A stretch of DNA of 64,000 bases from Candidatus Tyloplasma litorale. GTDB taxonomy: Bacteria; Bacillota_I; Bacilli_A; Mycoplasmatales; Hepatoplasmataceae. The stretch is taken from NCBI GenBank assembly GCA_027943885.1, contig AP027078.1, positions 124,001 to 188,000 on the forward strand, written 5' to 3'. The notes under the pieces were generated by a model. It was given only the letters and a program-made list of their open reading frames with translations. It was not told the origin of the DNA and did not search any database. Shown piece by piece: positions 1 to 64,000 of the stretch; positions within the stretch are counted from its first letter, which is position 1; each line of letters begins with the position of its first letter. A program made the position numbers and the translations under genes.

Positions 1-1067
1 AAAATATTTTCACTTGGTAAAACCATTATTCCTCATGATAAAGTGTTTTCTTTATCTAAATATTTATTTGCTATTTTTTTACCTTGTTCTTTTACTTTAG
101 AAATGTATTTTTTATCAATTATAAATTTTCCATCATCATCAATTTCATTTGGTATTAATGATTTAGAATCGACAGGCAATCATTTTATTGAATCAAAATT
201 TGTTCCAGGTTCTAAATTTAATCCAAATTCAACTCTTCCCTCTCCAACAGGTAAATTTTTAACTCATTGAACACCTGGATTTCCAAAATAATTTTGTAAT
301 ATATTTTCTAGATGTATTTCTGAAAATTTACCTTGTTTTCCTGAACTTCTAAAAACCTTATTTAATTCATTAGTATGTTCTAAAATCATATTGGTTTTGC
401 TTTCAATATCTTTTTTTAGATCATTTTTATCTTTAGTCATTAAACTTAATTCATTTTTTTTCTGTTCTAATTCATCTTTTGATCTTTGGAAATCTTCTTG
501 AATTTTTTGTTTTTCAATGTCGTGATTTTTTCTTAATTCTTCAATAGTATTTTTAAGTTCTTGATTTTCTTTTTCTTTTCCTTCACTAGATTTAGTTTTT
601 AAATCTAATTCAGTTTCAATTTGAATTTTCTCATTAGTTATTTTTTGTATTTCTAAATTTTTATTACTAATTTCTTCTTTAATTATTTCAATTTCTCTTT
701 TTAATGAATTATTAATATTTTTTTCATCATTATTTTTTTCAATTAATAAATTATATTTAGTTTCAATTTCTTTTTTTTCAATATTTAATAAATTCAAATT
801 AGTATTTAATTTTTCAATTTCTCTTTTTAAATTATTATCATTTAATTGAAATTCATCATTTCTTTTTTTTAAAAATCCTATTTCTATTTTTAATTCAGTT
901 TCTCTTTCTGGATTAATTAAATTGAATTCCTTTTCATTAATGATTAATTCATTTAGAATAGAAGATTCAATATTGTTTAAAATATCATTTCAAGCAAAAA
1001 CTCTTCTAAGTAAACCAGTTTTTCTATATTTTGATATTATTGTTTCAATTTCATCTTTATTAATCAT
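1..1067 (-). CDS. rmuC: RmuC-family DNA recombination protein (3' end outside window)
   Basis: RmuC proteins are putative nucleases limiting DNA inversions and rearrangements. The visible part has about 355 codons. Residues from about 60 to 240 are a Lys/Glu-rich coiled coil. The RmuC core follows, with GKQGKFSEIHLENIL and, near the window edge, WLPVDSKSLIP and WGIMVLPSENI, which match the conserved PVDSK-type and FLPSE motifs of the family. In-frame TGA codons at 990-992, 264-266, 180-182 and 33-35 are Trp. The ATG at 1065-1067 overlaps the end of ppa by 8 nt, so the two form one leftward operon. The C-terminus lies beyond position 1. Family assignment is good; the cellular role here is inferred only. 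Confidence 0.85.
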
Positions 1068-1596
1068 ATTTTTCTGGATTTTCAATTTTCATTTTTTCTA
1101 TGAATTTATCCTTATCCATTTTTCCATATTTATTAAATAATTCTAAACTTTTATTGTATTCAGAAATTGCATATTCTTTGCCTTCGAAACCTTCAATTCT
1201 ACATTTTTTATTTTGTAAATTTTTATAATTTTCAAAAAAATCTTTCATTTCTTTGAACATATGTTCAGGAATATCACCCATATTTTTAATGTGATTATAT
1301 CTAGGATCTACATCAATGACTCCAATTATTTTTGTGTCTGTTTCCCCTCCATCTATCATCTTCATTGCACCAATAACTCTAATTGGAACAATTGAGCTTG
1401 GTAAAAAAGATTGATCAGCTAATATTAAAACATCTAATGGATCACCATCTCAATCTAATGTATTTTCAAAAAATCCATAATTTAATGGATATCTCATAGA
1501 ACCAAATAAGATTCTATCTATTTTTAATTTTCCATCTTCGATTTCATATTTAATGTTTGAATTTTTTGGAATTTCAATTATTGCATTTATTTTCAT
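1060..1596 (-). CDS. ppa: Inorganic pyrophosphatase (family I)
   Basis: Soluble family I pyrophosphatase of 178 aa, the usual length, hydrolysing PPi released by nucleotide polymerisation and aminoacylation. The signature [12 protein letters not shown] carries the metal-binding aspartates, and downstream [12 protein letters not shown] and a [10 protein letters not shown] segment fit the family. Start: ATG at 1594-1596 preceded by a strong GGAGG ribosome-binding site (reverse complement of 1599-1603). A TATAAT on the minus strand (1617-1622) gives a short conventional leader. First gene of the ppa-rmuC operon, divergent from the S-component gene; the two promoters share about 45 bp. Confidence 0.95.
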
Positions 1597-1627
1597 AATC
1601 CTCCACACATGTTATTATTATAATATA

Positions 1628-1633
1628 TATAAT
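1628..1633 (+). promoter_or_regulatory. -10 box of the ECF S-component gene
   Basis: TATAAT ends 9 nt before the GTG at 1643, so the transcript should begin at or within about 3 nt of the start codon. No Shine-Dalgarno sequence precedes the GTG. Confidence 0.6.
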
Positions 1634-1642
1634 ATAAATATC

Positions 1643-2176
1643 GTGAATAAAAAAATTAAGAATTTAGCAAAAACTTCAATGTTTCTATCAATTGCATCAT
1701 TGTTGGCTATTCTTGAAATTCCTCTTTTTAATGATGTGATTAATATGGAATTTTCATTAATAGCTGTTTTCATTTCTAGAAGATATATAGGTTTATTAAA
1801 TTCTGTAATAATTTGTTTTGTTTATCCTTGATTTTCAATTTTTGGTCCAAATGGTAATCCTGTTGGCGCATTATTTTTACTTTTACAATCAATTTTTGTT
1901 CTTTTTATTGATTATATATTCAATAAAAATAATTATTCTTTTTTAGGAATTATTCTAGTTATAATATTAGGCACAATATGATCAATGATTATAAATGGTT
2001 TAGTAATTGCTCCTATTTTTACTGGTGGTTTTGATGAATCTCTTACTTGAATGATTATTGCTTTAATTTTTAATCCATTTAAATTTTTAATTATTTATTT
2101 ATTAACCTTACCTTTATATAAGGGTTTAGAAAAAACTATTAATTCAAATAATAATGAAGAAGGAAATCTTAATTAA
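1643..2176 (+). CDS. ECF transporter S component, substrate unknown
   Basis: A 177-aa, almost entirely hydrophobic protein with about five or six membrane segments, ending in a short polar tail. It has the size and look of the substrate-binding S component of energy-coupling-factor vitamin transporters; a loop with GPNGNPVGA and the segment LEIPLFN resemble riboflavin-type members, but the substrate cannot be named. It would use the shared EcfA/EcfA/EcfT module at 43.4-45.5 kb. I chose the GTG at 1643 because it lies 9 nt after a TATAAT, the commonest spacing in this window; an ATG at 1679 is the alternative. The phosphoesterase gene begins directly after its stop. Confidence 0.6.
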
Positions 2177-2665
2177 ATGAAAATATTAATATTATCTGAT
2201 ATACATGGTGATCTTAAAACAATGAATAAAATAATTCAACAAAATCTAGATGTTGATTTAAAAATATTTTTAGGAGATTTTCAGGTTTCTATAAAACAAC
2301 AAAAGAAATTAACCAATTTATTTGATTATGTTGTTATGGGAAATTCTGATTATCCAAATATATCACCACTTAAAAAAATTTTGGAAATAGATGGAATAAG
2401 AATACTATTACATCATGGACATTATTACACTAGTTTTAAGGCATATGTTGATAAAAAAATGGCAGTTAAAGATGCAATTAAAAATAATGCTTCGATAGTT
2501 ATTCATGGACATAATCATATTGGCGAAAAATCTTTAATTGATAATATTATTATTTTTAATCCAGGTTCACCTTCATTCCCTAGAGGTGGAACAAAACCTT
2601 CTTATGGATTTATGGAAATAGAAAATGGTGAATTAAAAAAATTAGAGAATATTTATCAATTTTAA
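2177..2665 (+). CDS. YfcE/MJ0936-type metallophosphoesterase
   Basis: Small calcineurin-like phosphoesterase of 162 aa. Metal-binding motifs in order: SDIHGD (residues 7-12), GD at about 33, MGNSD near 54, a HH pair (LLHHGH) near 76 and VIHGHNHIGE near 115, followed by NPGSPSFPRGG. This is the full set for the YfcE family of phosphodiesterases; the natural substrate is unknown. Its ATG follows the stop of the S-component gene with no gap (TAA then ATG), implying coupled translation. Confidence 0.88.
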   Translation: MKILILSDIHGDLKTMNKIIQQNLDVDLKIFLGDFQVSIKQQKKLTNLFDYVVMGNSDYPNISPLKKILEIDGIRILLHHGHYYTSFKAYVDKKMAVKDAIKNNASIVIHGHNHIGEKSLIDNIIIFNPGSPSFPRGGTKPSYGFMEIENGELKKLENIYQF

Positions 2666-2701
2666 ATATAAAAATGTTATTATTTATTTGGTATATATTA
2701 A

Positions 2702-2778
2702 GCCCACGTAGCTCAGTAGGATAGAGCACGTGCCTTCTAAGCATGGGGTCGGAGGTTCGAATCCTTTCGTGGGCGCCA
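2702..2778 (+). tRNA. tRNA-Arg (UCU anticodon)
   Basis: A 77-nt cloverleaf with 7-bp acceptor stem GCCCACG/CGTGGGC and encoded CCA. The anticodon stem CGTGC/GCATG holds loop CTTCTAA, anticodon TCT, which reads AGA/AGG; AGA is by far the commonest Arg codon here. The T arm has the usual TTCGAAT loop. Confidence 0.97.
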
Positions 2779-2790
2779 TTTTTTTTATCT

Positions 2791-2817
2791 AAATTTTACT
2801 TATTTTAAGTAAAATTT
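2791..2817 (+). terminator. Hairpin after tRNA-Arg
   Basis: An 11-bp perfect hairpin AAATTTTACTT/AAGTAAAATTT with a 5-nt loop. There is no T-run after it on the plus strand (ATAAT follows), so it is a weak or non-classical terminator, or part of the control region of the next gene, which starts at 2823. Confidence 0.4.
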
Positions 2818-2822
2818 ATAAT

Positions 2823-3512
2823 ATGAAGGGTGAATTTTATAAAGATAAAAAGAATACAATATCTAAATTAATTAGTGAATTAAAATATGATGAAGCAATG
2901 GAAATAATTAATGAGGAATTAAAAATGCCTTATATTCCAATTGAATTTGAAAGTTTTTTGAAAGAAGCAATTAATCAAATTCCTTTAATGAATTCAGAAA
3001 AATTATTTTCACTTTCTTTAGAAAAAATAATTGATTTATTAATAAAATTTGATCAAGATAGTTTTTCAATAAATTTAATTCAAAATCTTTCCAAATTTAA
3101 TTTAGAAAATTATAAAGATGAAATAATATATTTATTTGAAAATTCAAAAAATAAAAGAAATAAAGCAATGGTTTATGAATTATTAATTAATAATAAAATA
3201 AATATAGAATTACCATTTGGAAATCCTAAAAATTCTTCTTCTTTTAAAAAAAATGAACATTACAAACTAGATATTAATAATTTATCTAAAAAATTAATTA
3301 ATTTTCCAGCATTAAGTGAAATTAGTATTGATATATTAAATGATATATATTTAACTAAACATTTAGGATTTGAAATAAAAAATGAATATTGTGATGTTGT
3401 TTTATTTGTAATTTCAAGAATTTTCAAAGAAAATAAAATTCTGGAATTAATTGATGATATTTCAATAGTTCAAAAAAAACTTAATTCATTGAAAACATTT
3501 GATAATATCTAA
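2823..3512 (+). CDS. DUF3196-type Mollicutes protein (TPR-like)
   Basis: A 229-aa helical, acidic protein with no membrane segment and no catalytic motif. Its position directly before tig and lon matches the DUF3196 gene of Mycoplasma genitalium (the MG237-MG238-MG239 order), and the N-terminal pattern of amphipathic helices (KLISELKYDEAMEIINEEL) fits that TPR-like family. Function is unknown; a scaffold or chaperone-related role is only suggested by the neighbours. A TAAAAT ends 7 nt before the ATG, so the mRNA may be leaderless. Confidence 0.7.
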   Translation: MKGEFYKDKKNTISKLISELKYDEAMEIINEELKMPYIPIEFESFLKEAINQIPLMNSEKLFSLSLEKIIDLLIKFDQDSFSINLIQNLSKFNLENYKDEIIYLFENSKNKRNKAMVYELLINNKINIELPFGNPKNSSSFKKNEHYKLDINNLSKKLINFPALSEISIDILNDIYLTKHLGFEIKNEYCDVVLFVISRIFKENKILELIDDISIVQKKLNSLKTFDNI

Positions 3513-3519
3513 TTTAGAG

Positions 3520-3525
3520 TATAAT
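3520..3525 (+). promoter_or_regulatory. -10 box upstream of tig
   Basis: TATAAT with a TTGATA 15 nt upstream. It lies 53 nt before the tig ATG, leaving a true leader, unlike most promoters in this window. No CIRCE (HrcA operator) repeat was seen before tig or lon. Confidence 0.5.
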
Positions 3526-3578
3526 TTATAAGGTATTTTAATTAAATAAAATATAATAAAATAAAGAAAGAGAAAACA

Positions 3579-4853
3579 ATGGCAAATTTAAAATTAAATA
3601 AAAAAGAAACAAAAATTGAAGTTCAAATAATTGAAGATGGCGAAAAATGAGCTTCTTTAATAGAAAAAGCTAAAAAATCATTAATTGAAAATTTAGAAAT
3701 TAAAGGTTTTAGAAAAGGACATGTTCCTTCACAAATTGCAGAAAAATATATTTCTGAATCTCAAGTTTGAAATAAAGCTGCTGATTTATTAATTGAATCA
3801 GAATATTCAAATGCAATAGAATTATTAACTAAAGAGCAAATTGCAACTAGACCTAAGTTTGTTATAAATTCAATTTCAAATGAATCAATTGACGCTTCAT
3901 TATTTTCTTTTGTTGTTCCAAAAATAAAAATTGGTGATATAAACAAAATAGAAAAAATTGAATATAAAGTAGAAGAAATTTCAGAAGATGAACTTGAAAA
4001 AGAATTAAAAAATCTTGATGATTTATTAAAAACTTTAAAAGAAACTGATAATAAAATAGCTAAAGATGGTGATACTGTAAATATTGATTTTTTAGGTAAA
4101 ATAAATGGTGAAGCTTTTGAAGGTGGAGAATCAAAAGATTATGATTTAAAATTAGGTTCTAATCAATTTATTAATGGATTTGAACCACAAATTGTAGGCA
4201 TGGAAAAAGGACAAACAAAAGAAATTGTTGTTACTTTCCCACAAACTTATCCTGAAGCAAAATTATCAAATAAAGAAGCTGTATTTACTGTAACTTTAAA
4301 TTCAATTAAAAATATGGTTGAATTAGAAGGTGAAGAATTAAAAGAAAAATTAAATTCTTTAGGTTTTTCTTCAAAAGAAGAAGTAATTAATAAAATTAAA
4401 GAAGTAATTAAAAATAGAAAAGAAGAAGAAGCTGATGAAAAATTCTTTAGAAAATATATTAATGAAATTTTAAAATTACCTGAAACAGAAGTATTGATTT
4501 CTGATGAAGTTTTAAAAGATCAAATAGAAGAAGAATTCAAGAGAGTTGAAGCACAAATTGTTCAACAAAATATGAAAATGAATGATTATTTAAAAATGGT
4601 TGGACAAACAATTGAAGAATTTAAAGAAAAAAATTTAAAGGAATCTTCTAGAAAAAGAATTACAGATGGACTAATTTATTCAAAATTAATTGAAAAATTA
4701 AATATTAAAGTTTTTGATGAAGAAATAGAAAAAGAATTTGAAAAACTTGCCAATAATGCAAAAAGCACTATTGAAGAAGTGAAAAAACAAATAAAAAAAG
4801 AATCAATAGAAGGAAATTTAATTTTTAAAAAACTTATTGAAGCTTTAAAATAA
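3579..4853 (+). CDS. tig: Trigger factor (ribosome-bound chaperone and prolyl isomerase)
   Basis: 424 aa, normal length. Trigger factor docks at the ribosomal exit tunnel through L23 and shields nascent chains. The N-terminal ribosome-binding domain has the signature GFRKGHVPS (residues about 45-53; canonical GFRxGxxP). The FKBP-type domain follows (DGDTVNIDFLGKINGEAF..G, residues about 160-200), then a long helical C-terminal domain. TGA-encoded Trp occurs at 3648 and 3768. The start has only a weak purine-rich site (AGAAAGAGA). It lies between the DUF3196 gene and lon, as in Mycoplasma. Confidence 0.95.
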
Positions 4854-4883
4854 CCTAATATTGTTTTAAAATAGGAGAAAAAA

Positions 4884-7220
4884 TTGAAAACACAAGAATT
4901 ACCTATATTACATTTAAGAAGAAAAATAGTTTTACCAGGAAATATAAAAGAAATTGAAATTCAAAATCCAAGATCAATTTCTTTAATTAAAGAATCTATT
5001 GAAAAATATGATAAAAAAATAATAATATCAACAAATGATTTATCTTTTTTACAAAAAGATTCTAATAAAAAATTATTTGGTATTAGAACAAAGATTTTAA
5101 AATTTAATGATGAAGATGGTAAATTAACAATTTGATTTGAAGGAATTGATAGAGTTTTATTAAATAAAATTTCAAAATTAGAAAATAAAATTTGAATTGC
5201 TGAATATTCAAATTTTGAAATAGAAAATGGTGATGAAAAATTAATTTCTAAAGTAAGAAAAATTTTAACATCCCAAATTCAACATGTTGAAGAATTGCCT
5301 TTTGAAATTGATAACGATACTGTTAATGAACTAAAAACATTAAGTGATTCACTTTTTATTGATAGATTTGCATCTTTATTACCTTTATCAAATAAAGATT
5401 TATCACCATTAATAAGTGATATTACTATTTCAGAAAGATTTCTTCATGTTATTAAAAAATTAACTGAAATAACAGAAAATTCATTAGAACCAGAAGTAAA
5501 AGAAGCTAAAGGCGATGTTCAAAAAAGAGTTAATAATAAAATTCATAAACAACAAAAGGAATTTTATCTTAGAGAACAAATTAAAGCTGCACAAGCAGAA
5601 TTAGATGAATTAACTGGTGAAGGTGATGAAATAGAATCTTTAAGAAAAAAAGTTAATACAAATAAATATCCAGAACATATTAAGAAAAAAGCTTTAAGTG
5701 AAATTAGAAGATTGGAACAAACTCCTTCTCAAGCTCAAGAAGCAAATATCACTAGACAATATATAGAAACTTTATTAGATATTCCTTATTGACAAAAAGA
5801 TGAAGAGAAAGTTAATATTAGTAAAGCTGAAAAAATATTAAATAAAGATCATTATGGTCTTGAAAAACCTAAATCAAAAATTATTGAGTATTTAGCTGTT
5901 AAACAACAAAATCCAGATGCTAAAGGTTCAATTTTAGCATTAGTAGGTCCTCCAGGAACTGGTAAAACTACAATGGCTAAATCAATTGCTGATTCTTTAG
6001 GAAGAAAATTAATAAAAATTTCTCTTGGTGGTGTTAAAGATGAAGCTGAAATAAGAGGACATAGAAGAACATATATAGCTTCTCAACCAGGAAAAATAAT
6101 CCAAGGAATGAAAAAAGCTGGAGTGATTAATCCTATTATTTTATTAGATGAAATTGATAAAATGTCAGCCGATTTTAAAGGTGACCCTACTTCTGCAATG
6201 CTTGAAGTTTTAGATTATGAGCAAAATGATAAATTTCAAGATCATTATTTAGAAGAAGATTATGATTTATCAAATGTTACTTTTATAGCTACAGCTAATT
6301 ATTATAATGATATTCCTGAACCTTTATTAGATAGATTGGATATTGTTGAAATAAATTCATATACTGAATTAGAAAAAATTCAAATTTTTAAAAAACATTT
6401 ACTTAAAAGAGTTTTAAATGAAACAAAAATACCTAAATCATTATTTAGATGAAAAACTTCTGCAATAAAAGAACTTATTAGACATTATACTATTGAAGCC
6501 GGGGTTAGACAATTATATAGGGAAACAAATTCAGTTGCTAAAAAAATAATTGTTAAAAAATTAAAAGGTGAATTGAAAGAAAATGATCTTTTAATTACTC
6601 CTAAATTAATTAATGAACTTTTAGGTTCTCAAAAATTTGATTATACAAAAATTGATAAAGCACCGCAAAGAGGCGCAGTTACAGGTTTAGCTTGAACTCA
6701 ATATGGTGGTGATATTTTACCAATTGAAGTTGATTTATATCCTGGAAAAGGTGAAATAATCTTAACTGGTCAATTAAAAGATGTGATGAAAGAATCAGCA
6801 ACAATTGCTTTATCATATATTAGAGCAAATTATCAAAAATTTAATCTTTCAAATTTAGATACATTAAATGATATGAATATTCATATTCATTCTCCAGATG
6901 GAGCAACTCCTAAAGATGGTCCATCAGCTGGTGTTACATTTACAACAGCACTTATTTCTGCTTTAACTGGTATCAAAGTTTCTCAATATATTGGAATGAC
7001 TGGTGAAATCTCTCTTAGAGGACATGTTTTACCAATTGGTGGATTAAAAGAAAAATCAATTTCTGCTTACAGATCTGGATTAAAAACAATTTTTATTCCT
7101 AAAAAAAATATAAAAGATTTAGTTGATATTCCTGAAGAAGTTAAGAAAAATTTAGAAATTATTCCTGTTGAAACATATATGGAAATATTTGAAAGAATCT
7201 TTAAAAATGAAGAAAAATAA
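4884..7220 (+). CDS. lon: ATP-dependent protease Lon
   Basis: 778 aa, full length, hexameric AAA+ protease for damaged and regulatory proteins. Order: N-terminal substrate domain ([14 protein letters not shown] at the start), coiled coil, AAA+ module with Walker [10 protein letters not shown] (about residue 356) and Walker [10 protein letters not shown], then the protease domain with catalytic Ser in [11 protein letters not shown] (about residue 680) and Lys in [10 protein letters not shown]. In Mollicutes, which lack ClpP in most lineages, Lon is a main soluble protease (family knowledge). Start is TTG at 4884 with AGGAG 8 nt upstream; no ATG fits. Several in-frame TGA codons are Trp. Confidence 0.97.
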
Positions 7221-7244
7221 GCATTTAATATGCTTATTTTTTTT
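7216..7244 (+). terminator. Rho-independent terminator of lon
   Basis: Perfect 9-bp stem AATAAGCAT/ATGCTTATT, 5-nt loop, then a T-run. The lon stop codon (7218-7220) lies inside the left arm. Confidence 0.85.
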
Positions 7245-7248
7245 ATAG

Positions 7249-7254
7249 TATAAT
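7249..7254 (+). promoter_or_regulatory. -10 box of valS
   Basis: TATAAT with 9 nt to the ATG at 7264; no Shine-Dalgarno sequence, so probably leaderless. Confidence 0.65.
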
Positions 7255-7263
7255 TAAAATATT

Positions 7264-9807
7264 ATGGAAAATAATAAATACAATCCATCAATTTTCGAGA
7301 AGGAAATTCAAAAATTTTGAAAAGAAAATAATTATTTTAAAGCAAAAAATAAAGGTAAAAAATCATTTTCAATTATAATGCCTCCACCAAATGTAACTGG
7401 TAAATTACATTTGGGTCATGCTTGGGATTCATATTATCCTGATATGTTAATTAGATATAAACAACTAAATGATTTTGATTCTGTTTGATATCCAGGTATG
7501 GATCATGCAGGCATTGCAACACAAGCAAAAGTTGAGCAAAAAATATTTTTTGAAGAAGGCAAAAATAGATTTGATTTAGGTAGAGAAGAATTTATAAAAA
7601 AAGTTTTTTCTTGAAAAGATTTTTATTCTGAAAATATTCAAAAGCAATGAAATAAATTAGGTATTGCAGCAGATTTTGATAAAATGAAATTTACCTTGGA
7701 TAAAGATGTTAATGACAAAGTTCTTGATGTTTTTATTGAACTTTATAATAAAAAATTAATTTATAAAGGAAAAAGATTAATTAATTGAGATTGCAAATTA
7801 ATGACTGCAATTTCAAATATCGAAATTAAACATGAAATAAAAGAATCTAAAATTTATAATATTAAATACTTTTTTGAAAATTCTGATGATTTTGTTATTG
7901 TTTCAACAACTAGACCAGAAACAATGTTTGCTGATGTTGCACTATTTGTTAATCCCAATGATCCTAGATATCAAAATAAAATAGGAAAAATAGTGATAAA
8001 TCCAGCTAATAATGAAAAGCTTAAAATAATGGCAGACAAATATGTTGATATTGAATTTGGAACTGGTGTTTTAAAAGTTACTCCTGGTCATGATTTTAAT
8101 GATTATAATTTATCTAAAAAATATAATTTAAAAATAATTAATATTTTAAATAAAAATGGAACATTAAATGAATTGTGTGGAAAGTTTTCTGGAATGGAAA
8201 TTTTAGAAGCGAGAAAAAAATTTGTTTCTTTTTTAAATAATAAAAATTTTATTGAATCAATTAATGATCATAAAAAATCCATTGGTATTTCAGAAAGATC
8301 TGGAGCAATAATTGAACCTATGATTTCAGAACAGTGATTTTTAAATTCTTCAAATTTAGCAAAAAAATCAAAAAATGAACAAAATAACCAAACTAAAAAA
8401 GTTGATTTTTATCCTAAAAGATTTGAAAATATATACTTATCATGATTGGAAACAATGGAGGATTGATGTATTTCGAGACAACTTTGATGAGGTCATCGAA
8501 TTCCTGCATGATATAAAAATGGAAAAATTTTAGTTCAAAAAAATTCCCCAGGAAAAGATTGAAAGCAAGATGAAGATGTATTAGACACTTGATTTTCTTC
8601 AGCTCTTTGACCTTGAATATTAAAAGATGAAAAACTTATAAAAAAATCTGAAAATCCAAATTACTTGTCTGATTTATTATTTACAGGTTATGACATAATA
8701 TTATTTTGAGTATCAAGAATGATTTATCAATCATTGGAAATAGATGGAAGACCACCTTTTAAAAAGGCTATAATTCATGGATTAATAAGAGATAAAAAAG
8801 GGCAAAAAATGTCTAAATCATTAAATAATGGTATAGATCCTATGGAGGTTATTTCTAAATGGGGTTCAGATTCTCTTAGATCCTTTTTATTAGGTAATTC
8901 AACACCTGGCCAAGATATAAAATACAATGAAAGCAAAATTGAATCTGCTTGAAATTTAAATAATAAATTGTATAATTCAAAAAATTTATTATTAAAGTTA
9001 TCAAAAAATATAAAGTTAAAAAGATTAGATTTGAATAAAATGAAATTATCAAAAATTGATGAATATATTTTATTTAGAATAGAAAATTTTAAAAAAATAC
9101 TCCAAAAGAACATTGAAATTTATAATTTAACTATTATTTTTAATGAAATGAATAAATTAATTTTTGATGATTTTGCAAATAATTATTTAGAATTTGTTAA
9201 ACAAGAAAAAAATAATAATGCACAAATTGAAAATTCTATAAATATATTTTTAAATCTTTTAATTATTATTCATCCTTTAATACCTTTTGTAACTGAAAAA
9301 ATTTATCAAGAGTTAAGTAAAAGAATAAAAACAAAAAAATCTATTTTATTAGAAAGATATAAAAAAATTGATATAGAAGAAAAAGAAGATTCTTTATTTT
9401 TATTATCAGTGTTGAAAGTAGCAAGAAAAATTAATTCTCAACCCAATTTTGTAAAAAATGATTATTGTGAAATTTTTATTGAAACAGAAAAAAATTATGA
9501 TGTTAAATGATTAAATAAATATCTTTTTTATTTAAATGCTGGTGTTAATAAAACAAAATTAAAAGAATATTTTGAAATAGATATTTTTCCAGGTGTTGGA
9601 ATAATATATTCTACATATAATAATGCTAAAAATAAATCAATTGATTTGTTAAAACAAAATATTTCTAAAAAAATTAATTTTGAATTAAAAAGAGCTAATA
9701 GCATTTTACAAAATAAGAAATTTGTTGAAAATGCAAATCCTGAATTAATACAAAAAGAAAAAGAAAAATTAATATTTTATAATGAATCATTAAATTTAAT
9801 TAAATAA
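7264..9807 (+). CDS. valS: Valyl-tRNA synthetase
   Basis: Class I synthetase of 847 aa charging tRNA-Val. HIGH motif is in [15 protein letters not shown] (about residue 40) and KMSKS in [14 protein letters not shown] (about residue 515). Unlike the LeuRS at the end of the window, it keeps the CP1 editing domain: [11 protein letters not shown] and [16 protein letters not shown] hold the conserved residues for hydrolysing Thr-tRNA-Val. The C-terminal anticodon-binding domain and a charged tail are present. Many Trp codons are TGA. Transcribed alone, with its own promoter and terminator. Confidence 0.97.
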
Positions 9808-9830
9808 CTAGAACTATCTAGTTATTTTTT
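9803..9830 (+). terminator. Rho-independent terminator of valS
   Basis: 10-bp stem AATAACTAGA/TCTAGTTATT with loop ACTA and following Ts; the valS stop codon is part of the stem, and the T-run leads into the next -10 box. Confidence 0.85.
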
Positions 9831-9835
9831 ATAAT
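9830..9835 (+). promoter_or_regulatory. -10 box of the RluD-type gene
   Basis: TATAAT ending 6 nt before the ATG at 9842; probably leaderless. Confidence 0.6.
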
Positions 9836-9841
9836 TATATT

Positions 9842-10750
9842 ATGAAATTTAAATTTAATTCAGAAGATAAAATGAGATTGGATAAGTTTATATCAATGGA
9901 AACAAATTTAATTTCAAGAGAAAAAATTAAAAAATATATAATTGCTGGTAAAGTAAAAATAAATGATTTGATAGTTGTTAAACCAAAAACATTTTTAAAA
10001 AATGGTGATTTGATAAAAATAAATATTCAAGAAAGTTCTAATCAAGATTTAAAAAAATGAGAAAATCAAAATCTTCCTAAAATAATTTTTGAATGTAAAG
10101 ATTATTTAATAATTGATAAACCTTCAGGATTAGTTGTACATCCAGGAATAGGTAATCAAGATAAAACATTAGTTAATATTTTAATTGCTCATGAAAATTT
10201 GGAATTATCTATGAAAAATACTAATAGACCTGGAATTGTTCATCGTTTAGATAAAAATACTTCAGGATTAATGATAATTGCTAAAAATGATAAATTTCAT
10301 AATTATATATCTAATGAATTTGCCAAAGGCAATGTATCAAAAGTATATGACCTAATAACTAATGGTAAATATAAATCGAAAAAAGGTTTAATTGATGCCC
10401 CAATAGGTAGAAATCCTAATAATAGAAAATTAATGAAAGTTACTTTAGAAAATTCAAAACCTGCAAAGTCCATTTTTAAAGTAAAAGAATCATTTAAAAA
10501 TAATGAATATGTTGAATTTAAAATTTTAACTGGAAGAACACATCAAATTAGAGTTCATTCAAAATTTATTGGCGCTCCAGTTTTAAATGATCCTGAATAT
10601 GCAAATAATTTTCATAATAAAGAATTTGGTCAATATTTGCATTGTAGGGAATTATCTTTTTTTGATATGAAAGGTAAAAAAGTAATTTATAATATTCCTT
10701 TAAATGATGAAATGATTGAAAAGCTTAAAGAATTAAGGGGTCTAAAATAG
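9842..10750 (+). CDS. rluD: RluA/RluD-family 23S rRNA pseudouridine synthase
   Basis: 302 aa. An N-terminal S4 RNA-binding domain (residues about 10-60, MRLDKFISMETNLISREKI) precedes the RluA catalytic domain. The catalytic Asp is in HRLDKNTSG (about residue 138); KILTGRTHQIRVH is the other conserved family motif. Members isomerise uridines of 23S rRNA helix 69 or similar sites; the exact target cannot be read from sequence, so the symbol is the closest family name. Confidence 0.87.
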
Positions 10751-10756
10751 TATAAT
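10751..10756 (+). promoter_or_regulatory. -10 box of the RNase J-like gene
   Basis: TATAAT directly after the preceding stop codon and 9 nt before the ATG at 10766; probably leaderless. Confidence 0.6.
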
Positions 10757-10765
10757 TCTTATGAT

Positions 10766-12406
10766 ATGGCAAAAATAAATATCCTAGCTCTAGGTGGGTT
10801 AGATGAAAAACAAAGAAGATTATATGTCCTTGAAATTGATTCTAAAATTTTTATTTTTGATTCAGGAGTATATGAACCATTAAATAATAATTTTGGAATA
10901 CAACATTTTGTTCCAAATATTGATTATTTAAGTTTAAACAAAGATAAAATAAAAGCTGTTTTTTTATCATCTGCAAACAGAATGAATATTGGATCTTTAA
11001 AACAATTAGTTAATCTTAAGAAAAATCTTAAAATTTATGGTTCTAAATCAACTTTAGATTCATTAAAAATTTTTTTTGGTGAAGAATCAAATTATTGAAA
11101 TAAAAATGAAATTCAAAAAAATCAAAAAATAAAAATAAGTGAGTTTAATGTTGAAGCAATAGCTCTTCCATCAATAATTCCCGGAACTTTTGGTTATAAA
11201 ATAGAAACAAATAATGGAAATATTTTGTATTTTTCTGATTATATATTTGATTCAATAAAGGAATATAGAATATCCCCAATAGATCAATTAATTTCTTTAA
11301 CAAAAGAAAAAAATTTATTATTATTATCAGATTCTTCATTAGCAACAGAAAAAAATCCCTTATCTTCACAATTTAGAATAAGAGATATTGTTAGTAAATA
11401 TTTTAAAAAACAAAAAAGGTTAATTTTAACTATTTATGAAGATGAAATATTAAATATTGTTGAATTAATAAAACTTTGCAAGGAAAATAAAAGAAAATTA
11501 TTTTTTAAATCTAGAACATTATTTAATTTAATTAATATATTTATGCAAAATGGTGAAATTGAAAAATTTCCTATAAAATTTTATGAACCAAATTTTGAAG
11601 AGGAACATGATGCAGTTATAGTTCTTTCAGGTACAAGAACAAAGCTTTATAGAACAGTGGAACTTTTAATTGAGGCTAATAATAAAAAGGATTTTGCTTT
11701 TGAAAGTGATGATAATGTTTGCTTTTTAGCTCTACCTCAACCAGGTAATGAACATGTTTTTACAGATGTAACTAATAAAATTTCTAGAGTTAATCTTAAT
11801 TTTGAAAAAATTAGCACTGAAGAAAAAAAATTATTTGGAACAACAGAATTTGATATAAGAAATATGGTAGATTTGATTAAGCCTAAATATTTTATGCCTA
11901 TATCTTCTTATTACACTCAATTAGAAGCAGCTAAGAAAATAGCAATCGAAAATAGAGTTGATGAAAAAAATATCTTTATAGGTGACAATGGTGAGGTTTT
12001 TACAATAAAAAATGAAATTAATGAAGGCTTAACTTATAGAGTGAAAGAAATTGAAGCAAAAGTTGTGGAGGAAAATGGTGAAGAAATAATTAATCATGAT
12101 TTAATAGAAGAAAGAAAATTAATTGGAAAAGATGGTGTTTTAACAATATCATTTATATATAATGAAAAAAATTTATTAATTTCTTCTGATATTGATATTC
12201 AAATGAAGGGTGTTGTAATTTCAAAAGGTCAAGAAGAAATAATTAATAAAATAAAGGAATTAATAATTGATTATTCTGATAAATCTTTTGAAAAGAAACA
12301 ATCAATTAAAAAAGTAATTCCTTCATTAAAAAAAGAAATACATAAAATTTGTAGAAGTAATTTTAAAAAAGTTCCACAATTGTTATTTAATATCATGGAA
12401 ATGTAA
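10766..12406 (+). CDS. RNase J-like protein without metal-ligand residues
   Basis: 546 aa, collinear over its whole length with RNase J (metallo-beta-lactamase, beta-CASP and C-terminal domains). The start INILALGGLDEKQRRLYVLEI and the segment FVPNIDYLSLNKDKIKAVFL align with RNase J1. The catalytic HxHxDH motif expected next is replaced by SSANRMNIGS; the histidine before IPxxxG (here ALPSIIPG) and the one in the HGE/HxSGH region (here PISSYYTQLE) are also gone, while the Asp of FSDYIFD remains. The hydrolase is therefore probably inactive, like an extreme RNase J2, and could act as partner or scaffold of an active RNase J encoded elsewhere (inference). An ATG at 10761 is out of frame. Confidence 0.85.
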
Positions 12407-12427
12407 ATTATTTTGAAAGGAAAAATT

Positions 12428-12994
12428 ATGAAGAATTATGAAGAATTATCTTCAAAAATTGCAAAAGAAAAAAATAAATTAATTGAATTAAGAAAAAAAA
12501 TTATTGAAAAAATTAAAAAAGAGAATGAGGAAAATAAAAATAAAACTCAAATTTCTTCTAAGGAAAAAGAGGAAATTATAAAAAATTTAGGTAAGAATTC
12601 ATATATTTCGACAAAAATATTTCCTAATGATCAAATAAAAAAAGAAGATGTGGAATTTAGCAAAAACTTAATAAAAGAAGGTTTTGAAACAATAGATAAT
12701 GCATATGATATCTTAAAATCTAATTTATCTGATGAATTTATTGAAGATATTGCTGAAGAAATGTTAAGAAGTCATAATTCATTAGAAAAAGAAGAAAAAA
12801 TTCAAAATTATTATGAAGAAACTTTTTCAAATGAAAATAAATTTATCGAGGAAGTTAAAGATTCTTTGGTAAAGGAAACTGATAATATTATTAATAATGA
12901 AATAAAATCAGAAATTGTTATAGATTCTTTAAAACAAGAAGTTACTGTTGAAGAACATATAAATTTACCCAATTTAAAAAAAGAAAAGGAATAA
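12428..12994 (+). CDS. Hypothetical Lys/Glu-rich coiled-coil protein
   Basis: 188 aa, not recognised. The first 60 residues form a highly charged coiled coil (repeated KEKNKLIELRKKIIEKIKK-type heptads); the rest is acidic and helical with no membrane segment, Cys or catalytic motif. Start: ATG at 12428 with AAGGA about 8 nt upstream; a TTG at 12413 is in frame but overlaps the ribosome-binding site. It lies between the RNase J-like gene and thioredoxin with short gaps, so probably in the same transcript; no function can be inferred. Confidence 0.75.
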   Translation: MKNYEELSSKIAKEKNKLIELRKKIIEKIKKENEENKNKTQISSKEKEEIIKNLGKNSYISTKIFPNDQIKKEDVEFSKNLIKEGFETIDNAYDILKSNLSDEFIEDIAEEMLRSHNSLEKEEKIQNYYEETFSNENKFIEEVKDSLVKETDNIINNEIKSEIVIDSLKQEVTVEEHINLPNLKKEKE

Positions 12995-13002
12995 AATTTA
13001 AA

Positions 13003-13314
13003 ATGAAAAAAATAAATTTAAAAGAATTAAATGATCTAATTAGTTCAGGAGACAAAATTTTTATTAAATTTGGTGCAGAATGATGTGGCCAATGCAAAAT
13101 GTCAGGACTTTTAATTGATAAATTAGAACCATTATACACTGATATTAAATTTTTTGAAATTGATGTTGATGATAACAACTTATGGGATGATAAAAAACTA
13201 AATATAACTGAAGTTCCAACTTTTTTAGGTTTTGATAATAAAAAATTAAAATTTAATTCTCCTGGTTATAAAATAGAAGATGAACTAGTAAAATTAATCA
13301 ATCAATTAAAATAA
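13003..13314 (+). CDS. trxA: Thioredoxin
   Basis: 103 aa, the standard thioredoxin fold length, a cytosolic disulfide reductant. The active site is WCGQC (residues about 27-31, Trp from TGA); the usual middle Pro is Gln, which would alter the redox potential (inference). The cis-Pro loop is EVPTF (about residue 66). Read from an ATG 8 nt after the stop of the preceding gene with AAGGAAT upstream. No thioredoxin reductase lies in this window. Confidence 0.93.
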
Positions 13315-13325
13315 TTTTGTAAAAT

Positions 13326-13976
13326 ATGGATAAAAATACAAGTAATAAAATTTTAAATTTAAAAATGCCAAAAGAAAATAAAAAATTAATTTTAAAAATA
13401 TCTAAAAAAATTAATTTTTTATCTGCCAAAATTGATGATTTTTTTGATCAAGATATGAATATAAATCCAAAAACCATTAATCAAGCTTTTGTTGTAGATA
13501 AAGATTTTATTACTATTTTATATAAATATGATGACACTATTAAAAAAATTGAAAATTATTGTAATGAAATAATAAATAAAAATAATATAAATGAAATTTA
13601 TAATTTTCAAATAGATTCTTCTGATGAGTTAAATGAATTAAAAATAATTGAAAAATCAATTATAGATAATGAAAAAGTTATTTCTTCTTATCAAAAACAA
13701 ATGGCCTTAAATAAAAAAATAAATTATTTAAAATTAAAAACTAAAATAAGAAAAAAACAAATGAAGAATTCATTCAATGAAATGGAAAAGAAAATATTAG
13801 ATAGTAAATTTGTTGATATTGAAGAAAATAAGGAGGATATGAAATTAATAGAAAATTTTATTGATAAAAAATATATTAGTAAATCAAAATACTTATATTT
13901 AATTTCATTTTCTTTAATAACAATTTCTATTTATATATTTGGAGTATTAATATGAGTATTGATAAATGTAAATTAA
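13326..13976 (+). CDS. Hypothetical protein with C-terminal membrane anchor
   Basis: 216 aa, not recognised. A Lys/Asn-rich helical body with predicted coiled coil (residues about 120-180) is followed by one C-terminal hydrophobic segment ([22 protein letters not shown]), suggesting a tail-anchored membrane protein. The TGA at 13953-13955 is Trp in code 4, so the gene runs to the TAA at 13974-13976 and overlaps cmk by 25 nt. Under the standard code it would end in an ATGA stop/start overlap with cmk. Confidence 0.75.
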
Positions 13977-14620
13977 GAATAGCTGTTGATGGTGGCGCAG
14001 CAACAGGTAAGTCAACAATTTCTAGATTAGTTGCTAAAAAATTAGGAATTAAATATATTAATACTGGGCAAATGTATCGTTTATTTGCTTTTGTATCAAT
14101 AAAAAATAATTCATTAAATGATGAGAAAACTCTTTTTAATTTTTTAAAAAAACAAAATATAACTTTTGATGAAAAAGGAAATATCCATTCTGAAAAAATA
14201 AAATTTAATCTTAAGGACTTAGAACAAGAAGCAATTTCTAAAAAATCTTCTATTATTGCTTCAATGCCTTTAATAAGAAGCTTGGCAACAGAAATCCAAA
14301 TTAAAATTGGTAAAGAAAAGGGAGTATTATTGGAAGGTAGAGACATAGGTACTGTGATAATGCCTGATGCTGATTTTAAATTTTTTATAAAAGTTAAACC
14401 TGAAATCGCTGCTAAAAGAAGATTTGATCAATTAAAAAATATTAAAGATGTTTCTTATGAATCAATTTTAGAAGAAATAAAAAAAAGAAATTTAAGAGAT
14501 GAAAATAGAAAAATAGCTCCATTAAAACCTTTAAAAGATTCAATTATCATTGATTCTTCATATCAAAGTATTGATGAAATAGTTGATTTCTTTATAAAGG
14601 AGATAGAAAGTGCAAAATAA
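13952..14620 (+). CDS. cmk: Cytidylate kinase
   Basis: 222 aa, transfers phosphate from ATP to CMP/dCMP. P-loop GGAATGKST (about residues 14-22), NTGQMYR for substrate binding, and the family motif [19 protein letters not shown] near residue 130. Overlaps both neighbours (25 nt with the upstream gene, 11 nt with der), typical of translational coupling. cmk-der adjacency is common in Firmicutes and Mollicutes. Confidence 0.95.
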
Positions 14621-15926
14621 ATTACCAAGTGTTGCAATAGTTGGCCGTCCTAATGTTGGTAAATCAACTTTATTTAATAGATTAATTCAAAAAAGAGTTT
14701 CTATAATGCATGATTCTGCAGGCGTAACAAGAGATAGAGTTTTTCATACTTGCGAATGACTTTCAAGAAGATTTAATATTATTGATTCTGGTGGGTTTTC
14801 ACATAATCTTAATTTATCTTTTCAAAAAGAAATTAATACTCAAGTAAAAATTGCTATGGAAGAAGCAGATATTATTATTTTTTTAGTTTCTGTGATTGAT
14901 GGAATAACAAAAGAGGATATTGTTGTTGCTTCAATGTTGAAAAAATTAACAAATAAAAAAATAATTGTAGCTGTTAATAAATCTGATAATTTAGAATTGT
15001 CTATTTCTGCTTCAAATTTTTATTCTATAGGTTTAGGTGAACCAATAGGTGTTTCTTCAATTCATGGTATTGGTATTTCAGAATTATTAGATAAAATAAT
15101 TTCCTTAATATCAAATCCTAAGGAAATTGAAATAAAAAATTCTTTAAGAGTAGGCATCATTGGTAAACCAAATGTTGGTAAATCAACATTACTTAATTGT
15201 TTATTAAAAGATGAAAGAACAATTGTTTCGAATGTTGCAGGAACAACAAGAGATTCTATAGATACAATATTAAAAATTGATAATAAGGAAATAGTTCTTA
15301 CAGATACAGCAGGTCTTAAAAAAAATAAGCAATCTTTAGATGAAATTGAATGGTATGCTGAATTAAGAACACAATTAACAATAATAAATTCAGATGTTTC
15401 GATTTTATTAATTGATAAAAATCAATCTATTACCCAAATAGATGAAAAAATTTTAGGAATTTTAAAGGATGAGTTTAAACCTGTTGTAATTGCTATTAAT
15501 AAAATTGATGAATTAAGTAATGAAGAAAGAAAAGAAGTTGAATTAGAAATAAGAAATAAATTTAAATTTGCACCATGAGTTCCTATAATATTTATTTCCG
15601 CAAAAGAAGGAAAAAATGTAAATAAACTTATGAAAAAAGTTATTGAATTAGGTGATATTAGAAAAATTAATTTAAGTAAATCAATATTAAATCAATTTTT
15701 ATCAGATATACAAATGATAAAAAAACCACCAAGACACAATGGTGTTAATATAAAATTAAATTACATTACATTCTCAAATACTAGGTTTCCACATTTTATA
15801 ATATTTTCAAATCATCCACAATGAGTTCATTTTTCATATATTCGATTTATTGAAAATCAAATAAGAAATGTGTTTGATCTTGAAGGAATTCCAATAAAAA
15901 TAAGTATTAGAGGGAAAGGAAATTAA
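14610..15926 (+). CDS. der: Ribosome-assembly GTPase Der (EngA)
   Basis: 438 aa with two tandem GTPase domains, essential for 50S maturation. First G1: GRPNVGKST near residue 13; second G1: GKPNVGKST near residue 185; both are followed by GVTRD/GTTRDS switch motifs and DTAG (the first is IDSGG). NKSD and NKID are the G4 motifs. A C-terminal KH-like domain ends the protein ([16 protein letters not shown]). Start GTG at 14610, inside cmk, with AAGGAG 8 nt upstream. Confidence 0.96.
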
Positions 15927-15929
15927 AAA

Positions 15930-16949
15930 ATGGAAAATATAATAGATACAGATTCGAAAAAAATTGTTGTTGTTGGTTCTGGTGCTTTTGGAACTGCGAT
16001 TGCTGAATCATTAGTTAGAAATGAAGATAGTAATAATGAAATAATTTTATTTGGAATTAATCAAAAAGAAATAAATGATATAAATAAAAATAGAAAGAAT
16101 TCTAAATATTATTCTCTTAAATTATCTCCTAAATTAAAGGGGACTTATAAACCAGAAGAAGCATTTATTGATGCTGATATAATTTTGTTAGTTGTTCCTT
16201 CAGCAGCACTTTCTGTTTGCATAAATGAGTCAATAATTCCTTATTTAACAAAACCTGCACATTTTGTTAATTTATCAAAGGGATTTGATTATTTAAACCA
16301 AAATACATTATCTAAAGCAATTAAATCAATAATTCCTCCACAAATGTGTGAAGGAGTTTATAAATTGGCAGGTGCTTCATTTGCTTCTGAAGTAATTGAA
16401 AAACAACCCACTTATTTTGTTCTTGCTTCAGATGATATTGAAAAATCAAAATTAATAGCAAAAGAACTTTCTAATAAAACAATGAAAATAACTCCTTACA
16501 ATTCTATTGAAGCAATAGAATGATTGTCAATTATTAAAAATCCTTTGGCTTTATTACAAGGTGTTATTGCTGGTTTAGGGTACAAGGTTAATACTAGAGC
16601 TTTATTTTTTACAAAAGCACTTAATGAAATGAAAATAATATTTGAGTTTTTAGGATATGATGATAATATTATTTTTTCACCAGCAGGTATTGGTGATTTA
16701 TATTTAACAGGTACATCAAGAAAATCAAGAAATTATAAAACAGGTTATACAATTGGTAAAAATAATAAAGTTACTAAAAAAATTCTTGAAAGATTTTCTA
16801 CTGTTGAAGGTATAAGATCAATAGAAGTTTTATTAAGAATTGCTGCAAAAAATGATTTAAAATTAAATTTAATTGAATTATTGTATAATATTACATATAA
16901 AAAAGAAAAACCTTCTAAAATCATTAGTGAATTTTTAGATGGATTATAA
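15930..16949 (+). CDS. gpsA: Glycerol-3-phosphate dehydrogenase (NAD(P)+)
   Basis: 339 aa, reduces dihydroxyacetone phosphate to glycerol 3-phosphate for phospholipid synthesis; feeds the PlsX and PgsA steps encoded elsewhere in this window. Rossmann motif VVVGSGAFGTAIA at residues about 13-25, catalytic Lys in IIKNPLALLQG (about 200; canonical LKN), and substrate-binding GIGDLYLTGTSRKSRN near 250. ATG lies 4 nt after the der stop, with AAGGAAAT upstream. The internal TGA at 16521 is Trp. Confidence 0.95.
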
Positions 16950-16961
16950 AAAGGAGAAATT

Positions 16962-17243
16962 TTGAATAAACAAGAAATAATAGATGAAATAGCAAAATCA
17001 TATGATCTTACTAAAATTCAAGCAAAAGCCATTTTTGAGCAAATTTTTGATGATATAGTTAATGCTGTTATGTCTAATAAAACAGATAATAAAATTCAAA
17101 TACCTGGATTTGGAATATTTGAAATGAAAAAAAGAAAAGCCAGAGAAGCAAGAAATCCAAGAACTGGTGAAAAAGTAAAAGTTCCAGCAAAAAAAGTTTT
17201 TAAATTTAAACCTTCAGAAACTTTAAAAAACAAAATAAATTAA
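16962..17243 (+). CDS. hup: HU-family nucleoid DNA-binding protein
   Basis: 93 aa, dimeric DNA-bending nucleoid protein. The N-terminal helices (IIDEIAKSYDLTKIQAKAI) and the arm region with RKAREARNPRTGEKVKVPA, including the intercalating Pro, followed by VFKFKPSETLK, are typical HU. Start is TTG at 16962 with AAGGAG 9 nt upstream. Last gene of the run that begins around cmk; a strong terminator follows. Confidence 0.95.
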   Translation: MNKQEIIDEIAKSYDLTKIQAKAIFEQIFDDIVNAVMSNKTDNKIQIPGFGIFEMKKRKAREARNPRTGEKVKVPAKKVFKFKPSETLKNKIN

Positions 17244-17245
17244 TT

Positions 17246-17276
17246 AAAACATAAATTTAAAATTTATGTTTTTTTT
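17246..17276 (+). terminator. Rho-independent terminator of hup
   Basis: A 13-nt inverted repeat AAAACATAAATTT/AAATTTATGTTTT followed by Ts, starting 3 nt after the hup stop. Confidence 0.8.
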
Positions 17277-17306
17277 ATAATTTTTTTACTTTTTATTTAT
17301 TCAATA

Positions 17307-17312
17307 TATAAT
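17307..17312 (+). promoter_or_regulatory. -10 box of the YugP-type gene
   Basis: TATAAT with TTTACT 16 nt upstream as a weak -35 and 9 nt to the ATG at 17322; probably leaderless. Confidence 0.6.
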
Positions 17313-17321
17313 TATTATATT

Positions 17322-18104
17322 ATGATAAATACATTAATACAACCAATGGCTGTAGCTAACAAAGCTGCCAATTATGGGGATAGTGAAGGTTTAGTATGAG
17401 CGCTTTGAATATTGTTTTTTGCAATAATTGCGATTTCTGTTGTTACTGTAACTATTCACAAGAAGTTCAATGAAAAGAATCAAAAGTATTCTTTAAAACA
17501 ATCTTCTTCTCAAAAGACTGGGCAACAAATAGCTAGAGAAATTTTACAAAAAAATGGGATTCAAAATGTCAAAGTGATTTTAGGTAAAGAAGGTCAAGAT
17601 CATTTTAATCCTCAATCAGGAGTAATTTCATTATCTCCTTCAGTTTATAATTCATCTTCTATTTCTGCAATGGCAATTGCAGCTCATGAAGTAGGTCATG
17701 CAATTCAATGACATAAAAAATCTGTAATGTTAAGAGTTAGAGGTGCATTGACTAAACCTGTTCAAATAGCAACAGCATTTGGGCAAGCAATATTTTCACT
17801 AGGTTTATTTTTTATGATTTTCTTTTTTAGTACTTGATTATTATGAACAGCAATAGCAGGTATTGTTATGTATGCTGCAATGGGTATTTTTCAATTAGTA
17901 ACTTTACCTGTTGAATTCGATGCTTCAAGAAGAGCTAAGAAAAATTTAAAGGAAATGGGAATAGTTTCTACACCTGAAGAAAAAGAAGGTGTTAAAGTTG
18001 TTCTTAACGCAGCAGCGATGACTTATGTTATTGCATTCTTAAGTTCAATGATTTCATTAGCATTCTTTATTATTAGATTTTTATTATTAACAAGAAGAAA
18101 TTAA
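17322..18104 (+). CDS. YugP-type zinc membrane protease
   Basis: 260 aa. One N-terminal membrane segment (residues about 26-45), a cytosolic segment with the family pattern DHFNPQSGVISLSPSVY, and the zinc motif HEVGHAIQ (HExxH, about residue 123). Three more membrane helices follow, with the conserved VEFDASRRA between them. It matches the YugP (Zn_peptidase_2) family, membrane metalloproteases of unsettled function. The next gene starts 1 nt after its stop, so they are co-transcribed. Confidence 0.88.
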
Positions 18105-18105
18105 A

Positions 18106-18687
18106 ATGTTATTAGAGTCTTTACTTAAAGATAATTTAATAAATAAATCTGAATTAATTTTAAAAAAATATAAAAATTTAAATATTGTATATGCAGAAGC
18201 TAAATTTTTATCAAAAATGTTTGTTGATAAAAATCAAAATTTTTCTAATTTAACAATTGAAAAAATATGTGAATTATTGGATGTTTCAAACAAAACAGCG
18301 GAAAAAATAGTTCATTGTTTGTTAAAGAAGAATTTTATTAAATATAGACAAATTAACAATACTTCATATTTTGATTTTGAATTTTTAATAGAGAAATTGC
18401 TTAATAGTTATTTACCTCCTGAAGAAAATTCTAAGATTAGTCAAAAAATTACTTGAATAGATAGTGAATTAGATATTGAATTAACAAAAGAAAATAAAAT
18501 GGAACTTCAAAAAATTATTTCTAATAATGATAATTGAAAACAAATAGTTAAAATAATAAATAAAATTTCAGAAATTAAAGATAAAGATTGATCAATGGTT
18601 TCTGCAGCAATAAGTTCTTTTAATTCTAATTTTGAATTCAATTCTGATAAATATAAGGAAATTTTAGATAGTAATTGATTGGAATAA
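18106..18687 (+). CDS. DnaD-like replication protein
   Basis: 193 aa. The N-terminal half resembles the winged-helix domain of DnaD: LLKDNLINKSELILKKYKNL at the start and a helix-turn-helix LTIEKICELLDVSNKTAEKI followed by LLKKNFIKYR. The C-terminal half is weakly conserved, with WIDSELDIEL and WSMVSAAISSFN segments that could correspond to the DnaD C-terminal domain. DnaD helps DnaA and the helicase loader in Firmicutes. The convergent recU neighbour fits a DNA-replication and repair context. Assignment by motif memory only. Confidence 0.6.
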
Positions 18688-18711
18688 AATAGCAATTAAT
18701 GCTATTTTTTT
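18686..18711. terminator. Bidirectional terminator between dnaD-like gene and recU
   Basis: 9-bp stem AAAATAGCA/TGCTATTTT with T-runs in the appropriate sense on both strands; it overlaps the stop of the plus-strand gene and abuts the recU stop (18710-18712). Confidence 0.75.
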
Positions 18712-19186
18712 ATTTAGTTTTATTATCTATATATTCTTCTATTTTTTCTATAGAAATTTTAGTGCCTATTTCTTTTAAGGTTTCTACATCTATACTCTTT
18801 CTTTCTGTTTGAGATTTAAAAACTAAATAATCATCAATTTCTAAAATTACAATAATATTTTCAATGATTAACCCAAACATTATAAATGAAAAACCTCCAT
18901 GTCTTTTTATTGTGGATAATTGTTTTTCTTGATGTTCCTTCAATCTATTAAATTCAAATCTTTTTCCAGAAATATTTTTGGCTTCAATTAAAATGAATTT
19001 AGTATTATAAATACCAACAAAATCACATAAAGCTTTATTTGCATATATAGGTACTATCATATTATCCTTTTTTATCATTTTTATTGGTGTTGATGATTTA
19101 ATAAAAAATCCTCTACCTGATTTATTTATTTTTAATAATTTATTAGAAATATTATTTTCTAGATTTCTTCCAATTCTTTTTTTCAT
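18710..19186 (-). CDS. recU: Holliday junction resolvase RecU
   Basis: 158 aa, a little shorter than Bacillus RecU. RecU nicks four-way junctions and works with RecA, which lies 2 kb away. The core motifs are recognisable: the acidic CDFVGIYNTKFILIEAKN (catalytic D and ExK) at residues about 54-71 and HQEKQLSTIKRHGGFSFIMF near 90-109. The N-terminal KKRIGRNLENNISN corresponds to the usual NRGM..E..IN. Single leftward gene, convergent with the DnaD-like gene. Confidence 0.87.
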   Translation of the reverse strand: MKKRIGRNLENNISNKLLKINKSGRGFFIKSSTPIKMIKKDNMIVPIYANKALCDFVGIYNTKFILIEAKNISGKRFEFNRLKEHQEKQLSTIKRHGGFSFIMFGLIIENIIVILEIDDYLVFKSQTERKSIDVETLKEIGTKISIEKIEEYIDNKTK

Positions 19187-19244
19187 ATTATATTATTAAT
19201 AAATTAACCATTTTAATAAATATAATTTAAAAATTAATTTATAG

Positions 19245-19250
19245 TATAAT
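19245..19250 (+). promoter_or_regulatory. -10 box of rnpB
   Basis: TATAAT about 4 nt before the predicted 5' end of the RNase P RNA (TSS expected near 19256). Confidence 0.6.
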
Positions 19251-19253
19251 ATT

Positions 19254-19622
19254 TATGCTTATATATTGACCAATTACTGTTACTTTTAGTAATAGAGGAA
19301 AGTCCATGCTAGCACAAGCTGAGATGTTTGTAGTGATCGAGATTGAGGAAAAAATAACTCTTTGGATACATTTTATATGTATTACGGCAAATGAAACCTA
19401 AGGTTTACTATGGTGGAATTTAAAGTGCAACAGTGACGAATCGATTAGAAATGATCGGGTGAAACGGGTAAACCCCTCGAGCTAGAAATCCAAATTAAGG
19501 AAATTATTCCTATGGTAGGAGAGTTTGGATTGGAGAAATGAATCTAAATCCAAAATGTAATTATTTGATTACATAGATAAATTATTGGCAAAACAAAACA
19601 TGGCTTACGGATATAAAGCATT
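19254..19622 (+). ncRNA. rnpB: RNase P RNA
   Basis: The catalytic RNA of RNase P, which matures tRNA 5' ends. Hallmarks: GAGGAAAGTCCATGC (5' strand of P4) at 19298-19312, GTGCAACAGTGACG-like and GGTAAACCCC segments in the specificity region, and the 3' strand of P4 within AACATGGCTTACGG near 19597-19610. The ends pair as P1 (ATGCTTATAT with ATATAAAGCAT, one bulge). Length of about 370 nt suits Bacillus-type (class B) RNAs of Mollicutes. Confidence 0.95.
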
Positions 19623-19650
19623 AAAAGAACACTTTTTAGTGTTCTTTTTA
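19623..19650 (+). terminator. Rho-independent terminator of rnpB
   Basis: 11-bp stem AAAAGAACACT/AGTGTTCTTTT, loop TTTT, extra Ts. Confidence 0.88.
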
Positions 19651-19718
19651 ATGTTTATCTTATATATTTATAATATAATTTATAAGTATGTATTTAAAAA
19701 CAAGGAAAAAAACAAATT

Positions 19719-20273
19719 ATGATTGAATTTTTTAACGAAAGCACTCCAGAACCTTATAGTAGTGATGGTGGTAGTATGGGTGCTTTAATTTTTTTAGTTA
19801 TATTTTTTGGAATAATAATTGTTTTAATTATTGTAGCAATTATAGGTTCTAAAAAAGATAAGAATGAAAAACTTTTAGAAAATGACAAAAGAAAAAAAGC
19901 TAGAACTCAAGCTGAAAATTCTAGAATGGTAATTTTTGGTTCTTTAATGGAATCAATAAAAAGATTAGAAAAAGATTTAGAAGAATTTAAACCTTCAGTA
20001 GGTATTAAATCTTTAGGTGATATAAATAGAGAATTTTCAAATATAATAAAAAATATTAAATCATCTGAAGAAATAAATTCAGTTTATAAATCTGAAGATT
20101 TCAAAACTGAACTTAAACAAATAATTGATGAATTAGATAATTCCAAACCTTCAAATTGAAGTAAAGAAGCTTCCTTCTCCATTGGGTTAATAAAAGCTAA
20201 AGTAGATGCTTTTTATAAAAATGAAGAAAATAAAAAAGGATTAGAGGAAGGAAAAAATAAAAAGTGAAATTAA
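19719..20273 (+). CDS. Hypothetical single-pass membrane protein
   Basis: 184 aa, not recognised. A short acidic N-terminus (residues 1-20) is followed by one strong membrane helix (LIFLVIFFGIIIVLIIVAII, about 22-42), then a Lys-rich stretch and a soluble helical domain of about 135 residues, so N-out/C-in topology is likely. AAGGAAAA precedes the ATG. It overlaps pgsA by 10 nt, indicating coupled translation; no functional clue beyond that. Confidence 0.75.
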
Positions 20274-20881
20274 ATTTTCCAAATTTCCTTGTTTTATTTA
20301 GATTGTTTTTAGTACCCATAATAGTTTGTTTACTACTTCTTAATATTCTTATAGAAGAAGAAGTAATATATTGGGGAGTATATTGAACTGACTTATTTGC
20401 TGGAATTTTATTTATTATTGCATCATTTACAGATTGATTAGATGGTTGATGAGCAAGAAAATATAATTTAATTTCTAATTTTGGTAAATTATTTGATCCA
20501 TTAGCTGACAAAATTTTGGTAAATTCTGTGTTAATAATTTTTGCTTCAAGAGGCTTCATTCCCATTATATTTGTAATTATTTTTATTTGTAGAGATATTT
20601 TAGTTGATGGGATAAGGATGATGCTTGCTAATAATAATATAGTTTTATCAGCAGACAAATTAGGTAAACTCAAAACCTTATTTCAAATGTTGGGATTAAC
20701 ATTAATATTTTTTGTACATTTTGAAAATGAATTATTTTTTGATTTTTTTAATTGAAATGATTGAAAAAATATAGTAATAATCATTCCTATTAGTATTGGG
20801 ATGTTATTTTCAATTTGATCTGGTGTAAATTATTATGTTAAAGGTTTTCCAAAAATAAATAAAATGGAAATTGAAAAATAA
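20264..20881 (+). CDS. pgsA: CDP-diacylglycerol-glycerol-3-phosphate 3-phosphatidyltransferase
   Basis: 205 aa integral membrane enzyme making phosphatidylglycerophosphate from CDP-diacylglycerol and glycerol 3-phosphate. The CDP-alcohol phosphotransferase motif D..DG..AR(8)G...D...D is complete: DWLDGWWARKYN continuing to GKLFDPLADK (residues about 60-86). Several membrane helices surround it. Start is GTG at 20264 inside the previous gene, with an AGGAAGG site upstream. Order pgsA-cinA-recA is the Firmicute arrangement. Confidence 0.93.
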
Positions 20882-20916
20882 ATTATCATTTAATCTAAAA
20901 TGATAATTTATTTTTT
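20877..20916 (+). terminator. Rho-independent terminator of pgsA
   Basis: 15-bp perfect stem (left arm 20877-20891, right arm 20898-20912) followed by Ts; the pgsA stop codon lies in the left arm. Confidence 0.85.
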
Positions 20917-20923
20917 ATTAATT

Positions 20924-20929
20924 TATAAT
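20924..20929 (+). promoter_or_regulatory. -10 box of the cinA-type gene
   Basis: TATAAT ending 9 nt before the ATG at 20939; no Shine-Dalgarno sequence. It argues against the upstream in-frame ATG at 20900, which lies within the pgsA terminator. Confidence 0.6.
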
Positions 20930-20938
20930 TTAGTTGTT

Positions 20939-21409
20939 ATGAATGATATCAATAAAAAAGAAATTATACAAATTTTAAGTAAAAATAATCTTACTTTTTG
21001 CTCTGCAGAATCAATAACTGGCGGAGCTTTTGCTAGTTCTTTTGTAAAAATAAAAGGTATATCCAATTTTTTTGATGGTTCTTTTATTTGTTATTCAAAT
21101 AAATATAAATATAATATTTTAAAAGTGAATAAGAATATTGAAATAGTTTCTTCTGAGATGGCAAATGAACTTTCAATTAATTCAAGAAAAATATTGGGAT
21201 CTAATATTTCAATTTCTTTTACTGGTAATGCTTCATCAAATGGAATAGAATCTAAATTAAAAGGACTTAGTTATATTTCTATAACAAATGGTTCTTTTAT
21301 TGAGAGTACAAAGTATATTTCAAAATTAAATGATAGAACAGAAATTATAAATGACACTGTTGAATTTGGTATTGAATTTTTTAAAAAATTTCTTTTAAAA
21401 TATTATTAA
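20939..21409 (+). CDS. CinA C-terminal domain protein (PncC-like nicotinamide-nucleotide amidase)
   Basis: 156 aa, only the C-terminal domain of CinA; the N-terminal molybdopterin-like domain is absent, as in stand-alone PncC proteins. TFCSAESITGG (residues about 21-31) is the family signature, with SISFTGNAS near residue 97 where the usual motif is ...GIAGP.... Stand-alone members deamidate NMN; other functions are possible because the GxAGP region is altered. Sits directly before recA as in many Gram-positives. Confidence 0.82.
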   Translation: MNDINKKEIIQILSKNNLTFCSAESITGGAFASSFVKIKGISNFFDGSFICYSNKYKYNILKVNKNIEIVSSEMANELSINSRKILGSNISISFTGNASSNGIESKLKGLSYISITNGSFIESTKYISKLNDRTEIINDTVEFGIEFFKKFLLKYY

Positions 21410-21412
21410 TTT

Positions 21413-21427
21413 TAGTTAAATTAACTA
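21413..21427. repeat. 15-nt palindrome upstream of recA
   Basis: TAGTTAA-A-TTAACTA between the cinA-type gene and recA, 14 nt before the recA ATG. There is no T-run. It could be an operator, a processing stem or chance in AT-rich DNA. Confidence 0.35.
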
Positions 21428-21441
21428 TATAAGGATAAGAT

Positions 21442-22416
21442 ATGAAAGAAAAAGATTTTAAAAGTTTATTAAAAAATATTGAAAAAGAATATGGGAAAGG
21501 TTCTATTATGTCATTTTCTAATAATCAAATAGTTGATGATGTGGAAGTTATATCTACAGGTTCTATTTTATTAGATGATGCAACAGGAATTGGTGGCTAT
21601 CCAAAAGGTCGAATAATAGAAGTTTATGGTCCTGAATCTTCTGGCAAAACAACAATGGCATTACTTGCTATTGCTGAAGCTCAAAAACAAAAAAATTCTG
21701 GTTTAGCTGCTTTTATTGATGCTGAACATGCAATTGATATAAAACATGCTGAAAGAATGGGTGTTAATCTTGAAAAAATATTAATTTCTCAACCTGATTC
21801 AGGTGAACAAGCTTTACAATTAGTTGATCACTTAGTTTCAACAGGTGAATTTTCAATAATTGTAGTTGATTCTGTTGCTGCTTTAACTCCCATTGTAGAA
21901 TTAGAAGGTAACATGGAAGATCAAACCATTGGTGCTCAAGCTAGGTTGTTATCTAAATCAATGAGAAAATTATCTGGAATTATTAATAAAACTAATACAA
22001 TAGTTATTTTTATTAATCAAATAAGGGAAAAAGTTGGAATTATATTTGGAAATCCAGAAGTTACGCCTGGTGGTAAAGCATTGAAATTTGCTTCATCATT
22101 ACGTATTGATATAAGAATAAAAGAAAGAATTAAAGAAAAAGAAGTTTTTATTGGTCAAAGAATAAAAATAAAAGTAGTTAAAAATAAAATGGCTAGTCCC
22201 TATCGTGAAGTTGAAACTATTTTTTATTATAAAAATGGAATTAATAAATCTGAAGAAATATTAGAATTAGCCATAAAAAAAGGAATTGTTAAACAATCTG
22301 GTAGTTGATATTATTTTAATGATAAAAAGTTAGGTCAAGGAAAAACAGCTACATCGAAATTAATTTCAGGTACCAAAGTAGAAAATGAAATTTATGAAAA
22401 AATATTTAGTAAATAA
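21442..22416 (+). CDS. recA: Recombinase RecA
   Basis: 324 aa strand-exchange protein. Walker A GPESSGKTT (residues about 63-71), FIDAEHAIDIKHAERMGV, Walker B-like IIVVDSVAALTP, INQIREKVG (L1 region) and NPEVTPGGKALKFASSLR (L2). The acidic C-terminal tail seen in long RecAs is short here. ATG has AAGGATAAG upstream. Works with RecU on recombination intermediates. Confidence 0.97.
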
Positions 22417-22453
22417 TAATTTTTTTCATCTTCTTATATTTTTAATGAATGTG

Positions 22454-22459
22454 TATAAT
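22454..22459 (+). promoter_or_regulatory. -10 box of ymdB
   Basis: TATAAT ending 6 nt before the ATG at 22466; probably leaderless. Confidence 0.6.
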
Positions 22460-22465
22460 TAATTT

Positions 22466-23254
22466 ATGAAAATTTTAATACTAGGAGATATATATGGTGA
22501 AGATGGAAAAAATGCTGTGGCATCTTATTTACCATTTATGAAAAAACAATTAAATCCTAATTTTGTTATAGCAAATGCAGAAAATGTTTCTCAAGGTGGT
22601 AAAGGATTAACAAAAAAAGATTATGACTATTTATTAAATTCTGGTATAGATTATTTTACAATGGGAAATCATACATTTAGAAATAAAGATATTTATAATT
22701 ACATAGATAAAGTTGATAATTTGATTCGTCCAGCAAATTTAGAAGATGAAGATAAAGGAAAGGGTTTTATTATTTTTAAACATCTAAATAAGAGAATTTT
22801 ATTATTTAATTTATTGGGGGAAGTATATATATCTAATAAAGTTAAAAATCCTTTTAAAATAGCTGATAAAATTTTAGAAGAAAATAAAGATAAATATGAT
22901 CTTGCTATACTTGATATACATGCAGAAGCAACAGCCGAAAAAATTGTTTTAGCTAATTATTTATCCAAAAAAAATGTTGGAATTGTTTTTGGAACTCATA
23001 CTCATATTCAAACAGCCGATGAAAGAATTTTAAATAACAAAACTGCTTATATTACTGATGTAGGTATGTGTGGAGTTTTTGATTCAGCAATAGGTGCTAA
23101 TTTTGATGAAGTTGAGTTAAAAATGTCTAATAATAATAAAAAATTAAAATTCATTGAAGCAAAAGGTAATGTTAGAATCAATGCTATTTTAGTTACTCTT
23201 TATGATAATTCATTAAAACCAATGAGTATAGAAAGAATAGTAATTAATCCATAA
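22466..23254 (+). CDS. ymdB: YmdB-family metallophosphoesterase (TIGR00282)
   Basis: 262 aa, normal length for the family, which in Bacillus hydrolyses 2',3'- or 3',5'-cyclic nucleotides and affects development. Metal-binding motifs: GDIYGEDG (residues 7-14), NAENVSQGGKG near 37-47, MGNHTFRNKD near 66-75, IDIHAEATAEK (here LDIHAEATAEK) near 150 and GTHTHIQTADER near 178. It is followed by the rRNA leader; no clear terminator was found between them, so some read-through into the rRNA operon is possible. Confidence 0.92.
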   Translation: MKILILGDIYGEDGKNAVASYLPFMKKQLNPNFVIANAENVSQGGKGLTKKDYDYLLNSGIDYFTMGNHTFRNKDIYNYIDKVDNLIRPANLEDEDKGKGFIIFKHLNKRILLFNLLGEVYISNKVKNPFKIADKILEENKDKYDLAILDIHAEATAEKIVLANYLSKKNVGIVFGTHTHIQTADERILNNKTAYITDVGMCGVFDSAIGANFDEVELKMSNNNKKLKFIEAKGNVRINAILVTLYDNSLKPMSIERIVINP

Positions 23255-23551
23255 TTTTTTTAAAAAAAATATTAAAAATCTTTTCTTTTTCTTTTTTTTA
23301 ATATATAATTAATTAGGTGCTTTGGAAAGCATATAAAATAAAAGAAGATTAAAGCAAAAGAAATTTTGCTTCATATTTTTTTAACCTATATCCAACAAGG
23401 CACCAGCTTAATAGCTCTTTGAAAACTAAATAGAACCATCAATTCTTAATTGAGTTTAAGAATGAACATTTTTTACATTTTAACCAAGTAAAAAATAAAT
23501 ACAATATTATTTTGAGCAATAACAAATACTCATAAATAATTTAATTATTAT
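23255..23551 (+). promoter_or_regulatory. rRNA promoter and leader, operon 1
   Basis: 297 bp without a gene. -10 box TATAAT at 23304-23309; the transcript should start near the following GGTGC. The leader holds a hairpin TGCTTT/AAAGCA (near 23317-23332), an 8-bp hairpin AAGCAAAA-GAAA-TTTTGCTT (23352-23371) and a possible closing pair of GGTGC with GGCACC near 23400. The boxA antitermination element GCTCTTTGAAAACT lies near 23414-23428. No clear -35 hexamer was seen. Confidence 0.75.
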
Positions 23552-25081
<1,530 letters not shown>

Positions 25082-25356
25082 ATGGAAGGTCACTTATGTG
25101 ACAATAAACGATTTTTCTGCATAAGCGCAGTATAGGTTCTATTTAGCTTTGAGAGAATTATTTCTCTCACACACCTGTTAAGGTGTGAGATAGCTCTTTG
25201 AAAACTAGATACATCCTTAAAAAATATATTATAAATCTAAGATAATTAGGATATTTTTTAAATTGATATTGTTCATTTTATCAATGAACAATACTCAAGT
25301 TTATTATTTGCGTTGTACTTTAATCTAAAGTACAATTCGATACACACGTAACTTAT
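25082..25356 (+). other. 16S-23S internal spacer, operon 1
   Basis: About 275 bp without tRNA genes. It contains hairpins (for example GAGAGAATTATTTCTCTC and ACACCTGTTAAGGTGT around 25151-25187) and a second boxA-like GCTCTTTGAAAACT near 25193-25206, then an inverted repeat TTGTTCATTTTATCAATGAACAA near 25269. Confidence 0.85.
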
Positions 25357-28270
<2,914 letters not shown>

Positions 28271-28357
28271 GTGTAGTCCTAATTAACTTAGATTGGATTG
28301 GATGTATTTAGTTTTCAAAGTGTTATCTGAAAACAATATAACAAATATAAAAAAAGT

Positions 28358-28391
28358 ACCGACAAATATATTCTTCAATATATTTGTCGGT
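28358..28391 (+). other. Hairpin overlapping the 5' end of 5S rRNA, operon 1
   Basis: 15-bp perfect stem: left arm 28358-28372, loop CTTC, right arm 28377-28391. The last bases of the right arm, GTCGGT, are also the 5' strand of the 5S terminal helix, so the two structures exclude each other. The same hairpin occurs at 33755-33788. Confidence 0.75.
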
Positions 28392-28491
28392 GGCGATACG
28401 TGTAGGGGTTCACCTGATCCCATCCCGAACTCAGAAGTTAAGACTTACACGGCCGAAGGTAGTAGCAATGCGAGAATAGGTGACCGCCGAC
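28386..28491 (+). rRNA. rrf: 5S ribosomal RNA, operon 1
   Basis: About 106 nt, closed by GTCGGTGGCG/GACCGCCGAC, with the conserved CCATCCCGAACTCAGAAGTTAAG core. Its 5' strand also pairs with the sequence upstream (see the hairpin at 28358-28391). A 16-T tract follows directly, so the 5S terminal helix may itself serve as terminator stem. Confidence 0.94.
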
Positions 28492-28507
28492 TTTTTTTTT
28501 TTTTTTT
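28492..28507 (+). terminator. Poly-T end of rRNA operon 1
   Basis: Sixteen Ts directly after the 5S gene; operon 2 has fifteen. Termination probably uses the 5S terminal stem. Confidence 0.65.
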
Positions 28508-28517
28508 AATTTTAAAA

Positions 28518-28698
28518 GATGTTTTTTTATTTTTATAAAAGCAAATTTTAAAATAATTTATATGTATAATTAATTAGTTATTTAATGATCAATTTTATTT
28601 AATTCGAAATATAAAATTCATATTAATAAATGAATTGACAATAAATAATTTTTTAAAAATAATACTAAAAAAATATTTTATTTTTTTAAAAAATGTAT
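28518..28698 (+). other. Spacer between the two rRNA operons
   Basis: 181 bp of AT-rich DNA with no gene. It contains a second promoter-like core, TATAATTAATTAG at 28565-28577, resembling the main rRNA -10 region, and a consensus TTGACA at 28634-28639 with a poor -10 candidate downstream. These suggest extra promoters for operon 2. Confidence 0.6.
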
Positions 28699-28946
28699 TA
28701 TAATTAATTAGGTGCTTTGGAAAGCATATAAAATAAAAGAGGATTAAAGCAAAAGAAATTTTGCTTCATATTTTTTTAACCTATATCCAACAAGGCACCA
28801 GCTTAATAGCTCTTTGAAAACTAAATAGAACCATCAATTCTTAATTGAGTTTAAGAATGAACATTTTTTACATTTTAACCAAGTAAAAAATAAATACAAT
28901 ATTATTTTGAGCAATAACAAATACTCATAAATAATTTAATTATTAT
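28699..28946 (+). promoter_or_regulatory. rRNA promoter and leader, operon 2
   Basis: -10 box TATAAT at 28699-28704, then a leader nearly identical to that of operon 1, with the same hairpins and boxA. The DNA upstream of the -10 box differs completely from operon 1, so the two promoters may have different strength. Confidence 0.75.
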
Positions 28947-30478
<1,532 letters not shown>

Positions 30479-30752
30479 ATGGAAGGTCACTTATGTGACA
30501 ATAAACGATTTTTCTGCATAAGCGCAGATAGGTTCTATTTAGCTTTGAGAGAATTATTTCTCTCACACACCTGTTAAGGTGTGAGATAGCTCTTTGAAAA
30601 CTAGATACATCCTTAAAAAATATATTATAAATCTAAGATAATTAGGATATTTTTTAAATTGATATTGTTCATTTTATCAATGAACAATACTCAAGTTTAT
30701 TATTTGCGTTGTACTTTAATCTAAAGTACAATTCGATACACACGTAACTTAT
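30479..30752 (+). other. 16S-23S internal spacer, operon 2
   Basis: Same structure as in operon 1: no tRNA, boxA-like element, small hairpins; 1 nt shorter (GCGCAGATAGG against GCGCAGTATAGG). Confidence 0.85.
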
Positions 30753-33667
<2,915 letters not shown>

Positions 33668-33782
33668 GTGTAGTCCTAATTAACTTAGATTGGATTGGAT
33701 GTATTTAGTTTTCAAAGTGTTATCTGAAAACAATATAACAAATATAAAAAAAGTACCGACAAATATATTCTTCAATATATTT

Positions 33783-33888
33783 GTCGGTGGCGATACGTGT
33801 AGGGGTTCACCTGATTCCATCCCGAACTCAGAAGTTAAGACTTACACGGCCGAAGGTAGTAGCAATGCGAGAATAGGTGACCGCCGAC
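33783..33888 (+). rRNA. rrf: 5S ribosomal RNA, operon 2
   Basis: Second 5S gene, one base different from copy 1 (CCTGATTCCATCCC against CCTGATCCCATCCC). Preceded by the same mutually exclusive hairpin (33755-33788) and followed by 15 Ts. Confidence 0.94.
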
Positions 33889-33917
33889 TTTTTTTTTTTT
33901 TTTAATTTTAAAATTCT

Positions 33918-33954
33918 AAAAGGTGTAAAGTAAAAATACTTTACACCTTTTTTT
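33918..33954 (+). terminator. Strong terminator after rRNA operon 2
   Basis: 15-bp perfect stem (33918-33932 with 33937-33951), loop AAAA, Ts. It lies after the poly-T of operon 2 and has no counterpart after operon 1, so operon 1 transcripts may run into operon 2. Confidence 0.85.
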
Positions 33955-33964
33955 GATTTTGTTA

Positions 33965-33970
33965 TATAAT
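33965..33970 (+). promoter_or_regulatory. -10 box of the rpsP operon
   Basis: TATAAT 32 nt before the rpsP start, leaving a short leader with an AAGGAGG ribosome-binding site at 33991-33997. Confidence 0.6.
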
Positions 33971-34002
33971 TAAACCATATTGATAAATATAAGGAGGAAA
34001 AA

Positions 34003-34272
34003 ATGGCCGTAAGTCTAAGACTAACAAGAATGGGTTCTAAAAAAAGACCTTTTTACAGAATAGTTGTAATGGATTCTAGAACAAAAAGAGATGGAAAATA
34101 TATTGAACTATTAGGAACTTATAATCCACTTACAGGTGAAAGAAAAATTGATTCAGAAATTGCGTTAAAGTGATTAAATGAAGGAGCTAAACCATCTGAT
34201 ACAGTAAGAGATCTTCTTTCAAAAGAAGGAGTTATGAAAACTTTCCATGAATCAAAATCAAAAAGAAAATAA
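34003..34272 (+). CDS. rpsP: Ribosomal protein S16
   Basis: 89 aa, 30S assembly protein. [22 protein letters not shown] and the following [12 protein letters not shown] are the standard N-terminal S16 signature. ATG at 34003 has a perfect AAGGAGG site. First gene of rpsP-rimM(-MIP)-trmD-rplS, matching the Bacillus ffh-rpsP-...-trmD-rplS order with insertions. Overlaps rimM by 26 nt. Confidence 0.97.
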
Positions 34273-34768
34273 ACTTCTTTGAATAGGAACTGTTGTTAAT
34301 ACACATGGAATAAAAGGTGAAGTTAGAGTTTTATCTGATGTTGAAGAACCTTTAGAAAGATTTAAGATTGGAAATATTTTAATGTATGAGGATTTTAATT
34401 CTTTTAAAGAATTAAAAATAAGAACAATGAGATTTCATAAAAATTTTATTTTGTTAACATTTAATGACATTGAAAACATTAATGATATTAAATGATTAAA
34501 AACTAAAAAATTATATTGTGAGAAAGATGAATTAAATAGTGATGAATATTATTTATCTGATCTTATTGATAAACCAGTATTTGATCAAACTAAAGAAAAA
34601 ATAGGTATTGCTAAAAAAATATTAGATCAAGGTCCTTATGAAAATTTAATAGTTGAATTAAATAATGGTAAGGAAATCAATATTCCAATAGTCGATGAAT
34701 TTGAAATTGAATATGATAAACAATTAGAAAAAATAACAGTTAAAATACCAAAAGAATTTAAAGAATAA
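34247..34768 (+). CDS. rimM: 16S rRNA processing factor RimM
   Basis: 173 aa, helps mature the 30S head by binding S19. The N-terminal RimM domain has the typical [26 protein letters not shown]; the PRC-barrel half shows [12 protein letters not shown]...[20 protein letters not shown] and a NIPIVDEF motif. The ATG at 34247 lies within rpsP (26-nt overlap), the only start that keeps the full N-terminal motif. Confidence 0.95.
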
Positions 34769-34822
34769 AAAATTATAAAAAAGAAAGGTAAAATACTATT
34801 TTAAAAAATTACTATAAATAAT

Positions 34823-36031
34823 ATGAATAAATTTAAACAAAATTTAAAAATAATAGATAAGGATACTAATAAAAAAGTTTGGAGATTGCCAATAATTTTA
34901 TTATGTGAATTTATCGGTACTTTTTTAATGGTTTTTGAAATAATTGCTCCTTCAGCGCTTGGTTTGGATCAATTTAATTGATATAACAATATTTTTGGTA
35001 CTTTTATCATGAAATCTTTTTGAGTTACATTCTTTATTTTAATTTTAATTTATGTATTCAGAAATATTTCTGTTAATTTAAATCCTGCAGTTACTTTAGG
35101 TGAAGTAGCAGTTGGTAATACACCTTGAAAAAATGCAGGTCCAATGATTGCTATACAATTTATTGGTGCTATCATAGCTGCTTATTTTGCTTATTGAATG
35201 GGTAGTTCATGATCTGTTTTTAATAGTGCATGAGAAAGTGGTACAGAAACACTTGATGCAGTTTACCCAGTGATAAAGGTTTCATCAACCGAACAAGTAA
35301 TGTTTGGTTGAGATAATGCAGTTTATCTTGATCAATTAAATGGAATAAATTTATGAGAAGGAATAGATGGTGTTAATTCAACATTTGTATTTTCACATAC
35401 TTCATGAATTGCATTTGATCTTGTTCCATTTTTCATTGAAGCAACATTTACATTTATTTTAATTTCAACAATTGTGTACTTTCCTAAAGTTAGACATGGT
35501 GTAAGACCTTATTTTATATTCTTTCCATTGTTAATAATGGTTGCATTAGGAATACACACAAATAATATTGCTTTAAATCCTGCAAGATTAATTGCCCCTG
35601 CATTTGTTTCACAAACAATGGGTGAAGCAGCTACATTACAATTTACTTGAATATTTCTTTTAGGAGAATTATTTGCTGTTTTATTAGTATTTAAAATTGA
35701 ATCTGTTAAAAATACAAAAAGAAAAACAAGTAAAATTGAAATTTCTAAAAAATTATCAACTTTAGAAAAAAATTATAAGATTTTAGAAACTAAATATGAT
35801 TGAATGCTTAAAGGTAAAAAGAATATTGAAAATATGACTAAAAGAGAATTAATTTATTCAATTAAAAAACTTAATTTTCAAGATGTAATTAGTTCAAAAT
35901 TAGAAAGAGATGAAATTCAAGAAAAACTTCTTGAACAATTAATTTTAAAAAACAAAATAGAAAATAATAAATTAGAATTATCCAAAGATGAATATGTTAG
36001 TGATGATTCTTTAAAAATTGAAATTGATTAA
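34823..36031 (+). CDS. MIP-family channel (aquaporin/glycerol facilitator-like) with C-terminal coiled coil
   Basis: 402 aa. Six membrane helices with the two pore motifs: NLNPAVTLG (Asn about residue 87) and ALNPARLIAP (Asn about residue 252). The usual glycerol-facilitator Asp after NPAR is Leu, so water or another small neutral solute rather than glycerol is possible. Compared with the usual 230-280 aa, it has a long loop with GTETLDAVYP...GWDNAVYLDQLNG (residues about 145-190) and a C-terminal cytosolic extension of about 110 residues rich in Lys/Glu coiled coil. Inserted between rimM and trmD. Its start lacks a good ribosome-binding site; TATAAA lies just upstream. Confidence 0.85.
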
Positions 36032-36045
36032 TTAAAAATAACATT

Positions 36046-36720
36046 ATGAAAATAACATTTATATCATTATTTCCTGAATATTACAAAGGATTTATTAAGC
36101 ATTCAATTATTAAGAATGCTATTTCTAAAAAAATAATTGAAATTGAAATTATTAATCCTAGAAAATTTAGTCAAAATAATAAAGTTGATGATGCTTTATA
36201 TGGTGGTGGAAGTGGTATGTTATTAATGATTGAACCTATTGTGAAAGCAATAAGATCAGTTAAAAATAGTGATTCATATATTGTTTTAGTAGGTCCAAGA
36301 GGTTCAAAATTAAAGCAAGACAAAGTTAAATCAATAGCAAAAAATGTAAAACATTTAATATTAATATGTGGTCACTATGAAGGAATAGATTCTAGAATAA
36401 AATATTATATTGATGAGGAAATATCTATTGGCGATTATATTATTACTGGTGGGGAAACAGCATCAATGGTTATTACTGAAGCTATTGTGAGATTAATACC
36501 AAATGTAATAAAAAATGATTCTCATATGGATGAATCATTTGAAAATAATGGTTTATTAGAATATGATCAATTTACAAAACCAGTTGAATTTGAAGGTCAT
36601 CATGTACCACAAGTTTTATTATCTGGTAATCATTATGATATAAAAAAATTTAGAAGACAAAATTCAATAGATAAAACTATTGAAGTATTATTAAGAAAGG
36701 AAAGAAATAATGGGAACTAA
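36046..36720 (+). CDS. trmD: tRNA (guanine-N1)-methyltransferase TrmD
   Basis: 224 aa SPOUT methyltransferase making m1G37 in tRNAs, which prevents +1 frameshifting. Signature pieces: ITFISLFPEYY at the start, DDALYGGGSGMLL, the knot region CGHYEGIDSR and IGDYIITGGETASMV, and VEFEGHHVPQVLLSGNH. Overlaps rplS by 11 nt. Confidence 0.97.
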   Translation: MKITFISLFPEYYKGFIKHSIIKNAISKKIIEIEIINPRKFSQNNKVDDALYGGGSGMLLMIEPIVKAIRSVKNSDSYIVLVGPRGSKLKQDKVKSIAKNVKHLILICGHYEGIDSRIKYYIDEEISIGDYIITGGETASMVITEAIVRLIPNVIKNDSHMDESFENNGLLEYDQFTKPVEFEGHHVPQVLLSGNHYDIKKFRRQNSIDKTIEVLLRKERNNGN

Positions 36721-37075
36721 TCAAGAATTAATATCAAAAGTTTCTGCTTCTCAAAAAAGAAATAATTTACCTGAATTTAGAACAGGTGATACTATTAAGG
36801 TTCATGTAAAAATTAAAGAAGGAGAAAAAGAAAGAATTCAAATGTTTGAGGGGTTTGTATTAAAAAGATCAGGTACAAATTCTAATGATGCTACTTTCAC
36901 AGTTAGAAAACAATCCTTTGGTGTTGGTGTTGAAAAAACTTTTTTTGTAAATTCACCAATTGTTGCTGCAATTGAAGTTATCAAACCAGGTTCTGTAAGA
37001 CAATCTAAAATTTTCTATATGAGAAATAGAAAAGGTAAGTCTGCAAGAATTAAACCAAGAGAAATAAAAAAGTAA
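36710..37075 (+). CDS. rplS: Ribosomal protein L19
   Basis: 121 aa 50S protein at the subunit interface. FRTGDTIKVHVKIKEGEKER, MFEGFVLKRSG and GVGVEKTFFVNSPIV are canonical L19. The ribosome-binding site AAGGAAAG lies inside the end of trmD. Confidence 0.97.
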   Translation: MGTNQELISKVSASQKRNNLPEFRTGDTIKVHVKIKEGEKERIQMFEGFVLKRSGTNSNDATFTVRKQSFGVGVEKTFFVNSPIVAAIEVIKPGSVRQSKIFYMRNRKGKSARIKPREIKK

Positions 37076-37091
37076 TTTAAAATTACTAAGA

Positions 37092-37114
37092 AAAACAGCA
37101 ACGGCTGTTTTTTT
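37092..37114 (+). terminator. Rho-independent terminator of rplS
   Basis: 8-bp stem AAAACAGC/GCTGTTTT with loop AACG and following Ts. Confidence 0.85.
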
Positions 37115-37150
37115 ATATATTATATATATAAACTATTTTTTAAATTTTGA

Positions 37151-38083
37151 ATGAATAAGGAAAATATTAATAAAACAAATAAGATACAAAGACATGATCT
37201 AATTTTATTTAGATTATTATTTTTAAATTTAAAAAATATTTATTCTACATTATTTTCAAAATTAATAATATTTTTATCTCCTGTACTTGTAGCTATAGCT
37301 TTGGGAGTTATGATGCCAATTTATTATTCAGTTGCTGCTGGGCAAATTTTTGTTGTTAGTACTTCAGCAGGTACCATATTTGGAATTACTTATTATTGTC
37401 TTAGAAATTCTACAGTTTATAAAAATATGTTAATGACAAGAATTACATTATTTAAAATGTACATTTCTATACTTATTTGTATGTTACTAATTACCTTTTT
37501 TTCTGAAATAATTTATTGATTAACAACCATTATGATGAATGAATTATTTGATAAATTAGGAATAACTACAATCATTGCAAAATTAATAGAAATTAAAAAT
37601 GATACTACTTTAGATATGAATTGATTAATGGTTGATTGAATCACAATTATTTATAGTTGGTTTTTAGGTATATTATTAGTTTTTTTATCATCTTTTTTAT
37701 TAAAATTTTTTGTAAAAAATAGCAAAACATATTTTATGATTTTATTTTCATATATCATTTTTTTAGCAGTGTTTGGAGGTATGTTTGAACCAAATTTTGT
37801 GAATACAGAAAATGGAATAAATTATTATGGTAATTTTAACATTTTTCAAAAATTTTATTTTTTAATACCTAAAACCCATTTGAATAGAATGTGTTTTGCG
37901 GCTATTTTAGCAGGTACAATTTGCGAACCTTTTGAAAAACTTAATACTTTACATAATTTTAATCATTTGGCTTCTTTTAAATGATCTAATGATTGAAGAT
38001 GAAATATAAGCATTTGATATCCATTGTTAATTTTATTTAATCTTTCTTTTGCTTCCATTTTTATGATTGAAATTTATGAATAA
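37151..38083 (+). CDS. Orphan membrane protein, paralog of the ABC permeases at 49.5 and 52.8 kb
   Basis: 310 aa with about six membrane segments. Its first 120 residues resemble the permease at 49499-50494: both have a VMxPIxY segment after the first helix, a short helix, R(N/K)ST.xKN, a Thr and a hydrophobic YI..LI.ML.ITF stretch. This suggests an ABC-2-type exporter subunit without its own ATPase; it might share the ATPase at 50.5 kb (inference). No good ribosome-binding site. Function and substrate unknown. Confidence 0.6.
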
Positions 38084-38090
38084 AATATTG

Positions 38091-38096
38091 TATAAT
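38091..38096 (+). promoter_or_regulatory. -10 box of the MIP-like gene
   Basis: TATAAT 7 nt before the ATG at 38104; probably leaderless. Confidence 0.55.
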
Positions 38097-38103
38097 TAAA
38101 AAT

Positions 38104-39054
38104 ATGCCTAATAGTTCAAGAGTATCAACAAAAGTAAAAGAACTAAACAATAATTTTTTTAATTACTTAAGAAGCAATTCTATTGATAAATTTTGATTTA
38201 GAATGCTTTGAGAATTTATTTCATCATTCTCTTTAATATTTAGTATAAATTTTGTTTTATCACTTGGTGAAATGAAAATACCTAATAAATTACCTATTTC
38301 AACAGCTATTTTTAATGTTAATTTTTTGACAGCTATTTGAATAAGTACATTTTCATTTTTAGCATTTTTATGAACTGATAAAACAACATTATCAGCTAAT
38401 TTTGTAAACTTAGTTATCACTTATAAAAGAAAAAAAATAAATAAAAAAGAATTTTCTTCATCTATTTTATTTCAATTTTTAGGAGGGTTATTAGCAGCAT
38501 TTATTATTTTCATTTTATCTCAAATAATTATTTATGGAGATAAAGACCCACTAGTTATGGGTGGTACAATACCAAGAATTAAAGGTTTATTTCTTAATGA
38601 TCCTTCTGTTTATGACAATATTCAATTTACATTTTATGATCCTGTAGATGCAAGAGAATGAGATCATCGTTCTTTAACTTATTTATTTGTTGCACTTCAA
38701 GGAACAATCAATGGTATTTTCATTTTATTTTCTTTTTCTTTAAATAATAGAATTGTTGATAAATATGATAATGGTGCAAAAGCAAAACTATTCAGATATA
38801 TAATTTTAGTAGTTGGAATTTCAATAACAACTATTCTTTATGCAAATACAACTAATTGAATAAGATTAATATGTCCAGCTATTTTTGGTGAAATATTTGG
38901 TATTATAAATAATCAACAAGGCACAGAAATACTTTTAACAACAAGTTTTTACATAATGTTTCAATTACCTTGATTATTATTAGTTTACTCTTCATCAGTT
39001 TTAGTTTGAAGAAGAAATAAAAAAATTAAAAAATTAAAAGAAAAAGGAGTTTAA
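38104..39054 (+). CDS. Membrane protein, probable MIP-fold paralog lacking NPA motifs
   Basis: 316 aa, about six membrane segments. The helix pattern and several pieces line up with the MIP channel at 34.8 kb: LWEFISSFSLIF with LCEFIGTFLMVF near the start; TTLSANFVNL and then FQFLGGLLAAFIIF with VNLNPAVTLG and IQFIGAIIAAYFAY; TTNWIRLICPAIFGEIFG with NNIALNPARLIAPAF. Both pore NPA motifs are lost. It may be a degenerate channel with another role; homology is by eye only. It ends in a Lys-rich tail holding the ffh ribosome-binding site, so the two genes are coupled. Confidence 0.5.
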
Positions 39055-39055
39055 A

Positions 39056-40405
39056 ATGGCATTCAATTTTTTACAAAATAAAATGGCAAAAGCTGTCAAA
39101 AAGGCTTCCACAAAAGGAATGTTATCAAAGGAAAATATTTCTGAAGTTTTATCAGAAATAAGATTAATATTATTAGATTCTGATGTTAATTTAAAAGTTG
39201 TTAATGATTTTATTAAAAAAGTATCAGATAAAGCGATTGGACAAGTAGTTTCTGTTGATCGAACTGCTTCACAAACAATTCTTAAAATAATAAATCAAGA
39301 ATTAACTAATTTATTAGGTGGTGAAGTCAAAGAATGACACAACCAATCATTATCAAAAGTAATGTTTGTTGGTTTACAAGGTTCAGGAAAAACAACTTCT
39401 GTTGCTAAATTAACTTCTCATTTGGTTAATAAAAAGAAATTTTATAAAAAACCTTTATTAGTAGCTTTAGATGTTTATAGACCTGCAGCTATTGATCAAT
39501 TAGAAAAATTATCTAAAACTTTAATGGTTGATTTTTATTGTGAAAGAGATAATAAAAATGTTGAAAAAATAGCTAAACATGCAATGAAATATGCAACAAA
39601 AAATGGACATGATTTAATCATGTTTGATACTGCCGGTCGTTTACAAACAGATGAAAATTTAATGGATGAACTTACAAAAGTTAAATCAATAGTAAAACCA
39701 TCAGAAATTATATTTGTTGCTGATGCAATGTCTGGACAAGAAGTTTTAAATGTTGCTAAAACTTTTGATGATAGATTAAAATTAACTTCTGCTATTATAA
39801 CTAAATTAGATTCAGATGCAAAAGGTGGAGCAGCTCTTTCTTTATCTTCAGCAATTGGTCTAAAAATAATGTATATTGGTACTGGTGAAAAAATTTCTAA
39901 TCTTGAAATTTTTTATCCAGATAGACAAGCAGGAAGAATTTTAGGTTTAGGTGATATTAAAACACTAACTGAAAAAGCTCAAGAAATTTCTAATGAATCA
40001 GATCAAGAAAAAATGATGAGAAAAATCATGGCTGGTCAATTTGATTTAGAAGATCTTTTAGAGTCTATAAGTCAAATGGCTAAAATGGGTAATATTAGTG
40101 GTGTTGCTAAATTACTTCCAGGTATGAAAATATCTGAAACACAAATAAATTCTGCTGAAAATAAATTGAATTCTTATACTATTTTAATTAATTCAATGAC
40201 ACAAAAAGAAAAGAAAAATCCTAAAATATTAAAACATCCTTCTAGAAAGAAAAGAGTTTTATCTGGTTCAGGAAGAACAATTCAAGAATTCAATAACTTA
40301 TTACGTGATTTCGATAAATCACAAAAGCAAATGAAAGAAATGGCTAAATATATTAAAATGGGGAAAATGCCAAATATGTCTGGTAAATTTAACAACTTTA
40401 GATAA
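39056..40405 (+). CDS. ffh: Signal recognition particle protein Ffh
   Basis: 449 aa SRP54 GTPase targeting nascent membrane proteins, partner of FtsY at 60.5 kb. N domain, then G domain with FVGLQGSGKTTS (about residue 103), ALDVYRPAAIDQL, DTAGR and TKLDSDAKGGAALS, and a Met-rich M domain (from about residue 300) with SGRTIQEFNNLLRDF. AAGGAG lies 7 nt before the ATG. In Bacillus ffh sits before rpsP; here it follows rplS after two inserted membrane genes. Confidence 0.97.
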
Positions 40406-40411
40406 AGAACA

Positions 40412-40438
40412 AAATATAGATTTTAATCTATATTTTTT
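40412..40438 (+). terminator. Rho-independent terminator of ffh
   Basis: 11-bp inverted repeat AAATATAGATT/AATCTATATTT followed by Ts. Confidence 0.8.
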
Positions 40439-40446
40439 ATTAATGT

Positions 40447-40452
40447 TATAAT
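40447..40452 (+). promoter_or_regulatory. -10 box of the coaD-gmk gene
   Basis: TATAAT ending 9 nt before the ATG at 40462; probably leaderless. Confidence 0.6.
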
Positions 40453-40461
40453 TTTTACTAT

Positions 40462-41538
40462 ATGAAAGCAATTTTTCCTGGATCCTTTAATCCTATTCAT
40501 AATGGGCATATTAGAATTATTAAACAAGCAGCAAAAGATTTCGAACACTTATATGTTTTGGTTGCAAATAATGAAGCAAAAAAATATAACAGATCAATTT
40601 ATTTTAGAAAAAAATTAGCTGAAAAAGCTGTTTATAGTCTTAAATTAAAAAATGTTACAGTTTTATCACAAATTCCTGGAACATTAACTCCTGATATAGC
40701 TAAAAATCTAAATGCAGAGGTTATTGTTAGAGGTAGTTTACAACGTAATATTTCTGATTACGAAAAAAAATTAGCTGATTCTTATCAAAAATTAAATGAA
40801 GATTTATCATTTCGCTATTATATTTTTATTAACTCTAACAAGGTTAATGATGAATTTATTTCTTCAACAAGAATCAATTCACTTTTACTTAAAGATGAAT
40901 CTATAAAAGGACTTGTTCCTAATAATATTTTAAGAGATTTAAAATATGGTAAAATCAATCAATCAAAAAATAGAAAAGGTAAATTAGTCATTTACTGTGG
41001 ACCATCAGGTGTTGGGAAAGGAACAGTTGCTAGCAAATTTATTAATGAAAGTGAATTTAAATTTAAATTTTCAGTTTCTGCAACAACTAGAAAAAAAAGG
41101 GAAAATGAAAAAGATGGAGTAAATTATCATTTTCTAAGTAAAGAAACATTTGAAAAATGAATCGAAGAAGATAAATTCATTGAATATGCAAAATTTGCTG
41201 ATAATTATTATGGAACTCCTATTGAACCACTTAATAATTGAATTAATGAAGGTTTTAATGTTTTTATTGAAATAGAAATTGCCGGTGTAATTCAAATTGT
41301 AAAAAAAGTTCCTGAAGCAATAACATTATTTTTAGCTCCGCCTTCAATTGATGAACTTGAGAAACGATTACGAAATAGGGATACAGAAACAGAAGTTGAA
41401 ATTAAAAAAAGAATGCAAACTGCTATTAATGAATTAGAATTATCGGAAAATAAATTTTTATTCAAATATAGATTTATTAATGATAATGTTGATCGTGTTT
41501 CTGAAGAAATAAAAAGAGTTTTAAGATTGGAGTTATAA
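40462..41538 (+). CDS. coaD-gmk: Bifunctional fusion: phosphopantetheine adenylyltransferase - guanylate kinase
   Basis: 358 aa in one uninterrupted code-4 frame. Residues 1 to about 160 are CoaD: the nucleotidyltransferase motif FPGSFNPIHNGHIRII at 5-20, IVRGSLQRNISDYE near 89, and ISSTRINSLL near 134. Residues about 173-358 are guanylate kinase: P-loop CGPSGVGKGT near 178, TTRKKRENEKDGVNYHFLS near 208-226, then FIEYAKFADNYYGTP after a TGA Trp. The joint (about 162-172, KINQSKNRKG) is short and basic. The enzymes make dephospho-CoA and GDP respectively; I know of no pathway reason to join them. gmk-prpC-prkC order follows Firmicutes; coaD is the newcomer. Confidence 0.92.
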
Positions 41539-42294
41539 ATGTATCAATTTGAATACTATGGAAGAACATTTACAGGTAGAAGAGAAATTAATGAAGATAA
41601 TTTTATTATTTTTAAAAATGAATTTGGATTTCTCATATCTGCAATTGCAGATGGTATGGGAGGACATCAAGGAGGAGAGTTTGCTTCTAAATTAATTATT
41701 AAATTAGTAAAAAGTAAATTTAACAAAATTGATTTTTCAAAATTAAGTGATGCAGAAATTAAAAAGAAATCACTTTTAATAATTGAAAAAATTAAACATG
41801 ATTTAGAATATGCAGGTATGAAATTTCCTAGATATTTAGATATGGGTTCAACACTTAATCTAAATATTTTTGTAAGAAATAATTTTTTTACAATTAATAT
41901 TGGGGATTCACGAACTCAATTATTTTTAAAAAAAGAAATTGAAAATATTTCTATTGATCATAATTTAGCAACATTAGCAAAAAGTGATGATAATTACAAA
42001 GAATATGCTGGACAAACAAATATTTTAACTTCATCTTTGGGTCCAAACAAACAAACAACAGTTGATTTTTTTAAAACTGAATTGACTTCAAATTCTGGTT
42101 ATGTTTTAATGTCTTCAGATGGTGTACATAATTTTATAACAAATAAGGAATTAATCAAAATAATAAAAAATAAAAATAAATCCAATTTTCAAAAAATAAC
42201 AGAAGTAATACAAAAATCTTTTAAAAATAATTCAAATGATAATATGACATTTGTTTTAATTCATTTTTCTTTAAAGAAAAGAAATATTAAATAA
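41539..42294 (+). CDS. prpC: PP2C-type serine/threonine phosphatase PrpC
   Basis: 251 aa. PPM motifs: GRREINEDNFII (residues about 13-24), AIADGMGGHQGGEFAS (about 36-51), MGSTLNLNIF, INIGDSRTQLF near 120, SSDGVHNFIT near 193 and DNMTFVLIHF at the end; all metal-binding Asp residues are there. It reverses phosphorylation by the adjacent kinase. ATG follows directly on the stop of coaD-gmk, so translation is coupled. Confidence 0.94.
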   Translation: MYQFEYYGRTFTGRREINEDNFIIFKNEFGFLISAIADGMGGHQGGEFASKLIIKLVKSKFNKIDFSKLSDAEIKKKSLLIIEKIKHDLEYAGMKFPRYLDMGSTLNLNIFVRNNFFTINIGDSRTQLFLKKEIENISIDHNLATLAKSDDNYKEYAGQTNILTSSLGPNKQTTVDFFKTELTSNSGYVLMSSDGVHNFITNKELIKIIKNKNKSNFQKITEVIQKSFKNNSNDNMTFVLIHFSLKKRNIK

Positions 42295-42307
42295 AATAGG
42301 AATCAAA

Positions 42308-43336
42308 ATGCTTAATTGAAATAATCTTGAAGGTAAAATAATAAAAGATCATGGAAATGGTGAAGAAAGATATTTTATAAAAAATTCTATAGGTTCAGGT
42401 GGATCAGGTAGAGTTTATTTAGCATACGATAAATTACAAAATAAAGATGTTGCTATCAAAACTTATAATCCCAATCAAGCAATGTCTAATGTTAACAAAA
42501 GATTTCAAATGGAGGCCAAAGTACTTTCTAAAATAAATCATCCCAATATTGTTTCATTTATAGATTATTTTCAACAAGATACTTTAGATATGATTGTCAT
42601 GGAATATGTTGAGGGAATTCCATTATCTAAAAAATTAGAAAGAGATAAGATAATTTTTCCAAATGTTGTTTTAAAATATACAAAAAAAATATTATTAGCC
42701 TTGGAAGAAATTCATAAAGAAAAAGTTTATCATCGTGATATAAAACCAGAAAATATTCTTATAACAGTAGATGATAATTTAAAATTGTTAGATTTTGGTA
42801 TTGTTCAAGAAAAACAAAATCAAAATTTAACTAGTCAAGGTGCAGTGATTGGAACAATATCATATCTTGCCCCAGAAATAATTTTAGATAGTAATAAAAA
42901 AGCAAATGCTAGAACTGATTTATATTCTGTTGGTATTGTAATGTATCAATTATTAACAGGTTATAAACCATTTAAAGCAGAAGAGGGTCTTGAAGGTATT
43001 AATATTAACAACTCTCTTGCTATGAATATAATTAAAGAAAAACCACTCCCACCATCAACTATTGATGCAAATATAAATGATGATCTTTCATATTTTGTTA
43101 TGAAATTAATTGAAAAAGATCCATTTGATAGATATCAAAATACAACAGAAGCACTTAAAGATCTTGATAAATTAATAAATAACAAATCTCTTAATTTATC
43201 CAAGGAATTAAAAAAGAATGATTTGGAATTGGAAAATAATTTTTATTTAAAAAAACTTATTTTAACAATTCTAGCAACTTTTTCTTTGTTTGTTATTTTG
43301 ATAATATTAACTCTTCTTTTTTATTTTAAAATGTAA
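42308..43336 (+). CDS. prkC: Membrane serine/threonine protein kinase (PrkC-like, no PASTA domains)
   Basis: 342 aa. Hanks-type kinase: glycine loop GSGGSGRVYLAYD (about residue 30), catalytic Lys in DVAIKTY, YHRDIKPENIL (about 140), DFGIVQEK, GTISYLAPE and RTDLYSVGIVMY. After a Lys/Asn-rich linker a single membrane helix (LTILATFSLFVILIILTLLF) ends the protein after only a few residues. The extracellular PASTA repeats of cell-wall bacteria are absent, as expected for a wall-less cell. AGGAA upstream of ATG; operon with prpC. Confidence 0.94.
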
Positions 43337-43348
43337 ATTTAAAAAGGC

Positions 43349-43376
43349 AAGCATCAATTTTATAATTGATGTTTTT
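43349..43376 (+). terminator. Rho-independent terminator of prkC
   Basis: 11-bp stem (one G-T pair) 43349-43359/43364-43374 with loop TTAT and Ts. Confidence 0.8.
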
Positions 43377-43380
43377 CTTT

Positions 43381-43386
43381 TATAAT
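43381..43386 (+). promoter_or_regulatory. -10 box of the ecfA-ecfA-ecfT operon
   Basis: TATAAT ending 9 nt before the ATG at 43396; a closer ATG at 43391 meets a stop after three codons. Confidence 0.6.
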
Positions 43387-43395
43387 TAAAATGCT

Positions 43396-44046
43396 ATGAT
43401 AAATTTAAAGAATGTTAATTATAAAAATATATTAAAAAATATAAATTTGAAAATTGAAAAAGGTGAATATATTTCTCTTATTGGTAGCAATGGTTCAGGC
43501 AAAACTACTTTAGCTAATTTATTATCAGGGCTTTTAGAAGAACAAATAGAAGGAATGAAAATAGATAAAAAAATAGCATTAGTTTTTGAAAATCCAGACA
43601 ATCAACTTATTGGAACAACAGTTGAAGATGATATTTCATTTGGGTTGAGGAATATGCAATTATCTAGAGAAGTAATGCAAAGAAAAATAACCCAAATTTT
43701 GGATGAATTAGATATTTTTGAACTTAAAAAAAGAGAAATAAGTTCTTTGTCTGGTGGCCAAAAACAAAAAGTTGCATTTGCCTCTCTTTTAGTTTTAGAT
43801 TTTGAAGTTTATATACTAGATGAAGTTACAACTATGTTGGATCCAGAATCAAAAGAATTAGTACTTGAATTAATTTCTAAACTTAATAAAGAAGGAAAAA
43901 CAATTATTCAAATAACACATTTTTTAGAAGAAGTAAAATTATCAAAAAGAACAATAGTTATGAAAAATGCTCAAATAGTTTATGATGGAGATACTGAAAA
44001 ACTATTAGAAAACGAAAATTTATTAATTGAAAATAGACTAATATAA
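43396..44046 (+). CDS. ecfA1: ECF transporter ATPase EcfA (first)
   Basis: 216 aa, on the short side. Walker A IGSNGSGKTT (about residues 29-38), Q-loop in FENPDNQLIGTTVEDD, signature SSLSGGQKQKVAFAS (about 117), Walker B VYILDEVTTMLDP and switch His in ITHFLEE. FENPDNQ is the hallmark of EcfA/CbiO ATPases. Pairs with the next gene as a heterodimer driving vitamin uptake. Confidence 0.93.
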   Translation: MINLKNVNYKNILKNINLKIEKGEYISLIGSNGSGKTTLANLLSGLLEEQIEGMKIDKKIALVFENPDNQLIGTTVEDDISFGLRNMQLSREVMQRKITQILDELDIFELKKREISSLSGGQKQKVAFASLLVLDFEVYILDEVTTMLDPESKELVLELISKLNKEGKTIIQITHFLEEVKLSKRTIVMKNAQIVYDGDTEKLLENENLLIENRLI

Positions 44047-44047
44047 A

Positions 44048-44761
44048 ATGATTGAAATAAATAAACTAACAAAAATTTATAATTATAAAAGTCCAAATGA
44101 AATTACAGGTTTAAGTAATGTTAGTTTTTCTATTGCAAAAGGGGAAAAAATTAATATAATTGGTAGAACTGGTTCTGGGAAAAGTACTATTTGTAATTTA
44201 CTTTTAGGAATAATAAAACCTACTTCTGGTAATTTTTTAATAAATGGAAAAGAATATGATAGTAAATCTAGAAGAAAAAAATTAAGATTAATTACAAATG
44301 ATTTATTATCTTCTTTACAATATCCAGATCACCAACTTTTTACAAAGAGTGTTAAAGAAGAAATATTATTTAATTCAAAGAATATTGATGAAGATAAAAA
44401 ATATATGTATGAACTTTTGGAATATATGGATTTAAATAAAAATATTTTAAATCAATCTCCCTTTAACTTATCTTCAGGTCAAAAAAGAAAAATAATTTTA
44501 ATTTCAATTTTAATAAAAAAACCTGAAATATTAATTTTTGATGAAGCGACAGCTTTTTTAGATCCTCAATCTAGAAATGAATTTATTGATTTAGTTAAAA
44601 AAATAAACTTTGAATTAAAAACAACAATGATTTTTGTTTCGCATAATATTAAAGATGTTAGTAGATTTTCTAAGCGTACTATTTTACTAAAAGATGGAAG
44701 AATGTATATGGATTCAAACACTGAGGATGTTGTTAAATATTATCTAGAAGGGGGATATTAA
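44048..44761 (+). CDS. ecfA2: ECF transporter ATPase EcfA (second)
   Basis: 237 aa. Walker A IIGRTGSGKST (about residue 38), Q-loop in SLQYPDHQLFTKSVKEE, signature NLSSGQKRKIILIS, Walker B ILIFDEATAFLDP and SHNIKDVSRF. YPDHQLF is the EcfA2-type Q-loop. One nt after ecfA1 and directly joined to ecfT. Confidence 0.93.
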   Translation: MIEINKLTKIYNYKSPNEITGLSNVSFSIAKGEKINIIGRTGSGKSTICNLLLGIIKPTSGNFLINGKEYDSKSRRKKLRLITNDLLSSLQYPDHQLFTKSVKEEILFNSKNIDEDKKYMYELLEYMDLNKNILNQSPFNLSSGQKRKIILISILIKKPEILIFDEATAFLDPQSRNEFIDLVKKINFELKTTMIFVSHNIKDVSRFSKRTILLKDGRMYMDSNTEDVVKYYLEGGY

Positions 44762-45526
44762 ATGGAAAAAAGCGGTTATTCAAGATATAGACAAATAAAT
44801 TCTATAATTCATAAAATTGATCCAATAACAAAACTTTTATGTTTTATTTTGATAACTTCAGCTTTATTTATTTCACAAAGTGAAAAAACTTTATTGATTG
44901 TTTTTGCATTTGTTTTTTTAATTTCTATTTTATCAAAAATAAAAATTAAATCTTATTTAGTTACTTTCTTATTTATTTTTCCTTTTTTTATTTTAATGTT
45001 CTTATTATATCTAATAATTATGAGTCCTTTAGATTCATTGACTGCAGTTTCGTCAATGTCAATTAGATTGTATATATTATTATTAATATCCATAATATAT
45101 ACTTCTACTACTAAAGAGGTTGATATAACAGATTCTATTGAATGATTTATTTCACCATTAAAATATATTAAAGTTCCAACTTATGAAATTTCAATGATGA
45201 TTACTTTAGCTATAAGATTCATTCCATTAATGATTGAAGATATTAAAATAATATTTATTGCTCAAACTTCTAGAGGTATAAATGTTGTTAATGGAAATTT
45301 ATTAACAAGAATAAAAGGTATATTTAATTCTCTTTTACCAATGTTTGTTATTTCATTTAGAAGAGCAGATGATATATCTAAAGCAATGATAATAAGAGGT
45401 TATAAAATTGGACAAAAAAGAAGTAAATATAGAAAAAATAAGTTTTTTATTTTAGAATTTATTTCATTATTGATTTGCTTATTTTTAGTTATTATTGTTT
45501 CATTAATGATTAATGGAGTTATATAA
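44762..45526 (+). CDS. ecfT: ECF transporter transmembrane coupling protein EcfT
   Basis: 254 aa, multi-pass. Two ARG-type coupling motifs, SRG in AQTSRGINVVNG and IRG in AMIIRGYK, contact the ATPase pair. The N-terminal SRYRQINSIIHKIDPITKL is also typical. It docks S components such as the protein at 1.6 kb. The ATG overlaps the TAA region of ecfA2, so the three genes are translated together. Confidence 0.93.
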
Positions 45527-45527
45527 A

Positions 45528-46253
45528 ATGAATCAATATTTGTTAAAAATATCATATGATGGAAGTAATTATTATGGTTGAGCAAAACAACCTGGAAGCA
45601 TACCCACAATTCAAGGAACAATTGAAAAAGTTTGCCAAGAAATATTTGATAAAAAAATTAATGTTTTTGCTTCAGGAAGAACGGATAGATATGTTCATGC
45701 TATATCTTTACCAGTTTTATTAAGAGGTGATGATTCTTTGTCAACTAAAAAAGTTATTAAAAAATTAAATAAGAAATTACCAAATGATATTCGAGTTCAT
45801 GAAATTCAATTAGTTGATAAAAAATTTCAGGTTCGTTTTGATACAAAAGGTAAAAAATATAAATACATAATAAAATTAAATTCAAATGAAAAATCTCATT
45901 ATTGAATGCCTTATAATTATGAATTTGATTTTGAAAAATTTATAAATTCAACTAAAAAATTTATTGGAGAAAAGAATTTTGCATCATTTACAGGTAAAGA
46001 AAAATATCATTCTTATGTAAGAAAAATTAATGATATTCAGGTTTATATCAATGGTGATTTTTTGATTGTTGATATAATAGGTGAAGGGTTTATGAGATAT
46101 ATGGTTAGAAATATTATTGGAACATTATTAACTTATAATAGAAATAAAATAACCAATCAAGAATTTGATGATTTATTTAAAAATCCTTTAAAGGGGAAAT
46201 CCCATTACAAAGCACCTGGATCTGGTTTATATTTAGTTGAAGTTTATTATTAA
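45528..46253 (+). CDS. truA: tRNA pseudouridine synthase TruA
   Basis: 241 aa; isomerises U38-U40 in tRNA anticodon arms. ISYDGSNYYGWAKQPG at the start, catalytic Asp in ASGRTDRYVHA (about residue 53), RFDTKGKKYKYII and GEGFMRYMVRNIIGTLL. Located after ecfT as in many Firmicutes (ecfT-truA-rplM-rpsI). Confidence 0.96.
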
Positions 46254-46287
46254 TTTTTTATAGATAATATTATTATGGTAAAATATA

Positions 46288-46359
46288 CTTATCCCACGTA
46301 TGGAAGGGTTAACCATAAACTAAAAAATAACTCACTCATTATTTAAGAGGAATAAAACT
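46288..46359 (+). promoter_or_regulatory. Putative rplM-rpsI leader
   Basis: About 70-nt untranslated leader after a TAAAAT-type -10 region near 46278, containing a small structured stretch (ATCCCACGTATGGAAGGGTTAA region) and an AAGAGGAA ribosome-binding site. Firmicute rplM operons carry an L13 autoregulatory leader at this position; whether this fits that family was not tested. Confidence 0.4.
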
Positions 46360-46827
46360 ATGAAACAAACAAAAATAGCTAATGGAAAAAATATTGTTAG
46401 AAAGTGATATTTAGTGGATGCTACAGACCTTGTATTGGGAAGGATGTCTACTGAAGTTGCAAGATTACTAACAGGTAAACACAAAACAAATTACACACCT
46501 CATGAAGACAATGGAGATTTTGTCATTATAATAAATGCTGATAAAATTAGATTAACAGGTAATAAATTAGATCAGAATAAAGGTAAAATGTATTATAATC
46601 ATTCAGGTTACATTGGTGGATTAAGAACTAGATCTGCTAAAACAATGTTGGAAAATTATTCAGATGAAATGGTTAAAAAAGCAATTTGAGGAATGATTCC
46701 ACATAATAGATTGGGAAGACAACAAATTAAGAAATTATTTGTTTATTCAGGAGAAGAACACAAACATTCTGCTCAACAACCTGAAGTGTTTGAAATAAAA
46801 GGCACAAAAGCAGAATTAAGAAAATAA
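46360..46827 (+). CDS. rplM: Ribosomal protein L13
   Basis: 155 aa. [24 protein letters not shown] (Trp from TGA) and [20 protein letters not shown] are canonical L13 motifs; also [23 protein letters not shown] before the ATG. Operon with rpsI. Confidence 0.97.
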
Positions 46828-46837
46828 GGAGTTGGAT

Positions 46838-47218
46838 ATGTATAAAGGACTAGGAAGAAGAAAATCATCAGTTGCTAGAGTTACACTAACTCCAGGAACA
46901 GGTATTATGACAATTAATGGAAAAGATATTAAAGATTATTTTCCATATGAAACATTAATTCAAGATGCATTACAAGGATTTGTAATTACTAAAACAGAAG
47001 GACAATTTGATGTTAAAGCAAATATTAATGGTGGTGGTTTCACTGGCCAAGCAGGAGCATTAAGACATGGAATTGTTAGAGCTTTAATAGAAGCTTCAGA
47101 TAGCTACAAACCTATTCTAAAAAAAGCAGGACTTGTAACTAGAGATGCAAGAGTTAAAGAAAGAAAAAAATATGGATTAAAAGGTGCCAGAAGAGCACCA
47201 CAATTCTCTAAACGTTAA
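46838..47218 (+). CDS. rpsI: Ribosomal protein S9
   Basis: 126 aa; its C-terminal tail touches P-site t[22 protein letters not shown] at the start and RRAPQFSKR at the end are diagnostic. ATG at 46838 lies 6 nt after GGAG; a TTG at 46832 is in frame but too close to the site. Confidence 0.97.
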
Positions 47219-47236
47219 AAAAAATTTTATGATATA

Positions 47237-47266
47237 CTTGTATGGATATGATGATATTCATACAAG
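47237..47266 (+). other. Hairpin between rpsI and tRNA-Ile
   Basis: 13-bp stem (one G-T pair) with loop GATG, 18 nt after the rpsI stop and 5 nt before the tRNA. There is no T-run, so it is more likely a processing or 3'-protecting structure, or a terminator of unusual type. Confidence 0.5.
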
Positions 47267-47271
47267 AATTT

Positions 47272-47348
47272 GGGACTGTAGCTCAGCTGGTTAGAGCACA
47301 CCGCTGATAACGGTGAGGTCGGTGGTTCGAGTCCACTCAGTCCCACCA
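47272..47348 (+). tRNA. tRNA-Ile (GAU anticodon)
   Basis: 77-nt cloverleaf with acceptor stem GGGACTG/CAGTCCC, encoded CCA, and anticodon loop CTGATAA (GAT). Probably co-transcribed with rplM-rpsI or from a nearby TATACT. Confidence 0.97.
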
Positions 47349-47354
47349 TTTGAT

Positions 47355-47377
47355 AATGATCTATGATCATTTTTTTA
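47355..47377 (+). terminator. Rho-independent terminator of tRNA-Ile
   Basis: 7-bp stem AATGATC/GATCATT, 3-nt loop, seven Ts. Confidence 0.8.
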
Positions 47378-47470
47378 TATAATTTTTACATTTTTTTATA
47401 TAAAAATAATTTTATTTTTCTTTTTAAAAGAATAAAATTCAAAAATATTTTTTTGTTAAACATTTTTTAT

Positions 47471-47476
47471 TATAAT
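47471..47476 (+). promoter_or_regulatory. -10 box of the H1-like gene
   Basis: TATAAT ending 6 nt before the ATG at 47483; probably leaderless. Confidence 0.6.
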
Positions 47477-47482
47477 TAAGAT

Positions 47483-47719
47483 ATGTTAAAAGTAAAAAAA
47501 CAATTTAAACACAAAAATAAAGAGATGGTATTGATTACTAGCTTAATGGAAAAAGTAAAGGAACTTGAAGCTAAAGTTAAAGCTCTTGAAGGAAAATCAG
47601 GAAAATCAACTTCAACAACAGCTAAAAAAACAACTAGCTCAACAACAGCTAAAAAAACAACTAGTTCAACAGCTGCTAAAAAACCAGCTACTAAATCAAC
47701 TTCATCTACAAAAAAATAA
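47483..47719 (+). CDS. Small basic protein with histone-H1-like Lys/Ala/Thr/Ser tail
   Basis: 78 aa. Residues 1-40 are a charged helix with a coiled-coil stretch (MEKVKELEAKVKALEGK). Residues about 44-78 are a low-complexity basic tail built on repeats of TAKKTTSS and variants (AAKKPATK). Such tails occur in bacterial H1-like nucleoid proteins, so DNA or RNA binding with oligomerisation through the coiled coil is a reasonable guess, not shown. Own promoter and terminator. Confidence 0.7.
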   Translation: MLKVKKQFKHKNKEMVLITSLMEKVKELEAKVKALEGKSGKSTSTTAKKTTSSTTAKKTTSSTAAKKPATKSTSSTKK

Positions 47720-47747
47720 AAAATTATTATAAATAATTTTATAAATC

Positions 47748-47775
47748 AAGCGCTTAGTTTAAGAGCGCTTTTTTA
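47748..47775 (+). terminator. Rho-independent terminator of the H1-like gene
   Basis: GC-containing stem AAGCGCT/AGCGCTT, 9-nt loop, Ts. Confidence 0.85.
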
Positions 47776-47792
47776 ATTCAATTTATTCATTG

Positions 47793-47798
47793 TATAAT
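47793..47798 (+). promoter_or_regulatory. -10 box of rbgA
   Basis: TATAAT ending 9 nt before the ATG at 47808; probably leaderless. Confidence 0.6.
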
Positions 47799-47807
47799 TT
47801 TAATATT

Positions 47808-48563
47808 ATGTCAAAACAAATTCAATGATTTCCTGGTCATATGTCAAAAACTTTAAAGGAATTTAAAGAAATAAAAGCAGATATTTATTTTGTTTTATTG
47901 GATGCTAGAGCACCAGAATCTTCTTTTGTTGATTCATTTAATGAAATAATAAAAAATAAAAAGGTCATTATTTTTTTAACAAAATCAGATTTAGTTGATT
48001 CTAAAGAATTGAAATATTGAATAGATTATTATAATAAAAAATATGATTTTGTTAAAGCAATAAATTTTAAAAAAAGTAAATTTGTTAAAAATGAAATAAT
48101 AAAAATTTTAGAGCAACAAAAAATTAAATCCCTAATACCTAAAATAATTGTTTTAGGTGCCCCTAATGTTGGTAAATCTACTTTATTGAATATTGTTATT
48201 GGTTCTAAAAAAACCAAAACAGAAAATAGACCAGGAGTAACAAAAAAGAATGATTGATATCAATTTAATAAAAAATATTGAATTTTGGATACACCAGGAG
48301 TTTTACAGCCTAAATTTATTACTGAAAAACAAGGTATTAATTTAGCTTCTATAGGATCTATTAATTTAAAGGTTTTGCCATTGGAAGAAGTTGCAATTGG
48401 TTTATTAAAAAGATTATCAGAATTAGAAAAAATTCAATTGGATAATCCTGAACAATATTTAAAAAAACTAATTGAAAGTAAGAAAAAAAGACCTAATGAT
48501 ATTTATGAGGAAATAATTCGTAATTATCAAAATTCAAAATATGGAAAAATAATTTTGGATTAA
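47808..48563 (+). CDS. rbgA: Ribosome biogenesis GTPase RbgA (YlqF)
   Basis: 251 aa, circularly permuted GTPase for late 50S assembly. QWFPGHMSKTLKE at the start is the YlqF signature (Trp from TGA). Motif order is permuted: TKSD (G4) near residue 60 precedes GAPNVGKST (G1) near 116, then PGVT and DTPGVLQP. The C-terminal RNA-binding part is short, about 35 residues less than in Bacillus. Confidence 0.94.
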
Positions 48564-48578
48564 AACAAAAGGAAAAAA

Positions 48579-49142
48579 ATGTTAAAAAATGTGAAATACA
48601 TCATGACTACTCATGATATTAATTTAATGCCTAATGATGATGTTCCAGAATATGTTATTGTTGGTAAGTCAAATGTTGGTAAATCAACTTTTATAAATAC
48701 AATTACAAACCATAAAGGTTTAGCACACACTTCCTCTAAACCTGGAAAAACTAGAGCAATTTCTTTTTTTGATGTTCAAAATGGAAAATTTAGATTAGTA
48801 GATATCCCTGGATATGGCTATGCAAAAGTTTCTAAAGATCAAAAACTAATGTTTGCTCAAATGATAGATGAATATTTATCAGTTAGAAAAAATATTGTTA
48901 AGGCAATATTGTTAGTAGATTGTAGAAGAGGAATATCAAAAGATGATGAAGAAATGATTGCTTATTTTATTCATAATAAAATTCCTTTTACGATTATAGG
49001 AACCAAAGAAGATAAAGTTAATCAATCTAACAAATCTAAGTTTATAAAAAACATTAAACAAAAATTAAATACAACACCTTTAATGTATTCTTCTATTACT
49101 AAAAAAAATCTTGATAAAATTATTAATGTTTTTGTTGAATAA
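48579..49142 (+). CDS. engB: Ribosome biogenesis GTP-binding protein EngB (YsxC)
   Basis: 187 aa. G1 GKSNVGKST near residue 29, PGKTRAISFF (G2), DIPGYGYAKVS (G3, the YsxC signature), GTKEDKV (G4). Involved in 50S assembly. AAAGGAAAA precedes the ATG; operon with rbgA. Confidence 0.95.
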   Translation: MLKNVKYIMTTHDINLMPNDDVPEYVIVGKSNVGKSTFINTITNHKGLAHTSSKPGKTRAISFFDVQNGKFRLVDIPGYGYAKVSKDQKLMFAQMIDEYLSVRKNIVKAILLVDCRRGISKDDEEMIAYFIHNKIPFTIIGTKEDKVNQSNKSKFIKNIKQKLNTTPLMYSSITKKNLDKIINVFVE

Positions 49143-49172
49143 AAAAACAACTTATTTTAATAAGTTGTTTTT
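49143..49172. terminator. Bidirectional terminator between engB and rpmB
   Basis: 14-bp perfect stem AAAAACAACTTATT/AATAAGTTGTTTTT directly between the two convergent stop codons, with A- and T-runs for both strands. Confidence 0.85.
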
Positions 49173-49364
49173 TTATAGCATTCCTTTCCTTTTCATAGTT
49201 CTGATTGTTGAAGAAGACAATCTAACTTTTTTAGGTTTACCATCCACCATAATAGTTATAGTTTGAAGGTTAACATTTCATTTTCTTTTTGTTGCATTTA
49301 AAGCTTTAGATCTATTGTTACCAAATTGTGGACCTTTTCCTGTAATTTCATCTTTCCTTGACAT
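49173..49364 (-). CDS. rpmB: Ribosomal protein L28
   Basis: 63 aa. The translation begins MSRKDEITGKGPQFGNN and continues with SKALNATKRKWNVNLQ, the latter with Trp from TGA, as in L28; the end is STIRTMKRKGML. Some L28 Cys residues are absent, so no zinc site. Monocistronic on the minus strand; TAAAAT (49374-49379 reversed) ends 9 nt before the ATG, so again probably leaderless. Confidence 0.93.
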
Positions 49365-49434
49365 ATTAATATAATTTTACCAAATTTAAGTTCTTAATTA
49401 TTCTTTATTTTTAATAAAAAATTAATAAATGTTG

Positions 49435-49450
49435 TTTTTTTTTTTTTTTT
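49435..49450 (+). repeat. Tract of 16 T upstream of the exporter genes
   Basis: Homopolymer 48 nt before the ATG of the permease gene, just upstream of its likely -35 region (TAAAAT/TATAAA near 49477-49484 as -10). Confidence 0.7.
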
Positions 49451-49498
49451 ATATGTAAAATTTTATTAAACACAAATATAAAATTAAAAAAATATTTT

Positions 49499-50494
49499 AT
49501 GAAAAATTATTCTCAAGTAAAAAATGAAAATTTCTTATCAAATTCTCAAACATTTTTAGATTCACTTTCAAATGTTTATTTTTTACTTTTAAAAAATCAT
49601 TTTAAAAGTTCTTCTTTTTATTTAGGAAATTTATTAATTCCTATAATTATAGTTCTATCATTGTCTGTGATGCTTCCAATTACTTATGGTTTTACATGAA
49701 TTATTTTTATAACAATGACTTTTTCAGCATTTGCTGGATATGGAACTTTATTTTTCACAATTAGAAAATCAACAATGATAAAAAATGTCGATATGACAGT
49801 TAATCAATCAAGTTCTTTATATATTGGAACTTTAATTGTTATGTTGACAATCACTCTTATTACTTTCCTTGTTGTATTCTTTTCAATAATTTTCTTTGAC
49901 TTAACAAATATTTTATTACATCAATTTGTTTATGAAGTTGATGATCCAACAACTTATAGATATATAAAATGACTAAAAATCGATTGATCAATGATCACAT
50001 ATTATTGATTTACACAAACAATTTTAGTTTTTGCTATATCTTTTTTTATTGAAAAAATTTTTTCCACACAAAAAAATTACTTCATTTTTGCTTTAATTTA
50101 TCTTTTAGGTGGCATATTTTTTTCAGGGATTTTTTCAAGTACTCTTTATATAAATGAAAACAATGATCTAATGGCTTTAGATTATGATACATTTGATAAT
50201 TTAAACAATTTTGAAAGGCAAGGATATGTAAGTGTTTATTTATGAGGTCAACCTCTTTGATGGGCTTCTCAATTATGACCACATTATGGATTAAATCAAT
50301 TAATTTCACATTCTATAGATGCAGCAAGTTATACAATTGATTCTTCAAACACTATTATTCATTCTAAATGATGAGAATATAATATTTTTCAAAATTTAAG
50401 TAAAAATTCATTATATTATCTTATAATTCCATGAATATGAATTTTTATCTTCTTATTCATCTCTTCTATATTGGAAAGATACAAAAAAAATTAA
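49499..50494 (+). CDS. ABC-2-type exporter permease (first subunit)
   Basis: 331 aa with about six membrane segments; a soluble N-terminal 35 residues, a large outside loop with many Tyr/Trp (VYLWGQPLWWASQLWPHYGL) between helices four and five, and a C-terminal Arg/Lys anchor. First gene of a permease-ATPase-permease operon. It resembles the orphan protein at 37.2 kb and, more weakly, the permease at 52.8 kb. Substrate unknown; lipid, peptide or bacteriocin-type export are all possible. Confidence 0.7.
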
Positions 50495-50504
50495 ATTGAA
50501 AGGG

Positions 50505-50510
50505 TATAAT
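50505..50510 (+). promoter_or_regulatory. -10-like box upstream of the ABC ATPase
   Basis: TATAAT ending 6 nt before the ATG at 50517, between the first permease and the ATPase; a GAAAGGG site at 50498-50504 could instead serve translation within the operon. Confidence 0.45.
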
Positions 50511-50516
50511 AAAATT

Positions 50517-52769
50517 ATGTCTAATAATGTAAAAAATTCAGAATTAATAAATGATAAAAAGACACAAAAAGCTATTCAAAAAGAAAATTTAGGAAAATCT
50601 TTAAGTTCAAAAGAAAAAGAAAGATTAAGACTTTTAAAAACTAAATTAGTATATAAAAAAAAGAGTGATTATGCTTTGATTCTTAAAAATGTTAAAAAAT
50701 CTTTTAATGGTAAAAAGGTATTACGTGGAGTAAGTTTTGAAATTAAAAAAGGTGAAAAAGTTGCTTTAATTGGTAAAAATGGTGCTGGAAAATCAACTTT
50801 AATTAATGTTCTTTCTCAACAATTAAAAATGTCAGAAGGTGAAATTAGATATGGTTATGCTTCTAATAGACTAGAATCTTTAGAATTAATGGGTATTCAA
50901 TTCCAAACTTTAAATTATCCTGAAGGATTTGTTGTTAAAGATGTTATTCATTTTTTTAATGTTTCTGTTGAAAAAACAATAAGAATGGACAAACAAGAGC
51001 TATCTGATATGATCTCAATTTTTGGAATAGATAAATTTTTAAATCAAAAAATTGATAGATTATCTGGTGGACAACAACAAAGAATAAATATTCTTTTGGC
51101 TTTAATTAAAAAACCTAAGTTATTAATTTTAGATGAAATATCTACTGGATTGGATGTTGAATCTTCAGAAGTCATTAAAACATATATTAAAAAATATTTA
51201 AAAGAAAATGTCAAGACATCATTATTATTAATTTCTCATTTAGATGAAGAAATAAGAGAAATGACTGATAGAGTTATTATTTTGGATTCTGGAAAAATTA
51301 GTGAAAATTTCCCTTCAAGTGAATTAGATAATGAAAGATTTTTAGAAATTACTTCTAGAGAACCTAAATTATCTACAAAAGAAAAAATTAAACAGGATAA
51401 AGAATCTGAAGAATTTTTAAAAAAATTTGAAAAAAAATACAATATTAAAGAAGCAGGGAAATTAAGAAATTATTTTTCATCATTAAAAAGAAAAGTTTCT
51501 TTATCAATTGCAAGAATTGATAATTCTAATATAAATACAAGAAATTTAATTGAAATAAATAATTTATCAAAAACATATGATAAAAAGGTTGGCGCTGTTA
51601 GAGAGTTAAACCTAAATATAGTTGATGGTGAAAGAGTTGCAATTACTGGGCCTAATGGATCAGGTAAATCAACTGTAGTTGAATTAATTGCTCAAGTTAA
51701 AAAACCGGATAGAAAAAAAGATAGATTTAAAAATAAATTAAATCTTGCTAAATATGATTTAAAACGTGAACTTAAAAAAATTCATGAAGATATAAATATT
51801 AAACTTAGAAATTTTGAAATAGATTTTAAAATAGAAATATCTAAATTTAAAAATGAAATTAAAGAATTACTTTCATCTAAAAACAATAAAATAAAGGAAA
51901 TTAAGAAAAATTTTAATAAAAGTGAATCTAAAAAGAAAATATTAGAATTAGAAAATTTTATTGAAAATAGAATTAAAGAATTAAATGAAAAAATTAATTT
52001 CTTGCAAAAAAATCATGATAAAGAATATCTTGAATTAAAAAATAAATTACATGAAACAATTCATAATAAAGAAAGTTTAAAAGAATCTAAATATTATGAA
52101 GAAATTGAAAAAATTAAATTAGAAATGAATAATTACAAAAATTTTAAATTATTTAAAAAGAAAAATAATTTAGAAGAAAGTTTTTTTCAAAAAAATATTG
52201 GTGTAAATTCTAATCAAAATCTAATTAAAAAACCTTTAATTTCTTATAAATTTACAAATATTTCAAGAGATGTTAAAGATTTAACTGGTGTTCAATTTCA
52301 ATATGCTTCATTTCCTACAGATATGACTGTTTTTGATGTTATTATGTTTTTTTCAAGAACAAATGAAAGATTTTTATCGAAAGAGGAAATGATTGAGGCC
52401 ATTAAAGTTTTTAAATTAGAAAAACTTTTAAAAGCGAAAGCATATACTTTATCTGGTGGTGAAAGACAAAGACTAAATGTTTTATTAGCCATTATGAAAA
52501 AACCTAAATTATTAATATTAGATGAAATATCTACTGGTTTAGATGTTGATTCTATTATGAAAATTGATAAATTTATTAAAGATTATCTTGATAAATCAAA
52601 AGCAACTTTAATTTTAATATCACATAATTATCACGAAGTCCATTCATTAACAAGCAAGATTGTTGTTATGAAATATGGTAAATTATCAGAAATAGTGACA
52701 ACTAGAAGATGATCATTAGAAGATACAAAAAGCAAAATGAGAGATATTTATAAAGGAGGTGGTATTTAA
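50517..52769 (+). CDS. Double ABC ATPase with long coiled coil inserted in NBD2
   Basis: 750 aa. NBD1: Walker A GKNGAGKST (about residue 85), Q-loop in GIQFQTLNYP (about 125), LSGGQQQR (about 182), Walker B LLILDE. NBD2: starts near residue 344, Walker [10 protein letters not shown] (about 379), then an insertion of roughly 190 residues (about 395-580) dense in Lys/Glu heptads, then Q-loop GVQFQYASFP (about 590), LSGGERQR (about 644) and LLILDE. The insertion sits between Walker A and the Q-loop. All catalytic motifs of both domains are intact. Start: ATG 50517; a TTG at 50496 is in frame. TAAATG joins it to the next permease. Confidence 0.9.
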
Positions 52770-54125
52770 ATGAAGGGATTATTAATACAAGAGTTTAAAA
52801 CATTATTTAGATCACCTTCTTCAATCTCCATTTTAGCAATTCCTCTTGTTCTGATTATTGGATTAGGATATTTATTACCTTCAGGTTGAATTGTTCCTTC
52901 TTCAATTACAATTGGTATTGTTGCTGCAGTTCTTCTTTATTTTGGGGGTTCAATAGAGGAAATAAAAAGAACTTCATTTATGAAATCTATTTCTTTAACA
53001 AGATTAAATAAGTTCTCCTTTTTATCGACAAAAATATTGTTTTCAATCTTTATTTCAATGATTGCAGTATTATGAGTTTTATTTTTCTCTTGATTCTTCA
53101 CTGATGTTGTTGATTTTTTAGCAGATGATTTTAATAATATTACTGAAGGAACAGATATTGAATATGTTGGTAAAATACCAATGAAAATTAATTGAGGTAA
53201 TGTTCAGTGAATAAAGATGCTATATGCAGGAGCAATTACAATTATTATTTCAATTTCAATAGCATTTATTTTTGTTACATTTTCTAAATCTTCATTATCA
53301 TTTTATTTAATGTCATTTGGATATTTATTAGCAATGATTTTATTTGGGGGTGTTGTTATGCCTTCCTTCCTAGTAACAAATGATTGATTTAGTTATTTCT
53401 ATTATTTAATACCTAATTTTTATACAAATAATATTATGGCTGAAGCTTTTGGTGGATCCTTAGGTGTTACAGCCAATAATTTAGCCAATAACTTAGAAAC
53501 TTTATTGGCTAATCCCTTCCTTCAAGATGCTTCTTCAGGAACAATAAGTAGTGTTTCTACATTCTTATCAGGATGAGATTGAACTCAATCTTCATTAGAT
53601 AGTATTTATGGCTCTATTGATTTTAATAATTTAAGTGATGCTGATGGTGCTTATGTTAAACATACTTATGATTGATTAAGTCAATTATCTGATGGTCAAT
53701 ATTTAGAAGTATTTTCATCTATTGATAATTCTCTTCAATCATTAATTCCTCTATTATCAAATCCAATAGCAGGTCAATTATCTAATTTAGATTATGATAC
53801 ATGATTTAGTATATTAAGAAATTTAGGTGTTGGAGTGATTAATGCCGGTACAGTAGCTGGAATTTTAAGTGCAATACCTCAAGAGCAATTCAATTCAATT
53901 CTTTCACCAATTTTAGAATCTTTTAGTCCAACTATTTCTGATTTTGCAATTAAGCAATTAATTATTATTGGTCAAACTAATAGTTCATTATCAAATTGAA
54001 TTATTCAACTTGGTAATACAGTTAATGATATGTTTAATACATCAAGTGCAATTGATTATATAATTCCATGAGTTGAAGTAGTTATATTTTTAGGAATATC
54101 TACAATATTCTTTAAATGATCATAA
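52770..54125 (+). CDS. ABC-2-type exporter permease (second subunit)
   Basis: 451 aa. Four or five N-terminal membrane helices (for example LAIPLVLIIGLGYLLP and ITIIISISIAFIFVTF), then a soluble, Ser/Asn/Leu-rich domain of about 230 residues (about 215-430), and a final membrane helix before FFKWS. The topology puts the large domain probably outside, as in some peptide or toxin exporters. AAAGGAGG lies 9 nt before the ATG inside the ATPase gene. Forms a heterodimeric channel with the first permease (inference). Confidence 0.72.
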
Positions 54126-54138
54126 TAAAATAAAAACT

Positions 54139-54163
54139 AAAACACTTTTAATTAGGTGTTTTT
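54139..54163 (+). terminator. Rho-independent terminator of the exporter operon
   Basis: AAAACAC/GTGTTTT stem extended by weak pairs, then Ts. Confidence 0.75.
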
Positions 54164-54213
54164 CTTCTATTATTAAAATAATATTAGTAATATATTTAAT
54201 AAATATAGAGTGG

Positions 54214-54219
54214 TATAAT
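54214..54219 (+). promoter_or_regulatory. -10 box of the fakA operon
   Basis: TATAAT 27 nt before the ATG; followed by a consensus AAGGAGG (54235-54241), so this operon has a normal leader. Confidence 0.6.
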
Positions 54220-54246
54220 TAAAAAGAGTTTAAAAAGGAGGCTTTT

Positions 54247-55890
54247 ATGCCAAATAAAAAAAGAGAGATGATAATGTCTGTTTTAGAGTCTATCGTTGCA
54301 TCTATACAAAACAATAAAGAAAAAATTAATGATCTTAATGTATTTCCTGTTCCAGATGGAGATACAGGATCAAATATGTTAGCAACATTAATGTCTGCTT
54401 GAAATAATATTTCAGATGCTTCAACAACAGATATTGAGGTTTTAAAAGATTTTTCAAGAGGAGCTTTATTAGGTGCAAGAGGTAATTCAGGTGTAATTAC
54501 TTCTCAAATTATTAAAGGATTTTCTGAAGGTGTTAAAAAAATCGGAGGATTATCTTCAGATATTAATGATTTAAGAGTTATCTTAAGATCAACAAAGGAA
54601 TTTGCTTATAAAGCAGTCTCAAATCCAGTTGAAGGAACAATTTTATCAGTTGTTAAAGCACTAGATGAAAAATATGAAAGAGAATCAACAGATTTAATTT
54701 CTGCATTTGAACATATGGCTGTAATTGCGCACACTGCAACAGATTTCACTCCTGAACAACTTCCAGTTTTAAAAGAAGCAGGTGTTGTTGATTCTGGAGC
54801 ATATGGACTTGCATTAATAATTGATGGAGTAATTTTAGCTTTAAAAGGTGAAGCATTAAAAATAAATGAAATTTCTACAAACACTACAAATGAAGAAGAA
54901 TTTAGAAAAGCTGATGCATTTAAAAATATTGGGTATTGTACTGAATTTATAATGACTTTAAAAAATCCAGAAGCATTTGATGTTGAGGATTTTAAAAAAC
55001 ATTTAGTTGATGAATTAAAAGGTGATTCTTTAGTAATTATTAAAGAAGAAGATATTTTAAAAGTTCATATTCATGCTAAAAAACCTGGAACAATATTTAA
55101 TTTTGCTCAAGAGCATGGTGAATTTTCAAAAATAAAATCAGAAAATATGGCTACACAAGCAGAAGATGCCGGACATTGAGTTGAAGGTGAGAAATTTACC
55201 ACTTCTAAAAAACTTCATCATCATGAACTAGCGATTGTTGCTGTTTCTAATGGTAATGGTTTAGATGAAGAATTCAGAAAAGCTGGTGTAAACCATATTG
55301 TTTCAGGTGGTCAATCAATGAATCCTTCAGTTGAAGAATTTGTTAAATTAATAAATGATTTACATTATAAAAACATTGTTTTATTACCTAATAATTCAAA
55401 TATTATTTTAACTGCTGAAACAGCAAAAGAAATGATTGAAGATAAAAATGTTTTTGTTTTACCTACAAAAACTCTTCAACAAGGTTTAGTTGCTGTGTAT
55501 AACATTAATAAAGAAATGTATGATTTTCATGAATATCAAGATACTGTTAAAGAAGCATTTGAAAATGTTATTGAAGGACAAATTACAATTGCAGTAAGAG
55601 ATACTGAAATGAATGACATTGAAGTTAAAAAAGGAGAATTTATTTCAATTAAAGGTAAAGAAATAATTTCTTCAACAAAAACAATTGAAGAATCAGCTAA
55701 AATTTTAATTTCTAAAATAATTGAAAATGAAAATTGTGAAGTTTTAACAATTATTTATAATGATGATGTTAAAACAGAACAAATTGATGCATTAGTTGAA
55801 TATGCAAAAAATAAAAATTCAGATATTGAAATTGAAGTTATTTATGGTGGACAAGCAGTTTATCATTTATTAATTTTTGGAGAAGAGTAA
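54247..55890 (+). CDS. fakA: Fatty acid kinase ATP-binding subunit FakA (YloV, DAK family)
   Basis: 547 aa. N-terminal DhaL-type domain with [13 protein letters not shown] (about residues 36-48, Mg-binding Asp) and [13 protein letters not shown]; a middle domain with GYCTEFIM; a C-terminal domain with [11 protein letters not shown]-like [15 protein letters not shown] near residue 353. FakA phosphorylates fatty acids bound by FakB, giving acyl-phosphate for PlsX/PlsY; plsX is the next gene. No FakB gene is in this window. Confidence 0.93.
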
Positions 55891-55891
55891 A

Positions 55892-56872
55892 TTGAACAAA
55901 ATAATATCATTTGATTTATCATCTGGTGACAAAGGATCAATAGAAGCATTAGCTGCTGCTATTGATTTTTGTGTATTAAACAAAGATTGAAAAATCAAGG
56001 GATTTGTTAAGGAAAAAATTGAAATTCCTAATAAACCTAATAATTTAGAAATAATTCAATGTAATGAATTAATTGAACAAAATGATGGACCATTACAAGT
56101 AAGAAGAAAAAAAGATTCAACTTTAGTTAGAGCAATGGAATCTGTTAATAATAATGAAGCGGCGGTTGCTTTATCAGCAGCAGCTTCAGGACCATTAGTT
56201 ACAGCAGGTTACTTAATTTTTAAATCTATAGAAGGTATTAAACCTGCCTTTGCTCCGATTTTTTTTAATAAAGATGGGAAACCAAGAATAATGTTAGATG
56301 TTGGTGCGAATTTGGATGTTGATGCTTTAACTTTAAATCAATTTGCAGTAATGGGTTCTTTATTTTCTAAATCAATGGGATTTTCACAAAATCCAATTGT
56401 AATGCAATTAAATATTGGAACTGAAGATAAAAAGGGAAGAACAATTCAACAAGAAGCTTTTAACTTAATGAAAAATAATCATCAAATTAATTTTAAAGGG
56501 AATATTGAAGCAAATAATGCTTTGATTGAAAATGAAGTAAATGTAATTGTTACTGAAGCTTATTCTGGAAATATTTTATTAAAATCTTATGAAGGTGCAT
56601 TTAAAATTTTTAAATCAATAATGAAGGAATCTGCTAATAATTCCTTTTTAGATAAAATTGGGTTTACTTTTGCTAAAAATTTTAGATCAAAAATTAAAGT
56701 TGCAACTAATTCTGATGCAGGTGCAGTTCCAGTTCTTGGATTAAACAAACTTCTTTTAAAAGCACATGGAAATTCTTCTAAGGCTGCTTTCTTTAATTCT
56801 TTAAATGATGCTAAAAAATTAATTGAAAAAGATTTAGTTAACCAAATAAAGGAAAAAATAAACAATTTATAA
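55892..56872 (+). CDS. plsX: Phosphate acyltransferase PlsX
   Basis: 326 aa, interconverts acyl-ACP and acyl-phosphate, feeding glycerolipid synthesis. ISFDLSSGDKGSIEAL at the start (canonical AvDxMGGDxxP is degenerate), SAAASGPLVTAGYLIF near residue 100, PRIMLDVGANLDVD near 130 and VTEAYSGNILLKSYEG near 210. Start is TTG at 55892 with GGAG in the end of fakA; no ATG precedes the conserved region. Operon with fakA and rnc. Confidence 0.92.
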
Positions 56873-56873
56873 T

Positions 56874-57593
56874 ATGGTAAAAGATAAAAAAATAAAAAAT
56901 TATTTGAAAAATTTGGATATTAAGTTTGATGAAAATAAAATGGATTATTATTCTAAAGCTTTTTTACGTTCTTCATTTACAAATGAAACTCCTGAGGATG
57001 ATGAGTCCAATGAAAGATTAGAATTTTTAGGAGATTCAATTCTTGGATTTATAGTTTCTGATTATTTGTTTAGAAATCACAAAAATTTTAATCAAGGTAG
57101 AATGACACAAATGAAGCATCATGTTGTTAATAAGGACTTTTTATCTAAAATAGGTAGAGAATTAAAATTTGAAGAAATTTTATCTTTGAGTAAAGGTGAG
57201 GATAGAGAAAATTTATCTGACAAAATTTATGAAGATACATTTGAAGCATTTGTTGCAGCTATTTATCTTGATTCAAATTATGATGAAGTTAAAAAATTTA
57301 TTGATAAACATATTACTTCAAAAATTAAAAATATAGATATACAGGAATTAAAGGATCCTAAAACTAGATTACAAGAATTAGTACAAACAGAAAATCGAAA
57401 TCTTTTAAAATATGAAACTAGTGATCATATTAATAAATTAACAGGAAAATTTGAATCCAAGGTTAAATTTGATGGAGTTTACATTGGCGTGGGCGAAGGT
57501 AAAAGTAAACAAGATGCAGAAAAAGATGCAGCTAAAAAAGCATTAAAAAATGAAGCAATAGAACAATTAAAGAAGAATATAATTACTAATTAA
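56874..57593 (+). CDS. rnc: Ribonuclease III
   Basis: 239 aa. Signature [21 protein letters not shown] (residues about 44-62), second acidic cluster [15 protein letters not shown], then a dsRNA-binding domain from [11 protein letters not shown] with [18 protein letters not shown]. Processes rRNA precursors such as the stems flanking the 16S and 23S genes here. One nt after plsX. Confidence 0.96.
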
Positions 57594-57595
57594 AT

Positions 57596-60424
57596 ATGTT
57601 TTTAAAAAAAATGGAAGTAAATGGTTTTAAATCATTTGCTAAGCCAACAACAATTAAATTTACAGATGGATTAATTGTTGTTGTTGGACCTAATGGTTCA
57701 GGTAAATCAAATATAAATGATGCATTTAAATGAGTTCTTGGCGAAACTTCTAAAAAAAGCTTAAGAGCTAAAAATTCTATTGATATGATTTTTTCAGGTT
57801 CTGATGATAAAAAACCCTCTTCCTTTGCAGAGGTATCACTGTTTTTTGATAATAAAAAAAGAATTTTAAATATTGATAAAAACGAAGTAATAATTTCTAG
57901 GAAATCTTTTAGAAATGGCTCTCCAAGTCAATATTTTATTAATAAAGTATTATCAAAAAGAAAAGATATTAAAAAATTATTTTTAGGAACAGGATTAGGA
58001 AATATTGATCTATCAATTATCTCCCAAGGTTCTGTAACAAAAATTACTGAATCTAAACCTTCTGATTTAAAACAATTATTAAATGAAGCAACTGGTGTTT
58101 CTAAATATGAAGTTCAAAAAAATGAATCTCTTAGAAAATTAGAAAAATTAGATCAAACATTAGAATTATTTTCTGTTAAATTTAGAGAAATGGAAAGAAG
58201 AATAACTCCATTAAAAAAGAAAAAAGAAATTGCAGAAAAATATTTAAGCATTAGAGAAGAATTATTAAAAATAGAATTGCCCATTATTAATCAAAATATA
58301 TTTAAAAATATTGAATTAGAAAAAAAATATAACAAAGAAATTGAAAATTCTATTTCTATTAAAGAATTTGCTAATGAACATATTTCTAAAATACAATCTC
58401 AAATAAAAAAATTCCAAGAAGAAATTATGTCCTTAGATGATGAGCTTCTTGATTTACAACAAAAACAAAGTGAATTTCAATCACAAGCAATGGCTGGTGA
58501 GTTTGATCAAGAAAATTTTAAAAAAAATATTGAACAATTATTAGTCTCAATTAAAGAAGTTCAAAATATTGAAAAAAGAGCAACAGAAAAAAAGAATTCA
58601 TTAAGTAATTCATTAAAACAATTAAACTCAGATCAATTTTATTTATCTAATGAAAAAAATAACATTTCAAAAAAAATTAATCAAGCTGAATATGAAATTC
58701 AAAAAAATTCTAAATCTAGAGGTGGCTATGTTTCTAGAGGTGTTCGATCAATTATTGATAATAAAAAAATGTTTAATGAAGTTTATGGAATTATCAATGA
58801 TTTAATTAGATTTAATAAAAAATATGAAACAGCTATTTTAAATTCTATTGGTAGTAAATTAAATAATATTGTTGTTTCTGATGAAAATGTTATTAAAGAA
58901 GCTATTTCTTTTTTAAAATCAAATAGACTAGGAACTGCAACTTTTGTTCCTGCTAGTAAAGTTAAACCTAGAAAAATTCCTATTGATTATGAAAAAGCAA
59001 TTGATAATTTTGAAGGTTATATAGGAACAATAGCATCTTTAATTAAAACTGAAACTAGATTTAGAAATGTTGTTAAATCAATTGGAGGAACAACTTTAGT
59101 TTTTGATAATATTGAAAATGCTTTAAAGGGCGCTAAACTATTAGGTTATCGTTATGAAATTGTAACTATTGAAGGTGATCAAATTTATCCTGGATTTACT
59201 GTTAAAGGTGGTTCCAATATTCAAGGTGGAAAATTAAACGAACTTAAAAAGCAACATAAAAATTTACAACTTATTTATGAAACAACTAATGCTAAATTAA
59301 ATAATAAATTAGAAGAAATTGAAACTGTTAGAAAACTTCTTTCAATTACTTCTACAGAATTGATTAGAGCCCATGAAAGAATTCAATATTTAAATTTAAA
59401 TTTAGACAAAATGTTAGTTCAATATAAAAATATGACTGGCAAGAAATTTAATATTAAAAATTTTGAAGATAATTATATCTATGATGAATCAACAATTTCT
59501 ATTGAAGAAATAAATAATAGATTAAAAATAATTCAATCACAAAAACAAGAACTTCATAAAGAGGTAATCTTAAAACAAGAAGAAGAACATGATTTAAGAA
59601 ATAAATGAGATGAATCAACAACTATTCAATCTAAAACAACAAGATTACTCAATGAAATTAAAACTGAAATTATTAAGGATAAAGAAATTTTAAATGTTGA
59701 TTATAAAATGACTTTAGATAATTTAAAAGCTGCTGAAATTCCAAAATTAGAAATGAATTTTAAAGAAGCTAGTGATTTAAGAATAAAATTAAGAAAAGAA
59801 ATAAACAAATTGGGTTATATTGATTTTGAAGCTGTTCAATCATATGATGAGTTATATGAAGAATATGAAACTTTAAGATTAGAAGTTGAGGATTTAAGAA
59901 ATTCTAAACAAAAATTATCATCAACTATTGAGTTAATGGATAATCAAATGATTATTCAATTTAAGGAAATTTTTGATAAAGTAAATGAAAGGTTTAATTC
60001 TGTATTTTCTTCTTTATTTAGAGGTGGATCAGCAGAAATAAATTACACCAATCCTGATAATATTTTAGAAACAGGCATAGTTATTAATGCTAAAATGCCC
60101 AACAAAACCATAAAATCAATTTCATTATATTCTGGTGGAGAAAAATCATTAATTTCATTAGCATTAATATTTGCAATTAATGAAGTTAGAAATCTTCCTA
60201 TTTTAATGCTTGATGAAGTTGAGGCTGCCCTTGATGAAGCAAATGTTGAAAGATTTGCTAAATTTGCTAAATTATTAAATGAAAAAACACAAATCATAAT
60301 TACTTCACATCGTCTTGGAACAATGGAACAAGCTGATGTTCTTTATGGTGTTACAATGCAAACAAAAGGAATCACAGATATTGTTTCTGTTAGATTAAAG
60401 GATGCAATAACAATGGTAGACTAA
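57596..60424 (+). CDS. smc: Chromosome partition protein SMC (short arms)
   Basis: 942 aa, against about 1,180 in Bacillus. Head: [15 protein letters not shown] and Walker [11 protein letters not shown] (about residue 33), QGSVTKI region; N-terminal arm about 165-375; hinge about 378-545 ([35 protein letters not shown]); C-terminal arm to about 790; signature [15 protein letters not shown] and Walker [16 protein letters not shown]. The arms are roughly two thirds of the usual length, with head and hinge intact. Follows rnc and precedes ftsY, as in Bacillus. ATG 2 nt after the rnc stop. Confidence 0.95.
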
Positions 60425-60446
60425 TTATAATTAGTCTATTTTTTTA
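60417..60446 (+). terminator. Rho-independent terminator of smc
   Basis: 22-nt perfect palindrome TAGACTAATTATAATTAGTCTA (two 11-nt arms, 60417-60438) containing the smc stop, followed by Ts that lead into the ftsY promoter. Confidence 0.8.
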
Positions 60447-60451
60447 TAATG

Positions 60452-60457
60452 TATAAT
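60452..60457 (+). promoter_or_regulatory. -10 box of ftsY
   Basis: TATAAT ending 9 nt before the ATG at 60467; it excludes the upstream in-frame ATG at 60449. Confidence 0.65.
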
Positions 60458-60466
60458 TTGTTTGTT

Positions 60467-61474
60467 ATGGGGATTTTTAAAAAGAAAAATACTGATGAAG
60501 TTGTTTCGGCTATAAAAAAAGCAAAACTTTCAAAATCAGAAAAATATAATAAGGGTTTAAAAACTTCTAGAGAAAATTTTACTAGAAGATTTTTAAAACT
60601 TGCAACAAAATATCGTAAGGTTAATTCAGAATATTTTGTTGAACTTGAGGAATTATTAATAATGGCAGATGTTGGTGTTCAATTTACAATGTCATTAATT
60701 AATTCTCTTAAAGAAGAAGCTAAATTAAAGAATATTCAAGACCCAATAAAAATGAATGAATTAATTTTTAATTTTCTATTTAAGCAATATTCTAATAAAA
60801 AAAATGAATCTGTTGAACTTAATTTAATTGACAATGAATTAAATGTTATTTTAGTTATGGGTGTTAATGGAGTTGGTAAAACAACAACAATTGGTAAATT
60901 AACAAAAAGATTAAAAGATGAAGGAAAAAATGTTGTTTTAGCAGCTGCCGATACTTTTAGGGCAGGTGCAGTTGCCCAATTGAAAATTTGAGCAGAAAGA
61001 ACAAATTGTGAAATTGTTACACCTTCTAAAGATGGTCAAGATCCTGCTTCTGTAGTTTATCAAGGATTAGAAAAATCAAAAGATATTAATGCTGATGTTT
61101 TAATAGTTGATACTGCTGGAAGATTACAAAATAAGGAAGGTTTAATGAGAGAACTTTCTAAAATTAGTCAAATAATTGAAAGATCTACAGGCAAACCACC
61201 TATTGAATCTTTACTTGTTTTAGATGCAACAACTGGTCAAAATGGTGTTATTCAAGCTGAGTCATTCAATGATATAGCTAATTTAACAGGTATCATTTTA
61301 ACAAAAATGGATTCGTCAGCAAAAGGTGGAATTATTTTATCAATTAAACATACATTTAATATTCCTGTTAAATTTATTGGATTAGGAGAATCATTGGATG
61401 ATTTAGAAGTTTTTGATATCAAAGAATATTTAAGAGGTTTAACTATGGGAATGATTGAGAATGTAAATGAGTAA
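60467..61474 (+). CDS. ftsY: Signal recognition particle receptor FtsY
   Basis: 335 aa. N domain, then G domain with MGVNGVGKTTTIGKL (about residue 130), AAADTFRAGAVAQL, DTAGRLQNK, LDATTGQN and TKMDSSAKGGIIL. No long acidic A domain; a short Lys-rich N-terminus (GIFKKKN) may bind the membrane. Receptor for Ffh (39.1 kb). Overlaps ylxM by 8 nt. Confidence 0.96.
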
Positions 61475-61784
61475 ATTAGAAAAAATAAAAGAATTATCAA
61501 TATTGTTTGATTTATACCAAAACATTCTTACTGATATACAAAAAAACATTTTTATTATGTATTTTTTAGAAGATAAATCTTTATCTGAAATTGCTGATTA
61601 TCAAAATACATCAAGAACTTCAATTTCTGATTCTTTAAAAAAATCAGAACAAAAATTACTTTCTATTGAACAAAAATTGGGATTTGCTAAAATTAGACAA
61701 AAACTTGATAGATTAATTTTATCTTTAGAACAAAAAGGTGAAAGAAAAATATCTAGTCAATTAAATTCAATTTTAAACAAATAA
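61467..61784 (+). CDS. ylxM: YlxM/p13-like SRP-associated helix-turn-helix protein
   Basis: 105 aa. Sigma-70 region-4-like helix-turn-helix: YFLEDKSLSEIADYQNTSRTSISD (written in part) at residues about 31-54, preceded by LYQNILTDIQKNIF. YlxM modulates SRP GTPase activity in Gram-positives and normally lies between ftsY and ffh; here ffh is 21 kb away. Start ATG inside ftsY. Confidence 0.9.
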   Translation: MSKLEKIKELSILFDLYQNILTDIQKNIFIMYFLEDKSLSEIADYQNTSRTSISDSLKKSEQKLLSIEQKLGFAKIRQKLDRLILSLEQKGERKISSQLNSILNK

Positions 61785-61803
61785 CTATTAAATTTAATAA
61801 TGT

Positions 61804-61809
61804 TATAAT
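61804..61809 (+). promoter_or_regulatory. -10 box of leuS
   Basis: TATAAT ending 9 nt before the ATG at 61819; probably leaderless. Confidence 0.65.
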
Positions 61810-61818
61810 TAGGACATT

Positions 61819-63720
61819 ATGAGTTACAATCATTTAAAAATAGAAAAAAAATGACAAAAAATTTGAAGGAATAATAAAACTTTCAAAACAAATATTGATT
61901 CAAATAAACCTAAATTTTATGCCTTAGATATGTTTCCTTATCCTTCAGGAGCAGGCTTACATGTTGGACATCCAGAAGGGTATACTGCCACAGATATTAT
62001 TTCAAGAATGAAAAAAATGCAAGGTTATGAAGTATTACATCCAATGGGTTGAGATGCTTTTGGATTACCTGCAGAACAATATGCAATTCAAACAGGTAAT
62101 TCACCTGCAGAATTTACTAATAAAAATATTGAGGTTTTTAGAAAACAATTAAATTCCTTAGGTTTTTCTTTTGATTGGGAACGTGAAGTTAAAACAACTG
62201 ATCCTGAGTATTTTAAAAATACTCAATGAATTTTTGCTCAGTTATTTAAGCATAATTTAGCTGAAATTATGGAAGTTGAAGTTAATTGATCTCCTTCTTT
62301 AAATACTGTTTTAGCCAATGAAGAGGTATTAAATGATGAAAATGGTAATTTAGTTGCTGAAAGAGATGGTCTTCCAGTTCAAAAAAAACTTATGAAACAA
62401 TGAGTTTTAAAAATTACTAAATATGCTCAAAAATTATTTGATGGATTACAAGATTTGGATTGACCTGAGTCTGTTAAAAAATTACAAAAAAATTGATTTT
62501 TTGAACAAGATGATAATGGAGAACACACTGATAAACTTCACATTAGAGATTGAATTTTCGCAAGACAAAGATATTGAGGAGAACCTTTTCCAATTATTCA
62601 TTTAGAAAATGGAGAAATATATTTAATTCCAGAAACAGAATATCCTGTGGAATTACCTAAATTACAAAATTATGAATTTACTCAAGATGGAGAACCTGCC
62701 TTAGGTAAGGCTAAAAATTGAGTTGAGGTTATTGTTAAGGGTCAAAAGGGGAAAAGAGATTTAAATACAATGCCACAATGAGCAGGTTCTAATTGATATT
62801 ATATTGGTTATGTTCTTAAAGAGGGTAAAAAGTATTTGAGTTTGGATGATCCAAAAGCTAAAGAAAGATTAGATAAATGATTACCTGTGGATTTATATAT
62901 AGGTGGTCAAGAACATGCTGTTCTTCATTTAATTTATGCTAGATTTTGACATATGTTTTTAAATGAAATTGGAATTACTAATGTTAAGGAACCATTTCAA
63001 AAATTATTTAATCAAGGAATGATTTTAGGTCCAGATGGTTCTAAAATGTCCAAATCAAAAGGTAATGTAATTAATCCTAATGAAATAATCGAAAAACATG
63101 GTGCTGATACTCTTAGATTGTATGAAATGTTTATGGGTGCTTTAGATGATGATAAACCATGATCTGAAGAAGGATTGCAAGCTTCAAGAAATTGATTAAA
63201 TAGAGTTTATAGATTTTATACTGAATTTATTAAATTTGGTACACCTTCAAATAATGTTAAAAATCAATTTAACAAAGTTTTAAAAGAAGTCACTGCTTTA
63301 TATGAAAATTTAAAATTTAATGTTGCTATTTCAAAAATGATGGTTTTCATTAATGAAATTTATAAAGATACAACTTTAAGTAAAGAAATAGCTATTGGAT
63401 TCTTACAATTATTATCATGTATTTGCCCACATATTGCTGAAGAATTACATTCACAAATAGTTAATAAAAATGAATCATTTTTTGATTTAAAATGACCTAT
63501 TGAAATTGAAGCAGAAAATATTCAAGAAGATTGAATTATTGTTATTCAAACAAATGGTAAATTAAGAGCAGAAATTAAAAATCCCAATTTATCATCAAAT
63601 CCTTCTGAAGAAGAATTAAAGAAATTTGTTATTAAAAATATACCAAATCATATTGATAAAATAAAAAAAATAAAAAAAATAATTTTTATAAAAAATAAAA
63701 TTATTAATGTTGTAATTTAG
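61819..63720 (+). CDS. leuS: Leucyl-tRNA synthetase lacking the CP1 editing domain
   Basis: 633 aa, against about 800-860 for most bacteria. Catalytic motifs are intact: [20 protein letters not shown] (HIGH variant, about residue 38) and [14 protein letters not shown] (KMSKS, about 413). The CP1 editing domain should lie between [14 protein letters not shown] and the RDWIFARQRYWGEPFPI motif; here only about 14 residues ([15 protein letters not shown]) join them, so the threonine-rich region and the editing Asp are missing. The anticodon-binding domain and C-terminal domain remain. The same loss is known in Mycoplasma mobile. Mischarging by norvaline, isoleucine or related amino acids would be uncorrected (inference). 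Many Trp codons are TGA. Confidence 0.96.
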
Positions 63721-63724
63721 TTTT

Positions 63725-64000
63725 ATGGAATTAAAAAGATTTCAATTTATAGAAGTGAAAGAACATGAAACATATTTAAGTTATAATGGTTCAGAATTAA
63801 AAAATTCTAGACCTTATTTGGTTATTAATCCATCGATTTCTTCTAAATATTTTTTATGTTGTCCTGTCACTGATATAGAAAATTCAAAAAAACAAAATAA
63901 AAAAACAGAAAGTTATTGATTAAAATATAATTTTAGAAAACCTTCTTATATCAAAATGAATATTTTAGTTACTCTTCCTAAGGAAATGATTCATAGAGAA
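63725..64000 (+). CDS. Hypothetical protein, possibly PemK/MazF-like, cut by window end
   Basis: The first 92 codons are visible, from the ATG at 63725, 4 nt after the leuS stop. The sequence RPYLVINPSISSKYFLCCPVTD resembles the start of the PemK/MazF-type barrel (RP.lVI......vi.cp.T), followed by a Lys-rich loop and a beta-rich ILVTLPKEMIHRE. No antitoxin gene lies upstream. The family call is weak and needs the rest of the gene. Confidence 0.45.

Follow-up and report, generated by a model that had tools for sequence, protein, structure and literature searches.

A leucyl-tRNA synthetase without the CP1 editing domain in Candidatus Tyloplasma litorale and its relatives

The leuS gene and its product

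We analysed a window of 64,000 nucleotides from the genome of Candidatus Tyloplasma litorale (contig AP027078.1, positions 124,001 to 188,000), described as a symbiont of the isopod Tylos granuliferus (PMC10928387). The leuS gene, its motifs and the ValRS gene used for comparison all lie on the forward strand. An open reading frame at 61819..63720, identified as leuS by profile matches and alignment, encodes a leucyl-tRNA synthetase (LeuRS) of 633 amino acids without the CP1 editing domain. The frame is intact, starting with ATG and read in genetic code 4, with 19 TGA codons translated as Trp. The protein scored 734 bits with the TIGR00396 leuS_bact profile (curated cut-off 548.4), Pfam profiles matched its class I core and anticodon domain, and a Pfam search of the protein returned no PF13603 editing domain. 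The catalytic motifs, the anticodon domain and the C-terminal domain are retained; HVGH, the HIGH-type motif of the synthetic site (residues 48-51; 61960..61971), and KMSKS (residues 409-413; 63043..63057) both fall in invariant alignment columns. At the site occupied by CP1 in relatives, alignment and structural modelling place a linker of 16 residues (residues 227-242; 62497..62544), which lies in the alignment between QKNW and RDWIFARQRYWGE. It is followed by Ala248 in FARQRYWG (62560..62562), at a position that is mostly Ser or Ala in the aligned LeuRS proteins. The leucine-specific (LS) insertion before KMSKS is absent from both sequence and alignment, as it is from the LeuRS of Mycoplasma mobile and Bacillus subtilis according to PMC5059758. 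The leuS product was the sole full-length LeuRS match in the genome, the six other matches scoring 47.5 bits or less.

An earlier note on this window had proposed that CP1 is missing from the LeuRS, and the absence of PF13603, the 16-residue linker and an end-to-end alignment with the M. mobile enzyme (PDB 3ziu) all bear this out. The remaining stub is short, as had been claimed, though it measures 16 residues and not about 14. The expected size of CP1, put there at about 200 residues, was 176-190 in 20 of 30 CP1-bearing rows and 118-221 over all 30.

An AlphaFold2 model of the protein, built from 22 sequences, had a pLDDT of 84.6 and a pTM of 0.82. The linker was modelled as a short beta hairpin with strands at 228-230 and 236-240, at low confidence (about 50 at residues 231-240). 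The best Foldseek matches of the model were 3ziu_A (E 3.8e-67) and 3ziu_B (E 8.9e-65), and VIA-align of the model against 3ziu_B gave a Z of 44.6 and an rmsd of 2.3 over 558 residues. 3ziu, the nearest relative of solved structure and the best match by sequence as well as by fold, was also matched by phmmer in one full-length stretch (710 bits), and the likeness to M. mobile put forward in the earlier note stands. Both enzymes lack CP1 and the LS insertion, possess a full C-terminal domain and share the same fold. The M. mobile enzyme differs in having a linker of 14 residues, Lys at the position of Tyloplasma His241 and Gly at that of Phe228; it belongs to the LeuRS clade of another family and shares 55.7% identity with the Tyloplasma protein over 596 residues. 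LeuRS of the CP1-bearing B. subtilis and Escherichia coli types have in common with the Tyloplasma enzyme the synthetic core, the anticodon and C-terminal domains and the HIGH and KMSKS motifs, whereas the latter lacks CP1 and departs from them at three hinge residues (Gly228, Lys/Arg241 and Ser248 in the CP1-bearing types). In kind, the Tyloplasma protein belongs with the CP1-less LeuRS of M. mobile. The absence of CP1 from M. mobile LeuRS was reportedly described by Li et al. in 2011, and Boniecki and Martinis are said to have treated that enzyme as the unique natural LeuRS without CP1.

Elsewhere in the window, the next open reading frame begins 4 bases past leuS, at 63725-64000 (MELKRFQFIEVKEHETYLSYNGSELKNSRPYLVINPS...), and is truncated where the window stops. 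Two complete 16S-23S-5S rRNA operons lie in tandem at 23553-33889; the table of PMC10928387 gives three rRNA genes for each of four Hepatoplasma genomes.

CP1 loss in the Hepatoplasmataceae and across the order

In the genome collection used, Tyloplasma (G000) is grouped with Hepatoplasma (g4) in the family Hepatoplasmataceae (f1), and the LeuRS tree agrees; a tree in PMC13264560, called preliminary by its authors, places it with the Mycoplasmataceae. LeuRS was present in nine of the ten Hepatoplasmataceae genomes, no match being found in G008, which is 78% complete. Eight of the nine were CP1-less, with linkers of 13-17 residues; among them are H. crinochetorum (G003) and H. scabrum (G005), with the same loss and in the same LeuRS clade as Tyloplasma. 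The ninth, from G002, a genome that is 75% complete, retains a shortened and eroded CP1 with an insert of 167 residues. Its motif TTMPEY stands in place of TTRx(D/E)T in G135, G139, G167 and G269, and it has GEESLLGVPLDDNRD where G135, G167 and G269 have (G/A)TG(A/S)xM(A/S)VPxHDxRD. With PF13603, G002 scored 86.1 bits, and three relatives with an intact domain scored 218.9, 196.6 and 194.9.

The Tyloplasma genome is metagenome-assembled, and the window alone would be compatible with some 520 bases having dropped out of leuS through an error of assembly or sequencing, a possibility that the earlier note had itself raised. No sign of it was seen. The reading frame is kept in Tyloplasma, and CP1 is gone at the same place in eight family genomes whose linker sequences differ from one another; because eight of the nine family genomes with a LeuRS share the absence, it is not an assembly gap. 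One of the eight is H. crinochetorum Av, whose assembly errors were corrected by PCR and Sanger sequencing (PMC3942034). The Tyloplasma genome itself comprises 615,622 bases in one contig, and the table of PMC10928387 lists it as circular, with coverage of 223x (ONT) and 527x (Illumina), beside genomes of 657,101 (H. crinochetorum Av) and 606,194 (H. scabrum). The M. mobile enzyme, moreover, is known to be CP1-less from a crystal structure. A deletion artefact is scarcely credible on this evidence.

Across the order, a LeuRS match (E<=1e-40) was obtained in 313 of 320 genomes, and 29 of the 313 were CP1-less, eight in the Hepatoplasmataceae and 21 in the family f6. The order-wide call of CP1-less denotes one full-length piece matching the CP1-less query, and alignment confirmed short linkers in all 29. 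CP1 state was read from alignment in 59 of the 313 genomes (50 of them in one alignment), 29 without and 30 with CP1; for the other 254 it was judged solely from how large the best match was. Inserts of 190 residues were found in the CP1-bearing LeuRS of G135, G061 and G167 by the QKNW measure used for Tyloplasma. Such lengths depend on the pattern, and the value of 45 for the linker of L025 is an artefact, its segment being as long as those of its neighbours in the alignment. Over all genes of the 21 CP1-less f6 genomes taken together, no PF13603 match exceeded 34.4 bits, and G137 gave no match; four CP1-bearing controls gave 135-219 bits.

The best LeuRS match was weak (E 1e-41 to 1e-53) in the genus g16 and most of g20. 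Five LeuRS from these two genera (L124, L125, L129, L130 and L133) are divergent, with 34-43% identity to the query, frames of 778-787 amino acids and the motif GISRQRxWG; this type is unlike that in the rest of the order and could be a replacement by transfer. The weak matches in most of g20 suggest that the same divergent type is found there.

Among the titles and abstract openings listed, there was no report of CP1 loss in the Hepatoplasmataceae or of recurrent CP1 loss. Neither 'leucyl' nor 'tRNA synthetase' occurs in the main texts of PMC10928387 and PMC3942034. In a scan of genome contigs that may omit records close to the window, none of the 80 LeuRS loci kept was titled Hepatoplasma or Tyloplasma, and one was titled Malacoplasma. 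A 16S search of plasmid records had Mesomycoplasma hyorhinis (79.9%) as the top match among 570.

Phylogeny of the LeuRS core and the CP1 hinge

A tree of the LeuRS core, with CP1 removed, was built from 58 rows; the five divergent LeuRS of g16 and g20 and the outgroup sequence L035, in which the pattern was not found, were left out of the trees. All LeuRS of the Hepatoplasmataceae grouped together, with the CP1-bearing G002 as sister to the eight CP1-less sequences (99/94*, 99/92*). The tree requires at least five changes of CP1 state, gains and losses being counted alike; three changes of the CP1-less label within f6 are required even if only the starred branches are considered. Constraining the 29 CP1-less rows, which do not include 3ziu, to one clade lowered the log-likelihood by 183.17 and was rejected (p-AU 9.66e-11). 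The M. mobile LeuRS fell among f6 rows, apart from the Hepatoplasmataceae (100/99*). These topologies indicate that CP1 was lost at least twice in the order and, because a single CP1-less clade is rejected, that the losses in Tyloplasma and M. mobile are separate. Descent of the Tyloplasma enzyme from the loss event of M. mobile was rejected: the CP1-less rows do not form one clade, and the two enzymes belong to different families' LeuRS groups.

The common architecture of the two enzymes and their 55.7% identity might also be explained if a mycoplasma resembling M. mobile had donated a CP1-less gene to Tyloplasma by horizontal transfer. The Tyloplasma LeuRS sits, however, with all others of its family, the CP1-bearing G002 included (99/94*; 100/99*), and this placement, together with the rejection of a single CP1-less clade, makes transfer very improbable.

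The number of losses within f6 is harder to read. The LeuRS of G139 (L115, C5:700-4000) bears a partly eroded CP1 (VPTKDKKD) and is nested in the genus g23, in which the other 11 LeuRS rows are CP1-less. In half trees both core halves of this protein nest in g23, and its CP1 is closest, at 43.8%, to the f6 CP1 of G035, so it is not obviously foreign. Either parallel losses in g23 or a regain of CP1 by recombination would account for this arrangement. The linker is 14 residues long in nearly all g23 rows and in all g17 rows, which would fit one older loss. Grouping of g21 with G135 reached 98/94* in the core tree and 82 in the C-half tree, was not drawn in the tree with 3ziu, and was absent from the N-half tree, where G135 is placed elsewhere, away from g21. 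Given this instability, independence of the losses is argued here from the Hepatoplasmataceae versus f6.

Residues flanking the linker were compared between 30 CP1-less and 46 CP1-bearing LeuRS, the same five divergent sequences being omitted. Gly occupies position 228 in 45 of the 46 CP1-bearing proteins; the Hepatoplasmataceae have Tyr or Phe there, and g10, g11, g19 and g22 have other residues. At position 241, 43 of the 46 carry Lys or Arg. His stands there in the Hepatoplasmataceae, in g10, g11, g17, g19 and g22 and in the majority of g23, whereas g21 and M. mobile keep Lys241. This position aligns with Arg418 of Thermus thermophilus LeuRS (Arg416 in E. coli), which we take to be part of the CP1 hinge. 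At position 248, Ser predominates among the CP1-bearing sequences (42 of 46, with Ala in two, G139 and G014), and Ala among the CP1-less ones (26 of 30: the Hepatoplasmataceae, g17, g21, g23 and M. mobile); the CP1-less g10, g11, g19 and g22 keep Ser248. An independent-pairs test of Ala248 drew on only 4-5 pairs (four on starred branches), too few for significance. In those four, Ala248 accompanied CP1 loss in an average of 2.4 pairs, and no pair showed the opposite. This pattern fits the decay or retuning of a hinge that would have nothing left to carry.

Editing domains and fidelity at leucine codons

Trans-editing proteins such as YbaK, AlaX and DTD are known for other amino acids, and by analogy a free-standing CP1-like or other deacylase might edit in trans and keep fidelity at Leu codons normal in Tyloplasma. 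We searched for such genes with two profiles, PF13603 and PF04073 (YbaK/ProX). PF13603 occurred in the Tyloplasma genome at two places, inside ValRS and inside IleRS, and PF04073 passed the cut-off in none of the ten Hepatoplasmataceae genomes (weak matches in G003, G005 and G007), while 12 of 14 controls matched. With these two profiles, the genome yielded neither a separate gene like CP1 nor one of the YbaK type; the earlier note had looked to a separate CP1-like gene as evidence that would tell against its reading. According to PMC4014445, Mollicutes likewise have no homologues of YbaK, ProX or AlaX. On the evidence of these two profiles and that report, editing in trans is a poor candidate. 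The best explanation overall, and one we hold to be very likely, is that the only LeuRS found in Tyloplasma is a synthetic enzyme from which CP1 was removed by evolution and not by assembly.

The ValRS encoded in the window (847 amino acids; 7264..9807) keeps its editing domain (PF13603, 43.2 bits), in line with what the earlier note had said of it, and profile matches show that IleRS and AlaRS of Tyloplasma also retain theirs. The further claim that the loss is specific to LeuRS did not survive, as the same genome has a degenerate PheRS B3/4 domain and a ThrRS that has lost its editing domain. PF03483 (PheRS B3/4 editing) passed the cut-off in 13 of 14 controls and in none of the ten Hepatoplasmataceae genomes, four of which showed sub-threshold traces; Tyloplasma PheRS beta keeps a trace of 15 bits. 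PF07973 (tRNA_SAD) gave exactly one match in nine of the ten and none in G008, and in both genomes checked (G000 and G003) this match sits in AlaRS. ThrRS, of 537 amino acids in Tyloplasma and 413 in H. crinochetorum, comprises core and anticodon domains only in both; the first 130-140 residues of the Tyloplasma protein have no counterpart in four Hepatoplasma genomes. Judged by these profiles, the Leu, Phe and Thr editing domains are lost or degenerate in Tyloplasma, and those for Ile, Val and Ala kept. Among the 21 CP1-less f6 genomes, 19 had a B3_4 match (E<=0.05) and 19 at least two SAD matches, and G149 (70% complete) had no B3_4 match and one SAD. As these genomes mostly keep both domains, the triple loss marks the Hepatoplasmataceae and not CP1 loss generally. 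Loss or mutation of LeuRS, PheRS and ThrRS editing in several Mycoplasma species is reported in PMC4014445.

These searches also turned up several observations elsewhere in the order. B3/4 matches in frames of 167-170 amino acids (G107:C1:257144, G165:C1:590591, the latter with an internal TAA, and G186:C1:1015965) are possible free-standing B3/4 proteins. Seven genomes of g37 (G213-G219) have no tRNA_SAD match, and the LeuRS of G213, the only one examined in that genus, has a CP1 insert of 118 residues; this is perhaps another lineage losing proofreading. Eleven g13 genomes (G021-G023, G025-G031 and G033), each at least 94% complete, have no PheRS B3/4 match, and G019, G020, G024 and G032 of the same genus keep one. 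In H. scabrum, a weak ThrRS-profile match at G005:C1:64039-64437 lies in a frame open for 13,467 amino acids, either a giant open reading frame or an artefact.

As in M. mobile, the Tyloplasma LeuRS would charge tRNA-Leu without post-transfer proofreading. The earlier note's view that Leu codons are read with reduced fidelity is not supported as a fact, and the consequences may be small. Norvaline, described as the main physiological target of CP1 (PMC4932531), is reported to arise as a side product when leucine is made (PMC3834818). In M. mobile LeuRS, activation is 122-fold less efficient with norvaline than with leucine, a difference inside the 72- to 180-fold range given for four other LeuRS (PMC3834818). 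Since Tyloplasma is described as having no amino-acid biosynthesis (PMC10928387), the main source of norvaline would be absent and little should arise inside the symbiont. Isoleucine, which the earlier note had also suggested as an error at Leu codons, does not replace leucine in E. coli with editing-dead LeuRS (PMC4932531) and is not supported as the expected error; the threat is norvaline. The true error rate at Leu codons may thus be small, and the realised error would depend on norvaline in the host gut.

The loss of CP1 would then be tolerated because its main substrate, norvaline, comes from a pathway that is reportedly absent, and because the synthetic site alone would reject isoleucine. 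The likely path would lead from erosion of CP1, still visible in G002 and G139, through its removal to decay of the residues on which it swings, travelled separately by the Hepatoplasmataceae and by the family whose LeuRS clade holds M. mobile; in the former it goes along with PheRS and ThrRS whose editing domains are lost or degenerate. To our knowledge, leucine biosynthesis is probably absent from all Mycoplasmatales. Yet only 29 of 313 genomes are CP1-less, so a lack of norvaline would permit the loss without explaining it.

'Statistical proteomes' have been proposed for M. mobile. This proposal, and the fact that editing domains for three amino acids are lost or degenerate in one family, could be taken to mean that mistranslation is useful, selection having maintained the absence of Leu, Phe and Thr editing as a way of diversifying surface proteins. 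The pattern is also explained, however, by relaxed selection in a host-bound population of small size, and loss of an editing domain need not bring errors (PMC11415595); we think selection of this kind unlikely. Editing-deficient synthetases are recorded in host-restricted organisms, in microsporidia and in M. mobile PheRS (Melnikov et al. 2018, cited in PMC11415595), and Tyloplasma resembles these in having lost proofreading in a reduced, host-bound genome. It differs in that most of its family has the editing domains for three amino acids lost or degenerate, with an eroded CP1 remaining in G002.

A CP1-less LeuRS is already known in kind from M. mobile; what is new is its occurrence in the Hepatoplasmataceae and the evolutionary detail. 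A broader reading, possible but rather doubtful, is that Mollicute LeuRS lost CP1 repeatedly and in order, by erosion, excision to a short linker and convergent hinge change, and that the hinge changes (Gly228 lost, Lys/Arg241 to His and Ser248 to Ala, in lineage-specific mixtures) adjust the synthetic site in such a way that LeuRS remains sufficiently accurate without editing. With 29 of 313 genomes, more than one loss and eroded CP1 domains in G002 and G139, a single oddity becomes a set of comparable cases. These invite the questions of which conditions allow proofreading to disappear, whether the synthetic site makes up for it and what level of mistranslation a cell can bear. The Hepatoplasmataceae, with Leu, Phe and Thr editing domains lost or degenerate, are the strongest natural case found here and, if the broader reading is true, would live as a family in which three of the six synthetase editing domains examined are lost or degenerate.
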